Assembly: GCF_037076425.1 (NCBI RefSeq)
Contig: NZ_AP028127.1
Location: forward strand, 154,001 to 218,000
DNA: 64,000 nucleotides
Reading direction: 5' to 3'
Source of the DNA: Turicibacter faecis
GTDB taxonomy: Bacteria > Bacillota_I > Bacilli_A > MOL361 > Turicibacteraceae
Positions 1 through 64,000 of this stretch are shown one piece after another. Made by a program: the position numbers and the translations under genes. The stretch's first letter is position 1; every line of letters begins with the position of its first letter. The notes beneath the pieces were generated by a model. The model ran no database searches and had not been told where the DNA came from. It worked only from the letters and a program-made list of their open reading frames with translations.

Positions 1-75
1 TTTGAACAATGGAAGTTTAAAATCACTTATTTTGTTAATAATGAAGATAAAATATGGTTGGAAGTAGGTGGGAAG

Positions 76-777
76 ATGTTGATTTCTCTTCAAAATGTTT
101 GTAAGGAATATCAATTAGGTGAAGTTACAACGACGGCGTTAAAAGACGTAAATTTAGAAGTAAAAAAAGGGGAATTCGTTGTCGTATTAGGTCCATCGGG
201 TTCTGGAAAGTCGACGCTGCTTCATGTAAGTGGTGGATTGGATCAAGTGAGCGATGGAAAAATCATTGTTAATGGGAGTGAGATTACGAAAATGAAATCA
301 TCGCAGCTCACTAATTTTCGTCGTAAAGAATTAGGTTTTATTTTTCAACAGTATCATCTAATGCCTAATATGACGGTATTTGAAAACGTAGAGGTAGGTG
401 CGAGATTAAGTCGTTGTCCACTGGACGTGCAAAAGGTATTAAAAGAGGTAATGCTTGATGAAATGTTACATCATTTTCCGTATCAGTTATCCGGGGGTCA
501 GCAGCAACGGGTAGCAATTGCAAGAGCTATTGCTAAAAATCCATCGATTTTATTTTGTGATGAGCCAACCGGGGCGTTAGATGAGGAAACCGGAAAGTTA
601 GTCCTAGAAGTATTACAGCGAGTTAATGAAGAGTTTCAGACGACGATTATTTTAATTACCCATAATTTAGGTATTGCACAAATGGCGGATAAAGTCATCA
701 AGATGAAATCAGGAATGGTTGTTGAAGTGATGCAAAATCCTCATAAAGTACGTGCAAGCGAAGTGAGTTGGGCCTAA
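76..777 (+). CDS. ABC transporter ATP-binding protein (LolD/MacB type)
   Basis: This is the cytoplasmic ATPase of a MacB/LolD-like exporter or peptide-sensing ABC system. Seen: Walker A GPSGSGKST at residues 39-47, Q-loop Q91, signature LSGGQQQR at 138-145, Walker B ILFCDEPTGALD at 158-169 and H-loop H196. Length of 233 residues is normal for the family. ATG 76 is chosen over the in-frame TTG 58 because AGGTGGG lies just upstream. The stop TAA overlaps the permease start in the string TAATG, so the two genes are translationally coupled. The frame is open back to the window edge, but that part carries no family motif. Substrate is unknown; antimicrobial peptide or lipoprotein-type cargo is a family-based guess. 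Confidence 0.93.
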   Translation: MLISLQNVCKEYQLGEVTTTALKDVNLEVKKGEFVVVLGPSGSGKSTLLHVSGGLDQVSDGKIIVNGSEITKMKSSQLTNFRRKELGFIFQQYHLMPNMTVFENVEVGARLSRCPLDVQKVLKEVMLDEMLHHFPYQLSGGQQQRVAIARAIAKNPSILFCDEPTGALDEETGKLVLEVLQRVNEEFQTTIILITHNLGIAQMADKVIKMKSGMVVEVMQNPHKVRASEVSWA

Positions 778-3131
778 TGTTATCTAAAAATAGTATGAGG
801 TTTATTCGTCTGAAACCTTTCCAATTTTTATCGATTGTAACTTTCATTGCAATGGCTTCATTTATTTATGTTTGTTTGCAAGGCTCTATTGATTCTGTCA
901 CCTATTTTTTAAATGATTATACGCATCAAACACGACAGGAAGACTTTTTTGTGGTTTTATCTGCTCCGAGTAAAGAGGATTTAAACAAACTAAACCGTAG
1001 TAAACGTGAGGATACCTCTGTTTTTCTAAATCAATTATCTTCACAAAAGAAAACATTACAGAACTATAGTTTGATTGATTATTATAATCTGCAAATTGAG
1101 TCATTAGCAGAGGAGTTTGATGTCACGTTAGAAGGTCGTTTTTACCGGGATGTGGTAAATGATGTAGACGGAAACACGTTTAGATACCGAGTTATAAATC
1201 CCACGGACTCAGTAAATTTGACCTATTTATTAGAGGGAAAACTGCCGGCTAAGGAAAATGAAATTGCTGTGTTTAAAACATTTGCCGATGGAAATCAGTT
1301 GAATATAGGAGATACATTAACCTTAAATCAACGATCATTTACGATAACAGCGTTCATAGCTGTACCGGATTATATTTACCCAATCTTTAATTATGATAGT
1401 CCCCTATACGAGCCTACACGTGAGACGGTAGCCATTGTCACGGAAGCCGCGTATCAACAATTTGATGAGAAGCAATGGGTTTTATATAGTGGCTATTTTA
1501 ATCAGGAAATCGGAGACCTAGAGGAGGCTGTTTCTAAAATTTCAAATGCTGATGGGGTTTCCTATGCCATGAGTAGAGACCAAAATGTTAGGATTAATGC
1601 GGTAGACATTCATCTAAATAGTAATCAATTATTATCAATGACATTTACCGTTCTTTTATTAGCCATGTCTGTTTTCGTTATTTTATTGGTCATGAAAAAA
1701 CGGATTAACTCAGAACGAGTTCAGATTGGCATCTTAAAGGCGATGGGATATCGTCGCTATGAGATTGCACTTAGTTACTTGGGGTATCCATTGTTATCCA
1801 CAGTGTTTGGAAGTTTAATTGGATTCTTTTTAGGAATTGGTCTGTCTATTCATTTGGCTAATACCTATATGACAAACTATGTGGTTCCCTTTGTAGGATT
1901 TTACTTGACGTCAAAATTAATCATCGGGGGAATTATTTTACCATTGATCGTAGTTGGGGTTTCGAGTTTGATTATCTTACTTCTTTTATTGAAAGATGAT
2001 CCTTTGACGTTAATGAGGGAAAGTAGTCATTTAAAGGTGTCGAGAGGTTCAAGGATGGTTATGCGAATATTAAAGCCATTTAAATTCGAAACACGGTTTA
2101 AATATTCGTTAGCTTTTCGTAATATCGGAAAAATTACTTCTCTATTTAGCGTCGTTGTGGTGGCAAGCATCTTTTTAGTCTTTTCCTCGATTGTTTTTCA
2201 TTCCTTTGAAAGTATTGTGGATAAAGCATTTAAGGGGGCCAAGTATAGTTATCAGATTAAGTATAATCGGCTTATCGATGCCTCTTTAGCTGACACGGAA
2301 TCTCCGTTTTTACAGTATACGACCCACCCGGTGATTGGAGAAAAGACGACCCCATTTTATTTATATGGAATCATACCCGAAAATAAAGTAAGTCCTCTTT
2401 ACAATAGTCAAGGGGAGGAAATTACCGCGATGGCGCAACATGGATTAATCATTAATGAATTTATTGCCCGGGCTTATGCGCTTCAAATAGGAGATCGTTT
2501 ATCCTTTGAAGTGAAGGGAATGGAATTAACATATCCGATTGTTGAGGTTGTGGATCATTATAATGGGCCAATGATGTATACCTCCCTAGAGAAATTAGCG
2601 ACTGACCTAGGTTTGAATTCGAATCTATATAACGGGAAATGGAGTTCTGAGAGACCGTTAAATGATAAGAATATTTCCTATATTTTTTCTATTGATGACT
2701 TAACAAGAAATATTAAAGTAGGCATGGAAATGATTCGTATTTCACTATTAGTAATGGTTGTTGTGACGGTTATTTTAGGAAGTCTGATGATGGTATTAAT
2801 TACGACCTTTATCATTGAGGAAAATCAACGACAAATTTCAATTTTAAAGGTGATGGGATACAGTAGAAAGGAAGTTTCTAAACTCGTTTTAACCATTTAT
2901 TTTCCATTTGTGATGCTCGCCTATTTCGTCAGTGTCCCGCTTACTAGGGTGGGGATAGATTACATTATGACCCAAATAGCTTCTGAGCTTCCAATGGCTA
3001 TTCCGACGGACTTTACATTGACCCAATTTGTAATTGGAGTGCTGACTGTAGGAGTTACTTACTGGATTTCTCTTTTGCTATCTAGAGGACAGTTGGATAG
3101 AGTATCATTGCATGAAGTGTTGAAAGTTTAA
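777..3131 (+). CDS. FtsX-like ABC transporter permease
   Basis: Membrane partner of the preceding ATPase. The 784-residue protein has an N-terminal membrane segment near residues 12-34, a large extracellular part, a block of three to four helices around 285-415, a second anchor with extracellular part near 450-650, and C-terminal helices to about 770. This is the duplicated FtsX/MacB layout found in BceB- or YtrF-like permeases. Two cytoplasmic motifs, GILKAMGYRRYEIA and SILKVMGYSRKEVS, repeat in the two halves, which supports an internal duplication. Start ATG 777 overlaps the ATPase stop; an in-frame TTG at 768 is less likely. No two-component genes are adjacent, so regulation is not visible. 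Confidence 0.92.
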   Translation: MLSKNSMRFIRLKPFQFLSIVTFIAMASFIYVCLQGSIDSVTYFLNDYTHQTRQEDFFVVLSAPSKEDLNKLNRSKREDTSVFLNQLSSQKKTLQNYSLIDYYNLQIESLAEEFDVTLEGRFYRDVVNDVDGNTFRYRVINPTDSVNLTYLLEGKLPAKENEIAVFKTFADGNQLNIGDTLTLNQRSFTITAFIAVPDYIYPIFNYDSPLYEPTRETVAIVTEAAYQQFDEKQWVLYSGYFNQEIGDLEEAVSKISNADGVSYAMSRDQNVRINAVDIHLNSNQLLSMTFTVLLLAMSVFVILLVMKKRINSERVQIGILKAMGYRRYEIALSYLGYPLLSTVFGSLIGFFLGIGLSIHLANTYMTNYVVPFVGFYLTSKLIIGGIILPLIVVGVSSLIILLLLLKDDPLTLMRESSHLKVSRGSRMVMRILKPFKFETRFKYSLAFRNIGKITSLFSVVVVASIFLVFSSIVFHSFESIVDKAFKGAKYSYQIKYNRLIDASLADTESPFLQYTTHPVIGEKTTPFYLYGIIPENKVSPLYNSQGEEITAMAQHGLIINEFIARAYALQIGDRLSFEVKGMELTYPIVEVVDHYNGPMMYTSLEKLATDLGLNSNLYNGKWSSERPLNDKNISYIFSIDDLTRNIKVGMEMIRISLLVMVVVTVILGSLMMVLITTFIIEENQRQISILKVMGYSRKEVSKLVLTIYFPFVMLAYFVSVPLTRVGIDYIMTQIASELPMAIPTDFTLTQFVIGVLTVGVTYWISLLLSRGQLDRVSLHEVLKV

Positions 3132-3598
3132 CTAGAAATAAATTCATATAGGGAACGGCATTCATCTTTTTAATGTGGTTCTCATCGTCAGTTCTTTTGT
3201 TAGGTAAAGAATCGGATGAATTCTTTGAATCGTTTAACGTTGTAAAACACCTAAGCTACATCATTAGAGAGGTAGTTGCAGGTTTAAAAAATAATGATAG
3301 CTTGATTCGATTTTGTAGGTTGTAGTAAGTTTTTGATGATGGAAAAGGATGAACGTGATTGTTCATCGGGTGTCCCTCGCATCGAAAAGTAGCTAAGTCT
3401 GTTTTATTAAATAGAAAGTCTTCAACCTGTTTTAGTGCCTCCTCATTGGGGTGGGGACAGGTTGTGGATAATTAGTTTAATTAGTGGATAAAATATATTC
3501 AGCTTCCCCTTTATCGGTCGTTTAATATTTAAAAACGCTATATTTTATGATATTCTAAAGACAGTGAACTTCTTTGTACGAAAGGTGGGTTTAATAAG
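3132..3598 (+). other. Intergenic region before pyrR
   Basis: No convincing gene. A short open frame at 3173-3325 (50 codons, ATG start, no good ribosome site) begins with a hydrophobic stretch and may be a decayed membrane-protein end. An 8-bp inverted repeat, CAACCTGT at 3423-3430 and ACAGGTTG at 3457-3464, encloses C-rich and G-rich tracts that could pair further. A DnaA-box-like TGTGGATAA is at 3463-3471. A likely pyrR promoter lies near TATGAT at 3546-3551. Confidence 0.4.
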
Positions 3599-4126
3599 AT
3601 GAATAAGGTATTGTTTGACCATGATACGATTATGCGTTCTTTAAAGCGAATTGCACATGAAATTTTAGAGAAAAATGATGATTTAAATGATATTGTCATT
3701 ATTGGAATTAGAACGCGTGGGGCTTATTTAGCTGAGCGTCTAGTACGTTTAATCGAGGTATTTGAAGGTGTAACAGTTCCTTTAGGGGAATTAGATATTA
3801 CAAAGTATCGTGATGATATTACACGCGAAATGAAAGAGGTTATTGTGAATCAGAGTACGGTTCCAATGATGCTTAACGGTAAAACGGTTATTTTAGTAGA
3901 CGATGTGTTATACACAGGTCGTACGGTTCGTGCGGCATTAGAAGCGGTTCTAGAATATGGACGTCCTAAAAATATACAATTAGCTACTCTTATCGATCGA
4001 GGTCATCGAGAACTTCCAATTCGCGCGGATTATGTAGGGAAGAATATACCGACTTCTCATTCTGAAGCTGTCCAGGTGTATTTAACTGAACTTGATGAGA
4101 AGGATGCTGTGGTATTATCAAAATAA
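3599..4126 (+). CDS. pyrR: Bifunctional pyr operon regulator / uracil phosphoribosyltransferase
   Basis: PyrR binds pyr mRNA in response to UMP/UTP to promote attenuation and has weak uracil phosphoribosyltransferase activity. Seen: the type I PRTase fold with the PRPP loop VILVDDVLYTGRTV at about 97-110, the early GIRTRGAYLA element, and the flexible-loop region with SHSEAVQVYL near the end. At 175 residues it is the normal PyrR length. A ribosome site AAAGGTGGG precedes ATG 3599. No other pyrimidine genes are adjacent, so it must act on pyr transcripts elsewhere. A PyrR-binding loop on its own leader was looked for but not recognised. Confidence 0.95.
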   Translation: MNKVLFDHDTIMRSLKRIAHEILEKNDDLNDIVIIGIRTRGAYLAERLVRLIEVFEGVTVPLGELDITKYRDDITREMKEVIVNQSTVPMMLNGKTVILVDDVLYTGRTVRAALEAVLEYGRPKNIQLATLIDRGHRELPIRADYVGKNIPTSHSEAVQVYLTELDEKDAVVLSK

Positions 4127-4194
4127 TCATGGAATATGGGACGTAGAAGTATTCTTTAGTTAAGTATAAGAATAATATTTAAAGGAGTATCGTA

Positions 4195-4361
4195 TTTCAT
4201 TTAGAAAGAATAGAGTGGTGGATAATACCACTAGTATTTTCATAAAGAGCAGAGTATAATGCTAATTAAGATGAAACTATACCTGGGTTTACGATGATAG
4301 TTTCAGCGAGTTTATAAAAAAGCACCGAACTGTACCTAAAGTCCTGCAGGTGCTTTTTTTA
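4195..4361 (+). ncRNA. Candidate structured RNA
   Basis: The space between pyrR and mutY holds several consecutive inverted repeats: GTGGT/ACCAC near 4215-4234, a perfect 9-bp pair TGAAACTAT (4272-4280) and ATAGTTTCA (4297-4305), and a final AGCACC/GGTGCT stem followed by seven T. The loop of the second hairpin (GGGTTTA) could pair with the loop of the last one (TAAAGTCC) as a pseudoknot. This looks like a small stand-alone RNA or an unrecognised leader. It matches no riboswitch consensus I know, so the call is tentative. Confidence 0.3.
4321..4361 (+). terminator. Intrinsic terminator
   Basis: AGCACC at 4321-4326 pairs with GGTGCT at 4349-4354, followed by a T run. It ends either pyrR transcripts or the candidate RNA. 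Confidence 0.6.
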
Positions 4362-4456
4362 TTTCAATAGATCTCCGTTACTTTGTTGGGTTTAGGGGGA
4401 TGAATACGAACAGAAATCAGTAGTAGAATAAATGATTAAAAAAGTAGGTGAAATGA

Positions 4457-5536
4457 TTGATAGAACAATACATCGAACATTTAGATATAGACGGATTTCA
4501 ACGTGATTTAATTCAGTGGTACCATTCGGTAAAACGCGATTTACCTTGGCGAATAAATCAAGATCCTTATCGAATTTTAGTTTCTGAAATTATGTTACAA
4601 CAAACGCAAGTGGCAACAGTCATCCCGTACTATGAACGTTTTATGAAACTATTCCCAACGACTAAAGGGTTAGCAATGGCAGACGATCAAACATTGCTTA
4701 AGGCATGGGAAGGTTTAGGTTATTATTCTCGGGCTCGTAACTTACGTGAAAGTGCACGAATGATTGAAGAAATGGGTGGATTTCCAAAAACGCATGAGGA
4801 AATTTTAAAATTGAAGGGAGTTGGACCCTACACAGCGGGGGCAGTGAGTAGTATTGCCTTTGATATTCCGGTACCAGCTGTCGATGGAAATGTTTTTCGT
4901 GTAATGAGTCGAGTATGTTGTATTTACGAGGATATCGCAAAGGCGAAAACGAGAAAAACTTTTGAGGCTGTTGTATCACGCGTAATTTCACATGAAGATC
5001 CAAGTGCATTTAATCAGGGATTAATGGAATTAGGGGCAACGATTTGTACACCTAAATCTCCAAAGTGTTTACAGTGTCCAGTTCAGTTTTATTGTCAGGC
5101 TTATCATCAGGGGGTTGATGATTTATTACCCGTAAAAACAAAAGCAACTTCCCAAACTAAAATGAAATTAGTTGTAGCCGTTGTAAAGAATCAACATGGA
5201 GAGTATTTAGTTAGTAAACGTCCTAATACTGGATTGCTCGCTAATTTTTATGAATTCCTAAATTTTGAGTACCTAGGGGAGAAGGAACCGAAGGAATTTT
5301 TAGTAGAAAAGTTATCCCCAATTTGTAAAAAGGTTGAATCGGTTCAATTTATCGGAACATTTAATCACGTTTTTTCACATCGGATTTGGGAAATGGAAAG
5401 CTATTTTATTTCAATTCAAACTGGATACGAAGAAGTCATCGCTGAAAATGACTACTTGTGGATAAGTGAACAACAAATGACGGACTATCCATTAGTAACT
5501 GCCCATCAACGTATTTTAAAGAATATTGAATCTTGA
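4457..5536 (+). CDS. mutY: A/G-specific adenine glycosylase
   Basis: Base-excision repair enzyme that removes adenine mispaired with 8-oxoguanine. Seen in order: the six-helix barrel with catalytic Glu44 in EIMLQQTQ, helix-hairpin-helix LKGVGPYTAGA at 119-129, catalytic Asp143 in VPAVDGNVFRV, the four iron-sulphur cysteines C197, C204, C207 and C213 in the C-x6-C-x2-C-x5-C pattern, and a C-terminal NUDIX-like 8-oxoG recognition domain. Length of 359 is typical. The start is TTG 4457 with AGGTG upstream; the ATG at 4453 is out of frame. The gene stands alone between a terminator and the TPP riboswitch. Confidence 0.96.
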   Translation: MIEQYIEHLDIDGFQRDLIQWYHSVKRDLPWRINQDPYRILVSEIMLQQTQVATVIPYYERFMKLFPTTKGLAMADDQTLLKAWEGLGYYSRARNLRESARMIEEMGGFPKTHEEILKLKGVGPYTAGAVSSIAFDIPVPAVDGNVFRVMSRVCCIYEDIAKAKTRKTFEAVVSRVISHEDPSAFNQGLMELGATICTPKSPKCLQCPVQFYCQAYHQGVDDLLPVKTKATSQTKMKLVVAVVKNQHGEYLVSKRPNTGLLANFYEFLNFEYLGEKEPKEFLVEKLSPICKKVESVQFIGTFNHVFSHRIWEMESYFISIQTGYEEVIAENDYLWISEQQMTDYPLVTAHQRILKNIES

Positions 5537-5585
5537 AATATTTGCTAATTATTGAGTCGTATGATAGAATAAAAAAGGAAACGAA

Positions 5586-5670
5586 ATACTAGGGGTGCCT
5601 TACGGCTGAGAGTGCATGATGCATAACCCTTTGAACCTGAACTAGTTAGGACTAGCGGAGGGAAGTAGAC
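5586..5670 (+). promoter_or_regulatory. TPP riboswitch (THI element)
   Basis: The thi-box core is plain: CTGAGAG near 5605, ACCCTTTGAACCTGA near 5627-5640, then the GGAGGGAAGT closing segment. It precedes a ThiT thiamine transporter gene, so thiamine pyrophosphate should repress the downstream gene. Confidence 0.95.
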
Positions 5671-5726
5671 GAATTTTTTATTTTTAATAAATGGGATATT
5701 CTTATACTTTTAATGATGCCGTAAAG

Positions 5727-5753
5727 CCTCCTAATGAAAGGGAGGATTTTTTT
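5727..5753 (+). terminator. TPP riboswitch expression platform (terminator overlapping the SD)
   Basis: CCTCC (5727-5731) pairs with GGAGG (5741-5745), followed by A and seven T up to the ATG at 5754. The 3' arm is also the only ribosome site of thiT. The same hairpin could therefore both terminate transcription and hide the Shine-Dalgarno sequence. Confidence 0.6.
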
Positions 5754-6308
5754 ATGAGAAATTCAAAAACCAAAAAGAGTGTGGAAATCAGTATCTTAAT
5801 TGCTTTGGCATTTATCCTTGATTACGCATCAAATCTTTTTATGGGGTGGTTATGGCCACAAGGAGGATCTATTTCTATTTCTTTAATCCCTATTGCAATC
5901 ATTGCTTTCCGTTATGGATGGCTTGCCGGAGTGATGGGTGGGTTTATCATGGGGTTATTACAATTGTTAACGGGGGCATATATTATGCATCCTATCCAGG
6001 TGTTATTTGATTACCCATTACCTTATGCTGCCCTTGGATTTGCTGGGGTATTTGCAAATAAAGTAAATGGGACAACAGGGATTAAACAGATGGTTTATAT
6101 TTGGTGTGCAACAGGTTTAGGTTCATTTCTTCGATTGATTTGTCACGTTATTTCAGGGGCAGTATTTTTTGCACCTGTCACGGGGGAGAATCCATGGGTC
6201 TTTTCGATTGTTTATAATACACCTTATATTATAATGTCTTATATTGTGAGTACCGTCTTATTAACCATTCTTTATCGAAGAAATAGCGAGCAACTTCTGG
6301 TCAAATAA
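5754..6308 (+). CDS. thiT: Energy-coupled thiamine transporter ThiT
   Basis: ThiT is the thiamine-binding S-component of an ECF transporter and works with EcfA, EcfA' and EcfT encoded elsewhere. The 184-residue protein has about six hydrophobic helices; the AlaxxxTrp-like N-terminal region that contacts EcfT is not sharply visible. Aromatic and His/Asn-rich loops near the C terminus (ENPWVFSIVYN) fit the family's thiamine site. ATG 5754 is chosen because GGGAGG lies 8 bases upstream; an upstream in-frame ATG at 5691 would start inside the riboswitch platform. The adjacent TPP riboswitch makes the assignment firm. Confidence 0.93.
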   Translation: MRNSKTKKSVEISILIALAFILDYASNLFMGWLWPQGGSISISLIPIAIIAFRYGWLAGVMGGFIMGLLQLLTGAYIMHPIQVLFDYPLPYAALGFAGVFANKVNGTTGIKQMVYIWCATGLGSFLRLICHVISGAVFFAPVTGENPWVFSIVYNTPYIIMSYIVSTVLLTILYRRNSEQLLVK

Positions 6309-6335
6309 CGCTTTTAATTTAATATTGCAAAAAGA

Positions 6336-6359
6336 CGACAAATTTGTCGCTCTTTTTTT
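6336..6359 (+). terminator. Intrinsic terminator after thiT
   Basis: The palindrome CGACAAATTTGTCG at 6336-6349 is followed by CTC and a run of T. Confidence 0.75.
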
Positions 6360-6429
6360 GTTCACTTTATAGTTTCGCCCAAATATACTATAATATAGAA
6401 TATATTACAATTATAAGGAGGTAATTTGG

Positions 6430-6780
6430 ATGAAAGAGTTTAGCATATTTATCGCACCACTTGTATTTATGTTCTTAGGATTAATTACTTATTTAGAATC
6501 TGATTTACCACATCAAAAAATTGGCTATCGTGTATTAACCGTTAAGCAAACCGTTGAGACGTGGCAAGTATCTAATAAATTTGCGGCAAAAGTATTACTT
6601 GTATTCGGAGGATTATTACTGATTTTTGGTGTTATTTTAAATTCTTATTTTCGAACATTGGCCATCTGGGAATTAATTGTTATTAACGTAATCGAACTCA
6701 TTATTATTGGGGGGCTAGTCATTGGGTTAACAGAATGGCGTGTTAATATTTCATTTAATAAAGAAGGTAAAAAAAAATAG
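6430..6780 (+). CDS. SdpI-family membrane protein
   Basis: A 116-residue membrane protein with three predicted helices (about 5-22, 57-78 and 84-104). The segment IGYRVLTVKQTVETWQVSNK after the first helix matches the conserved pattern of the SdpI/YhfL family (PF13630), which is named for the immunity protein against the SdpC toxin. Most members have no known role, and no sdpABC-like genes are nearby, so immunity is not implied. A strong AAGGAGG precedes ATG 6430 and a near-consensus TATAAT lies upstream. It is monocistronic and ends at a perfect 17-bp terminator. Confidence 0.75.
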   Translation: MKEFSIFIAPLVFMFLGLITYLESDLPHQKIGYRVLTVKQTVETWQVSNKFAAKVLLVFGGLLLIFGVILNSYFRTLAIWELIVINVIELIIIGGLVIGLTEWRVNISFNKEGKKK

Positions 6781-6807
6781 TGATGGAAACTACTACGCAA
6801 AATATAA

Positions 6808-6849
6808 GGTCGACGTTTAATTAATGGTTAATTAAACGTCGACCTTTTT
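6808..6849. terminator. Strong 17-bp stem terminator
   Basis: GGTCGACGTTTAATTAA at 6808-6824 and its exact complement at 6828-6844 are separated by three bases, then TTTTT. It sits between convergent genes and may serve both strands. Confidence 0.85.
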
Positions 6850-6994
6850 ATCTAGATGAATTATTTTTCATGATAAAGTCATATCCTTTTAAGAAGAGAA
6901 ACGTTAAAATTGATACGACGGCAAGTAAGATAATAAGATTGCTACCGATGTAAGTAAAGGCTTGTAGTGGGGTATTAATTGATTCTACTGGCAT
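6848..6994 (-). CDS. Tiny membrane protein (48 aa)
   Basis: A minus-strand gene with start at 6994 and stop at 6848-6850, below the usual ORF size cut-off. A strong AAAGGAGG site lies six bases before the ATG. The product begins MPVESINTPLQ, has one membrane helix around residues 15-36 (SNLIILLAVVSILTFLFL) and a short charged tail. A palindrome at 7009-7024 sits just upstream and may be part of its promoter. No family is recognised; the good ribosome site and clean helix argue that it is real. Confidence 0.65.
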   Translation of the reverse strand: MPVESINTPLQAFTYIGSNLIILLAVVSILTFLFLKGYDFIMKNNSSR

Positions 6995-7180
6995 ATATGT
7001 TTCCTCCTTTATACTTCAGTATAAGTAAACAGGGAGGAGTTCATACATAGAATAGTTTTTTTCATGAATCTCATAAGCGATATTTTTTTAAGAAGAGGGC
7101 GTTCCTTTTTTTATTTTGTTGGATTTGGGCGTGTTTTTGTAGTATTCTATGAATATTGACACATAGGAGGGATTTTAAAG

Positions 7181-7981
7181 ATGAATATTAAGGTAGCGTT
7201 TTTTGATGTGGATGGAACAATCGTGGATAATCATTCAAAGCAAAATCAATCGTCTGATATGGAGCTTGTCCCACAATCAACGATTGAGGCACTTCGTTTA
7301 TTAAAGGAAAAGGGAATCACCCCTTTTATTGCGACGGGGAGATCCCCATTTATGATTGAATCCTTATTAGAGGGACTTTCAATTGATAGTTATATTTGTA
7401 CAAATGGACAGTATGCGGTGATGCATAATCAGGTTATGTATGAGGCTCCGTATAAGAAAGAGTTGCTTGACCGTATTGTTGAGATTGCGAGTCAAAATAA
7501 TGTCCCGTTATTATGGATGCCTAAGACGCATTATATTTTATCGGGGGAACATCAAGAATTTTTGCTCGAAGCTTTAAAGAATATGAATTTACCAGAGCCT
7601 TTAATTGAAACAGGAATGAAATCAACTAACGATAAGATTTATCAAATGGTAGCAGGGGTAACTGTAGAAAATGAGCATATTTTTTATCCACTAGAAGAAG
7701 TTCGCGTCGTAAGATGGCAACCTAAAGGGGTTGATTTACTTCCTCGTACGGGATCAAAGGCTACAGCTATTTTAGCTATTTTAGAAAAGCTAGGATTAGG
7801 CCCTGAACAAGCGATTGCTTTCGGCGATGGATTAAATGATATTGAAATGTTGCAAGCCGTTGGATGTGGTGTTGCGATGGGGAATGCGCATGAGGAACTG
7901 AAAAAACATGCAGATTATGTAACCAAACCAGTGAGTGAAGATGGAATTTATTATGCGTGTAAAGAATTAGGATTGATTTAA
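7181..7981 (+). CDS. Cof-type HAD-IIB phosphatase
   Basis: Cytoplasmic sugar-phosphate or nucleotide phosphatase of the Cof/YidA group; the exact substrate is unknown. Motif I FFDVDGTIVDN is at the N terminus, motif II is TGRSP near residue 50, the Lys-containing motif III is in the C-terminal half (GSKATAI), and motif IV is AFGDGLNDIEML. The central alpha/beta cap of type IIB accounts for the 266-residue length. AGGAGGG lies upstream of the ATG. It is transcribed alone, convergent to the HAD gene at 8287. Cof proteins overlap widely in substrate, so no symbol is given. Confidence 0.9.
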   Translation: MNIKVAFFDVDGTIVDNHSKQNQSSDMELVPQSTIEALRLLKEKGITPFIATGRSPFMIESLLEGLSIDSYICTNGQYAVMHNQVMYEAPYKKELLDRIVEIASQNNVPLLWMPKTHYILSGEHQEFLLEALKNMNLPEPLIETGMKSTNDKIYQMVAGVTVENEHIFYPLEEVRVVRWQPKGVDLLPRTGSKATAILAILEKLGLGPEQAIAFGDGLNDIEMLQAVGCGVAMGNAHEELKKHADYVTKPVSEDGIYYACKELGLI

Positions 7982-8254
7982 TTGTGGATAAGACTGAATG
8001 CCTCATAGTGAATGGTAGTTTTTCGTTTTTTAGGCGAACGACGTTAGATATAAAAAAGAGTTAAGGTTTTGCTTTAATCTCAGACTCGTTACTTATTGAA
8101 GCCTAGAGCAGTATTGAATTTCTACAATAATCATTATATTTCTACATAAATTATATAACTTTATTTAGTAAACTATGGAGGTAATCTATTAAATATTCGT
8201 TCTATCGTTCGTTTAATAATATATAAGAGTATGTTTAAATAATCACTAAAAAAA

Positions 8255-8286
8255 GATGTTATCCGGATTGGATAACATCTTTTTTT
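8255..8286. terminator. Bidirectional terminator
   Basis: GATGTTATCC (8255-8264) pairs with GGATAACATC (8270-8279), flanked by A and T runs. It serves the minus-strand HAD gene and possibly the plus strand. Between 7982 and 8254 nothing else is seen apart from a TGTGGATAA at 7983-7991. Confidence 0.8.
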
Positions 8287-8928
8287 CTATTGAAGGTGAG
8301 TGATAACGTCGTGAAGGCTAGTTAATATCTTTAAGGTTTTGTTTGCAAATTCTTCTTCTGGATATTTCATATCCGGAATACAGATGACATCAATTCCACC
8401 ACAATGGGCCGCAGTTATTCCTGCCTCACTATCTTCTAATACTAACGCTTCATCAGGAGTAACCCCAAGCTTTTGACAAGCGGTTAAAAATATTTCAGGA
8501 TGGGGTTTTCCACAGGTTACTTCATCACCACAAATGATATCGTCAAAGTAGTTTCTTAAACGTGCCGCAGCTAATATTTTTTCTGCACGTTCTTTTGAAC
8601 TACTTGTTGCTACGATTGTTTTATAATGATGGTCTTTTAAATAAGTTAGTAATTCAACAATTCCATTTTTTAATGGAGTAGATGTCGTCAAACGATCGTC
8701 TAGCGAGAGATGGACATCTTCCCAAATTTCTTGCATCGGAAATTCTTCGCCGTATTGTTGGGTGAATAGCTGACAAATCGTTGTTCTATTTTTTCCAAGA
8801 CAACGGAGATAAAAGCTTTTATCAAAAGGATAATTAAATTTTTTCATTGTCTTCGTGTATTCTTCATAAGTTACTCTTTCACTATCAATCATTAAACCAT
8901 CCATGTCAAAAATAATTGCCTTTTTCAC
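8287..8928 (-). CDS. HAD-IA hydrolase (beta-phosphoglucomutase-like)
   Basis: A small cytoplasmic phosphatase or phosphomutase of HAD subfamily IA. Motif I is IIFDMDGLMIDSE at residues 5-17, motif II TSSS near 110, the conserved Lys is in CGKPHPEIF, and motif IV is VLEDSEAGI. The four-helix cap between motifs I and II accounts for 213 residues. The DMDGLMIDSE form is typical of beta-phosphoglucomutase and YhcW-like proteins; without maltose or trehalose genes nearby, the substrate cannot be named. The start is GTG with AAGGGGGG upstream. It lies downstream of, and on the same strand as, the P-type ATPase with a 74-bp gap. Confidence 0.88.
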   Translation of the reverse strand: MKKAIIFDMDGLMIDSERVTYEEYTKTMKKFNYPFDKSFYLRCLGKNRTTICQLFTQQYGEEFPMQEIWEDVHLSLDDRLTTSTPLKNGIVELLTYLKDHHYKTIVATSSSKERAEKILAAARLRNYFDDIICGDEVTCGKPHPEIFLTACQKLGVTPDEALVLEDSEAGITAAHCGGIDVICIPDMKYPEEEFANKTLKILTSLHDVITHLQ

Positions 8929-9002
8929 GAAAAGCCCCCCTTGTATATGCTATCTGTTTGCATTATAGCAACTCATCAGATAGAAGACAAGAGGGGCGAG
9001 AA

Positions 9003-11300
9003 TTAATTTGACTGGATATTTAGTTTAGATAATATTTGATGAAACATATGTTTTAAAACAAAGAAAAGGAGAGCATAAAGTGGGACGATTAGAAGTACCC
9101 ATTGAATAAGTTGAATAGGCGTCACATGACTTAACATAAATAGGTTTGAAAATTTAAGAACTGAAAGGGTAATACCGGTGATACTAATGAAGAGAATGGC
9201 TATTTTTTTTAGGTTAATGGGAAGACAACTTCTGATGAGAACCCAAAGACCGCTAACCATTGCGATACAAAAACAGTACGTATCAAACAAAGCGTGATTT
9301 CGATGAAGACTTGGAATCATAAGTCCAATTAACAGACATCCGATAACGGAAAATCCCGCTGGAATGGCTATTTTTGAAACCTCAGTTAAAAAGTTTCCTT
9401 TAATTCTTTCTCGACTGGGTTCAATCGCTAAGAAGAATCCTGGGAGTCCGATTGTAAAGAGATTAATTAGCGTCATTTGGATCGGGACAAAGGGATATCT
9501 AAGCGGGGTAAGTAAAACGATAAAGGCAATTAAAATCGAATAAACTGTTTTGGTTAAAAAGAGCGTTGAAACTCGTTGAATATTATTGATGACCCGACGT
9601 CCTTCAAGCAACGCAGCGGGAAGTGAGGAAAAATCGGAGTTAAGGAGTAGAATGTCGGCAATACTTTTAGTGATTTCACTCCCATTATTCACTGTAATAC
9701 TGCAGTTGCTTTCTTTCATTGCTGGAACATCGTTAATTCCATCTCCCATCATAGCGACGAAATGTCCTTGTTTTTTCAAGGCCTGAATCAGTGATTTTTT
9801 TTGTTTAGGACTGACACGACCGAATACGGTATACTCATTGACTAAACCGTCTAAGTGATCGTCTGGGTATTGTGACATATCCACAAAACGATCAGCATTT
9901 TTTAATCCTGCTTGTTTAGCAATATGTGCGACCGTTTGAGGGTGATCCCCCGAAATTACCTTTAAATCAACCCCTTGGTTTAAGAAATAATCGAAAATTT
10001 GAGGGGCATTTTCACGAATGGGATCAATGAGAGTAATGAGTGCAAGGACTTCATGATGGTCATTAACGGTTTTAACAACAGTTAGGACACGATATCCACA
10101 ACTTGCTAGGGCTTCAATCTCCTTCGTTATTTGTTCATCCGGATGCTCGACTATATGTGGATAAGATCCAATTCGGTACACGCCATCACTGTACTTTGCA
10201 CCGCTATATTTATTAGCAGAAGTAAAGTAATAAAGTTCACTCGGTGTTGCTTGATCATTTTCTGTGAAGTAGGCTTTAAGGGCCTGCGCTGTAAAGTTAG
10301 TCTCGTTTAACTCGTGGAGCAAGTTTCCGATCCGACTCGAAATCTTTTGATCCACATACCATTTAACTTCATGGACTTGCATTTTTCCTTGGGTAATCGT
10401 TCCTGTTTTATCAAGGCAAAGTGTATCAATTCGGGCCATTGACTCAATGCAAAACATTTCTTGAACGAGTGTTTTCTTATTAATGAGTTTAATGACCCCG
10501 ACGGTAAGGGAAATACTACAGAGGAGGAATAGACCCTCGGGAATCATTCCGATAAGGGCAGCAGCCGTTTTTAAAATGGCATCATTCCATGGGAGATGAT
10601 TGAAAACGAGGGATTTACCTAGCATCAAGAGTCCAACGGGAATAATGAACAGGCTCACTGTCTTTAAAATAAGATTTAGTGTTTCTCTGAGTTGCGAAGG
10701 ATGTTTTTTATATTCCTTTGCTTCTTTTCCCAATTGATTAGCATAGGTTTGTTCCGCAACGGCAGTGACTTCAATAAGGGCGCTTGAGGCCACCACGTAG
10801 CTACCGGAATAGACTGTATCTCCAACGTTCTTTATGACTGTATCACTCTCACCCGTTAGTAAGGCTTCATTTACTTCAAGGTGTCCATCGACGACCTGTC
10901 CATCCACAACGATTTGATTTCCGGTAGTGAGATAGAGAATATCACCTAAAACGAGGTCCTCTGGATAACATTCTTGTTTTTTTCCTTCTCGTTGCACGAA
11001 AACTTTTGTACGGGTAATGAGATTAATTTTATCGAGGGATCGTTTTGCCCGAAGTTCGACTGCAATCCCAATAATAATATTGCACACAATAACGCCCAAA
11101 AATAAAAGATTTTTGTAAGAACCTGTGGTCAAAATAAAGAGCCCTAAAATAAAGTTAATCATATTAAAAAATGTGCACAAGTTATCAATCAGGATTTGTT
11201 TAACTGATTTTGTTTTGTATTCAATAAGATGATTATCTTGCCCAAGTGAGCGACGTTTTTGAACCTCTTCTTGAGTTAAACCGTATTTAATATCTGTCAT
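9003..11300 (-). CDS. P-type cation-transporting ATPase (CtpE-like)
   Basis: Integral membrane pump that exports or imports a cation using an aspartyl-phosphate intermediate. Seen: actuator LLTGESD near 152, the TM4 motif GMIPEGLFLL, phosphorylation site CLDKTGTITQG, the hinge GDGINDVPAMKE, and about ten helices. It has the short N terminus of the CtpE group, whose mycobacterial member is linked to calcium; the metal here is unproven. ATG 11300 is preferred to the ATG two codons earlier because the AAAGGGG site is properly spaced only for the later one (765 residues). Confidence 0.9.
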   Translation of the reverse strand: MTDIKYGLTQEEVQKRRSLGQDNHLIEYKTKSVKQILIDNLCTFFNMINFILGLFILTTGSYKNLLFLGVIVCNIIIGIAVELRAKRSLDKINLITRTKVFVQREGKKQECYPEDLVLGDILYLTTGNQIVVDGQVVDGHLEVNEALLTGESDTVIKNVGDTVYSGSYVVASSALIEVTAVAEQTYANQLGKEAKEYKKHPSQLRETLNLILKTVSLFIIPVGLLMLGKSLVFNHLPWNDAILKTAAALIGMIPEGLFLLCSISLTVGVIKLINKKTLVQEMFCIESMARIDTLCLDKTGTITQGKMQVHEVKWYVDQKISSRIGNLLHELNETNFTAQALKAYFTENDQATPSELYYFTSANKYSGAKYSDGVYRIGSYPHIVEHPDEQITKEIEALASCGYRVLTVVKTVNDHHEVLALITLIDPIRENAPQIFDYFLNQGVDLKVISGDHPQTVAHIAKQAGLKNADRFVDMSQYPDDHLDGLVNEYTVFGRVSPKQKKSLIQALKKQGHFVAMMGDGINDVPAMKESNCSITVNNGSEITKSIADILLLNSDFSSLPAALLEGRRVINNIQRVSTLFLTKTVYSILIAFIVLLTPLRYPFVPIQMTLINLFTIGLPGFFLAIEPSRERIKGNFLTEVSKIAIPAGFSVIGCLLIGLMIPSLHRNHALFDTYCFCIAMVSGLWVLIRSCLPINLKKIAILFISITGITLSVLKFSNLFMLSHVTPIQLIQWVLLIVPLYALLFFVLKHMFHQILSKLNIQSN

Positions 11301-11535
11301 AAGCATTCCCCTTTAAAACGATGTCATTTCTTTTAGTTTGGTAAAAACTAACGTTTTTTATAACGTCTGTTGCGAGATTATTCCGTAATTATAAAGGGAA
11401 ATCGGGGAAATGGAATGTGATTTTTGAATAAAAATAAAGGAGACAATAAGGATTATTAGATTTTAGAGGGAGGGTTAAGGGATTATGTAGAATTTTAGCA
11501 AAAAATGAGGGATTACTTCTTTATTTTAAGTTTTG

Positions 11536-11544
11536 TGATACAAT
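11536..11544 (+). promoter_or_regulatory. Extended -10 promoter for tex
   Basis: TGATACAAT carries the TGn extension and a TACAAT hexamer 70 bases before the tex start. The rest of 11301-11614 shows nothing but AT-rich spacer between divergent genes. Confidence 0.5.
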
Positions 11545-11614
11545 ATTTTACGTTATTGATAGAAAATCGAGCAATCTTTTTTTGGAGTAAAGATAGAGGA
11601 GGGGCACAAGTTAA

Positions 11615-13804
11615 ATGGAACAACAATTTATGCAAAAATTATATAAACAAATTGCAAAGCAGTTAAATATTACAACAAACCAGATTAACGCGGTTCTTAA
11701 ATTATTAGAAGAAGGTTCAACTGTTCCGTTTATCGCACGTTATCGTAAAGAAGTAACGGGGGCACTTGATGAAGAACAGATTCGTGAAATTTCTAAGACG
11801 TATGAGTATGGTGTTAACTTACAACAACGTAAAGAAGATGTTATTCGTTTAATTGATGAAAAAGGGATGTTAACAGAAGCCTTAAAACAGGATATTTTAA
11901 AGGCTGAAAAGCTAACAGAGATTGAGGATTTATATCGTCCGTTTAAAGAAAAGAAAAAAACACGCGCCACACAGGCGAAGGCGAAAGGATTAGAGCCGTT
12001 GGCGAAGTATTTATTAACTTATCCAGAAGGTGAGTTACAAACGGAAGCAGCGAAATATTTAAATGAAGAAGTGACGAGCGTTGACGAGGCTTTACAAGGA
12101 GCGCGAGATATTATTGCAGAAATGATTGCAGATCATGCGGATTACCGAAAATGGATTCGTGAGTATATGACGAAAAAGGGTCAAATTCAATCAAAGGTTC
12201 GTGATGCCACTTTAGATGAGCGTAAAGTATATGAGCAATACTATGAGTATAGTGAACCTGTTTTACGCGTAGTGCCACACCGCGTACTTGCGATGAATCG
12301 AGGGGAATCTGAAAAGATTTTACGTATTTCTATTTTAGATGATGCAGAAGGTGTACATCGTTATTTGGTCAAAGAATTAATTCCAATACGCGAGGTTACA
12401 GAAGCAACGAAACAAGTTCGTTTAGCAATTGAAGATGCGTATAAACGTTTAATTAAGCCATCAATTGAACGTGAGATTCGTGCTGGTTTAAAAGAAGTGG
12501 CTGAAAATCAAGCCATTCATATCTTTTCTGAAAATGTTCGCCAGTTATTATTGCAACCACCGATGAAAGGAAAGGTTGTTTTAGGTGTTGACCCGGCTTA
12601 TCGTACGGGATGTAAGTTAGCTGTGGTGGATGAAACAGGGAAAGTTTTAGATATCGATGTGATTTATCCACATGAAAAATCTAAAGGTTCGAAAGCAGAT
12701 CCTGCTCTTGTGCAAAAGGCTCGTGCGAAAGTCATTGATAAAATTAATAAATATCAAGTGGAGATTGTTTCTATCGGAAATGGAACGGCTTCTCGTGAAA
12801 CGGAAAGTTTTATTGCCGATGTTTTAAAAGAGATTAAGCATCCTATTTATTATATTATTACGAATGAGGCGGGGGCATCTGTGTACTCGGCGTCAGAATT
12901 GGCCCGTAAGGAGTTTCCAGATTTACAGGTTGAGGAACGCTCGGCGGTTTCGATTGCAAGACGTCTTCAAGATCCGTTGGCAGAGCTTGTAAAGATTGAT
13001 CCGAAATCGATTGGTGTTGGTCAGTATCAACATGATGTGACACAATCTAAATTGAATGATTCTTTAAACTTCGTGGTTGAGACGACGGTGAATCAGGTAG
13101 GGGTTAACGTCAATACAGCTTCTCCAGCGTTACTTAAATATGTAGCGGGACTTTCAACAACGATTGCCAATAATATTGTTAAACACCGCGATGAAGTTGG
13201 AAAGTTTACAAAGCGTGAGGAATTAAAGAAAGTTTCTCGTTTAGGGGCGAAAACTTATGAGCAGGCCATTGGGTTCTTGCGTATCGTGGATGGTGTAAAT
13301 CCGTTAGATAAAACGGGGATTCACCCGGAAAGCTATAAAATAGCGGAACAAGTATTAAAGACATTAGGATTTACAAAAGATGACTTAGGGACGGAGGCGC
13401 TAAAGTCGGCAGTAGAGAAAGCGAATCGTTCTGTTTTAGTCGATGAGCTCGGTGTCGGAGAGCATACATTGAATGATATTTTAGATGCATTTGTTGCCCC
13501 AAATCGCGATCCGCGTGATGATATAGAGGCCCCACTTTTACGTTCAGACGTCTTAAAGCTTGAAGATTTAAAACCAGGAATGGAGCTTCAAGGAACAGTA
13601 CGTAATGTCGTTGACTTTGGTGTCTTTGTTGACTGTGGGGTTAAAGAGGACGGACTTGTCCACTTATCAAAAATGTGCAAACAATTTTTAAAACATCCGA
13701 TGCAACTTGTTTCAGTAGGTGACATTGTTAAAGTCTGGGTAGAATCTGTTGACTTACAACGTAAGCGATTGGCTCTAACCATGATTGAACCAGAAGCGAA
13801 ATAA
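11615..13804 (+). CDS. tex: Tex-family RNA-binding transcription accessory protein
   Basis: Tex is a highly conserved nucleic-acid-binding protein related to eukaryotic Spt6. It affects transcription and, in some pathogens, toxin expression. The 729 residues cover the N-terminal helical and HTH region (TVPFIARYRKEVTGALDE), the YqgF-like RNase H domain (VVLGVDPAYRTGCKLAVVD), HhH motifs (VNTASPALLKYVAGL), and a C-terminal S1 domain near 645-725 (GTVRNVVDFGVFVDCGV). GAGGAGGGG precedes the ATG. It is monocistronic, with a terminator five bases after the stop. Confidence 0.95.
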   Translation: MEQQFMQKLYKQIAKQLNITTNQINAVLKLLEEGSTVPFIARYRKEVTGALDEEQIREISKTYEYGVNLQQRKEDVIRLIDEKGMLTEALKQDILKAEKLTEIEDLYRPFKEKKKTRATQAKAKGLEPLAKYLLTYPEGELQTEAAKYLNEEVTSVDEALQGARDIIAEMIADHADYRKWIREYMTKKGQIQSKVRDATLDERKVYEQYYEYSEPVLRVVPHRVLAMNRGESEKILRISILDDAEGVHRYLVKELIPIREVTEATKQVRLAIEDAYKRLIKPSIEREIRAGLKEVAENQAIHIFSENVRQLLLQPPMKGKVVLGVDPAYRTGCKLAVVDETGKVLDIDVIYPHEKSKGSKADPALVQKARAKVIDKINKYQVEIVSIGNGTASRETESFIADVLKEIKHPIYYIITNEAGASVYSASELARKEFPDLQVEERSAVSIARRLQDPLAELVKIDPKSIGVGQYQHDVTQSKLNDSLNFVVETTVNQVGVNVNTASPALLKYVAGLSTTIANNIVKHRDEVGKFTKREELKKVSRLGAKTYEQAIGFLRIVDGVNPLDKTGIHPESYKIAEQVLKTLGFTKDDLGTEALKSAVEKANRSVLVDELGVGEHTLNDILDAFVAPNRDPRDDIEAPLLRSDVLKLEDLKPGMELQGTVRNVVDFGVFVDCGVKEDGLVHLSKMCKQFLKHPMQLVSVGDIVKVWVESVDLQRKRLALTMIEPEAK

Positions 13805-13808
13805 AACA

Positions 13809-13838
13809 AAAAAGGCTACGTTTAGAAGTAGCCTTTTT
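13809..13838 (+). terminator. Intrinsic terminator after tex
   Basis: AAAAAGGCTAC pairs with GTAGCCTTTTT around a short loop, then TG and TTT. Confidence 0.85.
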
Positions 13839-13839
13839 G

Positions 13840-14244
13840 TTTTGCCGATAAAAATAGATTCTAGAGCCCTTATTGAATAGTGATTGAACCATTATCGGAC
13901 AACGCATTCTCGATCATTAGAGATGAGTTAGTTATTTAAAGGTTTGAAGAAGCAAAAGGGCTCTATCTCTTCATCATTAATAGGGGAGATAGATCCGTGA
14001 GATAAATTGTAATAGAGTGAATAAGTATATGGAAATTGAATAGAGGTGCTTGCGTAGTAAGTCGTTTCATTGGCATAACCTGTTGAATAGCTATGACTTG
14101 TAGGAGCCCTTAGTGTTAAAAAAACATTTCGTGATAGCAGCTTAGTAGTTAGAATGAGAGTCGTCTTCGTTTATGGAAAGGAATATACAATAATGGATAA
14201 TTCTGAATAATTATGTTATAGTTTGTTAAAAAGGGGTGAAAGAA
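13840..14244. other. Gene-poor spacer
   Basis: No supported gene. An 8-bp inverted repeat TCTATCTC/GAGATAGA lies near 13964-13994 without a T run. The rest is unstructured. Confidence 0.5.
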
Positions 14245-14523
14245 TTGGATAAAGAAAATATGTCGTTGATTTATTCTATCATAGGATGTTTTGTGCTGGT
14301 TTTAATAAGGAGCTCGCCATTTCAAGACGCTCTAGGATTTTCTCACGTATATGCTTTAGGAATTTCGGATGACCTACGGAATGGTTTTTTAGGAAATTTA
14401 ATAATGTTCGGTAGTTATCTAGGGGATTGCATATTTTACATCACACATTTGATTTCCTTCATAGGGGCTATACTGTGTATCTTATTATCAATCAAACTTA
14501 TTATAAAAAATATAAAAAAATAA
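14245..14523 (+). CDS. Small membrane protein, unknown function
   Basis: A 92-residue protein with hydrophobic segments near residues 6-21 (SLIYSIIGCFVLVLIR), 46-60 and 68-88, ending in a Lys-rich tail. TTG 14245 is preferred since AAGGGGTG lies seven bases upstream; GTG 14236 would overlap that site and ATG 14260 is also possible. I recognise no family. It starts a run of small, poorly conserved membrane or secreted genes (14245-15129), typical of an accessory patch. Confidence 0.55.
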   Translation: MDKENMSLIYSIIGCFVLVLIRSSPFQDALGFSHVYALGISDDLRNGFLGNLIMFGSYLGDCIFYITHLISFIGAILCILLSIKLIIKNIKK

Positions 14524-14563
14524 ATGAATCAATCTATAATAATCCATTAAAGGAGATGAGGTC

Positions 14564-14710
14564 ATGGATCGGAAGCAACCGATAGGGAATAAATGAATAG
14601 GTTGTTTTCAAGCACAGACTCAACCTTTCATTGGAAATGGGATCTATGCGTTCATTGTTGCGATTTATACGTTAGGACACTTTAAAGATTTTAATATTAA
14701 TTTGAAATAA
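14564..14710 (+). pseudogene. Short ORF split by an in-frame TGA
   Basis: From ATG 14564, with a good AAAGGAGATGAGG site, one frame runs 48 codons to TAA 14708-14710 except for a single TGA at 14594-14596 (codon 11). The second half (IYAFIVAIYTLGHF) reads like a membrane helix. The stop lies where a Trp would fit, so a TGG to TGA change is the simplest explanation. The part after the TGA has no start codon of its own with a ribosome site. It is either a recent pseudogene or a readthrough gene; the DNA alone cannot tell. Confidence 0.4.
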
Positions 14711-14784
14711 AGGCTCTGTTTTAAAATAGTGTTGATGTTTCTATGGTATTATATGGTGAATTTGTAGAAGGAGGGGGGAGAGTT

Positions 14785-15129
14785 ATGAAGTTTAAAATAT
14801 TGTTACTTATCTCAATTGCATTCTTTTCATATGCAATATATTTTTATCCTGTTCAAAAATATTTTGCAGAAAAAAATTTAGAAGAATATATGATTATCCA
14901 AGGAACATCGAGTGCAGTTATACAATCTAAAGAAATTCTTAAAGATTACAAAATAGGTGGATACACAATATCTATAGTATATGCAGATGACCCAGATTAT
15001 CGATATGAATATATATATTTTCCAGGTGAAAAAGAATTAAAAGATAGTATGCGATGCTTTGTTTATGACAGTGAAAATGTGGAAATAGGAGTAACCAACA
15101 AAACAGTTAAATATCCGCCTATTAATTAA
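14785..15129 (+). CDS. DUF3139 family membrane-anchored protein
   Basis: A 114-residue protein with an N-terminal membrane or signal segment (KFKILLLISIAFFSYAIYFY) and an extracytoplasmic remainder. The pattern DPDYRYEYIYF followed by a final KYPPI is characteristic of DUF3139 (PF11337), found in Bacillota and without known function. ATG 14785 is used because AAGGAGGGGGGAG lies directly upstream; the in-frame start at 14743 has no site. Codon use is AT-rich like its neighbours. Confidence 0.7.
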   Translation: MKFKILLLISIAFFSYAIYFYPVQKYFAEKNLEEYMIIQGTSSAVIQSKEILKDYKIGGYTISIVYADDPDYRYEYIYFPGEKELKDSMRCFVYDSENVEIGVTNKTVKYPPIN

Positions 15130-15235
15130 ACGGTAGGGGTTAGATTCGGAGTGCGTTTGAATTGGAATAATTTAATTTTTTTAATTAATTGGTTTCCCAT
15201 CGGGGACTGTCTTATTTAGTACTTAAGATAAATAA

Positions 15236-15291
15236 CGAAAAAAGAGAGAATTTTGATGAAATAATATTTTCTCTTTTTTATTTTTTTTGAA
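15236..15291 (+). terminator. Terminator-like hairpin
   Basis: AAAAAAGAGAGAA and TTTCTCTTTTTT flank a 20-base loop, followed by more T. It lies upstream of the 15400 gene. Confidence 0.55.
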
Positions 15292-15399
15292 TGAATAACT
15301 AGATAAACGATAGATTTTTAAAAAACAAGACTTTTTTGTTGGTAAATGTCTATATATAGTAAGAGAGATGAGATAACAAGAGAAAAAGAGGAACGTAGG

Positions 15400-15963
15400 A
15401 TGAGTTATGAATTGCCAGAAATTTATATTGTTATTTCCCAAACAGGGACTCTTTTTTCCCGGGCATTAAAGGTAGCTACACGGCATCCTTACAATCATGT
15501 CTCGATTTCGTTAGATCGGGAATTAAATGCGATGTACAGCTTCGCCCGAAGAAATATTTATTGTCCATGGATTGCTGGATTTATTGAAGAGAATCCAGAT
15601 GAGGGAATGTTCAAGATAAAAACACAAACACGATGTCAGGTGTACAAATTACCATTAACCCCAAAGCAGTATGAGCAACTCTTATTAGCATTAGATCCAT
15701 TTTTAAAAAATCCCGAGCAATACCGCTATAATTTTTTAGGATTACCTTTTATATGGATGGGGATTCCACTCAATCGTCGCTATCACTTTGTTTGCTCCGA
15801 GTTCGTCGCTCATTTATTAATGCAAGTGAATATTATTCGTGAATCTCATTCGGGACGAATGATGAGACCTTATGATTTTTCAATGATTGAGGACGTTGAG
15901 TTAATTTATGAGGGGTATTTAAGGGAGTACACCAATGATCAAGAAGAATACGTGGTCTTTTAA
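15400..15963 (+). CDS. YiiX/YebB-like permuted NlpC/P60 hydrolase
   Basis: A 187-residue protein resembling the permuted papain-fold (YiiX/C92-type NlpC/P60) enzymes. The likely catalytic His is in the early RHPYNHVSIS motif and the Cys in HFVCSEFVAHLL, in the reversed His-then-Cys order typical of permuted members. No signal peptide is seen, so it is probably cytoplasmic. Family members are amidases or thiol hydrolases; the substrate is unknown. ATG 15400 is chosen for the GAGGAACGTAGG site; an upstream in-frame start at 15346 lacks one. Confidence 0.7.
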   Translation: MSYELPEIYIVISQTGTLFSRALKVATRHPYNHVSISLDRELNAMYSFARRNIYCPWIAGFIEENPDEGMFKIKTQTRCQVYKLPLTPKQYEQLLLALDPFLKNPEQYRYNFLGLPFIWMGIPLNRRYHFVCSEFVAHLLMQVNIIRESHSGRMMRPYDFSMIEDVELIYEGYLREYTNDQEEYVVF

Positions 15964-16081
15964 TACAAAAAATAGGTATAATGATAAAGGTTTCATGAAT
16001 AATCTGGGATATAGGTTTACTTAAATAGGAATAAATAATACAATAGGTTTATAAAAGAAACCTGAAAGGATGTTACAGACT

Positions 16082-16801
16082 ATGTCAAAAGTATTAGCAA
16101 AAGTTAAAGATTATGCGATTACTGAGGAGATGTTAAATGAAACAGTTGATGCGTTACGTACTCAACAACATATTAACATTACATCAGAAGAACAAAAGCA
16201 AGATTTATTAGATGAATTAATTGCTCGTCAGTTAGTCGTTGAAGATGCGATTGAATCTGGTTTAACACAAACAGAGGAATTCCAAAAATTATACCGTGAG
16301 TTTGTTTTCCAACACAGCATTGGACAAATGTTTAAAACAATTACGGTAACAGATGCTGAATGTGAAGCTTACTATAATGAAAATAAAGAGCAATTTAAAG
16401 AAGAAATGGTTCGTGCAGCTCACATTTTAGTTGAGGAAGAAGCACAAGCTAAAGAATTATTAGCAGCTATCGAAGGGGGAGCAGATTTCCACGAGTTAGC
16501 AAGTGCCAACTCTAAATGTCCATCAGGAGCACGTGGAGGAGACTTAGGTGATTTTGGACGTGGACAAATGGTTCCTGAATTTGAACAAGCAGCATTTGCC
16601 TTAAACATCGGAGAGGTTTCAGGAATTGTGAAAACACAATTTGGATACCATTTAATTAAATTATTAGATAAAAAAGATGAGGTTCCATTTACAGACGTAA
16701 AAGGACAAATCGAGCAATATTTAATGTCTAAAAAACAAAATGAGATGTATTCAAACTTCACTCAAGGATTAAAATCAAAATACACAGTTGAAAAAGCGTA
16801 A
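16082..16801 (+). CDS. Parvulin-type peptidyl-prolyl isomerase
   Basis: A protein-folding isomerase with a SurA/PrsA-like N-terminal helical chaperone region (about 1-110) and one parvulin domain (about 115-210), recognised by RAAHILVEEEAQAKELLAAI, CPSGARGGDLGDFGRGQMVP and TQFGYHLIKLL. No signal peptide or lipobox is present, so unlike PrsA this 239-residue protein should be cytoplasmic. ATG 16082 is used; the earlier ATG 16070 overlaps its own ribosome site GAAAGGA. The gene precedes acpP by 69 bp but acpP has its own promoter. Confidence 0.9.
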   Translation: MSKVLAKVKDYAITEEMLNETVDALRTQQHINITSEEQKQDLLDELIARQLVVEDAIESGLTQTEEFQKLYREFVFQHSIGQMFKTITVTDAECEAYYNENKEQFKEEMVRAAHILVEEEAQAKELLAAIEGGADFHELASANSKCPSGARGGDLGDFGRGQMVPEFEQAAFALNIGEVSGIVKTQFGYHLIKLLDKKDEVPFTDVKGQIEQYLMSKKQNEMYSNFTQGLKSKYTVEKA

Positions 16802-16808
16802 AAAACTA

Positions 16809-16837
16809 TTTACTTTGTAGTTCAAACTAATTATAAT
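16809..16837 (+). promoter_or_regulatory. acpP promoter with a FabT-like operator
   Basis: TTTACT (16809-16814) and TATAAT (16832-16837) are spaced 17 bp. In the spacer lies TTTGTAGTTCAAA (16814-16826), a near match to the TTTGA-N3-TCAAA palindrome bound by streptococcal FabT and to boxes before the FabK and accB genes here. A repressor on this site would block polymerase binding. Confidence 0.6.
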
Positions 16838-16870
16838 AATATTATAAGTTAGATGAAGGAGGAAGTAAAA

Positions 16871-17095
16871 ATGGTATTTAATCGCGTGAAAGAAATTATT
16901 GTAGATGAATTAGGTGTAGAAGAGGCATCAGTAACAATTGAATCAACATTAGAAGATTTAGGGGCTGACTCATTAGATGCTGTAGAATTAATCATGGCTT
17001 TAGAAGAAGAGTATGATTTAGAAATCGCTGAAGACGATGCAAAAACAATGAAAAGCGTTAAAAACATCGTTGATTATATTGAAAGTCATCAATAA
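16871..17095 (+). CDS. acpP: Acyl carrier protein
   Basis: The 74-residue acidic carrier shuttles growing acyl chains in type II fatty-acid synthesis. Phosphopantetheine is attached to Ser34 in [10 protein letters not shown], the invariant motif at the start of helix II. AAGGAGG sits nine bases before ATG 16871; the in-frame ATG 16853 overlaps that site. It stands 42 kb from the accB-accC-accD-accA-fabH cluster yet has the same kind of operator, and is followed directly by the FabT-like regulator gene. Confidence 0.96.
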
Positions 17096-17105
17096 TTTGA
17101 TTCCA

Positions 17106-17145
17106 AACTAGGAGCGTGATTTGAGTCATTCTCCTAGTTTTTTAA
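17106..17145 (+). terminator. Intrinsic terminator after acpP
   Basis: AACTAGGAG (17106-17114) pairs with CTCCTAGTT (17131-17139), followed by TTTTT. Confidence 0.85.
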
Positions 17146-17256
17146 ACAAGAAGATAAAAGTTATAATTTAGATAAATTCGCTCACTCTAAGGGTAGAGAT
17201 TAAATAATGTAAGCGATTGTGTTTTTTAAAGAGAAAGATATAAGGAGGTGAGGCTA

Positions 17257-17706
17257 ATGGATCGTTCGAGAAAAGTGGTCAATGATTTGTTAACTGACGT
17301 CTTTAACCAAATTTTGATTTTAGAAGAGCGAAATTTAACAGAGCATGATGCAGTCGATGTGACGATGACCGAGATTCATGTCATTGAAGCGATTCGTAAA
17401 TGTGAACCGCCGACCATGGGAACCGTGTCTAAGCGATTGATGATTACGATGGGTACATTAACGACTTCAGTGAATCGATTAGTGGAAAAAGGATATGTCA
17501 CACGTAAGCGTGATGTGAATGATCGTCGTGTTGTTCTACTCGATTTAACAGAGAAAGGTCAACAGGTGTTTGAAATCCATGAGGCTTTTCATGAAGAGTT
17601 AGTGAATGCTGCTTTAAAAGATTTAGAGTTTCGCGAAGATTTAGTTCTAGCTTTAGAAAGTATTTACCGCTTCTTTAAAAAGTTGCAGGAAAAACATCAA
17701 CAGTAA
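17257..17706 (+). CDS. fabT: MarR-family regulator, FabT-like
   Basis: A winged-helix repressor. MRVTMGTLTT-like recognition helix is seen as LMITMGTLTTSVNRLVEKGYV near residues 63-83, then the wing RKRDVNDRRVVLLDLTEKG, and a C-terminal dimer helix. In streptococci and relatives FabT, with acyl-ACP as ligand, represses fatty-acid genes at TTTGA-N3-TCAAA sites. Here the gene follows acpP, and such sites occur before acpP, the FabK-like gene and accB. ATG 17257 has AAGGAGGTGAGG upstream (149 residues). A different MarR role remains possible. Confidence 0.75.
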   Translation: MDRSRKVVNDLLTDVFNQILILEERNLTEHDAVDVTMTEIHVIEAIRKCEPPTMGTVSKRLMITMGTLTTSVNRLVEKGYVTRKRDVNDRRVVLLDLTEKGQQVFEIHEAFHEELVNAALKDLEFREDLVLALESIYRFFKKLQEKHQQ

Positions 17707-17902
17707 AAAGACGTATCCGTCGGGATTACATCAAACGGAACCGACTTCAACAGATAGGATGAAGTGATGGAACAAAAATTGGAGTGAATCGAGTAAAACT
17801 TGTTCGACTATCACTAATTAAGGAAAATGATGTCAAAAAAATTATAAGGAATCAATTTCGATTATATGGTTTAATAGACATATAAGAGGAGTTGATTTTT
17901 TT

Positions 17903-18946
17903 ATGTGGAAATTAGGAAAGATAACATCGGGAGTTCTAGTATTAGGATTAGCGTTAAGTGGGGGATTCCATGCGTTAGCGATAGATAAAGAGCAAATGGA
18001 GTTTCATTTGACGTATAAAGATTTTTATCAAACGAATCGGCAAGAGGTAGTAGATATTATCAAGTATGGATTCGGGTTTAATGATCGTCATGCCTTAATG
18101 GAGACAGATGTTGATGTTCCTTTAAGGAGCGATTATGCACTGCTTGTTAATTTAACAACGAATGAGGTTATTTATGAAAAACGGGCACATGAACGAACGT
18201 ATCCAGCTTCATTGACGAAAATGATGACGGTTCTTGTGGGACTGGAACATCGAATGGATGTTGATATTGTGATGGACGTTGATTTTGCAATATTAGCCGA
18301 TGAGGGGGCAGCCATTGCTGGCTTTTATAATGGACAATCGGTAAGTTATGATGATTTATTATACGGTGTCATGCTACCCTCAGGGGCCGATGCGGCACAG
18401 ATGTTAGCTAAAGTTGTGGCAGGTTCGGAGGAAGGGTTTGTTGAACTGATGAACGAGAAGGCCCAACGTTTAGGCATGAAAGATACTCATTTTACGAATG
18501 TCGTTGGTCTTCATGATGATAATCATTACTCCACGCCATGGGATTTAGCGATTTTAGAAAAAGTAGCCTTATCAAATGATGAGTTTCGTGAAATTTTTTC
18601 AGCACCATCGTACCAAGCAAGCGTCGCGGGTAGTAATGGGGAACCATTAATTTTTACGAGCCGAATGTTTGATCGCATGGGAGATCCAAACTTCGAGGGC
18701 GGTCAGGTTCTTGGTGGGAAAACAGGTTATACACATGAAGCGGCCCTTTGTCTTGCAAGTTATGCAACAGATGGGGAGAACGAATATGCGCTTGTAACGA
18801 CCCATGCCAATGGAAATTCATATACACCACAATATCATGTATTAGATGCCTTAACTGCCTATGATTATTTTTTAAATGATGAGGAGTCAGAGGAAGTTTT
18901 GATTGAAGATTTACAAAGTGGTGCCCAGTACTTGATTGCGAAATAG
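17903..18946 (+). CDS. D-alanyl-D-alanine carboxypeptidase (S11)
   Basis: An exported penicillin-binding carboxypeptidase that trims the terminal D-Ala of peptidoglycan stem peptides. Signal peptide at residues 1-26 ending in ALA, SxxK motif S103-LTK near PASLTKMM, second motif SGADAA at 160-165 (the usual SxN is SGA), and KTG in GGKTGYTHEA. The PBP5 C-terminal beta domain and amphipathic anchor are missing, so the enzyme is probably released or loosely held. It lies directly upstream of the VanRS-like pair but has its own terminator. A paralogue is at 25369. Confidence 0.9.
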   Translation: MWKLGKITSGVLVLGLALSGGFHALAIDKEQMEFHLTYKDFYQTNRQEVVDIIKYGFGFNDRHALMETDVDVPLRSDYALLVNLTTNEVIYEKRAHERTYPASLTKMMTVLVGLEHRMDVDIVMDVDFAILADEGAAIAGFYNGQSVSYDDLLYGVMLPSGADAAQMLAKVVAGSEEGFVELMNEKAQRLGMKDTHFTNVVGLHDDNHYSTPWDLAILEKVALSNDEFREIFSAPSYQASVAGSNGEPLIFTSRMFDRMGDPNFEGGQVLGGKTGYTHEAALCLASYATDGENEYALVTTHANGNSYTPQYHVLDALTAYDYFLNDEESEEVLIEDLQSGAQYLIAK

Positions 18947-18952
18947 AGGAAG

Positions 18953-18977
18953 AAGGAAGATAGAATCTTCCTTTTTT
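18953..18977 (+). terminator. Intrinsic terminator
   Basis: AAGGAAGAT and ATCTTCCTT with a three-base loop and TTTTTT; ends the carboxypeptidase transcript. Confidence 0.85.
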
Positions 18978-19006
18978 AGTTCAAACTAATTAAATTGGTA
19001 TATAAT
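18977..19006 (+). promoter_or_regulatory. Promoter of the two-component pair with an acpP-type motif
   Basis: TATAAT at 19001-19006. TAGTTCAAACTAATTA (18977-18992) overlies the -35 region and is identical over 16 bases to the sequence in the acpP promoter (16818-16833). It is a TTAGTT/AACTAA palindrome with a CA centre. Confidence 0.5.
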
Positions 19007-19041
19007 AAAGGTAGAATTTAATGATAATGGAGTAGAATGGA

Positions 19042-19740
19042 ATGAATAAACGAATTTTAATTGTGGATGACGAACCAGAAATTTTGGAGTTGTTGGCGCT
19101 TTATTTAAGAAATGAAGGATTCTCGTGTTTTTTATTTCCTAATGGGAAAGATGCATTGGACTCACTCCAAGAGAACACCTATGATTTGGCAATCTTAGAT
19201 TTAATGTTACCTGATATGGATGGATTTACGATTTGCTCAAAAATTCGCGAACATTATAAGTTTCCGATTATTATGTTAACGGCGCGAAACGAAGATATGG
19301 ATAAGATAACGGGATTAACACTAGGAGCGGATGATTATGTGACGAAGCCTTTTAATCCATTAGAAATTGTGGCACGCGTGAAAGCTCAGATGAGACGTCT
19401 GACTCAGTATCATGAAATCACTGTCTTAAAAAATGAAGAGGTGATTGATATTGCGGGATTATCGATCAATTATCAAACTCATCAATGTTTTTTGAATAAT
19501 CAGCCTATTTCTCTTACCCCAACAGAATTTTCGATTTTATGGTATTTATGTCAGAACCGTGGATGCGTGGTAAGTTCGGAGCAGTTGTTTCAGGCGGTTT
19601 GGAAGGATAAGTATTTTAAAAACGAGAATAATACGGTGATGGTCCATATACGGCGCCTTCGTGAGAAGTTGCATGAGCCACCCGGGAAACCTAAGCTGAT
19701 TAAGACGGTATGGGGAGTAGGTTATAAAATTGAAGGATAA
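19042..19740 (+). CDS. OmpR/VanR-type response regulator
   Basis: A transcription factor activated by phosphorylation from the adjacent kinase. Receiver domain: acidic pair at D9-D10, phospho-acceptor D53 in ILDLMLPD, Thr80 in MLTAR and K102 in VTKPFNP. C-terminal winged helix: LTPTEFSILWYL through VHIRRLREKLHEPP and KTVWGVGYKIEG. 232 residues, standard length. The sequence resembles VanR of envelope-stress systems. Its stop overlaps the kinase start by 11 bp, so the two are coupled. Confidence 0.93.
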   Translation: MNKRILIVDDEPEILELLALYLRNEGFSCFLFPNGKDALDSLQENTYDLAILDLMLPDMDGFTICSKIREHYKFPIIMLTARNEDMDKITGLTLGADDYVTKPFNPLEIVARVKAQMRRLTQYHEITVLKNEEVIDIAGLSINYQTHQCFLNNQPISLTPTEFSILWYLCQNRGCVVSSEQLFQAVWKDKYFKNENNTVMVHIRRLREKLHEPPGKPKLIKTVWGVGYKIEG

Positions 19741-20857
19741 TTTTAAAAAGTTAAAACGGAAGTTGCTTTTAGAGGCGATTGGTCTCATTGTGATGAGTGT
19801 CATTTTGGGCGCGATATTTTTACATTTATTTGTGGATGGTGTCTTGGAATCATGGTTTGCTGAAGGATTTGTGACGTGGCTTCAAAATTGGATGGGGCTA
19901 GATTATTATGCGGCACGTCAGATTTATCTTAAAATCTTTGTCTACAATAAGCCGATGATTTTAGGTGGAGCTTTTTTATTGTTACTTGGCGGGGCTCTTT
20001 ATGTGATGGGGATGAGGTTAACGCGCTATTACCAAGAAATGGCCCAAGCGGTGCACAAATTATTAGATGAATCAGATGAGCCGATTGTCATGAGTGATGG
20101 TCTCGAGTTTATGGCAACTGAGTTAAACGAGGTGAAGCGCGTTCTTAAACATCGCGAACGAGTGGCCCGAGAGAGTGAACAGCGTAAAAATGATTTGGTC
20201 ATGTATTTGGCTCATGATATTAAGACTCCGTTAACTTCTATTATTGGATATTTGAGTTTACTTGAGGAATCTCAAGAATTACCGAGCACCTTTAGGCAGA
20301 AGTATACGGGGATTTGTTTAGATAAATCTTATCGTTTGGAAACATTAATTAATGAATTTTTCGAGATTACTCGCTTTAATATTCACGAAGTCGTCCTTGA
20401 AAAAGAGACATTTAATTTAACCTTTATGATGGAACAATTAGTGGATGAGTTTTATCCTCTTTTGCTAGAAAAGAACTTAAAGATTAATCTTATGTATGAA
20501 GAAGAAGTTGAATTTTATGGAGATGTGGATAAGTTAGTGCGGGTGTTTAATAACCTATTGAAAAATGCCGTTGCTTATAGTTATCCCCAATCGATCATTG
20601 AACTTCATATTTTTAAAACGGTAGCGGAAGTTACATTGACCTTTAAGAATCAAGGAAAGACGATTCCTAAACACAAACTAGAAACGATCTTTGAAAAATT
20701 TTATCGTTTAGATACTTCAAGAACCTCCCAAACTGGGGGATCGGGACTTGGATTAGCCATTGCTAAAGAAATTGTCGTTGCTCATAAAGGAACTATTGAA
20801 GTCGAAAGTAGTGAAGCGGGAACGATCTTCACCATTACGCTTCCTTATTCTAAATAA
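19730..20857 (+). CDS. VanS-like sensor histidine kinase
   Basis: Membrane sensor of the pair. Membrane helices at about 15-35 and 76-96 enclose a short (~40-residue) extracellular loop, so it probably senses within or near the membrane. A HAMP-like linker follows, then the dimerisation helix with phospho-His162 in YLAHDIKTPLTS, and the ATPase domain with N box (NNLLKNAVAYS), F and G2 boxes (FYRLDTSRTSQTGGSGLGLAI). The TTG start at 19730 lies inside the regulator gene. The upstream D,D-carboxypeptidase fits a cell-wall role, but no glycopeptide-resistance ligase genes are present. Confidence 0.92.
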   Translation: MKDNFKKLKRKLLLEAIGLIVMSVILGAIFLHLFVDGVLESWFAEGFVTWLQNWMGLDYYAARQIYLKIFVYNKPMILGGAFLLLLGGALYVMGMRLTRYYQEMAQAVHKLLDESDEPIVMSDGLEFMATELNEVKRVLKHRERVARESEQRKNDLVMYLAHDIKTPLTSIIGYLSLLEESQELPSTFRQKYTGICLDKSYRLETLINEFFEITRFNIHEVVLEKETFNLTFMMEQLVDEFYPLLLEKNLKINLMYEEEVEFYGDVDKLVRVFNNLLKNAVAYSYPQSIIELHIFKTVAEVTLTFKNQGKTIPKHKLETIFEKFYRLDTSRTSQTGGSGLGLAIAKEIVVAHKGTIEVESSEAGTIFTITLPYSK

Positions 20858-20861
20858 AGAA

Positions 20862-20901
20862 CCCCCCTCTTGTTACGTGTGGATAGCAAGAGGGGGTTTT
20901 T
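20862..20901 (+). terminator. Intrinsic terminator after the kinase gene
   Basis: CCCCCTCTTG and CAAGAGGGGG with a 14-base loop, then TTTTT. Confidence 0.9.
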
Positions 20902-21387
20902 AGTGATGGGTATTAAGCACTTAGTTATTAATTTTTATGGGTAATTAAAGTTCCAGGATTTTAATAAAGAAAGTGAGGGCTACTATTAAACTAGAGCCCG
21001 CACTTGATTAACAAATTCTCCAGCTTTTAAACCAAAAACATTTTCTGCATTAATTTGATTAAATGCTGATTCATAAGGTTCCTTTCATAAAAGCTATATA
21101 TTATTATTATTATTATTTTCCTATTATAAAATCGTATAAATCTCTCCCTAAAAAAATATAAGGAATTCTATTAGAGAAATCACTTATCCCCAATGAAATT
21201 TTTATTGCTATTCATAATGATGAATGACCCTGCCAGAACAAAATCTTCATTTTTTATAGGCCTTACATTCATGTTATCGGTATAAATAGATGTCCTAGAT
21301 GAGATAATAGCTTTATAAGGATTTATAGTAACCTGTACTAAAAATAAATAATAACATCGTAAAATCTAATCAAAACGGGGTTAAACG
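20902..21387. other. Spacer with a possible gene relic
   Basis: No intact gene. On the minus strand 21084-20986 one frame reads 32 protein-like residues (containing NAENVFGLKAGEFVNQVRAL) to a stop, without start codon. It is probably the decayed C-terminal end of an old gene. A TAT/ATT triplet repeat lies near 21098-21118. Confidence 0.3.
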
Positions 21388-21823
21388 ATGTCAAAAAAAA
21401 TATGAAATTACAATAATTTTAATGTTATTTTTAACCATACTTATTGATTTAAAAATACTTAATAAATTTCCAAGTAATATTTTTGCAAATGATAATTCAA
21501 CTTCATTTAATTCCTTATCTTATGAAGAACAAATATCAGAATATCAATTAATGGTAGAAAGAATTCTTTACAAATCCATTGAAAAATCAGTAAACAATGT
21601 TTATGGAGAGAATAAAAGAACATCTTGGGATTATAGAATCATAAACATTGAACGTGGATATTATCCTGAACCCTATTTGTATAGATTAACGATAGAATTT
21701 GAAACATTTACTGGAGCTCATAAACCACCTGTTGATACTAATGTTGCAGTATACGACATCATAAGTTTTGATCCAACAATAGTAAAAGAAATAAGTTATG
21801 AACATTATTTAAATGAAAGATAG
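21388..21823 (+). CDS. DUF3888 secreted protein, frameshifted at an A8 tract
   Basis: The intact part from 21422 encodes a secreted protein with ETFTGAHKPP and a following VYDIISF, the hallmark of DUF3888 (unknown role, Bacillota). Its natural start seems to be ATG 21388 with GGGG seven bases upstream. From there the frame stops after five codons, but one A fewer in the run of eight A at 21393-21400 would give MSKKYEITIILMLFLTILI, a proper signal peptide joined to the rest. So the 5' end carries a one-base slip that may be a mutation or an on/off switch. Translation from ATG 21422 would give a 133-residue form. Confidence 0.55.
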
Positions 21824-21858
21824 ACTAGGGATATGTGCACATATCTCTAGTCTATCTT
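21817..21858. repeat. Long inverted repeat over the stop codon
   Basis: AAGATAGACTAG...CTAGTCTATCTT with an inner GATATGTGCACATATC; about 19 bp per arm with one mismatch. No T run follows. It may stabilise or end the transcript. Confidence 0.6.
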
Positions 21859-21929
21859 GTAATATAAGAAAAAATGTAGAACTTTTTTCAATGTCATTAA
21901 GTTAATAAATTAATCATTAAAATCGCTCA

Positions 21930-21966
21930 AAGGGAGGTGTACTAAAATGTACATCTCTTTTTTATA
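21930..21966 (+). terminator. Terminator-like hairpin
   Basis: GGGAGGTGTAC and GTACATCTCTTTTTT form a stem with a six-base loop and T run. It may end the DUF3888 transcript. Confidence 0.6.
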
Positions 21967-22054
21967 TAAATGAACGCGTATTTACGCGTCCATTTTAGCT
22001 ATCAACATCTATCTGTCTATGATTAATATTTTTGTCTAATACAACTTAATATTA

Positions 22055-22165
22055 TTATGGAAGGAATAAAAGGTTATAAAGTAAAACGACCCCAAGAAAA
22101 AGAACAAAGAATACCCCTAAAATTGTTACTAAAACAATTAGTGTTTTTTTAACTGTGTTATTCAT
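22055..22165 (-). CDS. Tiny membrane protein (36 aa)
   Basis: Minus-strand ATG at 22165, stop at 22055-22057, with GTAGGGGGT upstream. The product is a single hydrophobic helix after a short basic start (MNNTVKKTLIVLVTILGVFF) and ends in LLFLP. It is one of several very small membrane genes in the window with good ribosome sites. Function unknown. Confidence 0.55.
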   Translation of the reverse strand: MNNTVKKTLIVLVTILGVFFVLFLGVVLLYNLLFLP

Positions 22166-22266
22166 AAAGTACCCCCTACCTATCTGCTTACGAATAATAG
22201 TCTATCACAATTTGGAAATTTTATAAAGTGAAGGGGGCATGGAGTGGGAGGGATTAAATAAAAAAT

Positions 22267-22290
22267 CCCTCTTCTGTATTTAGAAGAGGG
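22267..22290 (-). terminator. Terminator of the nucleosidase gene
   Basis: On the minus strand CCCTCTTCT pairs with AGAAGAGGG, followed by ATTTTTTATTT. Confidence 0.85.
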
Positions 22291-22298
22291 GAGTTGGA

Positions 22299-23084
22299 TT
22301 AGTAAAGTTCGATGAGTTTTAAGACAAACTCACTTGAGTTTTTCGCTGCTAAAGGTAAAAATTCTTCATAGGATAAGTCGGCCCCACCGTCAGCTTTATC
22401 AGAAATTGAACGAATGATGAGGTAGGGAATTTCGTTTAAGTAGGCAACCTGTGCCATTGCTGCACCTTCCATTTCTACGGCCGAAACCTCACCGAAATGA
22501 TCTTTAATTTTCTGTGCTGTTTCACCACCAGCAACGAATTGATCACCTGATGCGACGTCTCCTTCTACGACTGAAATGTCAGTTAGAGTGCTGGCCGCTT
22601 TCTTTGCAGTTGCTAAGAGTTCTTGACTTGCTGGGAAAAAGTCGATCCCTAAACGATCAATTTCACCTAATTTTCCACCAACCGCTGTTGTATCAAAATC
22701 ATGTTGTACTGCTGCAGTTGATAGAACGATATCACCTTGATTTAATTCAGGATTTAGTGTTCCGGCAACACCAGAATTAATTAGGGCCTCCACATTAAAT
22801 TGATCGATTAAAAGTTGTGTACAAGCAGCCATATTGACTTTACCAACTCCTGAACGCACTAATACGATTTCTTTCCCATCAATTGTTCCACGATAAAACG
22901 TCATATTGGCGATTTCAACAGTCTCTTGAACATTCATTTTTGATTTAATTATTTCTACTTCTTCCTCCATCGCTCCGATAATCCCTAACGGCTGCACATC
23001 CTTTGCTGATGAATTTGAGCATCCAACCATTGCTGTTAGTGCGATAACCGCAATAGCACATAAAGTTATTAATGATTTTTTCAT
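22299..23084 (-). CDS. mtnN: Exported MTA/SAH nucleosidase lipoprotein
   Basis: 5'-methylthioadenosine / S-adenosylhomocysteine nucleosidase (Pfs) that cleaves adenine from these nucleosides. The catalytic parts are intact: IGAMEEEVEII (acid/base Glu), VEMEGAAMAQV (ribose-binding Glu) and SISDKADGGAD (catalytic Asp). Unusually, residues 1-22 form a signal peptide with a lipobox ending in MVGC and an SSAK linker, so the enzyme should be anchored outside the membrane. Most MTANs are cytoplasmic. It may salvage adenine from the environment. It is monocistronic, with a terminator right after the stop. Confidence 0.9.
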   Translation of the reverse strand: MKKSLITLCAIAVIALTAMVGCSNSSAKDVQPLGIIGAMEEEVEIIKSKMNVQETVEIANMTFYRGTIDGKEIVLVRSGVGKVNMAACTQLLIDQFNVEALINSGVAGTLNPELNQGDIVLSTAAVQHDFDTTAVGGKLGEIDRLGIDFFPASQELLATAKKAASTLTDISVVEGDVASGDQFVAGGETAQKIKDHFGEVSAVEMEGAAMAQVAYLNEIPYLIIRSISDKADGGADLSYEEFLPLAAKNSSEFVLKLIELY

Positions 23085-23341
23085 GTTGTAAAACTCCTTT
23101 AGTTATAAATTGACAATTGTCCTCACTCAGTGCCATTTATTTATAACATGGTTTATGCATTTCATCAATCAAAAATATACATTTTTCTACAAGATAGTTA
23201 GTCGATTTTTGTTTTTTATCGATAAAAATCATTTAATAAGGAAGAAATTTAATAAAAAAAGGTTTTTTACACCTTATATGTAAATAATGATAGAACGCAT
23301 AGATAGGGTGTGGTAATATTAGGATATTAAAAGGGAACTAA

Positions 23342-23575
23342 ATGAAAAAAAGGTTGATGATTTTAATTCTATTTATGGTATTTGCTGAAGAAGAACTTTT
23401 GTCGGCCGTTGAAACGGTGAGCATCGTAAATCATCATGAAAATGTGATTAAATATAAGGTTAATTCTAAATTAAAAGATAAAGTAAATCTTTCAGATTTT
23501 GATGACTTCATTGAAGGTAGCACCGAGGACATTAAAATAATGGTTCATGATGGGATGAAGAAAAAATTTTATTGA
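23342..23575 (+). CDS. Small secreted hypothetical protein
   Basis: A 77-residue protein with a hydrophobic N-terminal segment (LMILILFMVFA) and a charged C-terminal part. AAAAGGGA lies upstream of ATG 23342. It is followed 15 bp later by the HD gene, with which it is probably co-transcribed. No family is recognised. The N-terminal stretch AEEELL just after the hydrophobic run makes a normal signal cleavage unclear. Confidence 0.5.
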   Translation: MKKRLMILILFMVFAEEELLSAVETVSIVNHHENVIKYKVNSKLKDKVNLSDFDDFIEGSTEDIKIMVHDGMKKKFY

Positions 23576-23590
23576 TAAAGGGGACTTAAA

Positions 23591-24241
23591 ATGGTAGAGC
23601 AAATTTTAAATGATTCAGAAATTGTAGCGATTTATCATGAAATAGAAAAAATGGAAGTAGAGACCGGAGGTTGGGCATATCATAATCTTACACATGTTAA
23701 AAATGTAGCGAATTTAACGGAACAATTACTTCGTCATTTAAATCAAGATGAATTTTTCATTGAAGAAGTTAAAGTAGCGGCTCTCTTACATGACATTGGT
23801 AGTCTAGATGGGAAAGCAGATCACGCTCAACGGAGTTACGAATATGCTAAAAATTATTTTAAGCATCACCGTTTAAATTTAAGACATGAAAAACTTATTC
23901 TTGATGCGATTAAAGAACATAGTAATGGTTTTGAATGTAATAATCTCATGACACTTGTTCTCATTCTTGCAGATAAACTTGATATTACAAACCAACGTCT
24001 TGCTCCAGCAGGTTATCAGATTGATGGATTAAATGAAATCCAATACATCGATAGTATCGATGTATCCATTATTAATGGGGCACTCTATGTCCATTTCATC
24101 ACACAACCAGACTTTAATAAAGAATCTTTTGAAAAATTCTATTTCTCTAAGAAAGTCTTTCAGGCGATTAAATCTTTTTCAACAAAACTAAATCTAAACT
24201 ACCATGTCAAACTGAATCAACGAGCCTGGGACATTAAATAA
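23591..24241 (+). CDS. HD-domain phosphohydrolase
   Basis: A 216-residue metal-dependent hydrolase. HD-fold residues are seen as the early HNLTH, the metal pair HD in AALLHDIGS near 75-80, EHS in IKEHSNGF, and the distal Asp in ADKLDITNQR. Such stand-alone HD proteins act on nucleotides or phosphate esters; the substrate is not predictable here. AAGGGGA precedes the ATG. The small secreted gene at 23342 lies directly upstream on the same strand. Confidence 0.8.
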   Translation: MVEQILNDSEIVAIYHEIEKMEVETGGWAYHNLTHVKNVANLTEQLLRHLNQDEFFIEEVKVAALLHDIGSLDGKADHAQRSYEYAKNYFKHHRLNLRHEKLILDAIKEHSNGFECNNLMTLVLILADKLDITNQRLAPAGYQIDGLNEIQYIDSIDVSIINGALYVHFITQPDFNKESFEKFYFSKKVFQAIKSFSTKLNLNYHVKLNQRAWDIK

Positions 24242-24342
24242 AAAAATATGTTTTAAAATTAAATAAGAGAGGTTATTTTATACCTTGTGAAAAAATAAGG
24301 GGTTAAGTGGATCCTAAAATATCAAAAGATAGGAGGAAGGAA

Positions 24343-24594
24343 ATGAAACAAAAGGAAGACGATAAACTTTTTTTCTTCATAAAAATAAGTAAAATAAAAA
24401 CAGATAAAGATTACTTTATTTTAGTCGTTCTTTTTATATGCTTTCTTTATGCGATTCCTATACAAAGGATGGGGTTTTATGACTTTTGTTTTGAGGAAAT
24501 GAGAGTGAAGAGAAGTTTAGTCGATATCATTATTATTTCTATTATTTTATTTTATGTATTATTTTGTTCGAAGAATTTTAAGAGGGATAAGTAA
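24343..24594 (+). CDS. Small membrane protein, unknown function
   Basis: An 83-residue protein with two helices (about 23-40 and 62-78) separated by a loop with Cys and acidic residues. ATG 24343 is taken because ATAGGAGGAAGG lies directly upstream; an upstream in-frame GTG at 24307 lacks a site. The stop is followed within 30 bases by another small membrane ORF, so the two form a pair. No family recognised. Confidence 0.5.
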   Translation: MKQKEDDKLFFFIKISKIKTDKDYFILVVLFICFLYAIPIQRMGFYDFCFEEMRVKRSLVDIIIISIILFYVLFCSKNFKRDK

Positions 24595-24623
24595 AAAAAG
24601 TTAGGGAGATTTTAATAGTTTTA

Positions 24624-24875
24624 ATGTTATTCATTATTGTTGTAGTAGGTTCATTTAAATTACTTCCTCATCTTGGTGATGATACTCTTGTGGGGAAAAA
24701 AGCTTTTCAAGATAATGAAAAAGTTATTTTTGGTGATTTATTTTTTAATCTATCTTATCTGTTGTCGTATCTTCATGTTGAATATAGAATATTGGGACAT
24801 TATTTAATCCTTAAAGATTGGGAGTTTAAGGGGATTAGAGGTATTACTCAGAAGAAGTTAAGTGAAAGTTATTAA
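24624..24875 (+). CDS. Small membrane or secreted protein, unknown function
   Basis: An 83-residue ORF with an N-terminal hydrophobic run (MLFIIVVVGSFKLLPHL) and a polar rest. The frame is open upstream to 24591, just after the previous stop, through a run of seven A, and reads KKVREILIVL before the ATG. That longer version would be a better signal peptide, but no normal start codon exists there. Either ATG 24624 is used with weak spacing to GGGAG, or the gene was once a fusion or frameshift partner of the previous one. Confidence 0.4.
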   Translation: MLFIIVVVGSFKLLPHLGDDTLVGKKAFQDNEKVIFGDLFFNLSYLLSYLHVEYRILGHYLILKDWEFKGIRGITQKKLSESY

Positions 24876-25368
24876 GTGAGACGACTTAGGAAAGCGGATA
24901 TTAGATAAAGGAGTCAAAGGAGTGAAAAATATTAATGAGCCTTTAATGTTTTGGGTCAGGGTTATGTGTGTTAAGGGATGTTAAAGAGGTGATTAAGCTG
25001 ATCTTAACATAGGCGAAAGATAGATGTTTATACTAGTTGATGGATGAAAGGGGCACGACATGAGTTGGTGTCTTTTTTTATGCCTGTTATTAGGCATGTG
25101 TGTTGAAAAAGATTATCGCAAGTTGTGATATTTTTTCACGCTTCTTGATTTGTTAATCACGAAAGGTAGATGCGATCGTAAGAAATTCGTAAGGTTTTTG
25201 AAAGACGCCGTTAAAAAACTTTCTCATCAATGATGGTTAAATAAAGGTATCCGGAAATAAGGGTTGGACCGGAGTAGAGAATGAGGAGATAACAGAATGG
25301 GTTGATTCAATGGATGAAAACCCGTATCTCTGTTTTCAAATACATCATTTATGAGAGGGCGTGAAAAA
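24876..25368 (+). other. Spacer with a terminator
   Basis: No supported gene. GGCACGAC (25052-25059) and GTTGGTGTC (25064-25072) form a bulged stem followed by seven T, a likely terminator ending at 25079. The sequence from 25080 to 25368 shows nothing else. Confidence 0.5.
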
Positions 25369-26310
25369 ATGAAACGAGCAAAAATTTTTTTAAGAGGGAT
25401 TGTTTTAATCACTTTAATAGGATTACTATTTCATTTTGGACAAGGAATACTTGATCCACAAGAGGGTTTATCTCTCCAACGACACTCAAATCAACAACCT
25501 GGTTTTGATCTTAATGCTTATCAACCCGTGGACGATTCTTCATGGAATATTCAGAGTCGATATGCTTTGCTTGTGAACCGAGAAACCGGACGTGTCTTAT
25601 ACCAACGAAAAGCAAACCAAAAGATGTATCCGGCATCTTTAACTAAGATCATGACTGTGTTAGTGGCCATTGAGCAATTAGAAGAGGAAGAGATGACTGT
25701 TATTTCTGATTTTACAAATTTATATGAGTCGGGGGCGGCGCTTGCTGGATTTTTCCCAGGAGAGACTGTTCGTGCGATCGATTTACTGTACGGAACCATG
25801 CTTTCATCAGGGGCAGAGGCGGCAGAAAGTTTAGCACAGAATATTTCGGGTTCTGTGGATAATTTTGTTGCATTGATGAATCAAAAAGCACGAGAACTTG
25901 GAATGAATCAGACCCATTTTGAAAACGTGACAGGACTTCATGACAAAGGACATTATACAACAGCGAAGGATCTCGCCATTTTATTAAATGACGCGCTTTC
26001 GAATGAACGATTTAAACAGATTTTTACCGCTATTCAGTATGAAATGCCATCCACAACCAATCACCCTTCAGGTCTATTCATGGCGAGTCGAATGTTCGCT
26101 AAATTAAATGATGTGACCTTTAGGGGCGGTCAATTTTTAGGTGGGAAGACGGGATATACAGAAGAGGCGGGCCTTTGTCTTGCGAGTTTAGCGTCAGATG
26201 GTGAGTCTGAGTATATTTTAGTTACTGCGGGGGCACCAGGAGGTCCAAGAACTGAACAAACCAACATCTCTGATGCGATTAATTTATATGAACGTTTCCT
26301 TAATGAGTAA
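25369..26310 (+). CDS. D-alanyl-D-alanine carboxypeptidase (S11), second copy
   Basis: Paralogue of the 17903 gene with the same architecture: basic N terminus and signal/anchor helix (FLRGIVLITLIGLLFHFG), SxxK in PASLTKIMTV, second motif SGAEAAE (again Ala where Asn is usual), and KTG in GGKTGYTEEAG. It is 313 residues long and lacks the PBP5 C-terminal domain. It should act on D-Ala ends of peptidoglycan at the outer face of the membrane. ATG 25369 is chosen; GAGAGGG lies about 10 bases upstream. The gene is monocistronic with a terminator at its stop. Confidence 0.88.
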   Translation: MKRAKIFLRGIVLITLIGLLFHFGQGILDPQEGLSLQRHSNQQPGFDLNAYQPVDDSSWNIQSRYALLVNRETGRVLYQRKANQKMYPASLTKIMTVLVAIEQLEEEEMTVISDFTNLYESGAALAGFFPGETVRAIDLLYGTMLSSGAEAAESLAQNISGSVDNFVALMNQKARELGMNQTHFENVTGLHDKGHYTTAKDLAILLNDALSNERFKQIFTAIQYEMPSTTNHPSGLFMASRMFAKLNDVTFRGGQFLGGKTGYTEEAGLCLASLASDGESEYILVTAGAPGGPRTEQTNISDAINLYERFLNE

Positions 26311-26338
26311 AGGGATTACCAGCTGGCAATCCCTTTTT
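26309..26338. terminator. Bidirectional terminator
   Basis: AAAGGGATT and AATCCCTTT flank CAGCTG-type inner pairing; T run on the plus strand. It also lies at the end of the convergent 26340 gene. Confidence 0.8.
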
Positions 26339-26339
26339 C

Positions 26340-27323
26340 CTAATTGAGAATAGTATAGTAGTCTAAACGCCCTTCAACTTTTTGGATAAACCAAAATTCC
26401 TTTGAATCAACGATTTCTTTTTTTATAGTAATGATTTGCGTTAATGGATGAGGGGCATATTCGTTAGAAACGAGGCGTTCCTGAAATTCAACCGTATAGA
26501 TGACTTCATCATCAGAAGGCATCGTAGCAGAGACGACGTGGGCTGTTTCTAATGATGGAGATGATCCCCCTGTTACGAATCCATTTGTTTGAATATAGGA
26601 TAGGACCTTAGATCTTAATGGTTTAGAAAGTGCGACGTATTGAAGTCCCCCGTTACGATATTGAAGCCCGTGAATCCACAAAGCAAGTGCTTCTTCTTTA
26701 GTCAAAGGGGAGAGGACGCGTTGGAAATGAGTGATTTTTTCGTCTAACATGTCACGGGTTGGATAAGTAATGTGAACTTCCGATTTTGTTTCATCAATGG
26801 TTGCGAGAAATAAAGTGTTTAACCAGTTAGCACCCACATACAGTTGTTCTGTGCCCAGTTGGTAATCGTAAAGGGTAAACGTAATCGCAAAGGAACCGGA
26901 ATGGATTTCAAGGTAAAGGGGCGTCTGATTAAGAATAGCGGGACTGTCATTAGAAATAGGGTAGGGCGATAGGGTGAATCCTTGAAGTCGACTTGCAAGA
27001 GGGTAATCTAAAGAGGCATTGGCCAATCCATTGAGGTAGGATAAGTATTCTTGTTGTTTGAGATAATTATCAACAGTAACAGAAATGGTTTTTGTTTCTG
27101 GGTGATAGGAGTAGTTAGTGCCGCCCATATTTTTTATGAACCATTCGAATGGAACTAGCAATTCCTGTTTATGATGAATGAGTTTATAGGGACAATCCGC
27201 AGCCGTCTTGTTTAAAAAAATCTGCTTTTCATCTGCCGCATGGACAGGAGGGCGCCCAAAATTAAAAAGGATAAGGTAAAGAAAACCGAGTATGAATAGC
27301 AAAGAAAGTCGTTGTTTTTTCAT
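26340..27323 (-). CDS. Secreted protein with stalk-like (copper amine oxidase N-terminal) domain
   Basis: A 327-residue exported protein: signal peptide at residues 1-29 ending near VHAA, then a segment of the kind called copper-amine-oxidase N-terminal or stalk domain (LLVPFEWFIKNMGG, TKTISVTV). Such domains bind wall material in Bacillota and carry no oxidase activity. The C-terminal half is beta-rich and unassigned. ATG 27323 follows a GAGGA site; the in-frame start at 27350 does not. It lies convergent to the carboxypeptidase, and both probably act at the cell surface. Confidence 0.65.
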   Translation of the reverse strand: MKKQRLSLLFILGFLYLILFNFGRPPVHAADEKQIFLNKTAADCPYKLIHHKQELLVPFEWFIKNMGGTNYSYHPETKTISVTVDNYLKQQEYLSYLNGLANASLDYPLASRLQGFTLSPYPISNDSPAILNQTPLYLEIHSGSFAITFTLYDYQLGTEQLYVGANWLNTLFLATIDETKSEVHITYPTRDMLDEKITHFQRVLSPLTKEEALALWIHGLQYRNGGLQYVALSKPLRSKVLSYIQTNGFVTGGSSPSLETAHVVSATMPSDDEVIYTVEFQERLVSNEYAPHPLTQIITIKKEIVDSKEFWFIQKVEGRLDYYTILN

Positions 27324-27518
27324 GAAATATTCCTCATTATTAGTTGTCATTTATGTTGGGTAAGAAAATTAGGAGTCTTCATCTAACGGATAAATTTTTG
27401 TTTATCTATAGCTTGTCCTAAATAGGAGGCACTTATTCTCATTAAAAGTGTTAAACGCTCGAATAAAAATTGAGAAATATTGTAAGAATAAGAGTACTAT
27501 AAGATAGGGAATGATATT

Positions 27519-28310
27519 ATGAATTTAAAAAAGGAAGTTGCGCATCAACCATTTTCATGTGAAATTGCAGGCGCTAAAACGGCCGTTATTTTTATCCACG
27601 GAATTTTAGAAGGTCCGTATCAATTTCATGGATTATCTGAGAAAATTTTAGACTTAGGGGTTTCCTCATTTGGTCTTTTACTCCCAGGTCATGGAGGAAG
27701 TGCGAGACAGTTTGCGAAAAGTCATCGTCGTCAATGGGTCCGTTATGTCGATTGTCAAATTGAGGCGATTTCAAAAAGATATCCACAAATTATTTTGGTC
27801 GGACATTCAATGGGGACTTTGCTTTCATTACTTGCTTGTCGTAAGCATCCCTCGATTATTGGTGTCGTTTGTTTAGCAACCCCTTTAGCAGTAAAGGTCA
27901 ATTTAAAAGGGTTTATTTGTTCATTAAAGGTTTTAACCGGGCGATATAGTCAAGAGGATGATTACGTTTTGGCCAGTTATCGGGCATGGAGTATTTCGAA
28001 GGGATCGTGGGGCGATTATCTTCATTGGATTCCAAGGTATTTGGATTTATTTCATTTAATGTACGAAACGAAAAGAGAGCTTCCTTCGGTGAGACAACCT
28101 TTGCTTTTTATTCACTGTCAACAGGACGAATTTGTCCGCGGTAAAACCACAAAAATTTTAAAGAATAAATTGAGAGGACATGATTACGAACTGCTTGAAT
28201 TATGCGAATCGGGGCATTTCTACTATCGAAATGATGAGGGGACACAATTAGAAGAGGCAATCTTAGCTTTTATTACTAAGTGTCAACAACAACATAATAA
28301 AAAAAGATGA
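27519..28310 (+). CDS. Alpha/beta hydrolase (carboxylesterase/lysophospholipase type)
   Basis: A 263-residue alpha/beta-hydrolase fold enzyme. Oxyanion motif FIHGILEG near 25-32, nucleophile elbow GHSMG with Ser97, acid likely in HCQQDEFV, and catalytic His in CESGHFYYR near the end. This set is like monoacylglycerol lipase or carboxylesterase proteins (Est30-like). No signal peptide is present, so it is cytoplasmic. The ribosome site is weak (GGGAATGAT). The hairpin after the gene overlaps its last codons. Confidence 0.82.
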   Translation: MNLKKEVAHQPFSCEIAGAKTAVIFIHGILEGPYQFHGLSEKILDLGVSSFGLLLPGHGGSARQFAKSHRRQWVRYVDCQIEAISKRYPQIILVGHSMGTLLSLLACRKHPSIIGVVCLATPLAVKVNLKGFICSLKVLTGRYSQEDDYVLASYRAWSISKGSWGDYLHWIPRYLDLFHLMYETKRELPSVRQPLLFIHCQQDEFVRGKTTKILKNKLRGHDYELLELCESGHFYYRNDEGTQLEEAILAFITKCQQQHNKKR

Positions 28311-28333
28311 CTTAGGTGGTCATCTTTTTTTTG
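28305..28333. terminator. Bidirectional terminator
   Basis: GATGAC and GTCATC around TTAGGTG, flanked by A7 and T8; it separates two convergent genes. Confidence 0.8.
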
Positions 28334-28335
28334 AT

Positions 28336-28941
28336 TTATTTTACCCCAACGATACTAAATAGGCTATAAGGATGGTTTTTATGTTTTAATGGCTTGTATC
28401 CCGAATAAAACTTACGTCCGAGAACGTCTTTTAGTCCGGCATCTGTTAAATGAGTCACCATTTCATTAATTTTAAATCCATGATGTCCTTCAAAATTTGG
28501 TTCTTCAGAGTAAAAGGCTCCGTTATCACGAAGTAAATCGACAATAATGAGTTTTCCATGTTTTTTTAAATAACTCGCTAACTTATTGATGATAGGTTGG
28601 ACGTCTTTGATAGGACTCATCACCATGGCGGCGTAAATAACGTCAAAGGTTTGATCGAAGTTAGACGTTAGAATATCTCCCGTAAATGTTTTAATATGAC
28701 TAATATGATGTGCTTTAAGTGTGTTCTCGAAGACTTCTATGTCTCGTTTTGAGCTATCCACCATGAGTCCTGATGCGATTTTGTGTTGTAGATTTAAGGA
28801 GATTAGACCTGTTTGACATCCGAATTCCATGACTTCAAGTGGACCATGACCGATATAGCTTTCAATTTCTTGACTAATCGCATGTACGCGTTTTTTACAG
28901 ATATCTGTCTCTGTTTTTTCTTCAACCTGATTGAAATTCAA
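28336..28941 (-). CDS. Class I SAM-dependent methyltransferase
   Basis: A 201-residue methyltransferase. Motif I is VMEFGCQTGLISLNL near 40-54, the acidic loop end is VDSSKRDIEVF near 72-82, and motif IV is FDVIYAAMVM. The substrate is not predictable. The start is a TTG at 28941 with GGGAGTG upstream. The first codons read as TTGAAATTCAAA on the plus strand, which by chance resembles the FabT-like box. Monocistronic. Confidence 0.82.
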   Translation of the reverse strand: MNFNQVEEKTETDICKKRVHAISQEIESYIGHGPLEVMEFGCQTGLISLNLQHKIASGLMVDSSKRDIEVFENTLKAHHISHIKTFTGDILTSNFDQTFDVIYAAMVMSPIKDVQPIINKLASYLKKHGKLIIVDLLRDNGAFYSEEPNFEGHHGFKINEMVTHLTDAGLKDVLGRKFYSGYKPLKHKNHPYSLFSIVGVK

Positions 28942-29402
28942 ACTTTATCACTCCCTTTAAAAATTTTCGTAATAGTACTATTCTATCACATTTCAGTTGT
29001 TTTAGAAGTTTTTAGAGGAGATTACTTATCATCATTAATTGACAGTGGCCCCTTCAGCTTAGTGACTGTTGGGGAGAGAATTTGTTGTTTTATTTTATAA
29101 AAAATGGGGCATAATTTTAGGACAGAGTGAATAGAATGTGGTATCAAACGCCAGGATGGAGGAGGAGTATTCGTTTGAATCAGTCTATAGACTTAGCCCC
29201 GTAATGGTGGTAAGATAATGGCAACAAGAGGTCGATGTGGCGTTGAATAAAGCTTTGAATAGTTTATTGTCTAATTAGACCGTTCTTCTATCATCCTAAT
29301 CAAACAACTGAATCCGTTTCATCAGGGGTGAAAGTCATTTACCTTATTTAAAGAAGCTATTTTGTATGATGAAATAATATTATTTAAAGGGAGAGTTAAG
29401 AG
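28942..29402. other. Gene-poor spacer
   Basis: No supported gene. A short frame at about 29211-29278 reads protein-like (QQEVDVALNKALNSLL) but has an in-frame stop and no start. It may be a relic. Confidence 0.35.
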
Positions 29403-30071
29403 ATGTTAAAGCGTAAGTCAATTAAAGAAGTCGTTGTAGAGGGAGTAGGCGCCATTTGGTTTTTTTTAGCGCTCGTTTCAACGGTGGTATTAATTGTACT
29501 AAATTGTACTCCAATTTATCGATATGTGATTAATCGGTACCAATTAACAACGATAACTGGGTTATCAGAGGAAAAACTAATGCTCAATTATAAAAGTATG
29601 ATTTCCTATTTACAAAGCCCTTCACGTGGGATGTTACAGTTACCGGATTTTTCAATGAGTGAGGCGGGAATGATACACTTTGCGGAAGTTAAGCATATCT
29701 TTCTTGTGTTATACGTGATTGTTCTGTTATTTATTCTAGCATTTGGGGTATTTCTTGTCACACGACATCATCATAAGGATAAATGTATTTTATCGACGTT
29801 TAATCGAGGGGCTAATTTAACCTTCTTAACGTTTGGAATTTTAATCTTCTTTATTACTATCAATTTTTCGGGAACATTCACCGTGTTTCATAAACTCTTT
29901 TTTAATAATAATTATTGGATGTTTGATTATCGAACAGATCCTGTTATCTTAGCGTTACCTGAGCAACTATTTATGATTATTAGCATCATTATTATTATGA
30001 GCTTATTCGCTATTTGTGGATATATTAAGTATGTTTATTATAAAGGAAAGAAAAGTCTAGCTGCTCGTTAG
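29403..30071 (+). CDS. TIGR01906/DUF1461 family membrane protein
   Basis: A 222-residue integral membrane protein with helices near 17-38, 98-118, 135-158 and 185-212. The segment between helices 1 and 2 (LMLNYKSMISYLQSP, ending FAEVKHIF) matches the conserved extracellular domain of TIGR01906. Function is unknown. AAAGGGAG precedes the ATG. The gene lies 41 bp upstream of a patatin gene, with a hairpin over its stop codon between them. Confidence 0.8.
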   Translation: MLKRKSIKEVVVEGVGAIWFFLALVSTVVLIVLNCTPIYRYVINRYQLTTITGLSEEKLMLNYKSMISYLQSPSRGMLQLPDFSMSEAGMIHFAEVKHIFLVLYVIVLLFILAFGVFLVTRHHHKDKCILSTFNRGANLTFLTFGILIFFITINFSGTFTVFHKLFFNNNYWMFDYRTDPVILALPEQLFMIISIIIIMSLFAICGYIKYVYYKGKKSLAAR

Positions 30072-30078
30072 ACTTTTT
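30051..30078 (+). terminator. Terminator overlapping the stop codon
   Basis: AAAAGTCTA pairs with TAGACTTTT around GCTGCTCG, then TT; the stop TAG is inside the stem. Confidence 0.7.
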
Positions 30079-30112
30079 TCATCATCTATGGATGTGAACT
30101 AGGAGGGATACG

Positions 30113-31069
30113 ATGATATTTCGTGGACGAAAGCTATTTAACTTGAAAGTTGGTTTAGTATTAGCAGGTGGAGGGGCTAAAGGGGCCTACCAAGCAGGAG
30201 TCATACGCGCATTGTGGGATCTAGACTTAATTAATAATATCGATGTCGTATCCGGCGTTTCAATTGGTACATTGAATGCCCTTTGCTTATGCATGAAAGA
30301 TAAGGATTTGATCGAACGTAGCTGGCGATCACTCTCGTATTCGAAAATCGTTACTAAATCGGACTCCATTAAACTTAGTTATCTGAGTGACCTGATTAAA
30401 CGATTTACAACGCATACCGGTGATTTCACTAAAGCTTCCGGTCTTGAGTTAAGTGAGTTAGGATTAATCTCGCAAAAAGGTATCCGTGATTACATTCAGG
30501 AGTTTGTAGACGTTGGGACACTAAATCAAACGAAGATAGAGGTTTATTGTTGCGCATATAACGTGACAGATGGTTATCCAGAATATTTTAAATTAAACGA
30601 GTATAGTGAAGAAGAGGTCATTGATATTACACTCGGCTCATGTGCGGTTCCGTATATTTTTCCGTCAATCACGTTTAAAGGAAAGCAGTATGCTGATGGG
30701 GGGATTAATAATCCTCGATACAGTCGGGCTAATGCGGATAATGTCCCCATTGCCCCGTTAAAAAATCATGATTTAGATTTAATTATTGTAGTCCACTTAA
30801 CTTATACGGATAAAGTCGACCGACGACTTTATCCACATGCCCGCTTGATTGAGATTTATCCCTCTAACTCATTAGAATTAATCAATGGATCAGGAACTCT
30901 AAACTTTAATCAGGCATCAATTACAGAAAAGATTCAAATGGGTTATCGGGATACATTAGTAACTCTTTCCCCGATGTTGATTGCCCTTTTAAAGGGAAAA
31001 GACATTACGCCATATATTAGACAACACGCTAAATGGAACGAACAATTTTTAAAAAAATACCAAAAGTAA
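30113..31069 (+). CDS. Patatin-like phospholipase
   Basis: A serine lipid acyl hydrolase with a Ser-Asp dyad. Oxyanion loop GGGAKG at 19-24, nucleophile elbow GVSIG with Ser50, and catalytic Asp in YADGGINN near 198. Length 318. No signal peptide is seen. Related bacterial proteins (RssA/YchK type) are cytoplasmic with unclear substrates. AGGAGGGA lies six bases before the ATG. A charged N-terminal MIFRGRKLFN could associate with the membrane. Confidence 0.88.
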   Translation: MIFRGRKLFNLKVGLVLAGGGAKGAYQAGVIRALWDLDLINNIDVVSGVSIGTLNALCLCMKDKDLIERSWRSLSYSKIVTKSDSIKLSYLSDLIKRFTTHTGDFTKASGLELSELGLISQKGIRDYIQEFVDVGTLNQTKIEVYCCAYNVTDGYPEYFKLNEYSEEEVIDITLGSCAVPYIFPSITFKGKQYADGGINNPRYSRANADNVPIAPLKNHDLDLIIVVHLTYTDKVDRRLYPHARLIEIYPSNSLELINGSGTLNFNQASITEKIQMGYRDTLVTLSPMLIALLKGKDITPYIRQHAKWNEQFLKKYQK

Positions 31070-31404
31070 AGACCATTTTTTATTCATGAACATAAACTAT
31101 ATAAGTCTATATACCATGCACAACGGATGGCATATGTGATAACACGCCCTGTATTCAATGGCTTACTTGGAAGATGCCGAGAATCAAAGATGGGGCCAGT
31201 GATAACAGAACCGATACTTTTTTGACAGGGTTAACAGGTCTAGTTGTATCATCATCTGATGGGTGTTGGAATTAGGTCTATAAAGGATGAAGGGTGGTTT
31301 TGTTTATATGTAAATGGGTTTGATAAAAAAATAGCTTTTAACGTTGGGCGGGAGTCTTTTCGGTATTGCTAAAAGTCCTTATATTAATGGGTAGGAGGAA
31401 GGTT
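31070..31404. other. Gene-poor spacer
   Basis: No gene supported. A 60-codon open frame near 31120-31275 lacks a start and has an odd Cys/Trp-rich composition, so it is not called. Confidence 0.4.
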
Positions 31405-31548
31405 ATGATGTTAACCTTAACGTGTTTAATTATATTTTTACTCCTTATATTGAAGCTATCCGGCGCTATTGTAAAAGCGGGGTTTAAATATGGATTGCCC
31501 GCTTATCTTCTCTATAAGTTTGTGGAATATCAAGGGGAAATCGGTTAA
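31405..31548 (+). CDS. Tiny membrane protein (47 aa)
   Basis: ATG 31405 has TAGGAGGAAGG just upstream, a better start than the in-frame one at 31366. The product begins MMLTLTCLIIFLLLILKLSG, a single membrane helix, then an amphipathic segment with KAGFKYGLP and a polar tail. No family is recognised. One of the very small membrane genes of this window. Confidence 0.55.
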   Translation: MMLTLTCLIIFLLLILKLSGAIVKAGFKYGLPAYLLYKFVEYQGEIG

Positions 31549-31802
31549 GCTAATGGGGATGGATAAGGTTTAGGTAATCGTCTCATTCTTTTTCCCCTTA
31601 GGTCTATTTTGAAGCGATGGCAGGATTGTCATCGTTTTTATCTTAATTTTTTTAATGATTTAAGGACTTTATCATAAGATATAAGGAGGGAGAGAAGAAA
31701 TATTAAGAATCTCGTTCGTTAGACTTGATTATCTCGGATTATTTTTTTATGATAGAGAGGTAATGTCGAAATTTGACCACTTGGGGAGAAAGTAGGAAAG
31801 CT

Positions 31803-32267
31803 ATGTTTATTGTAAAGGCGGCTGTTTTATTTAGTTTTATTTTTCTAACAATTAGGAGTATTCGATCGATTATTAGACGTGAGCGATTAATCTCATATAA
31901 AAGATATGTAGAGGGAGTAAAATCGGGGATTGCGGAATTAAATACTGATATTGTTCAGGTAGCGACGGAGACGTATCAGGAAGCGGGGATTGTTGTAGAT
32001 GTTAGCGCACTGATTAATCGGATTGTTCGATTAATGGGAATGGCATTGGTCTTCCATCCTGTGATTGGGGCCTTTATTTATCAACGTCCTGGGGTGACAA
32101 TGGCCTGTTTTTTATTATCGATGTTTCACTTAATTGGTGATTTTGCCTTAGAACAGTTAATTGCCGGAAAAGAAAAAGCGAGTTATTTTATGATTGGGTA
32201 TTTAACCGATCACTTGGTGTTGATTTTAAATATTGTTATTTCGGTACTTATGGTAATTTATTTATAA
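31803..32267 (+). CDS. Membrane protein, unknown function
   Basis: A 154-residue protein with an N-terminal membrane helix (FIVKAAVLFSFIFL), a polar region of about 60 residues (RRERLISYKRY to TYQEAGIVV), then hydrophobic segments near 75-95, 98-120 and 132-153. ATG 31803 has TAGGAAA upstream; the in-frame TTG at 31773 is weaker. A terminator follows nine bases after the stop. No family recognised. Confidence 0.6.
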   Translation: MFIVKAAVLFSFIFLTIRSIRSIIRRERLISYKRYVEGVKSGIAELNTDIVQVATETYQEAGIVVDVSALINRIVRLMGMALVFHPVIGAFIYQRPGVTMACFLLSMFHLIGDFALEQLIAGKEKASYFMIGYLTDHLVLILNIVISVLMVIYL

Positions 32268-32277
32268 ATGACGAAAG

Positions 32278-32311
32278 CCACGAAGGGGAATCCATCGTGG
32301 CTTTCTTTTTG
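32278..32311 (+). terminator. Intrinsic terminator
   Basis: AAAGCCACGA and TCGTGGCTTT with an 11-base loop, then CTTTTT. Confidence 0.85.
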
Positions 32312-32434
32312 TTTAGGAAGTAGAAAGAAGGCTAAAAGTTAGAATTACTTAGCATATAAGACTATAGATAGCCGTTTATTATATTGTCCTAAAATATTAA
32401 AATCATACCTCTAATGATAAATAGTGTTAAAAAG

Positions 32435-32755
32435 TTAAGTGTAGATGATCAGAATAATAGGAAAGATAAGTTTAATGAATAGGACGAAGAGTAGGGTAAT
32501 TCCTAAGAAGAGGTAAGCCTTAGAGCGACCACTAGTCTCACGCAAGCGATGACAGGTTTTAATTAACCGCTCCTTTTTCCTATCCGTCAAAAGATCATAA
32601 CAAAGAGAGAATCCATTAATCAGAAGCAACAGCGTGGCTAAACCCAAGTGTGCCTTTAAGAAAATAATTAGAAATAAACCGAGTAAAAGGCTAGAATAGA
32701 CCATCACCTTTCGAATCTTCAAAAATAAACTTATTTTACCAGTTAAATCGTCCAT
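32435..32755 (-). CDS. Small membrane protein, unknown function
   Basis: A 106-residue protein with helices near 15-33, 36-55 and 80-104. A basic loop (RKKERLIKTCHRLRETSGRSK) separates the second and third helices and is probably cytoplasmic. AGGGAGGA lies upstream of the ATG. The aldo/keto reductase lies 40 bp upstream on the same strand and may be co-transcribed. No family is recognised. Confidence 0.55.
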   Translation of the reverse strand: MDDLTGKISLFLKIRKVMVYSSLLLGLFLIIFLKAHLGLATLLLLINGFSLCYDLLTDRKKERLIKTCHRLRETSGRSKAYLFLGITLLFVLFIKLIFPIILIIYT

Positions 32756-32795
32756 GGAATCCTCCCTAGTTTAAAATTGCTTGCCCTAGAAAAGT

Positions 32796-33731
32796 TTAAT
32801 AGTAATCTTTGGCATCGATAGGCAAATCGAGAGTTTTCATAAAATCCATTAACTGCTCAGGGCGACTTGCGCCGGCCAATGCACACATTGGCAGTGTTTG
32901 CGTCGTTAAATAACCCATGATGATTTGTGATAGCGTTGCGTCATACTTTGTTGCTAAATGATTTAAGTGATGAGCAAGACGAAGATTCTCTTCTGTATAG
33001 TATGGGCTTTGACTCACATCAACGCCATTGTTAAGCTTTGTAAAGAATCCGCTACATAAACTAAAATAAGGCATAGCTAACACGTTGGATTCCTTGTGGA
33101 AGGCTAGCATTTCCTCATCCATCGTCACCATTGTTTCATCGGGATAAGGTGCCATCGTGTTAGAAGCTACATTATAAAGTGCTTGATTAGCAACGAATCC
33201 GCGGTACCCTTTTTCTTTACAATAGTCCATGGCCTCTTTTATTCGCGCAGTTGTCCAGTTTGAACAACCGTAATATTTTATTTTTCCGGCACGAACAAAG
33301 TCCTGCATCGTTTCGATGAGTTCGGCAACAGGACGATTTAGATCATCACGGTGGTAAAAATAAATGTCCAAGCAGTCAATTCCGAGGGCCTCTAAACTTT
33401 TATTTAAGTCGTAGGTCATCTCTTCTTTACTGAGTCTGCTCGTGTTCATTTCGTTTAGTGGGGGATGACCTCCCTTTGAAATGATAACTAAATCCTCATG
33501 ATGTCCTCGATGTTTTAACCAATCACCGATGACACGTTCAGAACGGCCAATTTCCCCAGCAACCCAATCGCTATAAATACGGGCAGTATCGATGACATTT
33601 CCACCTAGTTCCACATATAAATCTAGCATTTTAAAGGCCTCTTCATTATCCCAAGCAATTCCGGCATTTGCGGTTCCAAAGCCAATTGGACATAAGGATA
33701 AGGTCGTATCTTTAATTTGAATTCGTTTCAT
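32796..33731 (-). CDS. Aldo/keto reductase
   Basis: An NADPH-dependent carbonyl reductase of the TIM-barrel AKR superfamily. The catalytic tetrad is visible: D48 and Y53 in NVIDTARIYSDW, K86 in VIISKGGHP and H127 in IYFYHRDD. Length is 311. The early GFGTANAGIAW and late GASRPEQLMD fit cofactor-binding loops. The sequence is closest in style to the AKR groups that reduce sugar or small aldehyde substrates; the substrate is unknown. AGGAGTG precedes the ATG. Confidence 0.92.
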   Translation of the reverse strand: MKRIQIKDTTLSLCPIGFGTANAGIAWDNEEAFKMLDLYVELGGNVIDTARIYSDWVAGEIGRSERVIGDWLKHRGHHEDLVIISKGGHPPLNEMNTSRLSKEEMTYDLNKSLEALGIDCLDIYFYHRDDLNRPVAELIETMQDFVRAGKIKYYGCSNWTTARIKEAMDYCKEKGYRGFVANQALYNVASNTMAPYPDETMVTMDEEMLAFHKESNVLAMPYFSLCSGFFTKLNNGVDVSQSPYYTEENLRLAHHLNHLATKYDATLSQIIMGYLTTQTLPMCALAGASRPEQLMDFMKTLDLPIDAKDYY

Positions 33732-33889
33732 AACTTCACTCCTTTAGGCGATATCGTTAAAATTATGTCATGACTTTAACGATGAGTCTAGACATCAGGG
33801 AAAAAAAGGGTTCCTATTGTTTAAATTTTGAGAAGTTCCTTAAGAAAAACAAGAGGTGCGCATTGTTAGCGCTAAGCGATGCACTGTAT

Positions 33890-33919
33890 AAAAGCGAACC
33901 GTGTGAAGGATTCGCTTTT
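33890..33919. terminator. Terminator-like hairpin
   Basis: AAAAGCGAA and TTCGCTTTT with GTGTGAA-centred loop; it lies 18 bp beyond the stop of the minus gene at 33937. A second weak inverted repeat, GTGC/GCAC, lies at 33857-33883. Confidence 0.7.
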
Positions 33920-33936
33920 ATGGTTATCGTATTGAA

Positions 33937-34341
33937 TTAAAATTCTTGAAAAGGTTGTTCAGGAGAAGTAGAAGGATTCGTAAAGTCGAAAAACCATTCT
34001 TCTAAAAACTCTTCAATTTCAGTTGGAAGGTCCCCCGGAATTTGAGAATCAAAGTAATAAGGGTTTCCATTCATGTAATTTGCGATAATTTCTTCGCGAG
34101 ACGGTTGTGGTTGTTTCATCGTATAGTAGGCAATCGTTCCAGTAAAAAGGCACGATAGTGCACTGACAACAAGTAATCCCGTCAGCAACGAACGATTATC
34201 TTTTCGTAAAGTATCTAACCCCTTTTTAATTGAGGCCCCCATTAGGTGAGTCATAGAATCAAACAGTGTGCGCATCATTCGTGTTTCTGATTCGACCTTC
34301 TCCTCCTGATACTCGTGTGATCGCGTGTCCGTTGTATGCAT
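33937..34341 (-). CDS. Single-pass membrane protein, unknown function
   Basis: A 134-residue protein with a charged cytoplasmic-type N-terminal region, one membrane helix around 52-74 (SLLTGLLVVSALSCLFTG) and an acidic extracellular tail with Asn-Pro-Tyr-Tyr-type patches (NGNPYYFDSQIPGDLP, FLEEWFFDF). GGAGGGG lies just upstream of ATG 34341; the longer in-frame version from 34356 overlaps that site. Divergent from the GH3 gene. No family recognised. Confidence 0.55.
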   Translation of the reverse strand: MHTTDTRSHEYQEEKVESETRMMRTLFDSMTHLMGASIKKGLDTLRKDNRSLLTGLLVVSALSCLFTGTIAYYTMKQPQPSREEIIANYMNGNPYYFDSQIPGDLPTEIEEFLEEWFFDFTNPSTSPEQPFQEF

Positions 34342-34478
34342 TAAAATCCCCTCCAATAAACGCTTAACCTTAGTATATCATTATTACGTCCTAAAAAGTG
34401 TAAGAAAACTTTATTTTATTGGTATAAATAACTTTTAAACCCTGTGAATATACTGGGTAAAAGAGAGGAGGAGAGAGA

Positions 34479-36701
34479 ATGCAATCACTCGATACGTTAG
34501 TTAGTCAGTTGTCGTTAGAGGAAAAAGTAGCACTCTGCTCGGGAGAAGATTTTTGGCATACTAAATCAATTCCTCATGTTAATATTCCGAGTCTGATGAT
34601 GTGTGATGGTCCTCATGGGCTAAGGAAGCAACCCGGGGATGCTCATTTTTTAGAGATGAATGATAGCGAAGAAGCCATCTGTTTTCCAACGGCTGCCACG
34701 ACAGCCTGTTCGTTTGATGTCCAGTTATTGAAAAGATTAGGGCAAGCGCTTGGGGAGGAGTGCCAAGCTGAAAAGGTAGGTCTTTTACTCGGTCCTGCCA
34801 TTAATATTAAACGTTCGCCGTTAGGAGGAAGAAACTTTGAATATTTTTCAGAGGATCCTCATTTAACAGGTGAGTTGGCAACCGCGTATATTTTAGGTTT
34901 ACAGCAAAAAGGGGTTGGAGCGTGTCTCAAACACTTCGCTTGCAATAATCAAGAAAGTTATCGGATGACGGCGAGCTCAGAAGTTGATGAGCGGACGTTG
35001 CATGAAATTTATTTTCCTGGATTTGAGAAGGCAATAAAAGAGGCAAAGCCTTGGAGTGTGATGTCTTCGTATAATCGTTTAAATGGGGAGTATGTTGGCG
35101 AGTCTTACTCGCTACTAACGAATCTTCTAAGAGATAAATGGGGATTTGATGGATTTATAGTCAGCGATTGGGGTGCCGTGAATGACCGGGTTTCTGCTTT
35201 AAAGGCGGGGATGGATTTACAGATGCCGGGTCATCATGGAATGAATGACGATGTTTTATTAAAGGCAGTAAAACATAACGAAATAGATGAAGAAGTTTTA
35301 GATCAGAGTGTGAAGCGCCTATTAAAAAAGGTTTTTAAGTCTTATGAGAATAATAAGCAGGTTGTAGTTAGTAAAGATCAACACCATCAACTGGCGAAAG
35401 AAATTGCGGTAGAGAGCGCGGTCTTATTAAAGAACCAGGGGGTATTGCCACTTAAAGAATCGGGAAATCGACTTGCGTTTATTGGGGAGTTTGCCAAGGC
35501 GCCGCGGTATCAAGGTGGGGGGAGTTCGCATATTCACCCTTATCAGATAGATACGGCATTAGAAGCGGTGAAGGGGATAACGGATGTGTCGTTTGCTCAA
35601 GGGTTTTTACTCGAGGACCACCCGCTTAATGAGCGTTTATTACATCAGGCGATTGAGTTGGCAAAATCGTGTGACGTTGCTGTTATTTTTGCAGGGTTGC
35701 CAGAATCCTTTGAAACGGAATTTTATGATCGTCCCCATATGAAGTTACCTGCTGTTCAAAATAAACTGATTCAGGAGGTTGCGAAGGTTCAGAAAAATAC
35801 GGTTGTTGTTCTTCATAATGGAGCACCTGTGGAGATGCCGTGGGTGAATGAAGTAAACGCCATTTTAGAGATGTATTTATCTGGCGAGGCTGTTGGGGAA
35901 GCGACGGTGGATTTATTATTTGGTCGGGCGAATCCATCAGGGAAGTTAGCGGAAACGTTTCCTCTTCGTTTAGAGGATCATCCAGCTTACTTATCCACAA
36001 AAGTGGTTGACCATCGCGTGTATTATAATGAGCGTCTGTTTGTGGGGTATCGTTATTATGATGCAAGAAAGATGGATGTTTTATTTCCGTTTGGTCATGG
36101 ATGTAGTTACACGACTTTTCAGTATGATCAATTAAAACTCAGTCGGGGACAAATAGCTGAGGATGAGCCGTTGGTGGTTCAGGTGAATGTAACGAATACA
36201 GGAAATTATTTTGGTAAAGAGGTTGTCCAACTCTATGTTGAAAATCCCACTGGTGATACAATTCGTCCAGTGAAGGAGTTACGTCAGTTTAAGAAAGTTG
36301 CATTAAGTCCTAAACAGACGCAGACGGTGACTTTTACGTTAACTAAACGTGATTTTTCATATTATCATCCGACGCTTCATGATTGGTATGTAGAGACGGG
36401 GGAGTATGGAATCCTTTTAGCTAAATCATCGAGAGATATTGTTCTTAGGGGAACCATTAAAGTAAAAGGGAAAACAAAGGTACCAACAGGAATAACGACG
36501 AATACAACGTTTAATGAACTTATTAAAAATCCGAAGTTGAGTCAAATGATAACGGAATTAATTGAGACGATGAAAGAAGATTATCAATTAGATATAGGGA
36601 TGATCCAAGAGATGCCTATTCGCGCCCTTGCAAGTTTCCAAGTCGTTGATCAAGAAATGGTGAATCGATTAGTCACCATTTTAAATATCTTAAACAAATA
36701 A
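34479..36701 (+). CDS. Glycoside hydrolase family 3 beta-glucosidase
   Basis: An intracellular beta-glycosidase. The N-terminal TIM barrel carries catalytic nucleophile D230 in GFIVSDWGAVND and the substrate motif KHFACNNQE at 151-159. The middle alpha/beta-sandwich starts with AVLLKNQGVLPL near 325, and the C-terminal fibronectin-III-like domain includes VNVTNTGNYFGKEVVQLYV near 570. The 740-residue length is typical of BglX-like enzymes without a signal peptide. It acts on beta-glucosides or gentiobiose-type sugars by family, but the precise sugar is unknown. GAGGAGGAGAG precedes the ATG. Confidence 0.94.
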   Translation: MQSLDTLVSQLSLEEKVALCSGEDFWHTKSIPHVNIPSLMMCDGPHGLRKQPGDAHFLEMNDSEEAICFPTAATTACSFDVQLLKRLGQALGEECQAEKVGLLLGPAINIKRSPLGGRNFEYFSEDPHLTGELATAYILGLQQKGVGACLKHFACNNQESYRMTASSEVDERTLHEIYFPGFEKAIKEAKPWSVMSSYNRLNGEYVGESYSLLTNLLRDKWGFDGFIVSDWGAVNDRVSALKAGMDLQMPGHHGMNDDVLLKAVKHNEIDEEVLDQSVKRLLKKVFKSYENNKQVVVSKDQHHQLAKEIAVESAVLLKNQGVLPLKESGNRLAFIGEFAKAPRYQGGGSSHIHPYQIDTALEAVKGITDVSFAQGFLLEDHPLNERLLHQAIELAKSCDVAVIFAGLPESFETEFYDRPHMKLPAVQNKLIQEVAKVQKNTVVVLHNGAPVEMPWVNEVNAILEMYLSGEAVGEATVDLLFGRANPSGKLAETFPLRLEDHPAYLSTKVVDHRVYYNERLFVGYRYYDARKMDVLFPFGHGCSYTTFQYDQLKLSRGQIAEDEPLVVQVNVTNTGNYFGKEVVQLYVENPTGDTIRPVKELRQFKKVALSPKQTQTVTFTLTKRDFSYYHPTLHDWYVETGEYGILLAKSSRDIVLRGTIKVKGKTKVPTGITTNTTFNELIKNPKLSQMITELIETMKEDYQLDIGMIQEMPIRALASFQVVDQEMVNRLVTILNILNK

Positions 36702-36766
36702 CGCATAAAGGTTGGAACAGTTTGGAATATTAAGACTGTAACTTAATATTAAAGGAGGCGCGTGTT

Positions 36767-36895
36767 ATGAAATTAGCACCTGCTCAGTTACATAGTCTTA
36801 ATGAATTAAATTTAAAACGAGGAAGTACGCTTACGAAGGCAGCGATTTATAAAGATCACCTTAAATCGAAAAGCAAAGATGAGCAAACTCGTTAA
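36767..36895 (+). CDS. Tiny basic protein (42 aa)
   Basis: ATG 36767 has an excellent AAAGGAGGCG site, and the stop is at 36893-36895. The product, starting MKLAPAQLHSLNELN, is basic and without membrane helices. A perfect terminator follows at 36939. The strong ribosome site and terminator support a real gene, but no family is known. Confidence 0.55.
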   Translation: MKLAPAQLHSLNELNLKRGSTLTKAAIYKDHLKSKSKDEQTR

Positions 36896-36938
36896 CCTGT
36901 TTAATGGCCATGTATTCTTTTAATGTATTGAAGTTACT

Positions 36939-36966
36939 AAAAACCACTCCTTAAGGAGTGGTTTTT
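36939..36966 (+). terminator. Intrinsic terminator
   Basis: AAAAACCACTCC and GGAGTGGTTTTT with a TTAA loop; a perfect 12-bp stem. Confidence 0.9.
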
Positions 36967-37379
36967 AGCGAAGACCGATAGAGTGAAGAGGGTTAGGAGT
37001 CATTATTTTAAAAGAGGATAGATTCCTTTGTTCACGTTGCTATATTTTATCAACAGGTACTCATTGAGTTTTTGATTGATGCATCTCGCTAGTTTAAAGG
37101 GAGGATCATTATTTTTGAACGCGAAAAGTCCACGTCAATGATCAGTTGGCGTGGGCTTTAAAATAGGAGCGTAAAATCAGATAAAAGGAGGAACTTTGGT
37201 TAGAAGATTAATCTCTAACCATTTATAGTTTTTACAATGTGATATAAACTATTTATTAATTAAGAAAAAAAAGTTATAATTTTTTATAGCGAGATAAAAA
37301 TAGGAAATTTTTTCATATTTCATAAAAAAACTAATACCATCCCTTGTTTCATTGGGTGATTGAAAGGGGGTGAAAAAGA
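36967..37379 (+). other. Spacer with hairpin and promoter region
   Basis: AAAGTCCACGTCAA (37125-37138) pairs, with two mismatches, with TTGGCGTGGGCTTT (37146-37159). No T run follows. The AT-rich part at 37240-37330 probably holds the promoter of the next tiny gene. No other gene seen. Confidence 0.45.
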
Positions 37380-37547
37380 ATGGGGTTAAAAGCCAAACGA
37401 AATCTTTGGTTGTTAATTGGGGTTATATTAGCGGTATTTATTCGGATTTCAATCATATTCCCCGGTGTTAATTTTGTTTTAGCGTTCCTATGCTTCATGC
37501 GAGCTTATACGTTGCAACGACAGGTGAGAAAAGCAGAAGTTGGTTAA
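37380..37547 (+). CDS. Tiny membrane protein (55 aa)
   Basis: ATG 37380 follows GAAAGGGGGTG. The product starts MGLKAKRNLWLLIG, has one or two hydrophobic stretches to residue 40 and ends with a basic tail (RQVRKAEVG). The stop is at 37545-37547. It is followed by a long-stem terminator shared with the convergent 37617 gene. No family recognised. Confidence 0.6.
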   Translation: MGLKAKRNLWLLIGVILAVFIRISIIFPGVNFVLAFLCFMRAYTLQRQVRKAEVG

Positions 37548-37558
37548 AAGGAAACAGA

Positions 37559-37614
37559 AAAAGCATTCTAATTGAACGACGTCCCAAGGGAACGTTTTTC
37601 ATTAGAATGCTTTT
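37559..37614. terminator. Bidirectional long-stem terminator
   Basis: AAAAGCATTCTAAT (37559-37572) and ATTAGAATGCTTTT (37601-37614) form a perfect 14-bp stem with a 28-base loop between convergent small genes. Confidence 0.75.
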
Positions 37615-37616
37615 GT

Positions 37617-37814
37617 TTATTTTAAAAGAAAGAAAAGCAATGGGGAGAGAAGGAGGAAAGGGAAGATAAATTTAAGAAGTGAAGAGAAAAGTTTAGGGGT
37701 TAGCGTCGGCAAGGCGACAATAAGGAATAGAATAATTAAAAGTAAAAACCCGATGTTTGATAATTTGATTTCCTTCAGAACATTAATGATTGTTTTTTTG
37801 AAATCGGCAATCAT
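37617..37814 (-). CDS. Small membrane protein (65 aa)
   Basis: Two hydrophobic helices (about 20-38 and 43-64) after an amphipathic basic N terminus (ADFKKTIINVLKEIKLSN). AAGGAGGATGG lies upstream of the ATG at a slightly long distance. It is the last gene of a minus-strand group following the ABC system at 37846-40483, with a 31-bp gap, so it could be an accessory subunit. No family recognised. Confidence 0.6.
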   Translation of the reverse strand: MIADFKKTIINVLKEIKLSNIGFLLLIILFLIVALPTLTPKLFSSLLKFIFPFLLLSPLLFFLLK

Positions 37815-37845
37815 AAACGTGCCATCCTCCTTCTATTAATTTTAA

Positions 37846-38967
37846 TTATTTGGAATCATTATCTGTAAAATGAAGTTTGTAATCCTCTGCTAATCCTTGC
37901 GTTAAAGAGGTATCTAGTTTTCCTTCGTAAACTACTTCATTTGTTTTTGGATTGATGATGGCAATAAACTCTGCACTTGATGTGTTTTTACGTCCGACGT
38001 ATGTGACATAAAGGAGATCATCGTGGGAAACCATCGATTTTATATAACTTAAATCATACTTTTCATTTAATGTCGCAAGAAATTTAGGTTGAACCATTTC
38101 GACCAACTCAATCGATTTCGATTCCTCATTGACCATACCTTTAACTAATGTATCTGCTAGATTGAAGAAGTAATCGTTATTTAATGGAACAAGCTCATTG
38201 ATAGAGGCATTTTCATCTTTATAAGATAATGAATAAACCGTCGATTCATTCGTTTTTAAGTTGCGTACTTTTAATTGTCCAAGTGATAAATCTACCTCAT
38301 ACATCTTACCGCCTTCTACCAAAATGGCAGGGTAGTTAGTTGCTGAAAATTCCTCTTCGAATTTAAGTGTTAATTCTAATGTTTGAGGATTTAATTGATA
38401 GATTAAAAGTTTATTATTTTTATCTGCTAACTGACTATAAACTCTTGTAATGTAATAATAGTCTCCCTCATATTCAGTTAAATATTCATCTAATGTACTT
38501 TCTCCGTAATTTAACTCTTTTAAGATAATATCCTTTTTAAGTACTTCGCCTGTACTCAATTCTTTTGAGCGAAGTCTTAAAAGAGGCTCTTCATTCGTAT
38601 AAAGATAAGACGAGTTAAATTCTGCAAGCACAATATAATCTGTTGTTTCAAGTTTTGTTGCCCATCCTAAATGACGAAATAAATCGCGGTTATTTAAAAC
38701 CTTTTCACCAGCACCTCTTAAAGGGTCATACTTTGTCTTCGTCAGTTGTGCACCATCATGGGTTAAGACAACCTTCGAGTATTGGTTGGGCCCCGTTTTC
38801 GCAATGGCTTCGAATTGTAAATCGGCTAAAAGATTCGCATCGCCCGATAATGTTTCAATTTTATACTCAACGTTTTCTGGAACCTCACTCTTAGGTGTCA
38901 TAAATCCAAGGGCCGTTAGTGATAATAGGCCAGCCGTACCTAATCCAATCATATGATATAACTTCAT
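37846..38967 (-). CDS. Membrane-anchored extracytoplasmic protein of an ABC system
   Basis: A 373-residue protein with an N-terminal anchor (LYHMIGLGTAGLLSLTALGF) and a long beta-rich outer part, with repeated strand patterns that could be a propeller. It is encoded 14 bp after the ABC permease and is likely its extracellular partner, as in Ytr-like systems. Its role is inferred only from position. ATG 38967 has GGTGAGG upstream; the in-frame GTG at 38976 lies too close to that site. No catalytic motif seen. Confidence 0.6.
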   Translation of the reverse strand: MKLYHMIGLGTAGLLSLTALGFMTPKSEVPENVEYKIETLSGDANLLADLQFEAIAKTGPNQYSKVVLTHDGAQLTKTKYDPLRGAGEKVLNNRDLFRHLGWATKLETTDYIVLAEFNSSYLYTNEEPLLRLRSKELSTGEVLKKDIILKELNYGESTLDEYLTEYEGDYYYITRVYSQLADKNNKLLIYQLNPQTLELTLKFEEEFSATNYPAILVEGGKMYEVDLSLGQLKVRNLKTNESTVYSLSYKDENASINELVPLNNDYFFNLADTLVKGMVNEESKSIELVEMVQPKFLATLNEKYDLSYIKSMVSHDDLLYVTYVGRKNTSSAEFIAIINPKTNEVVYEGKLDTSLTQGLAEDYKLHFTDNDSK

Positions 38968-38981
38968 TTCTCTCACCTCAC

Positions 38982-39788
38982 CTAAATTGAAACTTTCTTA
39001 TTGATTAACCATGTACATAAGCCCATCGTCAGTGCACTCATAACAAACACAAATCCGTAATCGACGATTAAACGTTCATCCATATATAAGTATAGTGTTT
39101 TAGTGTAGAGGAAGAGAGCGATATTAGCCAATAAAAAGGCACCGCCACAAATAATTCCAATCACTTTTTTTGAACGATCGCACAAGACGAAGAAAGAGAT
39201 CAGACTAAACATTAAAATAATGAATCCTAGTTTATAAATAAAATCTCCCATAGAAAGTGGTAAAACAAGACCAATTGAGTTAGAGTAATGCAATAAACTC
39301 GTTACCGGTTGGGGAGCAATTAACTCTTTAGGGAAGACAAGTGTCATGACAAAACTTAAAATCCATAAAATGAATAGAATTAATCCATAAAAGCAAAAAA
39401 CCGAGAAGACGGTGACGAGTAATTTAGAGAAGAAGATTTTCAGACGACTTCCTTTAAGTGTCAGTAACATATAGATTCGTTTTGATGCCCCAAACCATTC
39501 TTTATACCAAAGATAAAAGGCAAAACAAACTAATAGAATGGCACTTAATAAAAAGAGAAGGGGAACGGGTGTTGAATCAAATAATAGTGTTAGACTGACA
39601 CGACCATTTTCTTTGACATAGGTTTCTAAAGAGCTCTCCATAATTTGTGGGAGAATTTCTTTTTGATAAGTTTTATTAATGAGTTTATAAAATAGGCCGG
39701 TCGATACGGCACTTAGTGTGATAAATAAGGTTAACATCCATGGAAGCAGCTTCTTTATCTCAATTTCAATTAGTGTTAAAAATTTCAT
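38982..39788 (-). CDS. ABC transporter permease
   Basis: A 268-residue integral membrane protein with about six helices (near 14-34, 72-93, 118-150, 180-200, 208-225 and 240-262), of the ABC-2/YtrC type. Two bases separate it from the upstream ATPase gene, so the two are coupled. The family exports small molecules or senses envelope damage; no substrate is evident. There is no sequence-level sign of duplicated FtsX structure. Confidence 0.8.
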   Translation of the reverse strand: MKFLTLIEIEIKKLLPWMLTLFITLSAVSTGLFYKLINKTYQKEILPQIMESSLETYVKENGRVSLTLLFDSTPVPLLFLLSAILLVCFAFYLWYKEWFGASKRIYMLLTLKGSRLKIFFSKLLVTVFSVFCFYGLILFILWILSFVMTLVFPKELIAPQPVTSLLHYSNSIGLVLPLSMGDFIYKLGFIILMFSLISFFVLCDRSKKVIGIICGGAFLLANIALFLYTKTLYLYMDERLIVDYGFVFVMSALTMGLCTWLINKKVSI

Positions 39789-39790
39789 AA

Positions 39791-40483
39791 TTATACCTCG
39801 CTATATAAAGATTTCATTTTTTCAACAATCGTCAATCCTTCTTTTTCAGCCTCATCTTTTGAGAACGTTGCAAATACTTTTCCGTCTTCAAGGAGAACGA
39901 TATGATCGGCAATGTCTTGAACTTCATCAATTTCATGAGTTGTTAAGATGACGGTTTGATCTTTTTCTAAAAACTCTGATTTAAGTAAATTGATAAATGT
40001 TTGACGGGTAAAGACGTCAATTCCACTAAATGGCTCATCTAATAATAGATAAGGGGTGTTTTGGCATAATCCAATAATAATGTTAAAGCGAGCTAAATTT
40101 CCCTTTGAAAGTTCCTTTAGTTTTTTATCAGTAGGTACCTTAAAAAATTTAATCATTCGCCACGCTTTTTCAATATCGAATCCTTCATAAAAGACTTGGG
40201 CAAATTCTAAGTTTTTAGGAATGGTCCATCCTAAATCATGAATTGGAATATCAGGAACATAGGCTAATTGGTTAATATTTTGTGACGTAATGGGGGTTTG
40301 ATCAATTAAAATTTCTCCCTTATTAATAGGGACGAGTTTCATGATTGATTTCATTGTCGTACTTTTCCCCACCCCGTTGAGTCCAAGTAAACAAGTAATT
40401 GCTCCTTTTTGAAATTGAATGGAAACATCATCGAGAACAACTTTTTTCCCATAACGTTTCGTTACATTTTTCATCTCTAACAT
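39791..40483 (-). CDS. ABC transporter ATP-binding protein (YtrB-like)
   Basis: Cytoplasmic ATPase of the following permease. Walker A GLNGVGKST near 34-42, a degenerate signature LSKGNLARFN in place of LSGGQ, Walker B YLLLDEPFSGID and H-loop TTHEID are present; 230 residues. The degenerate signature is typical of the YtrB/CcmA-like group. AGGAGG lies before the ATG. First gene of a three- or four-gene minus-strand operon (40483 to 37617). No GntR regulator is next to it, unlike Bacillus ytr. Confidence 0.9.
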   Translation of the reverse strand: MLEMKNVTKRYGKKVVLDDVSIQFQKGAITCLLGLNGVGKSTTMKSIMKLVPINKGEILIDQTPITSQNINQLAYVPDIPIHDLGWTIPKNLEFAQVFYEGFDIEKAWRMIKFFKVPTDKKLKELSKGNLARFNIIIGLCQNTPYLLLDEPFSGIDVFTRQTFINLLKSEFLEKDQTVILTTHEIDEVQDIADHIVLLEDGKVFATFSKDEAEKEGLTIVEKMKSLYSEV

Positions 40484-40670
40484 AAGAAACCTCCTTTAAA
40501 ATGCTCATCTGCGTTCTTGAATCAAGTATAGCGTGTAAATATTAAGAAACAGCCATCCAAATTATAAAGAAATTCTTAATAAATTCTTAAGATAGCAAAT
40601 AAAAGGGAGTGAAATGACATGACCTAGCTGGTAAGCCGTAACACATTCTATATAAGTGCAGATAAGTTTT

Positions 40671-40702
40671 CTATCATAGATATTCAGTCCTATCTATGAT
40701 AG
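40671..40702. repeat. 12-bp inverted repeat
   Basis: CTATCATAGATA and TATCTATGATAG separated by eight bases, without a T run. It lies between the divergent ABC operon and the 40808 gene, a place where an operator would be expected. The rest of 40484-40807 shows no gene. Confidence 0.6.
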
Positions 40703-40807
40703 CGTTGTGAGGGCATCCTGCAGAGGAGATTTGATAGCATATTGCTTAATTTATCTTTAGTTCTGTGATATAGTACAGATAAGAAAAATCTGAGAAAAAG
40801 TGGGGAT

Positions 40808-41071
40808 GTGACGATTGTGTTTAAAGATGTTTTATTTATGTTAGGTCAAGATGAATTGCATATTTATGATTATTTTACAAGAGAATTTTTAGATTCGGTG
40901 AAGCTCGGACAAAAGCTACAAATTGAATGTTATGATGAAATGGTTTATCTTTCAGGTGAATTAAAGAAAGATTCCATGACTGATAAATTATTTTTACACG
41001 ATCGGAATGGATTTACGTGCTATATTGAATATGGACAAGTGTATGAAAAAGTATGGATTTTGAATGATTAA
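40808..41071 (+). CDS. Small cytoplasmic protein, unknown function
   Basis: An 87-residue soluble protein with alternating strands (LFMLGQDELHIYDYF, QKLQIECYDEMVYLSG), no membrane helix and no known motif. The start is either GTG 40808 or GTG 40817, since GTGGGGA lies between four and thirteen bases upstream. A perfect terminator follows directly after the stop, so the gene is monocistronic. Confidence 0.6.
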   Translation: MTIVFKDVLFMLGQDELHIYDYFTREFLDSVKLGQKLQIECYDEMVYLSGELKKDSMTDKLFLHDRNGFTCYIEYGQVYEKVWILND

Positions 41072-41073
41072 AG

Positions 41074-41100
41074 GGACGGCTTTTAAACCGTCCCTTTTTT
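41074..41100 (+). terminator. Intrinsic terminator
   Basis: GGGACGG and CCGTCCC with an eight-base loop, then TTTTTT. Confidence 0.9.
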
Positions 41101-41510
41101 GGAAGAATTCAGTCTGTTGAGTACGTAAAGTGTGTGCAACATCCCCCCCTTTTTTTATCGTAGAATCGTTCAAGCTATTAGTTTAGAAGAGAAGGTGATT
41201 AGGTTTACGGTGAATCAAACAACCGGGTGAGCGTCCGAAATAGAGGGGCGCATGGGCTCTTGTGTGTATCCCTAAGGAGAGCTTAAACGGAAGCTGTATA
41301 CTGATGATGGTGTGATGGATAAATGAAGTGGACAAGAAATAGGGTGCTCTTTTAGGAAGTAGCTACTACAGTAAACACGTCTTAAAAAAATGAGCAAAAG
41401 TGGCAACGATAGAGACTTCAACAAAGTAAAAGCTAGCGCCCTAGAACGCTAGCTAGTAATCAGGTCTTATCACACGATAGATAACGATTAATGGATTCTT
41501 ACGCCATAAG
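41101..41510. other. Gene-poor spacer
   Basis: No gene. A GCTAGCG/CGCTAGC inverted repeat lies near 41431-41454 without a T run. Confidence 0.4.
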
Positions 41511-41813
41511 TTAGGATTCCAACTTTCTGATGCGGATAAACATGTCTAATATAATAATCAACATCGACGTCACTGGAATTGCTTTTTTTAATAGATAATG
41601 CGTATCTTGAAGTACTTCTAAAATAAAGGGGCTAACGAATATAACGACTGCAGCAAAGATAACATGTAATCCTATAATTTTACAAATTTTTTGATTTGAA
41701 GAATAGTTCACATTAAAAAGAATATTAGATTTATATTGTAAAAATCCAATTCCTCCAATGATTAAAGATAATAAACAACAAATGATCATATTTCCCACGA
41801 ACTCATTAGTCAT
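41511..41813 (-). CDS. Small membrane protein (100 aa)
   Basis: Three predicted helices (about 7-25, 45-62 and 75-93) and a basic C-terminal tail. ATG 41813 has GGAGGG seven bases upstream; the longer in-frame version from 41828 includes that site. The gene is divergent from the 42070 gene, and the perfect 20-bp inverted repeat at 41909-41966 lies between them. No family recognised. Confidence 0.55.
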   Translation of the reverse strand: MTNEFVGNMIICCLLSLIIGGIGFLQYKSNILFNVNYSSNQKICKIIGLHVIFAAVVIFVSPFILEVLQDTHYLLKKAIPVTSMLIIILDMFIRIRKLES

Positions 41814-41908
41814 AACATATCCCTCCACAAATGTTTGATGGTCATTTAATTGATAAAAGTTTACAGTAATCTAAAGTTTGAACATCTAAATTTTCCTCAG
41901 GTCTTGAA

Positions 41909-41966
41909 CTTATCAACACGATATGGTAAAAATTACATGATTATTATACCATATCGTGTTGATAAG
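41909..41966. repeat. Perfect 20-bp inverted repeat
   Basis: CTTATCAACACGATATGGTA (41909-41928) and its exact complement (41947-41966) enclose an 18-base AT-rich centre. It lies between two divergent genes, so it is not a normal terminator. Each arm contains TTATCAACA, one base from a DnaA box. Confidence 0.9.
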
Positions 41967-42069
41967 AAGGATAACAATGTTAATTAAACAAATGAAATAT
42001 TCCTGATTTAAGTGAATAAGTTGAAGAGTATAGGAATTATCCGAAAGCTATAAATTTAGGGGGATTAAA

Positions 42070-42285
42070 ATGAAAGTGTCAAAGAGATGTCCAAAATGTG
42101 AGAGTACAGAGATGATTCGCGTAGAGGGGACTGCCGGCCCTTACGGAACGGGGAATAATATAGCAATTGGCGCTACGATTTTTTCTTATGTCAAAGTACC
42201 GAGATATGTTTGTTGTGAGTGCGGATACGCCGAAGAGTGGATTGATCCTGAGGATCTTCCAAAATTAAAAAAGAAGTTTGGTTAA
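42070..42285 (+). CDS. Zinc-ribbon protein (71 aa)
   Basis: A small protein with two Cys pairs, CPKC at 8-11 and CCEC near 49-52, forming a likely zinc ribbon, and a Gly-rich middle (AGPYGTGNNIAIGA). The C-terminal tail is acidic then basic (DPEDLPKLKKKFG). Function is unknown. AGGGGG precedes the ATG. The gene is followed by the PEBP gene on the same strand with a 72-bp gap that has its own promoter-like TATAAT near 42325. Confidence 0.7.
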   Translation: MKVSKRCPKCESTEMIRVEGTAGPYGTGNNIAIGATIFSYVKVPRYVCCECGYAEEWIDPEDLPKLKKKFG

Positions 42286-42357
42286 AACGTTCTATTACAG
42301 GATTAAATATCACCTAAACGTTGTATAATAAAGGGAGTTAAAGTTGGAGGTGATGAC

Positions 42358-42855
42358 ATGAAAGTGACAAGTTCGGGTATTGTAAACGGTGTGATTATGG
42401 ATCAATATGGATGCCGTGGCGAAATGAACGAGTATGAAATGCCGACCTATTCTTTACCCCTTACGATTAAAGATGCCCCTCAGGGGACAGTGTCTTATGC
42501 ACTGGTGTTAGAAGATAAAGATGCCTTTCCGGTATCAGGATTCTCGTGGATTCATTGGACAGCTGCTAATATTGTGCGAACGGTGATTGAAGAGAATGAG
42601 AGTCAAACTGCAACAGATTTCGTTCAAGGTGTGAATAGTTGGATCAGTGATCAGGGGGGAAATACCCCAGCACAGGCTTGTTCCTACTATGGAGGAATGG
42701 CACCACCGGATGCTCCACACCTTTACGAACTTCATGTGTATGCCCTAGACAAAATGCTAGATTTAAAACCTGGCTTTTACTATAATGAACTCTATCAACA
42801 GATGGAGGGCCATATTTTAGCACAGGAAACCATCAAAGGAATTTATTCAAACTAA
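42358..42855 (+). CDS. YbhB/YbcL-type PEBP family protein
   Basis: A phosphatidylethanolamine-binding-protein-like fold, also called the Raf kinase inhibitor-like family, of 165 residues. The core pattern is seen as YALVLEDKDAF...FSWIHWTAANI, then GGMAPPDAPHLYELHVYALD. Bacterial members bind small anionic ligands; the biological role is unclear. AGGTGATGAC precedes the ATG. A strong terminator follows immediately. Confidence 0.88.
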   Translation: MKVTSSGIVNGVIMDQYGCRGEMNEYEMPTYSLPLTIKDAPQGTVSYALVLEDKDAFPVSGFSWIHWTAANIVRTVIEENESQTATDFVQGVNSWISDQGGNTPAQACSYYGGMAPPDAPHLYELHVYALDKMLDLKPGFYYNELYQQMEGHILAQETIKGIYSN

Positions 42856-42889
42856 AAATAGCCCAGGCTCATGACTTGGGCTATTTTTT
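42856..42889. terminator. Bidirectional terminator
   Basis: AAATAGCCCA and TGGGCTATTT with a short loop, then TTT; it lies between convergent genes. Confidence 0.85.
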
Positions 42890-42892
42890 GAT

Positions 42893-43108
42893 TTAAAGAC
42901 TGCTATTGGGTTTGTTTAAAAAGTAACCAGCCAGTGCTGCAACTAAGGCAAGCATCGCAACAATAAAGAATAGTTTCCAGGAGTATAAGAGAATTCGATC
43001 TAACGATTTAAAAAATAGACCTAGAATTAAGTTAAGAACTAAAAGAAATGCTTGAATGAAAAATCCTAACACACTAATCACTCTTAATCCATATAATGTT
43101 CGTTCCAT
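42893..43108 (-). CDS. Small membrane protein (71 aa)
   Basis: Two hydrophobic helices (about 9-31 and 42-64) with a basic loop between and a short polar tail. GAAGGAGGAGCC lies upstream of the ATG. No family recognised. It ends in the shared terminator. Confidence 0.6.
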   Translation of the reverse strand: MERTLYGLRVISVLGFFIQAFLLVLNLILGLFFKSLDRILLYSWKLFFIVAMLALVAALAGYFLNKPNSSL

Positions 43109-43443
43109 GAAAAGGCTCCTCCTTCAACGTGAATAATTTTATTGTATCAAGAGAAATCAGGTGAAGATGTCGACAGGAGGAAACTTTTTTAAAATATTTT
43201 TTATTTGTGGATAAGTGTATTAAATAATTAGGATAGGGAGAAGGAATAGAGGAAGGCATAGGACTTATTCTTTAGCGTTTATCCACATCTCATGTGGAAT
43301 GAAAAATATGGATGAATTTGGCTAAGTATTATGTGTGATTTTCGTCGATATTTGTGCTATTATTGACAACGTTCAAACTTTTTAAAACATCATTTTAAAA
43401 GTTTTATCATTTTAAAGGACAGTATGAAAGGTATGGGTGAATA
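43109..43443 (+). promoter_or_regulatory. Leader with extended -10 promoter and DnaA-box-like sites
   Basis: TGCTATTAT at 43355-43363 is an extended -10 for the kinase gene. Downstream, AAACTTTTTAAAA and TTTTAAAAGTTT form an inverted repeat with one bulge (43375-43409). Exact TGTGGATAA and TTATCCACA boxes lie at 43206-43214 and 43279-43287. No gene. Confidence 0.4.
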
Positions 43444-44109
43444 ATGTTGATTACAATTGGAGCGATGATTGGTGCAGGAAAAACAAGTTTAGCAGAATTG
43501 GTGGCTAAACATTTCAATTCGGAAGTTTTTTATGAGAGTGTGGATGATAATCCGATTTTACCTTTATTTTATACAGCATCTGATGAAGAGATTCAAACCA
43601 AACGATATCCTTTTTTACTACAATTATGGTTTTTAAACACTCGCTTTAAAAGCATTAAGCAAGCGTTAGTTGAGGATAATAATGTATTAGATCGAAGTAT
43701 ATATGAAGATTGGTATTTTGCAAAGGTAAATAAAGATTTAGGACGTATTTCTGACTTAGAATTCAGTTTATACGAATCACTTTTGAATAATATGATGGAA
43801 GAGTTAGAGGGGATGCCTAAAAAGGCACCGGACTTAATGATTTATTTATCAGGAAGTTTCGAAACTATTATTGACCGTATTAAAAAACGTGGACGTGAAT
43901 ATGAATTAGATGAAGGACTTGTTTCTTATTATTACGAACTTTGGAAGGGATACGATCAATGGATTGAGCAGCATTATCAAGCAAGTGAGGTGCTAGTCAT
44001 TAATATTGATGAGGTTGACTACGTTAATAATGAAAATGATAAGAAAAAAGTATTAAAGATGATTGAAGATAAATTAAATGAAATTCGTCAATCATCATCA
44101 AATGCCTAA
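43444..44109 (+). CDS. Deoxynucleoside kinase
   Basis: Salvage kinase phosphorylating deoxyadenosine, deoxyguanosine or deoxycytidine. The P-loop is GAMIGAGKTS at 6-15, the DRS substrate motif is in VLDRSIYEDWYF near 81-92, and the lid is ERGREYE-like as IKKRGREYEL near 145-154. The 221-residue length matches the Bacillota dGK/dAK family. A TTG or GTG start was not needed; ATG 43444 has GGTGAAT nearby but a weak ribosome site. A terminator shared with the antiporter gene follows. Confidence 0.93.
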   Translation: MLITIGAMIGAGKTSLAELVAKHFNSEVFYESVDDNPILPLFYTASDEEIQTKRYPFLLQLWFLNTRFKSIKQALVEDNNVLDRSIYEDWYFAKVNKDLGRISDLEFSLYESLLNNMMEELEGMPKKAPDLMIYLSGSFETIIDRIKKRGREYELDEGLVSYYYELWKGYDQWIEQHYQASEVLVINIDEVDYVNNENDKKKVLKMIEDKLNEIRQSSSNA

Positions 44110-44118
44110 TAAAATAAA

Positions 44119-44153
44119 AGAGAGCCGGGTCCTAATGGGACCCGGCTTCTTTT
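44119..44153. terminator. Bidirectional terminator
   Basis: AGCCGGGTCC and GGACCCGGCT around TAATG-type loop, flanked by A- and T-rich ends. Confidence 0.9.
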
Positions 44154-45346
44154 GTTTCCTTTTGCAAAAACTTATCACTTGTTAGTTTAATTCCAATGGC
44201 ACCAATTGGAGCTGTAATTAGCACACTTAAAATAGCGATTGCTTGCATAATTTCTCCGCCGGCAACCCCCATTTCTAACGGAATGGCGGCCTTTGCTGAT
44301 TGAACAGTTGCCTTTGGAAGATAGGCAATCACACAAAATAATCTTTCTTTATAGGAGAGGTTTGTTCCAATTAGGGCAATTAAAACCCCAATCGAGCGAA
44401 GGGTTAATGAAACAATTAAAAGGGCGCAACCAATTAAGAAAAATTGCCCGACGAGATTTGGATTAATAGCCATCCCTACAAAGGCGAATAAGTAGAGTTT
44501 CCCAACTTTCCAGATTGAATTCATGAGCGCTAAAATAGAAGGGGCGTTATCAACGATGAAATTTCGAATCCAAAATCCGTAAATCATAACTGTTAAAAGT
44601 GAATTAAATAATTCAAGGTGAAACTTTTTTTCGATGAAACGTAAAATTAAACAAATTCCAAAACAAATCAAAGTTTTTATATAAATGGAAGTCGTATGTT
44701 TTAGAAGGGGCTTGGTAAGAAGATAAAGAAGGTATCCAATAAAGAGACTAAAGATGATGGAAATTGGAATCATTAAAATTTGTAATCCAATTGATGGGGT
44801 ACGTCCTCCTTGGGTATAAATTCCTAAAAAAGTAGTAAATAAAGTAATGGCTATGGTATCATCCGCACTTGCCCCGACTAAAAGCATTTGAGGAATGGCC
44901 TTATCTTGTCCGATTCGACGATCAATTAAATCAATCATAGAGGGAATAAGGACGGCTGGACTAACAGCTGCAATAATAAAACCTAAAATAGCCCCCTGAA
45001 TAAAATTAAAATGAAGCAGGGGCATCGCTAAAAGGGCGATCGTGAATCCCTCAAGAGTAGCGGGAATGGTACTTAGTAAAATAGCAGGGCGTCCAATTTG
45101 TTTCATTTGTTTTAAGCTTATCCCAAGTCCACCGATAAATAAGACGGTAACGAGTGCAATATCTTTTAAGGTTGGTGAAAGTTGAAGAGTCACATTAGGA
45201 ACAATATTTAAGAAAGAGGGGCCAATTACCATTCCGAGTAGCATCATTCCAATTAATGAAGGTAGTTTAATTCGTTCAAATAAACGACCACTATAATGGG
45301 CACCCATACCAATGAGTATTAGGCTAATAAATAAGTAAAAAATCAT
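44132..45346 (-). CDS. CPA2-type cation/proton antiporter
   Basis: A 404-residue membrane transporter with about 12 helices of the Kef/GerN-like CPA2 group. Conserved features include the GMLLGMVIGPSFL loop near 32-46 and the ASADDTIAITL segment near 158-168, which carries the pair of Asp residues typical of the ion site. There is no TrkA-N regulatory domain. Probable role: Na+ or K+ exchange for protons. Its stop overlaps the shared terminator with the kinase gene. Confidence 0.9.
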   Translation of the reverse strand: MIFYLFISLILIGMGAHYSGRLFERIKLPSLIGMMLLGMVIGPSFLNIVPNVTLQLSPTLKDIALVTVLFIGGLGISLKQMKQIGRPAILLSTIPATLEGFTIALLAMPLLHFNFIQGAILGFIIAAVSPAVLIPSMIDLIDRRIGQDKAIPQMLLVGASADDTIAITLFTTFLGIYTQGGRTPSIGLQILMIPISIIFSLFIGYLLYLLTKPLLKHTTSIYIKTLICFGICLILRFIEKKFHLELFNSLLTVMIYGFWIRNFIVDNAPSILALMNSIWKVGKLYLFAFVGMAINPNLVGQFFLIGCALLIVSLTLRSIGVLIALIGTNLSYKERLFCVIAYLPKATVQSAKAAIPLEMGVAGGEIMQAIAILSVLITAPIGAIGIKLTSDKFLQKETKEAGSH

Positions 45347-45511
45347 TCTTTTTTTCCTCCAAATTATAAATGTATGTAGGATGTAAAAAAGGCGTTATAG
45401 GTGCTGAAATAGATTCATTGAATCGTAAGTCTAGCAACGTTATCCTAAAAAGTTATATCTATTTGCTTTTTTTATCATACGCTTATTTTCCGTTGATTAT
45501 CACAAAAAAAG

Positions 45512-45529
45512 GATGCCCAATAGGGCATC
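45512..45529 (-). terminator. Terminator of the AraC gene
   Basis: GATGCCC and GGGCATC with an AATA loop, followed on the minus strand by C and a run of T. Confidence 0.8.
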
Positions 45530-45530
45530 T

Positions 45531-46361
45531 TTAAGTTGCGTTGTGGGTATTACGATACTTTCGGGGGCATGTTCCCGTTACTTTTTTGAATATTTTAGAA
45601 AAGACAAGTGCATCCGTATACCCGACTGAATGTGAAATCTCTTTGATGCTAAGCGTTGATTGTTTAAGAAGTTGACAGGCCTTGTCTATTCGATAATGAA
45701 TGAGATAATTTTTAGGAGAGTTATCCATTCTTTCATTAAATAATTTTGTTAAATATTTGCGATTGATTCCGATATGATTTGAAATCTCTTCGATCGTAAT
45801 CGGTCGTGAATAATTGGTTTCAATATATTCGATGGCTTGACGAATATAATCCGATTGTCGATTAGATACTTTAACTTTAGGCGGTTGTGGCAAGCTGTGG
45901 TCACAAAGTGCCCCAAGTAGAGAGTAAAATCCACTGATTGCTTGTAAATCTGCGCTTTTTGGATGTTTAGCAGATTCTAAAATATAATCAAAGCACGTTT
46001 CGATTTGTTTGCTATTTTGACAGTTTAAAATAGGTGTTTTCTCCGATAAACCAATTCGCTCTAAATATTCTGGGACGTGTTCACCATTAAAACTCACAAA
46101 GTAGTAGGTCCATGGATTTAGTAGGTCTGGTTTATAGTTAACGATTGCACCGGGCGGAACTAAAAAACACGTTTCCTCCACTAGCGTATAATCTTGTCCA
46201 TCAATAGTTAAGTAGCCAGACCCCTCCGTTACATAATATAAACTATAGTAGTCACGAATCCCCGGTCCCCAAGACTGATGTTTTTCTACTTGACTTGTTC
46301 CACAGTAGTAAAGCATAAAGTCTAGTCGTGAGTAGTCAGCTTTTGGTTTGAAGCAGTACAT
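45531..46361 (-). CDS. AraC-family transcriptional regulator
   Basis: A 276-residue regulator with an N-terminal cupin sensor (YYVTEGSGYLTIDGQDY, VPPGAIVNY) and a C-terminal double HTH: the first in ITIEEISNHIGINRKYLTKLF near 192-212, the second in SIKEISHSVGYTDALVFSKIFKK near 240-262. The sensor probably binds a sugar. The target is unknown; the nearest gene upstream is the divergent acetyltransferase at 46590. AGGAGGGG precedes the ATG. Confidence 0.9.
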   Translation of the reverse strand: MYCFKPKADYSRLDFMLYYCGTSQVEKHQSWGPGIRDYYSLYYVTEGSGYLTIDGQDYTLVEETCFLVPPGAIVNYKPDLLNPWTYYFVSFNGEHVPEYLERIGLSEKTPILNCQNSKQIETCFDYILESAKHPKSADLQAISGFYSLLGALCDHSLPQPPKVKVSNRQSDYIRQAIEYIETNYSRPITIEEISNHIGINRKYLTKLFNERMDNSPKNYLIHYRIDKACQLLKQSTLSIKEISHSVGYTDALVFSKIFKKVTGTCPRKYRNTHNAT

Positions 46362-46589
46362 AGTCTAAAATCCCCTCCTTCTCGAAGACATTATACCATA
46401 TTTTAAATAAGTAAGTAAGATTATTTGTAAGCACTTTTTTGCATATGTTATAATGAGAGTTAATGAAACTGTATGCGCTTTAATAAAAGGGGCCCATCAG
46501 TTAATTAGTGTAAAAATGAAGGGAAGTCGTGTTGATTGAATAGAGATTGCTTTTATAAGATTTATGATAATAGACGGGGAGGGAATTTA

Positions 46590-46991
46590 GTGGAGGTTAG
46601 ACGAGGAAATGTAAAAGATGTATTGGATGTAGCCCAATTGGCCCTTGTATTGTGGCCAGATCATTCGTTACATGCGATGGCACTTAACGTATTAGAATCG
46701 ATTCAAGGAAAAGACGCGGCATACTTTTTAGCCATTTTGAATCATGAGGTAATTGGTCTAGCGTATGTGAGGTTAAGACAGGGGGAATCTTATTTAGAAG
46801 GTTTATTTTTAAAGGAAGACTATCGATGTCGGGAATATTTAATGCAATTAATTAGGGCCTGTGAACAATGGGCGAATGAAAAAGGAACCAAAACATTAAT
46901 AAGTGGCCTTAACGTGGGAATGCAAGAGGGGAATCCTATGTATCGTTATGTACATTTAGAGTGGGGATTATATGACCGACCATTGGTGTAA
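46590..46991 (+). CDS. GNAT acetyltransferase, AAC(6')-I-like
   Basis: A 133-residue N-acetyltransferase. The N-terminal QLALVLWPDHS resembles the LWPDH motif of aminoglycoside 6'-acetyltransferases; then IGLAYVRLR and LEGLFLKEDYRCREY (motif A region). It is short at the C terminus, where the usual final LGF-E-x-R becomes HLEWGLYDRPLV. GTG 46590 is the start because GGGGAGGG lies six bases upstream; ATG 46536 lacks a site. It might confer or have lost aminoglycoside activity; no substrate is proven. Confidence 0.65.
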   Translation: MEVRRGNVKDVLDVAQLALVLWPDHSLHAMALNVLESIQGKDAAYFLAILNHEVIGLAYVRLRQGESYLEGLFLKEDYRCREYLMQLIRACEQWANEKGTKTLISGLNVGMQEGNPMYRYVHLEWGLYDRPLV

Positions 46992-47021
46992 GTTTAAATG
47001 GAGCGTTGTCAGTTGACATTC

Positions 47022-47073
47022 ATAGGCAATAAAAAAACAGGTGGATGACTCCATCTGTTTTTTTATTGCCTAT
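47022..47073. terminator. Very long perfect terminator stem
   Basis: ATAGGCAATAAAAAAACAG and its exact complement (47055-47073) form a 19-bp stem with inner pairing TGG/CCA. T run is inside the 3' arm. Confidence 0.8.
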
Positions 47074-47435
47074 CATGTGAGTGGCGTTTAACGTAGGTAA
47101 TCTCATCATCTGAAACCGTTAGAAATTTATTTTGAATCAGGGGCCGTAAATGCGAATCATGTTTTATCAGGAAAAAAATTTAATCGCATCACGTGGGAAA
47201 AGTTACTTGTTGAATAAAACGAATAGGCGATTTCTTTAGTCGGAGACAGTTTAGACGAGTACGGTAGGACGTATCTTTTAGTTTATTTTCTCCTTTTGAG
47301 CAATTAGGAATAAATCTTTTGCGCAAGATGTATTCTCTGACTTCCTGTTTGAGTCATAATTTGGGTCATAAGAAAAGGTACCAGTCGTATAGTTCATACA
47401 TGAAACCGAAGACGAAGGTACCCTTTATTATCGTC
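47074..47435. other. Gene-poor spacer
   Basis: No gene is supported; no strong repeat was seen. Confidence 0.5.
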
Positions 47436-47534
47436 TTACCGTTTAATTTCATCAAAGAAATCAGTGTATAACAAGGCAAAGACGATGAATAGAATAATAC
47501 AAATAGCAGCCGTTCTTCCGTTAAACCATCCCAT
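47436..47534 (-). CDS. Tiny membrane protein (32 aa)
   Basis: Minus-strand ATG at 47534, stop at 47436-47438, with GGGGAAGTG about six bases upstream. It begins MGWFNGRTAAICIILFIVFA, one helix, and ends TDFFDEIKR. No family recognised; kept because of the helix and ribosome site. Confidence 0.45.
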   Translation of the reverse strand: MGWFNGRTAAICIILFIVFALLYTDFFDEIKR

Positions 47535-47702
47535 GTTATCACTTCCCCATGAAAGGATTTAAAGAACTCATTCTTGTACAGTAAAGGATATGCTAAGATA
47601 AATTAATAAATGAAACTTTGAATGATTCAATGTAGATAAAAATGGCATGGTCATTAGGACGGATGTATATAATAAAAATAAAAAGGTTGGGGAGATGATG
47701 AA

Positions 47703-48278
47703 ATGGAAATTCGCACTTATCAACAGGAGGATGAGCGTGGGTGGTTACATTGTCGGGTGTTATCTTTTCTAGATACAGCCTACTATGATATTGTCCTTAA
47801 TCAAAAGGAAACCTATAGAAACCCGGCTATTGAACTCGTTGCGATAGAGGATGATAAAGTCATTGGTCTTTTAGATATCGAGTGTGAAGAGAAACCGATG
47901 ACTCTTTGCACGGCGGATCAGACGTTAGGGGGGATGATTACGCATTTGGCCGTGCACCCGGATTATCGTAGGCAAGGGGTAGGGCAGGCTTTGTTATTAG
48001 AAGCACAAAATAGATTAGTTAAGAGTGAGATTACTTATCTCGAGGCGTGGACCCGTGACGATCTATGGGTTCATGAATGGTACCTTCATCAACAATTTGA
48101 AAAATTAGGGACCTATTTACATGTTTACATTGAGGGCAGTGATGGGATCGCATCCAAAGTTGATGGATTAATTCCGGTACAAACTTTTTGTCAGTATGTT
48201 GGAAAGGATAGTGAGAAGATAAAGAAAAAGTACAAACGTGTTCACGAATGTACCGGGTTTTATAAAAGGATTCAATAG
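47703..48278 (+). CDS. GNAT family N-acetyltransferase
   Basis: A 191-residue acetyltransferase. The core is IGLLDIECEE, then THLAVHPDYRRQGVGQALL near 80-98, which carries the acetyl-CoA pyrophosphate loop (RRQGVG). The substrate is unknown; the C-terminal part after about 130 (YLHVYIEGSDG) is longer than the minimal fold. GGGGAGATGATG precedes the ATG. The last codons overlap the convergent staygreen gene by seven bases. Confidence 0.85.
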   Translation: MEIRTYQQEDERGWLHCRVLSFLDTAYYDIVLNQKETYRNPAIELVAIEDDKVIGLLDIECEEKPMTLCTADQTLGGMITHLAVHPDYRRQGVGQALLLEAQNRLVKSEITYLEAWTRDDLWVHEWYLHQQFEKLGTYLHVYIEGSDGIASKVDGLIPVQTFCQYVGKDSEKIKKKYKRVHECTGFYKRIQ

Positions 48279-48712
48279 TCATTAAAGCAACCAAAACAAT
48301 CCGTCCGATTTAGGTGGGAATCTTGGGATTGGAAAAAAACATAAATAGGGGCTTGTAGAAACTGGGGATAGAATTGAAAAAAGGATTCATCCCCCTTTTT
48401 AATAGCTTTTAATGCTAAAGGGAGTTCGCGTAGAAAGATTTCATTTCTTTTTTCTGTTGAGGCAGTTCCATCAATTCCATCAAGCCGAATGTAAATATAA
48501 AAGTAAGGGTGACCAGACTGATGAGCTAACCATTCACCAACGACCTCATCACGCTTTGTTGTTAGTTGTTCATAGGCAAATTCGGATCCAATGACTAAAA
48601 AGAGTTCTCCCGTCTGATCAGAGTGGGTCAATGTGTACCGTCTAGGGTGTAATTGGTATAAACGGTTTAATCGGTTATTGACCCATAACTTATTCTCATT
48701 AAAGGTACTCAT
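48272..48712 (-). CDS. Staygreen (SGR) family protein
   Basis: A 146-residue protein matching the staygreen family (PF12638): PRRYTLTHSDQTGELFLVIG near 23-42, RDEVVGEWLAH near 54-64, RNEIFLRELPLALKAI near 88-103, and a final PIYVFFQSQD. Plant SGR removes magnesium from chlorophyll a, and some bacterial homologues were shown to do so; the role in bacteria without chlorophyll is open. The C terminus ends in Cys-containing FGCFNDY. The start is ATG 48712 with a GGGGGCGA site. Confidence 0.85.
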   Translation of the reverse strand: MSTFNENKLWVNNRLNRLYQLHPRRYTLTHSDQTGELFLVIGSEFAYEQLTTKRDEVVGEWLAHQSGHPYFYIYIRLDGIDGTASTEKRNEIFLRELPLALKAIKKGDESFFQFYPQFLQAPIYVFFQSQDSHLNRTDCFGCFNDY

Positions 48713-48899
48713 TAAATCGCCCCCTTCAATGTAGTTTATGATGGGAATTAAAGATTGTTATTTTTTTCGAAAATTTTTTGATTCAAAATAATAATCGCTT
48801 TTTTAATGGATACCGACCGCTTCATCCGCTCGATCTCATTAAAAAAATAGTTTGATGGATGAGATAAGACATAAAATAGAGTGAGTCTATCTTGTGCCT

Positions 48900-49296
48900 T
48901 TTTCCACAGTTTGATTCAATTATCCACAGGTTTGGGATAGATTATCCACAACGCTATTCCGCCTACATATAATATCTTTTTTCGACATTTCGAAGGGATA
49001 AAACATAAAATAAATGATAATTTTCTATTTTTATGCGTATTAATCGATAAAAATAGAAAATTTGACATTTTAACGGATATAAAACGTTGTATTTAGTTGA
49101 AAAGTAAGATAAAATGACAGTGTAATTAAATACGTTGTGGATAGCATTGCGAAGATTAACTATCTTATTGACGGATTAGGACGAATGCTTGATAAGAAAT
49201 TAATTTTTGTAAGAAACCGTAATGAAACAGTGGAAATTAGGATGAGGGAGTTAAGTCAAACAGGGTTAACCCAATTCAATGTATATCTGTGGATAA
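48900..49296. promoter_or_regulatory. Cluster of DnaA boxes
   Basis: Exact TTATCCACA at 48920-48928 and 48942-48950 and TGTGGATAA at 49288-49296. One-mismatch boxes lie at 48900-48908 and 49136-49144. The region between is very AT-rich and holds a 16-bp inverted repeat. No dnaA or dnaN is adjacent, so this is more likely a DnaA-titrating or regulatory cluster than the origin. Confidence 0.5.
49019..49062. repeat. Perfect 16-bp inverted repeat
   Basis: AATTTTCTATTTTTAT and its complement (49047-49062) around a 12-base centre. Imperfect direct copies of GACATTT...GGATA...AAAC flank it at 48984-49004 and 49064-49085. Confidence 0.8.
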
Positions 49297-49350
49297 TTTA
49301 TGGATCGCTATCATTTCGCATTTAAATCATCCCAACTTAGTACGGTTATA

Positions 49351-49386
49351 TCTAAAAAGTCCTGATATGGCCCTCAGGGCTTTTTA
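49351..49386. terminator. Terminator-like hairpin
   Basis: AAAAAGTCCTGA and TCAGGGCTTTTT around TATGGCCC. No clear gene precedes it. Confidence 0.6.
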
Positions 49387-49474
49387 AAGAATTAAATAAA
49401 AAAGAGAATTAGGGTTGGGGAGCAATCTATTATGATAAATCACAGGGGAATCCTGTTAGCATATTATCATGGAA

Positions 49475-49511
49475 AAAGAATCAAACAGTGGATCTGTTTG
49501 ATTCTTTTTTT
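49475..49511. terminator. Strong terminator
   Basis: AAGAATCAAACAG and CTGTTTGATTCTT with a five-base loop, then T8. It separates the preceding region from the lysine-operon promoter. Confidence 0.8.
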
Positions 49512-49583
49512 TAGTTTAATTAAACAGAGAGCGTATTCATTGAAAAAACAGGAGTAGGACAGGGAAATTTAATGAAAAGGACC

Positions 49584-49612
49584 TTGTCTTTCACTAGGGA
49601 ATAGGGTATGAT
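49584..49612 (+). promoter_or_regulatory. Promoter of the lysine operon
   Basis: TTGTCT (49584-49589) and TATGAT (49607-49612) are 17 bp apart, placing transcription start near 49619, just before the riboswitch. Confidence 0.6.
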
Positions 49613-49635
49613 AAGAACATATTTATTTGAATAGT

Positions 49636-49808
49636 TTTTAGATAGAGGTGCGGTAATTAAGAGTACTATTGAGGAGTGAAGATGTTGATGCAATAGGAAA
49701 GGAATTCTCGCCGAAGCCTATAATTGATACTTTAAGATTATAGAGCTGGTGTTAAATAAAATATATTTAACATTGTCACGGTTTGATCATCGTGGAGAGC
49801 TATCATTT
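49636..49808 (+). promoter_or_regulatory. Lysine riboswitch (L box)
   Basis: The conserved L-box core is present in order: P1 arm GATAG (49641-49645), GAGGTGCG, AGTA, GGAGTGAAGATG, GGAAAGGAATTCTCGCCGAA, GCTGG, GTCAC, and GTGGAGAGCTATC closing P1 at 49792-49804. It lies upstream of a transporter and an amidohydrolase, so both should be repressed by lysine. Recognition is by sequence only; a covariance-model hit would confirm it. Confidence 0.93.
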
Positions 49809-49844
49809 AAGAATCCCCAATAGGAATCGTGTATTCTTTTTGAG

Positions 49845-49877
49845 AAGTCTTGAGTGAAAAGCTCAAGGCTTTTTTTA
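49845..49877 (+). terminator. Riboswitch-controlled terminator
   Basis: AAGTCTTGAG (49845-49854) pairs with CTCAAGGCTT (49862-49871, one G-T pair), then a T run. It lies 40 bases before the transporter start. Confidence 0.75.
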
Positions 49878-49916
49878 TCTAGAACTATTTAAAAATTAAA
49901 GAGTAGGGGGAGTATT

Positions 49917-51347
49917 ATGATCAGTTTAGAAAACAAAACAACATGTGCAAGTGTGAAAGAAAAAAAACAATTTAAAGTTCCACACACGTTGGTGATTGTA
50001 ACTGCAATTTTAGTTTTGGTTGCCATTGCAACTTGGATTATCCCAGCCGGAACGTATGAACGTGTCGTAAATGATTTAGGAAATACGGTCGTTGTAAATG
50101 ATTCATTTTCATATGTTGAATCAACACCTCAAGGATTATTTAGTTTACTACAGGCTCCAATCCATGGAATCGTGGGGGCAGCTGAAATTATTGCCTTTTT
50201 ATTTATTGTGAGTGGTTCGATTGCGATTATTACTAAAACTCGTGCTATTGACGCGGGTATTACAAACGCGGTTAAATCATTTAAAGGAAAAGAATTATTA
50301 ATGATTCCTGTTATTATGGGTCTTTTCTCATTAGGTGGAGCTGTCTTTGGGATGACGGAAGAAGCAATTCCATTTATCGCCATGTTAATTCCTTTATGTT
50401 TAGCATTAGGTTATGACAGTATCATGGCGATGGCGCTTTCTTATATGGGATGTATTGTCGGATTTGCTACGGCAATGTTAAATCCATTTTCTGTTGGGAT
50501 TGCTCAAAGCATTGCGCAAGTTCCAGCCGGAACAGGTGTTGGTTTCCGTACAGTTATTTGGTTAGTGACAACCATCGTTTCAACCTTATATTTAATGTGG
50601 TACGGACGACGTATTAAAAAGAATCCAACTTTAAGTCCAGCTTATGAAATCGATCAAGCTCGTCGCCAGGATATGGATGCAATGGAGTCAGAACAATTAG
50701 AATTTACGATGCGTCATAAAGTAATTTTAGCCTCTATCTTAGTTTGTTTAGGCATTATCATTGTAGGGGTCTTGAAATTTGGTTTTGTTATTCCTGAAAT
50801 TTCTGCGGTGTTCTTAGCGACAGGAATTGTTTGTGGAATCATCGGACGTTTAAGTTTTGATGATATGGCTACAGCATTTATTCACGGTGCAAAAGATATG
50901 ATTAGTGCTGCTGTTGTTGTAGGTTTTGCCCGCGCGATTGTGATTATTGCCCAAGACGGTCAAATTATTGATACCATTTTATATAATTTATCGAACGTTA
51001 TTGGTCAATTACCATCATTAGTAGCAGGTTATGTGATGTTCTTTGTTCAAATGTTTATTAACTTCTTTATTTCATCAGGTTCTGGACAAGCGGCATTAAC
51101 GATGCCAATTATGGCTCCACTTGGTGAATTAGTCGGTATTACGCCACAAACATCAATTTTAATTTTCCAATTTGGAGACGGATTCTCAAATGCGATTTTC
51201 CCAACAAGTGCTGTCTTAATGGCTTGTCTTGGTGTATCGGGAATTCCATGGTCTAAATGGATGAAATGGATTTGGCCATTACAATTAATTTTTGGTGCTT
51301 TAGCTATTATTTTTATTACTATTGCTATTCTTATGGGATGGTCGTAA
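49917..51347 (+). CDS. YfcC/DcuC-like transporter under lysine control
   Basis: A 476-residue membrane protein of the YfcC/AbgT-NhaC-related (PF03606) type with about 12 helices. Conserved segments include FLFIVSGSIAIITKTRAID, FGMTEEAIPFIAMLIPLC, and a second half INFFISSGSGQAALTMPIM with a GDGFSNAIFPTSAV loop. Family members carry amino acids, C4-acids or p-aminobenzoyl-glutamate. The lysine riboswitch upstream and the M20 gene 12 bp downstream suggest uptake of lysine or a lysine conjugate. GGGGGAG precedes the ATG. Confidence 0.85.
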   Translation: MISLENKTTCASVKEKKQFKVPHTLVIVTAILVLVAIATWIIPAGTYERVVNDLGNTVVVNDSFSYVESTPQGLFSLLQAPIHGIVGAAEIIAFLFIVSGSIAIITKTRAIDAGITNAVKSFKGKELLMIPVIMGLFSLGGAVFGMTEEAIPFIAMLIPLCLALGYDSIMAMALSYMGCIVGFATAMLNPFSVGIAQSIAQVPAGTGVGFRTVIWLVTTIVSTLYLMWYGRRIKKNPTLSPAYEIDQARRQDMDAMESEQLEFTMRHKVILASILVCLGIIIVGVLKFGFVIPEISAVFLATGIVCGIIGRLSFDDMATAFIHGAKDMISAAVVVGFARAIVIIAQDGQIIDTILYNLSNVIGQLPSLVAGYVMFFVQMFINFFISSGSGQAALTMPIMAPLGELVGITPQTSILIFQFGDGFSNAIFPTSAVLMACLGVSGIPWSKWMKWIWPLQLIFGALAIIFITIAILMGWS

Positions 51348-51359
51348 GGGGGATTTATC

Positions 51360-52490
51360 ATGAAAGAACAATTAAAAGTAATTAGTGAGTCGTTAAAAGA
51401 TCGTTTAGTTGAAATGAATCGATATATTCATGACCATCCTGAACTTGGAAATCAGGAACACGAAGCGGTAAATGTATTAACAACTTTTTTACGAGAAAAT
51501 GGATTTGAAATTAAATGTCCAGTTGCCGGATTAGACACAGCCTTTGAGGCGGTTTATGATAGTAAAAAACCTGGATTATCAGTGGCTTATTTGTGTGAAT
51601 ATGATGCCCTACCTGAACTTGGACACGGTTGTGGACATAATATGATCGGTGTAATGAGTGCAGGGGCAGGTGTTGCATTAAGTAAGGTAATTGATGAGAT
51701 TGGTGGAAAAGTCTATGTCTTCGGAACACCAGCAGAGGAAACAAATGGTGCTAAAGTTACAATGACAGAGGCCGGATTGTTCAATGGAATGGATGCTGTA
51801 ATGATGGTGCACCCCTCGGGATTTACGACAGAGAGCGGGACATCGTTAGCAATGGAGGCGTTGCAATTTGATTACACAGGCCGTCCAGCGCATGCGGCCG
51901 CCGCACCAGAAAAGGGAATTAATGCATTAAATGCGGTGATTCAATTATTTAATGGGATTGATGCCTTACGCCAACATGTGACGCCAGATGTAAGAATGCA
52001 TGGAATTATTACGAACGGTGGAGTGGCAGCAAATATTGTACCGGAACATGCAACCGCCCAATTTTATATTCGTGCAGCAACGAAAGAGTACCTAGCCGTT
52101 GTGAAGGAAAAGGTATTAGGGATTGCTAACGGCGCTGCTTTAATGACGGGAGCCACTTTAGAGGTGAGTAACTACGAGATTTCATATGACGATTTAAAAA
52201 CAAATGAACTTCTTTCAGAGACATTTAATGAGAATATTCGTTCATTAGGAATCGAAGAAATTAAAAAGCCGTCTAAGAGCACAGGGTCAGTAGATATCGG
52301 AAATATTAGTAATATTTGTCCAACTATTCATCCGTATATCGGAATTGCTGATTGTGAAATTACGGGACATTCTCAACAGATGGTAGATGCAACTGTTACA
52401 GATTTTGCCCATGATCGCTTAGTGATAGCAACAACGGCTCTTGCTTATACGGGATATGATGTATTAGCAGGAAATGTTAAATTAAAATAA
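51360..52490 (+). CDS. M20 family amidohydrolase
   Basis: A 376-residue zinc peptidase/deacylase related to AbgB, N-acyl-amino-acid amidohydrolases and carboxypeptidase Ss1. Metal site: HDHPELGNQE near 25-34, ELGHGCGHNMIGV near 90-102, PAEETNGAKV near 134-143, and a C-terminal His in ITGHSQQMV near 345. The GRPAHAAAAPEKGINALNA segment fits the dimerisation domain. It forms a two-gene operon with the YfcC transporter under a lysine riboswitch, so a plausible substrate is an N-acylated or peptide-linked lysine, not proven. No signal peptide. Confidence 0.9.
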   Translation: MKEQLKVISESLKDRLVEMNRYIHDHPELGNQEHEAVNVLTTFLRENGFEIKCPVAGLDTAFEAVYDSKKPGLSVAYLCEYDALPELGHGCGHNMIGVMSAGAGVALSKVIDEIGGKVYVFGTPAEETNGAKVTMTEAGLFNGMDAVMMVHPSGFTTESGTSLAMEALQFDYTGRPAHAAAAPEKGINALNAVIQLFNGIDALRQHVTPDVRMHGIITNGGVAANIVPEHATAQFYIRAATKEYLAVVKEKVLGIANGAALMTGATLEVSNYEISYDDLKTNELLSETFNENIRSLGIEEIKKPSKSTGSVDIGNISNICPTIHPYIGIADCEITGHSQQMVDATVTDFAHDRLVIATTALAYTGYDVLAGNVKLK

Positions 52491-52500
52491 AAATCATCTT

Positions 52501-52553
52501 TGGTGTGCACCCCAAATGTTAGACTAAAAATCTAATGTTAGGGGTGCTTTTTT
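52501..52553 (+). repeat. Solitary IS3-type left end acting as terminator
   Basis: This 53-base stretch matches the left end of the IS at 55667-55720 with only about four differences, starting TGxTGTGCACCCC. It forms a GCACCCC/GGGGTGC stem followed by T7. No transposase or right end is present. It lies ten bases after the M20 stop, where it should end the lysine operon transcript. Confidence 0.8.
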
Positions 52554-52599
52554 TATTGTTTTATTCTCCTTATAGCGATATTCAAGATACGGCTATTGA

Positions 52600-52737
52600 A
52601 AGGGGAGATACAATGCTATTTATCTCCGTGATGATGTGCATTTAACTTTTTATAATGGGAATCACCGGGATGTTTATCATTTACACAGTTTTTCTATTTT
52701 AGATCCATCATCCAAAATGTATGAGCGCTACGTATAG
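52600..52737 (+). pseudogene. Decayed protein fragment
   Basis: An open frame of 45 codons with natural-looking composition (LRDDVHLTFYNGNHRDVYHL, SILDPSSKMYERYV) has no start codon. A good ATG with GGGGAG upstream at 52613 lies in another frame and stops after ten codons, which suggests a frameshift. The family is not recognised. The region 52738-52986 shows nothing else. Confidence 0.35.
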
Positions 52738-52986
52738 ATGTAGAAAAAAATTATAAAAATATCCATAAATATATAAGTTTATTTTGTTTTATGATATATA
52801 TAAGTATATAAGTCTAGATAAGTTTTTTACATCATAAAAAAACCTTGTGTTGTAGATGAGGTTCTCTTAACTAATCTCTTCAGTTTAGATATTGGTTGTT
52901 GTATTAAATGTAGAAAACGGCTCTGTTTTTATATCGTTAGGTAGTGGCATAAAAATACTAGGGAAAGTTTGTTTTAAGGAGGAGCT

Positions 52987-54153
52987 ATGAAAATCAATTG
53001 GGATAAGAAGTATACAACAATTGCTGTTTATGCATTAATTGTGATTAGTTTAAGTATCGTATTTAATAATGTGATTTCTAAACTAGATGTTTTTACTGGA
53101 AAGTTAAATCAAATCCTGGTCGTTTTCCAACCGTTTATTATTGGATTTGTTATTGCTTATTTATTAAATTTTATTCTTAAGTTTTATGAAGAAAAAGTCT
53201 TTAAAATAAAGATGATAAAAAAAATAAGAAATTTTCCTTCCCGAGGATTAGGGATTTTGTTTTCTTATGTGACAGCACTCATCATTGTTTACCTCTTTAT
53301 GCAATTTGTTCTTCCTCAATTGATTGAAAGTATTAGTGGATTAATTAATGATATTCCACGATATGTAAGAGAGTTAACAAGTCTTATTGAAACAGAACTA
53401 TATGAAAGAAATATAGATCAAGAATATATGGCCATTATTAATGAAAAATTTGTAGAAATTACTAACTGGGTCATCCAGTTGTTAACGAATATTCTTCCTT
53501 TAATAGGAAATATGGTCATGTCGGTAGCCTCAAGTATTTGGAATATTATTTTAGGAGTTATTATCTCTATTTATTTGTTAACGGATAAAGAAAAATTCTT
53601 TGCTTTAGGTAAAAAGATAGTAACTTCACTCTTTAATTCAAAACATACAACCATTATTCTTGATTTAGCGAATCGAACTAACTTAACATTTGGAAAGTTT
53701 ATTGGAGGAAAAATTGTCGATTCGGTGATTATTGGGATCCTCACCCTGATTATCTTGGCAATTTTTAAAATGCCATATATGGTTTTAATTTCGGTGATTA
53801 TTGGTATTACGAATGTTATTCCATTCTTTGGTCCGTTTATTGGAGCTATTCCATCGGCCATCATTATCTTATTTGTTTCACCTATTCAAGCTTTATGGTT
53901 CTTAATTATTGTTCTTGTCATTCAGCAGGTGGATGGAAATATTATCGGACCTAAGATTTTAGGTGATTCCATTGGAATCTCAGCATTTTGGATTTTATTT
54001 GCGATATTAGTTGCTGGAAAATTATTTGGATTGATAGGAATGATTATTGGGGTGCCGATGTTTGCGGTTATTTATTCAATTATTAAAGATATTATTGAGG
54101 CGAGATTGCGTTATAAAGGATTACCGGTAGAAACGTCTCATTATACGAATTAA
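52987..54153 (+). CDS. AI-2E (YtvI/PerM) family permease
   Basis: A 388-residue membrane protein of the AI-2 exporter-like/PerM superfamily. Helices at about 12-32, 38-62, 75-98, 155-185, 215-250, 258-292, 298-325 and 330-365. The conserved FGKFIGGKIVDSVIIGI segment near 233-249 and the GLIGMIIGVPMFAVIYSI end are typical. Members export small molecules or act in Na+/H+ tolerance; the substrate here is unknown. AAGGAGGAG lies upstream of the ATG. A terminator directly follows. Confidence 0.92.
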   Translation: MKINWDKKYTTIAVYALIVISLSIVFNNVISKLDVFTGKLNQILVVFQPFIIGFVIAYLLNFILKFYEEKVFKIKMIKKIRNFPSRGLGILFSYVTALIIVYLFMQFVLPQLIESISGLINDIPRYVRELTSLIETELYERNIDQEYMAIINEKFVEITNWVIQLLTNILPLIGNMVMSVASSIWNIILGVIISIYLLTDKEKFFALGKKIVTSLFNSKHTTIILDLANRTNLTFGKFIGGKIVDSVIIGILTLIILAIFKMPYMVLISVIIGITNVIPFFGPFIGAIPSAIIILFVSPIQALWFLIIVLVIQQVDGNIIGPKILGDSIGISAFWILFAILVAGKLFGLIGMIIGVPMFAVIYSIIKDIIEARLRYKGLPVETSHYTN

Positions 54154-54181
54154 AAGGATGCCTTTTAGGCATCCTTTTTTA
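54152..54181 (+). terminator. Intrinsic terminator
   Basis: AAAAGGATGCC and GGCATCCTTTT with a TTTTA loop, then TT. Confidence 0.85.
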
Positions 54182-54284
54182 GTTCCATAAAAATGTAAAA
54201 AAGAGAAGTTTTAAAAATAATTCATAAATCGTCCTTTAACGACACATATTAAAAATAACAAATTTTTGAAAGGAAGTAATCGAA

Positions 54285-55652
54285 ATGAGAAAGAGACTTC
54301 TTCTAATGACAAGCCTGATTAGCTTTTTATTTATTTCCTCGTTGAATGTTTATGCGAGTGAGTTTATTGAATTTCCAGATGAGCGTTTAGAAGTTGCGAT
54401 TCTTGAGGAAATGGGGAAAAAGGAAAACGATAAGATTTCAGTAGCAGAGGCACAAAAGGTACAATTTTTACCCCTTTCAAATAAGGGAATTCAAAATCTA
54501 GAGGGGATTCAGTATTTTGAAAATGTTAATCATCTACAATTAGGGTTTAATCAACTAACAGACATCACCCCATTACATAAGTTGGATAACCTTAATATTT
54601 TAGATTTACAAGGTAATCAACTTGAAGATATTTCCCCCCTAGAAGGCCTAGAACATTTAGTCTCTTTAAATCTTAATGGTAATAACTTAGGAACGTTAGA
54701 ATCTCTTACTAAGATTCATGGCCTAGGTTATTTGTATGTGAATAATAACCAAATTAAAGATATTTCCCCGACAGCTCATTTGGAAAAACTAGATGTATTT
54801 GATTATTCAGGTAATCAAGTCAGTGATATTAGTTGTCTAACCCGATATCATGAATTACGATATGGGGATTTAACTAAACAACAGATAGTCCTTCCTACTC
54901 AAAAGGTGAAAAAAGGGAGCGATGTGATTATCGACAATCCAATAAAGACTGTTGAAGGGGGAGTCGAGGATATTACGGTTAAAAACGGAATATATGATGA
55001 GTCTACCAATCAGATTATGATAGAAAATGTGACGGAGGATCAAACGGTGGAATACGCCTTTGAAGCGACGATTGACTATCCTAAGTATGGGGGGAAAATT
55101 GATTTCACTGGTACGGTGACAATGGATATTCAAACAACATTAGGCGGGTTGCCTATTTTATACGGGGTAGATGATATTGAGATTCCATATGGTAAAGAAT
55201 TTGATTTATTAGAGGGAGTTACGGCGCAAGATGCTGAGGGGGTAGATTTAACGGAACAAATTGTAGTTGAAGGAGAAATTGATGTTTTTACAGCAGGGGA
55301 TTATGAAATTATTTACCGCGTAACGGATAGTGAGGGTCAGATCGAAACCGTGCACCGACTTGTGACTGTTGCGACTCCAGTTATCGGAAACCAATCTCCA
55401 GTTATTAATGCACAGAATCGTATTGTTAACAAGGGAGATAGCTTTAATCCATTAGAAGGTGTGACGGCAATGGATGAAGAAGACGGCGAATTGACTGCTA
55501 ACATCGAAGTAATTAATAATACTGTTAATGTCAATGAAATAGGTATTTATGAAGTGACCTATCGCGTACAAGATTCTAATGGGGCGACCACTATTATAAC
55601 GGTTGATGTAGAGGTACATGATATTCCAACCACCGGATTTTCACTATTTTAA
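54285..55652 (+). CDS. Leucine-rich repeat surface protein with Ig-like domains
   Basis: A 455-residue secreted protein: signal peptide 1-25 (cut near VYAS), a cap, about five leucine-rich repeats between 65 and 195 (e.g. LNILDLQGNQLEDISPLEGL), a linker, and two DUF5011/HYR-like Ig folds (about 290-365 and 370-450; LLEGVTAQDAEGVDLT, PLEGVTAMDEEDGELT). It ends IPTTGFSLF, which looks like a sortase motif without the usual hydrophobic tail. Resembles internalins. AAAGGAAG precedes the ATG. It ends in a terminator split by the IS. Confidence 0.85.
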   Translation: MRKRLLLMTSLISFLFISSLNVYASEFIEFPDERLEVAILEEMGKKENDKISVAEAQKVQFLPLSNKGIQNLEGIQYFENVNHLQLGFNQLTDITPLHKLDNLNILDLQGNQLEDISPLEGLEHLVSLNLNGNNLGTLESLTKIHGLGYLYVNNNQIKDISPTAHLEKLDVFDYSGNQVSDISCLTRYHELRYGDLTKQQIVLPTQKVKKGSDVIIDNPIKTVEGGVEDITVKNGIYDESTNQIMIENVTEDQTVEYAFEATIDYPKYGGKIDFTGTVTMDIQTTLGGLPILYGVDDIEIPYGKEFDLLEGVTAQDAEGVDLTEQIVVEGEIDVFTAGDYEIIYRVTDSEGQIETVHRLVTVATPVIGNQSPVINAQNRIVNKGDSFNPLEGVTAMDEEDGELTANIEVINNTVNVNEIGIYEVTYRVQDSNGATTIITVDVEVHDIPTTGFSLF

Positions 55653-55666
55653 AAAGGGTCTAATTA
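55651..55666 (+). other. Left half of the terminator split by the IS
   Basis: AAAAAGGGTC followed by TAATTA; its partner GACCC plus T7 is on the other side of the IS (57135-57146). Joined, they form one terminator with a short loop, serving the surface-protein gene and the convergent GNAT gene. Confidence 0.75.
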
Positions 55667-55721
55667 TGATGTGCACCCCAAATGTTAGACTAAAAAATCT
55701 AACGTTAGGGGTGTTTTTTCT

Positions 55722-56255
55722 ATGGCTAAATATAGTCCAGAATTCAAATTAAGGATTGTTAATGAATATTTACAAGGGACTTTAGGTTATCGATCGCTTG
55801 CTAAGAAATATCAGATTCCAAGTCAATCACAAATTGAAACATGGGTTAGACAGTATAAACAAGAAGGAAAAAACGGATTACAACCAAAAGAAAAACAAGT
55901 ATATACTGGAGAATTTAAATTAAATGTATTAAACTATATCAAGACAACAGGTGCTTCATATAGCCAAACTGCTATTCATTTTGGAATATCAGATATAGGA
56001 ACGATTGCGAATTGGAATGCAACGTTTCTAAAAGGCGGTGTAGAGGCATTACTTAAACCGAAAGGAAGGTCTCAAAGCCCTATGCCAAAATTAAAAGCAT
56101 CTAAACAACCGAAAACTTTAACACGTGAACAACAATTAGAAGAAGAAATTAAATTACTCAGAATTGAGAATGAATACTTAAAAAAGTGTCACGCCCATGG
56201 GATTACGCCATGGAACCAAAGAATCAAATCGAGACAAGAATCATCCAAGAATTAA
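55722..56255 (+). CDS. IS3-family transposase OrfA
   Basis: A 177-residue DNA-binding part of the transposase: two helix-turn-helix units (YRSLAKKYQIPSQSQIETWV near 27-46 and YSQTAIHFGISDIGTIANWN near 80-99) and a leucine-zipper-like end (LEEEIKLLRIENEYLKK). A programmed -1 slip at A-AAA-AAG near 56180 should join it to OrfB. The stop at 56255 ends the free OrfA form. ATG 55722 follows the IS-end hairpin; the ribosome site is weak. Confidence 0.93.
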   Translation: MAKYSPEFKLRIVNEYLQGTLGYRSLAKKYQIPSQSQIETWVRQYKQEGKNGLQPKEKQVYTGEFKLNVLNYIKTTGASYSQTAIHFGISDIGTIANWNATFLKGGVEALLKPKGRSQSPMPKLKASKQPKTLTREQQLEEEIKLLRIENEYLKKCHAHGITPWNQRIKSRQESSKN

Positions 56256-57100
56256 CGGCTAATTTTAAATTAAGTGATATTTTAAAGGTCACAAAATTTC
56301 CTAAATCAACCTATCATTATTGGGTTAAAAAGATGGCGCAAGAGAATCCAGATCAAGAACTTGAAAATCTTATTTTAAGCATTTTTAAAGAAAATGATGA
56401 GAATTATGGTTATCGTCGAATCACAGATGAGCTTCATCATCGAGGTCATCGGGTTAACCATAAGAAAGTCTATCGTCTGATGAAAAAGCGTGGAATTATT
56501 TGCGTTAAGTTTAGTCATAAATCACGTAAATATCGTTCGTATAAAGGAACTGTTGGAACAGTGGCTAAGAATCGAATTAACCGCCGATTTAATACCCCTT
56601 ATCCGTATCAGAAATTGACAACAGATGTGACTGAGTTTAAAACGCAGGAAGGAAAGAAATTATATTTAAGCCCAATCATGGACATGGCAACCGGTGAAAT
56701 TTTGTCCTATTCAATGAGCCATAAACCTGACTTGAATTTTGTCATGGAATCTCTGAATCAGGTCCTACCTATTCTCAAACAAGCAAAATATAGAATAACC
56801 CTTCATTCCGATCAAGGTTGGCAGTATCAACATCAAAAATGGGTTAAAGCATTAAAAACACATAAAATTTTTCAAAGTATGTCACGAAAAGGAAATTGTC
56901 TAGATAATTCACCGATGGAAAACTTCTTTGGAATCCTTAAACAAGAAATGTACTATGGAAAGACATTTAAAACCTATGAGGAGTTAAAAGAAGCCATTGA
57001 AAACTATATCTACTACTATAATCATAAACGAATTAAAAGAAAATTGGCTGGTATGAGTCCAGTCAAATACCGAATTCGTACCAGCCAATTAGCTGCATAA
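56186..57100 (+). CDS. IS3-family transposase OrfB (DDE integrase core)
   Basis: The catalytic part of the transposase, 304 codons. The rve fold has the DDE triad: Asp in TTDVTEFK, Asp in LHSDQGWQYQ and Glu in NFFGILKQEMY, the last spaced as usual from KTFKTYEEL. An upstream HTH-like NYGYRRITDELHHRG is the IS3 leader. It overlaps OrfA by 70 bp in the -1 frame and is expressed as an OrfAB fusion by frameshift; no ribosome site precedes it. Confidence 0.94.
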   Translation: MSRPWDYAMEPKNQIETRIIQELTANFKLSDILKVTKFPKSTYHYWVKKMAQENPDQELENLILSIFKENDENYGYRRITDELHHRGHRVNHKKVYRLMKKRGIICVKFSHKSRKYRSYKGTVGTVAKNRINRRFNTPYPYQKLTTDVTEFKTQEGKKLYLSPIMDMATGEILSYSMSHKPDLNFVMESLNQVLPILKQAKYRITLHSDQGWQYQHQKWVKALKTHKIFQSMSRKGNCLDNSPMENFFGILKQEMYYGKTFKTYEELKEAIENYIYYYNHKRIKRKLAGMSPVKYRIRTSQLAA

Positions 57101-57125
57101 TATTAAGTTCAACTTTTGGGGTTCA

Positions 57126-57566
57126 CTACATTAAGACCCTTTTTTTCATGATGTATTCAGCTTTACCTGAATCTACATTCAGTTGACGATCGATGATTTG
57201 AAATCCCATTTTTTTATAAAACAGGACGGCATTTTTGTTCTCTTCATAGACAGCTAGGGTAAGTTCTGATTGGTGCCGAAAAACAGCTTCTAATAGTTTT
57301 TTGCCAATTCCTTGATGTTGATAGCGAGGCAAGATAAAGAGTGCACCAATAAAAGCTTCCTCTATAAGGCTAATAAATCCTTTGATGACTCCGCCTTCTT
57401 CAAACACTAAAGTTTTTGATTGTGGAAGATATTCCCGCTTCACAACTTCATAACTTTTTTCCCAATAGTGAAGATCAATAAAGGGATGGGCATCTACCGT
57501 ACTTTGAAACCAAATATCCATTATCGAATCAATATCCGAATCTCCCATTTTTCTTATTATTGTCAT
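57126..57566 (-). CDS. GNAT acetyltransferase with an IS-altered C terminus
   Basis: A 146-residue acetyltransferase: IRKMGDSDIDSIMDIW at the start, LFILPRYQHQGIGKKLLEAV with the acetyl-CoA loop near 78-97, and VLFYKKMGFQIIDRQ near the end. Its start overlaps the upstream gene's stop (ATGA). Its stop TAG at 57126-57128 is inside the IS right end. Joined without the IS, the frame would read further to RVLIRPFLK and a stop at the left flank, so the IS replaced the last few residues. Function is probably unaffected. Confidence 0.85.
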   Translation of the reverse strand: MTIIRKMGDSDIDSIMDIWFQSTVDAHPFIDLHYWEKSYEVVKREYLPQSKTLVFEEGGVIKGFISLIEEAFIGALFILPRYQHQGIGKKLLEAVFRHQSELTLAVYEENKNAVLFYKKMGFQIIDRQLNVDSGKAEYIMKKRVLM

Positions 57567-58309
57567 TTATTACCTCCTAGAAAATAGTCGTTTAACTGCT
57601 TCATCATGTAAGGTTTATTATCTTCTAATTGTTTAAAGCGGTGGGCATTGGCCCCAGATGGATGGGGAAACCCCCGGAGGATTTGCTTTTCATTTATCAT
57701 CTGGTGATTTGCTAGGTATAACAAAGCTTCCTCCACGCCTTTTCCTAACGGAATAATGAGTACATTATGGAGATTTGATAGTTCATCCACAAAGTAGTGT
57801 TCGATATATTTGAGTAAAATGGGGGTTTTTAATAATTTAGGTTGATGCCCGGTATAATTTTTTCCTTTTACAAATACAGGGTAGGGAATGAGGGACAGGG
57901 TGTGGAGTAATTCATCGTGAGTTGTGAAGAGTTCCTCCACATCGTCGATGTGGAGAAATTCATTTAGTTTTAATTGGCGAAGTAAGTCTAATAGGTTTTT
58001 ACGTAGTGCCCCACTAAACCTTGCCTGAACTTTACATTGATATTTTATTTCCTCAAGTGAACATCCTGTTTCGAGACAGGAGCGGGCTGTGCTAATAGCC
58101 GTGTTCATTTGCTCGAACCCCGGTGTAATACCTACAATAAAAATTTTAGCGTGGGGATTGATATATTCATTGTGAGGAGCGTAATAAATTTGAACACCAT
58201 TTCCTTCTTCAATTAGAAAATCACGTGTGAGTAATTCCTCTTTTGTGTATTTTTTTTTCAAGGGCAATTGTTTAATAGCGGGCACGTAGTTTTGAAGAAA
58301 TTGTTTCAT
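57563..58309 (-). CDS. Uracil-DNA-glycosylase-superfamily-like protein
   Basis: A 248-residue protein with UDG-fold motifs: IFIVGITPGFEQMN near 56-69 (motif A-like GITPG) and GFPHPSGANAHRF near 218-230 (motif B-like HPSGAN). The activating Asp or Asn of motif A is not plain, so DNA glycosylase activity is uncertain. It may act in DNA repair or on another base-containing substrate. Co-transcribed with the GNAT gene (4-bp overlap). GGAGGT lies upstream of the ATG. Confidence 0.6.
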   Translation of the reverse strand: MKQFLQNYVPAIKQLPLKKKYTKEELLTRDFLIEEGNGVQIYYAPHNEYINPHAKIFIVGITPGFEQMNTAISTARSCLETGCSLEEIKYQCKVQARFSGALRKNLLDLLRQLKLNEFLHIDDVEELFTTHDELLHTLSLIPYPVFVKGKNYTGHQPKLLKTPILLKYIEHYFVDELSNLHNVLIIPLGKGVEEALLYLANHQMINEKQILRGFPHPSGANAHRFKQLEDNKPYMMKQLNDYFLGGNK

Positions 58310-58797
58310 GTGAATAGACCTCCATTTCTTTCGTTCATCAATGAAGTGATTTAGTAATGAATATCTTCATTAGGATTCCACCCTTGTGATAGGTAATACT
58401 TCCTTTTAGGCTTTTTTAAATCGTTAATGATGTGAAATCTTCCGTAGTAACCGTCGTCTACTTATATATTACAGCTTTTTAATAATAGAAGCTAGCCATA
58501 CTGAGTGGAGATTCGATTGTGGTGATAAACAGTTTTTAAATCATAGTGCCGAAAGAGGGGGGATAAGTTGGAACGAGCGGCTACATTTCTGTGAAGACGT
58601 TATTTATACGGTATTCGTGTAAATTTTAATTTCTTCTACTTAGAAAGCGGTTTCGGTGAGTTTTTTTCTCCTTTGATTAGGGAGGTATTTGCTAAAAATA
58701 AGGCCTAATGTTCAAAAAAAAAGACGCTAAACATATAGTTAATGGGTGAGATAGAGAAATAAATGTTTCCTATTTTCACGAGATAATGTAAAAAAAC
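58310..58797. other. Spacer with a gene relic
   Basis: On the minus strand 58461-58351 one frame of 36 codons (GYYGRFHIINDLKKPKRKYY, SQGWNPNEDIHY) ends in a stop and has no start codon. It looks like the end of a lost gene. The rest shows nothing. Confidence 0.35.
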
Positions 58798-58847
58798 TTT
58801 GAAATTCAAAAAAATAATCTCCTTTTAGAAAAGAGATGTGCTATAAT
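58798..58847 (+). promoter_or_regulatory. FabK-gene promoter and FabT-like box
   Basis: TTTGAAATTCAAA (58798-58810) is a perfect palindrome of the TTTGA-N3-TCAAA type. An extended -10, TGCTATAAT, is at 58839-58847. The box lies just above the expected -35 region. Confidence 0.6.
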
Positions 58848-58868
58848 TCCACCATAGTTAATAAATAG

Positions 58869-58901
58869 AGTATTTAAACCTATTATATAGTTTTAAATAC
58901 T
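58869..58901. repeat. 10-bp inverted repeat in the FabK leader
   Basis: AGTATTTAAA and TTTAAATACT separated by 13 bases, in the expected 5' leader, with no T run. Possible second operator or leader hairpin. Confidence 0.6.
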
Positions 58902-58925
58902 ACATAATTATAGGTGGTGGATAAA

Positions 58926-59993
58926 ATGGAATTTAAATCATTAAAAATTGGAAAATTCGAATTGGATCTTCCAATCGTTCAAGGTGGAATGGGAATCGGA
59001 ATTTCGCGCTCAAATTTAGCGGCGGCTGTCTCAAATAGCGGTGGGCTAGGTGTCCTATCAGGTGCACAAATTGGCCATGATGAACCTGATTTTGAGACGA
59101 ACACGTTACAAGCAAATCTAAGAGCTGTTAAAAAACATATTAAAAAGGCAAAGGAAGCAACCAATGGGAAGATGATTGGAATTAATCTGATGGTTGCGAT
59201 GGAAAACTACGAGGAACATGTACAAGCTGCTGTTGATGCGGGAGTTGATATTATTATTTCGGGGGCTGGATTACCGCTTACTTTACCAGGGTTGCTAAAA
59301 GGGTCTGATACAATGTTTGCACCTATCGTTTCAGGTGCCCGTGCTGCCAAAGCGTTACTTAAAAATTATGACCGTAAATACCAAGTTGCACCGGATATGA
59401 TAGTGATAGAGGGCCCTAAGGCTGGGGGACACTTAGGGTTCAAATTAGAGGATATTGAGAAGGATACTATCGATCTAGACCAAATTGTTAAAGATGTTAT
59501 CGAAATTTCAAATGATTATGCGCAAAAGTATCAGAAGGAGATTCCAGTTATTGTTGCAGGGGGAGTTTTTGACGGAAATGATATTGCTCATTATTTAAAA
59601 TTAGGAGCCTCTGGTGTTCAAATGGCAACTCGATTTATTGCAACAGAAGAATGTGATGCGCATATAAATTTCAAAAACGCCATTATCAATTCAAAAAAGG
59701 AAGATATTATTTTAGTAAAAAGTCCGGTTGGAATGCCAGGACGAGCAATTTTAAATCCATTTAGTCAAAAGTACGGAATTAAACGTGAAAAAATTAGAAA
59801 ATGTTATAACTGCGTAAAACCGTGTAATCCGGCGACGACCATTTATTGTATTAGTAAAGCCTTATTACATGCGGTGCGTGGTGAGGTAGATGAAGCATTA
59901 CTTTTTTGTGGGTCAAATGCCTATCGAGTCAATGAGTTAACGACTGTCGATGATCTGATGCAAACTTTAAAGCAGGAACTCTTATCTGCCTAA
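58926..59993 (+). CDS. FabK-like flavin oxidoreductase (NMO family)
   Basis: An FMN-dependent TIM-barrel enzyme of the nitronate monooxygenase/FabK family, here leading a fatty-acid cluster, so most likely the enoyl-ACP reductase. N-terminal PIVQGGMGIGISRSNLAAAV, FMN motif PVIVAGGVFDG near 205-215, and GASGVQMATRF. The 355 residues exceed classic FabK (~320) and end with a Cys motif CYNCVKPCNPATTIYC near 298-313. ATG 58926 is used with AGGTGG eight bases upstream. True nitronate activity cannot be ruled out. Confidence 0.75.
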   Translation: MEFKSLKIGKFELDLPIVQGGMGIGISRSNLAAAVSNSGGLGVLSGAQIGHDEPDFETNTLQANLRAVKKHIKKAKEATNGKMIGINLMVAMENYEEHVQAAVDAGVDIIISGAGLPLTLPGLLKGSDTMFAPIVSGARAAKALLKNYDRKYQVAPDMIVIEGPKAGGHLGFKLEDIEKDTIDLDQIVKDVIEISNDYAQKYQKEIPVIVAGGVFDGNDIAHYLKLGASGVQMATRFIATEECDAHINFKNAIINSKKEDIILVKSPVGMPGRAILNPFSQKYGIKREKIRKCYNCVKPCNPATTIYCISKALLHAVRGEVDEALLFCGSNAYRVNELTTVDDLMQTLKQELLSA

Positions 59994-60022
59994 TAAAAAA
60001 GTAAAAGAATAGCCCTCTAGGG

Positions 60023-60074
60023 TTGACAGATATCTAACTGTCCTTTATATTAAATAATATATTTGAACTTCAAA
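60023..60074 (+). promoter_or_regulatory. acc operon promoter with FabT-like operator
   Basis: TTGACA (60023-60028) and TATATT (60046-60051), spaced 17 bp. TTTGAACTTCAAA (60062-60074) lies at about +4 to +16, the classic place for a repressor. It nearly matches the FabK box. Confidence 0.7.
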
Positions 60075-60122
60075 ATATTTGAAAAGGTTAATATTTGATT
60101 TTGGAACAAAGGAGGAATAGAG

Positions 60123-60629
60123 ATGAGTCAATCAGTGAAAGAATTAGATCGTAATGACGTAACGACTGATTATATGGATAATGTCTTACAGTTAATGGAT
60201 CGATTTTCAAATAGTGATATGACACAGTTAAAGGTAGAAGTTGAGGGGTTTAAAGTTTCACTTCAAAGAGAGGTTAAGGAGATTATTCAGACAATTTCAT
60301 CGGTTCAACCTTCGGTGACGGAAGTTGTTCCAGTGACACAAACACAGATTGTTTCGGTTAATAATGAGGGGGTTGAAGTTTCTTCGACGAATAACCTTAA
60401 AGAAGTGAAGGCGCCATTAGTAGGAACGTTCTATAGTTCTAATGAACCTGGTGGGAAACCATTTGTTTCTGTCGGTGATACCGTTAAAAAGGGACAGGTT
60501 TTATGCATTGTTGAGGCAATGAAAGTCATGAATGAGATTGAATCGCCTTATGATGGGGTTGTGAAGGACATTATGGTTGAGAATGAAGAGGCTATTGGAT
60601 TCAATCAAGTATTAATGCGTATTGAATAG
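60123..60629 (+). CDS. accB: Biotin carboxyl carrier protein
   Basis: Biotinylated carrier of acetyl-CoA carboxylase. The C-terminal biotinyl domain has Lys134 in EAMKVMNEI, preceded by APLVGTFYSSNEPG (thumb region) and followed by GFNQVLMRIE. The N-terminal 90 residues are a coiled-coil and linker, making 168 residues. AAAGGAGG is upstream. First gene of the accBCDA-fabH unit, 38 bp before accC. A fabZ gene, often between accB and accC in streptococci, is absent. Confidence 0.96.
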   Translation: MSQSVKELDRNDVTTDYMDNVLQLMDRFSNSDMTQLKVEVEGFKVSLQREVKEIIQTISSVQPSVTEVVPVTQTQIVSVNNEGVEVSSTNNLKEVKAPLVGTFYSSNEPGGKPFVSVGDTVKKGQVLCIVEAMKVMNEIESPYDGVVKDIMVENEEAIGFNQVLMRIE

Positions 60630-60667
60630 AATGATTAAGTTTTTGGTGAAAAAGGTGAGGTGTAAAA

Positions 60668-62023
60668 ATGTTACACAAGATATTAATTGCGAATCGTGGA
60701 GAAATTGCGGTTCGAATTATTCGAGCATGTAAGGAAATGGGGATTGAAACCGTAGCAATTTACTCAACGGCAGATGATCGGGGATTACATGTTGATTTAG
60801 CTGACGAGGCGATTTGTGTAGGACCTACTAAAATTCAGGATAGTTATTTAAATATGAATAATATTTTGAGTGCTGCTGTTGCTACAGGGTGCGATGCTAT
60901 TCATCCGGGATTTGGATTCCTATCCGAAAATAGTACCTTTGCAACATTAACAGAGGAGTTAGGTCTTAAATTTATCGGTCCTAAAGGGACTGTCATTGAT
61001 CAGATGGGGAATAAGGCTAAAGCACGTGAGATGATGATTCAATCAGGCGTACCGGTTGTACCGGGCTCAGATGGATTAATTGAAACTGTTGAAGAGGGGA
61101 AAGCAATTGCAAATCGAATCGGTTATCCTGTGTTAGTCAAAGCCTCTGCCGGCGGCGGAGGACGTGGGATGCGTATTATTCGTGATGATTCTGAATTTGA
61201 AGAGCTATTTCAAACGGCTAAGTTAGAAGCCAAGATGGCATTTGGGGATGATTCGATGTATATGGAGAAGTTTATTGAGAATCCAAGACATATCGAATTT
61301 CAAATTTTAGCTGACCAATATGGAAATGTCGTTCATTTATATGATCGCGATTGTTCAGTACAACGACGTAATCAAAAAGTTATTGAAGAAGCACCGTCTC
61401 CTGTTTTAGACCAAAAGACTCGTCAGCGGATGGGAGAGATGGCGGTCCTTGCTGCAAAAACGGTTGGCTATGAAAATGCGGGAACCATTGAATTTTTATT
61501 AGATAAGCATCATCAGTTTTACTTTATTGAGATGAATACACGAATTCAAGTTGAGCATCCGATTACAGAGATGATCACGGGAATTGACTTAATTAAAGAA
61601 CAGATTAAAATTGCTTCTAATTTACCGTTATCTTTTACACAGGATGAGATTAAGATTCAAGGGCATGCCATGGAATGTAGAATTAACGCTGAAAATCCGC
61701 ATCAAAATTTCAAACCTTCTCCGGGGACAATAGAGGTTTTAAATCTACCGAGTGGATTTGGTGTACGTGTTGACACGGCTGTTTATCAAGGATATGAAAT
61801 TCCTCCATTTTATGATTCAATGGTTGGAAAGTTAATTGTTCACGGGGAGAACCGTGATGAGGCTGTGGCAAAAATGAAGCGTTCATTAGAGGAATTGGTA
61901 GTAACGGGGATTGATACAAATATTGATTTCCAATATGCAATTATGGATCATCCAGATTTTATTAGTAATGATTATGATACGAGTTTTATTCAACAACATA
62001 TGCGTGAATTGGAGGTGGGATAA
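60668..62023 (+). CDS. accC: Biotin carboxylase
   Basis: ATP-grasp enzyme that carboxylates biotin on AccB. The N-terminal KILIANRGEIAVRIIRA, glycine-rich ATP loop SAGGGGRGMRI near 162-172, DCSVQRRNQKVIEEAP near 231-246, and FIEMNTRIQVEHPITE near 286-301 are all intact. Length of 451 is normal. AAAGGTGAGG is upstream of the ATG. It is three bases before accD. Confidence 0.97.
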   Translation: MLHKILIANRGEIAVRIIRACKEMGIETVAIYSTADDRGLHVDLADEAICVGPTKIQDSYLNMNNILSAAVATGCDAIHPGFGFLSENSTFATLTEELGLKFIGPKGTVIDQMGNKAKAREMMIQSGVPVVPGSDGLIETVEEGKAIANRIGYPVLVKASAGGGGRGMRIIRDDSEFEELFQTAKLEAKMAFGDDSMYMEKFIENPRHIEFQILADQYGNVVHLYDRDCSVQRRNQKVIEEAPSPVLDQKTRQRMGEMAVLAAKTVGYENAGTIEFLLDKHHQFYFIEMNTRIQVEHPITEMITGIDLIKEQIKIASNLPLSFTQDEIKIQGHAMECRINAENPHQNFKPSPGTIEVLNLPSGFGVRVDTAVYQGYEIPPFYDSMVGKLIVHGENRDEAVAKMKRSLEELVVTGIDTNIDFQYAIMDHPDFISNDYDTSFIQQHMRELEVG

Positions 62024-62026
62024 TAA

Positions 62027-62869
62027 ATGGGATTTTTTCTACAACGGCAGAAGAAGTTAAAATCATCAACTCCTAAACGAGATATCAACGAGGGAGTTTA
62101 TACAAAATGTGAATCATGTAAAGAGGTTGTATCGGTTAGACAATTAAACACTAATTTAGGAGTTTGTCCAAGTTGTGGATTTCATCATCGGATGACGGCA
62201 CAACAACGGTTGGATAGTCTGATTGATCCGGGAAGTTTCAAAGAAATAAATCGTCGCTTACATACGCTTAATCCGTTATCCTTTCCAGGATATGAGAAAA
62301 AAATCGAAGGATTAATGGAGAAAACTCAATTAAATGAAGCAGTAGTGACCGGAATTGGTAAAATTGCCGGATACAGCGTTGCTATCGGTATTATGGACAG
62401 CCATTTTTTAATGGCAAGTATGGGCTCAGTCGTTGGTGAAAAGATTACGCGTTTAATCGAGGTCTCTACTTCACGTAAAATTCCACTTATTATGGTGTGT
62501 ACATCGGGTGGTGCGCGGATGCAGGAGGGAATTTATTCCCTTATGCAGATGGCTAAAACATCGGCGGCACTTGCTAAACATAACCAAGCAGGCTTGTTAT
62601 ATATTAGTGTTTTGACCCATCCAACGATGGGTGGAGTTACTGCCTCATTTGCTACTTTAGGAGATATTATCATTGCAGAAAAGGGTGCCTCTGTTGGATT
62701 TGCGGGGCGTCGTGTTGTTGAACAGACGATTAAACAAAAACTTCCTGATCATTTTCAAACAGCTGAATTTTTACAGGAAAAAGGACTAGTGGATTTAGTT
62801 GTTAGTCGATATGAGTTAAGAGATAAACTTGCAATGTTAATTGAATTGCACGAAGGGAGTGAATGTTAG
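62027..62869 (+). CDS. accD: Acetyl-CoA carboxylase carboxyltransferase beta subunit
   Basis: One half of the carboxyltransferase that moves CO2 from biotin to acetyl-CoA. An N-terminal zinc ribbon has C28, C31, C47 and C50, and the crotonase-type core includes ICTSGGARMQEGIYSL-like VCTSGGARMQEG near 158-170 and LTHPTMGGVTASFATLGD near 190-207. 280 residues. AGGTGGG precedes the ATG. It ends one base before the accA start, so coupling is likely. Confidence 0.97.
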   Translation: MGFFLQRQKKLKSSTPKRDINEGVYTKCESCKEVVSVRQLNTNLGVCPSCGFHHRMTAQQRLDSLIDPGSFKEINRRLHTLNPLSFPGYEKKIEGLMEKTQLNEAVVTGIGKIAGYSVAIGIMDSHFLMASMGSVVGEKITRLIEVSTSRKIPLIMVCTSGGARMQEGIYSLMQMAKTSAALAKHNQAGLLYISVLTHPTMGGVTASFATLGDIIIAEKGASVGFAGRRVVEQTIKQKLPDHFQTAEFLQEKGLVDLVVSRYELRDKLAMLIELHEGSEC

Positions 62870-63808
62870 ATGTCTATTCTTGATTTAGAAGTAAAGATTT
62901 CTGAGATTGAAATGAAATTAAATGAAATTTCATTAGACGATCAGGAGGAGATAGAGGAACTACAGCAACAATTAAATCGTTATAAAAAACGCGCCTATCA
63001 ACATCTAACAGCATGGGATCATGTTACATTAGCCCGTCACTCCAAACGTCCTAAGGCACGTGATTACATAGAATATATTTTTGATTCTTTTATTGAGTTA
63101 CATGGTGATCGGTTATATCGTGATGATGAAGCGATTATTGGGGGAATTGCAAAGTTAGGGAATCAAGCAGTCACTGTTATTGCCCACCAAAAAGGATGTA
63201 CAACAGCTGAAAATATTAAGTGTAATTTTGGAATGCCTCATCCTGAGGGATATAGAAAGGCATTACGTTTGATGAAACAGGCTGAAAAATTTAATCGTCC
63301 GATTATCACTTTTATTGATACACCAGGGGCCTATCCGGGACCCGAGGCCGAGGAACGTGGGCAAGGTCATGCTATTGCAGAGTGCTTACGTGAGATGTCA
63401 AATTTAACGGTTCCAACTTTATCAATTGTTATTGGTGAAGGTGGAAGTGGTGGGGCTTTAGCCTTGGGAGTTAGCGATGAAATTTGGATGTTAGAGTATG
63501 CGATTTACTCTATTTTATCCCCAGAGGGATTCGCCTCTATTTTATATAAGGATGGATCACGCGCGCAGGAAGCGGCCGAGGTGATGAAACTAACAGCTAA
63601 GGAATACTTAGATCGAGGAATTATTGAGAAAATTATAAAAGAACCTATTGGTGGGGCCCATCAATTTCCACAATACGTATTTGACCAATTAAAAGAACAG
63701 CTAAATGGGTACCTTTCACAGGTGAAAAAAATGACAACAAGACAATTGTTAAATAAACGTTATAAAAAATATAGATTGATTGGGGAATACGATTCCCTTA
63801 ATCGTTAG
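62870..63808 (+). CDS. accA: Acetyl-CoA carboxylase carboxyltransferase alpha subunit
   Basis: Partner of AccD. The N-terminal coiled-coil region (LEVKISEIEMKLNE) leads to the crotonase core: HPEGYRKALRLMKQAEKF near 124-141, FIDTPGAYPGPEAEERGQG near 147-165 and IGEGGSGGALALGVSD near 188-203. Length of 312 is normal. AAGGGAGTG overlaps the accD end. Next gene is fabH, 26 bp on. Confidence 0.97.
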   Translation: MSILDLEVKISEIEMKLNEISLDDQEEIEELQQQLNRYKKRAYQHLTAWDHVTLARHSKRPKARDYIEYIFDSFIELHGDRLYRDDEAIIGGIAKLGNQAVTVIAHQKGCTTAENIKCNFGMPHPEGYRKALRLMKQAEKFNRPIITFIDTPGAYPGPEAEERGQGHAIAECLREMSNLTVPTLSIVIGEGGSGGALALGVSDEIWMLEYAIYSILSPEGFASILYKDGSRAQEAAEVMKLTAKEYLDRGIIEKIIKEPIGGAHQFPQYVFDQLKEQLNGYLSQVKKMTTRQLLNKRYKKYRLIGEYDSLNR

Positions 63809-63834
63809 CATTTAAGAAAGCAGAGGTGAACTGA

Positions 63835-64000
63835 GTGGGGATTAAGATTTTAGGGAGTGGATATTGCGTTCCCGCTGCTAAATTAAATAATAAGCAGATA
63901 GAGTCCATTGTGGATACAACGGACGAATGGATTTTTACACGAACCGGGATATCGAATCGTTATATTGCTACAACCGAAGATACAACGGATCTAGCTTATG
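63835..64000 (+). CDS. fabH: 3-oxoacyl-ACP synthase III (start only)
   Basis: The first 55 codons of a FabH-type ketosynthase; the window ends inside the gene. GTG 63835 has AGGTGAAC upstream. IKILGSGYCVPA and VDTTDEWIFTRTGISNRYI are the classic KASIII N terminus. FabH condenses acetyl-CoA with malonyl-ACP to begin fatty-acid synthesis, fitting the acc genes upstream. The catalytic Cys-His-Asn lie outside the window. Confidence 0.93.
   Translation, partial: MGIKILGSGYCVPAAKLNNKQIESIVDTTDEWIFTRTGISNRYIATTEDTTDLAY

Follow-up and report, generated by a model that had tools for sequence, protein, structure and literature searches.

The locus raises the question of why a lysine riboswitch (L-box) should stand in front of a YfcC-type carrier and an M20 hydrolase in Turicibacter faecis, and what the two proteins would do for the cell. 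We analyzed the window, that is, the whole stretch of 64,000 nucleotides, together with targeted stretches of its host genome (2.43 Mb, one contig; 95% identical proteins are found in Turicibacter sp. UBA7094). Our best explanation, which we regard as somewhat probable, is a riboswitch-repressed salvage operon for lysine-containing dipeptides or conjugates, representing a portable basic-amino-acid cassette with an exchangeable sensor. The features concerned, all on the + strand, are the following:

49584-49612, +: candidate promoter (weak), TTGTCT-17-TATGAT, with 9/12 consensus bases
49635-49810, +: lysine riboswitch aptamer (L-box) with intact core (RF00168, 113.1 bits)
49797-49864, +: predicted antiterminator, P1 3' strand (49797-49812) paired with the terminator 5' half (49848-49864), from the minimum-free-energy fold
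49843-49878, +: predicted intrinsic terminator, exclusive with the antiterminator and appearing once P1 is forced
49917-51347, +: yfcC-type carrier of the DcuC family, IT superfamily, 476 aa (profile matches, AlphaFold2 model)
51360-52490, +: M20D hydrolase of the PM20D2/HmrA kind, 376 aa (profiles, structure comparison)
52507-52554, +: likely operon terminator, GCACCCC ... GGGGTGC followed by a T-run (read by eye)

Assignment of the leader to the lysine riboswitch class, as claimed in the preliminary description, was confirmed by an Rfam covariance search with RF00168, in which the match at 49635-49810 reached 113.1 bits (gathering score 30, E 2e-29) and spanned the whole model (positions 1-182 of 182). 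When the RNA was aligned with 11 other L-boxes, the junction core proved to be conserved (AGAGGUGCG, AGUA, GAAAGG, GCCGAAG and GUCAC). In the predicted folds, the P1 3' strand has two alternative partners, the aptamer or the 5' half of the terminator: the unconstrained leader folds into the antiterminator (-64.7 kcal/mol), whereas the leader with P1 forced forms the terminator (-58.5 kcal/mol), a 13-bp hairpin at 49843-49873 followed by a U-run, and lysine binding would have to supply the gap of 6 kcal/mol between the two. An equivalent P1/antiterminator alternative is predicted by folding for loci L007, L009, L016 and L139. The controlled terminator that had been described earlier is thus borne out by mutually exclusive predicted structures and, as modelled, the leader is a standard OFF-switch layout in which P1 competes with the antiterminator. 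Overall, lysine control of the operon is well supported at the level of sequence. The promoter fared less well, for although nine of its 12 bases match the consensus, promoter-like sites in the region numbered 15 against a mean of 19.2 in shuffled sequence, so that no excess was seen.

Downstream of the L-box, yfcC and the M20 gene are adjacent and only 12 bp apart, in agreement with the earlier description of two coupled genes. The inverted repeat at 52507-52554 is absent from the output of the terminator scan, which was run with a loop limit of 8 bases.

Upstream of the intact aptamer, the window also holds traces of another one:

49134-49318, +: decayed second L-box, core lost (custom model R1, 19.1 bits)
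49355-49385, +: terminator belonging to the decayed upstream L-box (sequence)

The orthologous copy in L005 (1747-1931) scores 69.6 bits with the same custom model, and the terminator at 49355-49385 has hardly changed in L005; terminator 1 of L135 and L143 is homologous to it. The tandem L-box shows reciprocal decay. In the window's genome and in L005, it is the upstream aptamer that has degenerated, with the downstream one intact. Three other Turicibacter (L135, L139 and L143) have instead kept the upstream aptamer intact, and of their downstream copy only a P1 3' strand and a terminator are left, a remnant that sits between terminator 1 and yfcC.

We then focused our attention on the carrier. 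It matches the DcuC family (PF03606) with 367.7 bits (gathering score 23.1, E 1e-109), far higher than its match to ABG_transport (PF03806; 33 bits, cut-off 27). Its best NCBIfam match is the YfcC model NF008611, at 416.1 bits and under the equivalog cut-off of 500; judged from these profiles, the carrier is a YfcC relative and not the E. coli equivalog. NCBIfam labels YfcC as a putative basic amino acid antiporter. The AlphaFold2 model (pLDDT 80) has as its nearest PDB folds the AbgT-family proteins YdaH and MtrF, the latter being described as an efflux pump.

The M20 protein scored 204.6 bits against the TIGR01891 amidohydrolase model (cut-off 153.75). Its residues Cys91, His93, Glu126, Glu127, His151 and His337 are invariant across the aligned set, and these conserved Cys/His/Glu motif residues are the presumed metal ligands of the family. 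Among solved structures, the closest are HmrA of Staphylococcus aureus (PDB 3ram; 274 bits, 38% identity) and human PM20D2 (PDB 7yh4, 8xzc, 8zei and 8zel; 213 bits, 34% identity), the next relative being found at 65 bits only, and the AlphaFold2 model (pLDDT 93.7) superposes on them with TM-scores of 0.92 and 0.88, respectively. By both sequence and fold, the window's M20 therefore groups with PM20D2 and HmrA, well apart from YxeP, AbgB and DapE, and it shares with PM20D2 the GH-x-CGHN and PAEE motifs of the same M20D subgroup. PM20D2 is an animal enzyme, named beta-alanyl-lysine (Xaa-Arg) dipeptidase in the titles of its PDB entries, an identification credited to Veiga-da-Cunha 2014 in PMC13311154. 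HmrA differs in this respect, since the titles cited in PMC11511702 present it and other M20D enzymes as endopeptidases or Met-X carboxydipeptidases; because HmrA-type enzymes are reported with such other activities, membership of the subgroup alone cannot fix the specificity. The window's genome carries a second PM20D2/HmrA-like gene (C1:605712; 47% identical), at which no matching L-box was detected.

To place the arrangement in a broader context, we surveyed 80 fetched M20 loci, plus YfcC in two further families. A yfcC gene adjoins or is near M20 in 23 of the 80 loci, and these include 10 with an L-box and six with an arginine T-box. In the remaining 57, which lack an adjacent yfcC, L-boxes are absent altogether, and an Arg T-box immediately precedes M20 in two (L015 and L019); the association between sensor and yfcC has a Fisher p of 1e-9 (phylogeny not corrected). 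The L-box therefore recurs at YfcC-M20 pairs, as the survey proposed in the preliminary description was meant to establish, and in Turicibacter it precedes the pair in genomes G079, G081 and G082. In the two additional families, L-boxes precede yfcC in L215, L224-L227, L229, L230, L234 and L236; L216 has an Arg T-box in front of it. Arg T-boxes lie upstream of orthologous YfcC-M20 pairs in Peptostreptococcaceae (L017, L020, L024, L025, L032 and L216) and upstream of one distant pair (L078), and an L-box is found with yfcC but without an adjacent M20 in L120, L227 and L234. One Terrisporobacter genome (G012) combines these arrangements, with one L-boxed yfcC next to M20 (L119), the one without it (L120) and an Arg-T-boxed YfcC-M20 pair (L017).

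In the YfcC tree, the Arg T-box members form a clade nested in the L-box members, with L078 as a distant second case, and L-boxes are found again on separate branches; the M20 tree agrees. Moreover, within one YfcC clade, M20 accompanies six of seven L-box members versus none of ten others (Fisher p 0.0006, without correction for phylogeny). At one locus (L236, 2777-3901), an L-box and yfcC occur with a different, YxeP-like M20D hydrolase, a pairing that suggests that YfcC has recruited M20 enzymes more than once. Weak RNA motifs were sought in L023, L069, L040, L057, L075 and L076, and none was found there. The T-boxes of Virgibacillus (L065-L067) were set aside, as a proS-like gene, not M20, lies downstream of them.

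The amino acid read by the T-boxes was deduced from the specifier loop, which has the form GAA-N-AGA-N-stem in all nine. For T-boxes found in the genome of the window, the same reading rule returned the codon to be expected in each case (Trp, Leu, Ser, Asn, Tyr, His, Ala, Phe, Thr, Ile and Gly), the tRNA-synthetase genes behind these controls having been identified by eye from their translations. Between GAA and the codon lie 0 to 2 bases, and the nine Arg T-boxes share the spacing of AsnS and AlaS. A Lys (AAG) specifier was also considered, but AGA was preferred, being the sole triplet that is invariant throughout the nine and lying in a loop with the geometry of the AsnS and AlaS controls.

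Comparison of 15 L-box M20s with eight Arg-T-box orthologues separated the two groups at only four of about 376 columns, namely 163, 246, 276 (Tyr vs Asn) and 319 (Ile/Val vs Lys/Arg). Position 276 aligns with Tyr314 of PM20D2, a residue replaced by Phe in the structures 8xzc and 8zel; Tyr is kept at this position in the independently T-boxed L078, and Phe is present in the second L-box clade (L225). In the aligned sequences, the swap from a lysine to an arginine sensor coincides with the change of Tyr276 to Asn, a correspondence that is suggestive only and represents a single clade and event. It is conceivable, and we propose it tentatively, that the amino acid preference of the YfcC-M20 cassette was re-tuned by joint exchange of the RNA sensor (L-box to Arg T-box) and of this residue.

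Based on these results, plentiful lysine would cause the riboswitch to terminate transcription and repress the two-gene operon. Under lysine shortage, the P1 3' strand would instead take the 5' half of the terminator, as the folds and their conservation in homologues indicate, and RNA polymerase would continue. The YfcC-type carrier would then most likely import a lysine-containing dipeptide or acyl conjugate, from which a cytosolic, metal-dependent M20D dipeptidase of the PM20D2 kind may free lysine, as homology and regulation suggest together. In the light of the sequence comparisons, YfcC-M20 may be a general salvage cassette for basic amino acids, in which a lysine riboswitch and an arginine T-box have been exchanged between lineages. 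Such import and release had been inferred in the preliminary description; the position of M20 near PM20D2 and the Arg T-boxes of relatives speak for it, but free lysine could also be the cargo of YfcC. Under this alternative, which we consider rather unlikely, YfcC would import free lysine or exchange basic amino acids, and M20 would separately release lysine from dipeptides delivered by other permeases or by internal turnover. The three L-boxed yfcC genes without an adjacent M20, the two Arg-T-boxed M20 genes without yfcC and the NCBIfam naming are all compatible with it, but the tight pairing across many lineages, together with the clade in which M20 follows the L-box in six of seven members and none of the ten others, suggests a common substrate.

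Compared with the salvage of lysine-containing dipeptides or conjugates, the other explanations have less in their favor. It is improbable that YfcC serves pH or charge homeostasis by exporting or exchanging cations or amino acids, with lysine as a mere nutritional signal, even if a like proposal exists for an L-box-controlled NhaC protein (PMC11477304) and MtrF is among the nearest folds. This would leave both the co-regulated M20 dipeptidase and the replacement of L-box by Arg T-box unexplained. The specificities listed for HmrA-type enzymes in the titles quoted by PMC11511702 could also mean that the regulation is real and the operon handles an amide of another kind, for example a Met-X dipeptide or an N-acyl amino acid from the host, but we find this highly improbable, as the control recurs through lysine or arginine sensors and not through others. 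A role of M20 as the N-acetyl-diaminopimelate deacylase of lysine biosynthesis is the least credible of all. Some M20D enzymes do function in that pathway, and lysine control would fit biosynthesis, but the genome has a complete-looking lysA-lysC-M20D-asd-dapA-dapB-dapH operon at C1:384 kb with a different M20D, and the window's M20 has PM20D2 and HmrA as its neighbours, with YxeP and DapE far removed. Since the genome encodes this biosynthetic-operon M20D, the window's enzyme is not needed as a deacylase, and that role was rejected. Lysine auxotrophy was likewise rejected as the reason for the operon: lysA and the full lysine pathway are present, so salvage of lysine is not obligatory.

The pairing of an L-box with YfcC and M20, presented earlier as a departure from known L-box targets, turned out not to be new. 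A 2024 review (PMC11477304) reports the same arrangement in Clostridioides difficile, where a lysine riboswitch precedes yfcC and an M20D amidohydrolase in an apparent operon of uncharacterised function (CD3100-3099); the review proposes no substrate, link to PM20D2 or arginine T-box counterpart. In the Peptostreptococcaceae loci L224-L230, which we assume to be of the CD3100 type, identity to the proteins of the window is about 41% for YfcC and about 38% for M20. A lysine riboswitch survey from 2017 leaves YfcC unmentioned, and the amidohydrolases in it sit in lysine operons of Thermotogales. For the Arg T-box counterpart of YfcC-M20, no earlier report was found in the literature searched. 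What is added here is the recurrence of an L-box before yfcC on several separate YfcC branches, the Arg T-box orthologues and the change at residue 276. The salvage of p-aminobenzoyl-glutamate by abgABT follows a like logic, with an IT-superfamily carrier (AbgT) and an M20D hydrolase (AbgAB), but the window's carrier is better placed in the DcuC family than with AbgT, the released amino acid is different, and AbgB (3io1) is a distant relative of the window's M20. The L-box-controlled transporter LysW (NhaC-like) belongs to a carrier family unrelated to YfcC and has no partner hydrolase. HmrA is not known to be under lysine control.

Many YfcC and M20D proteins carry mere antiporter or amidohydrolase labels; the RNA sensors indicate their product, lysine or arginine depending on the lineage, and thereby offer a substrate on which both proteins of gut bacteria can be tested directly. 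In addition, the orthologous L-box and Arg-T-box operons represent a natural pair whose sensors and enzyme specificities may have shifted together.

Further RNA sensors and genes were observed along the way. No L-box was detected by Rfam at the lysine biosynthesis operon of the window's genome (G000:C1:384199, L260), and the relatives Turicibacter G079, G081 and G082 keep one at theirs. One further L-box of the window's genome lies before an NhaC-like (LysW) gene, and a T-box with the Arg specifier CGC precedes an amino-acid ABC transporter (G000:C1:789556-789780, L268). A TPP riboswitch is present in the window at 5581-5680 on the + strand (RF00059, 77.4 bits). At 54285-55652 (+), an open reading frame with a signal-like N-terminus and leucine-rich-repeat-like segments is, by eye, likely a surface protein. 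The window also encodes, at 48272-48712 on the - strand, a protein of the Staygreen family (PF12638, E 5e-42), which is familiar from chlorophyll breakdown in plants and is found here in a gut bacterium; an open reading frame resembling it lies close to M20 in Clostridium zeae (L026, 8191-8646).
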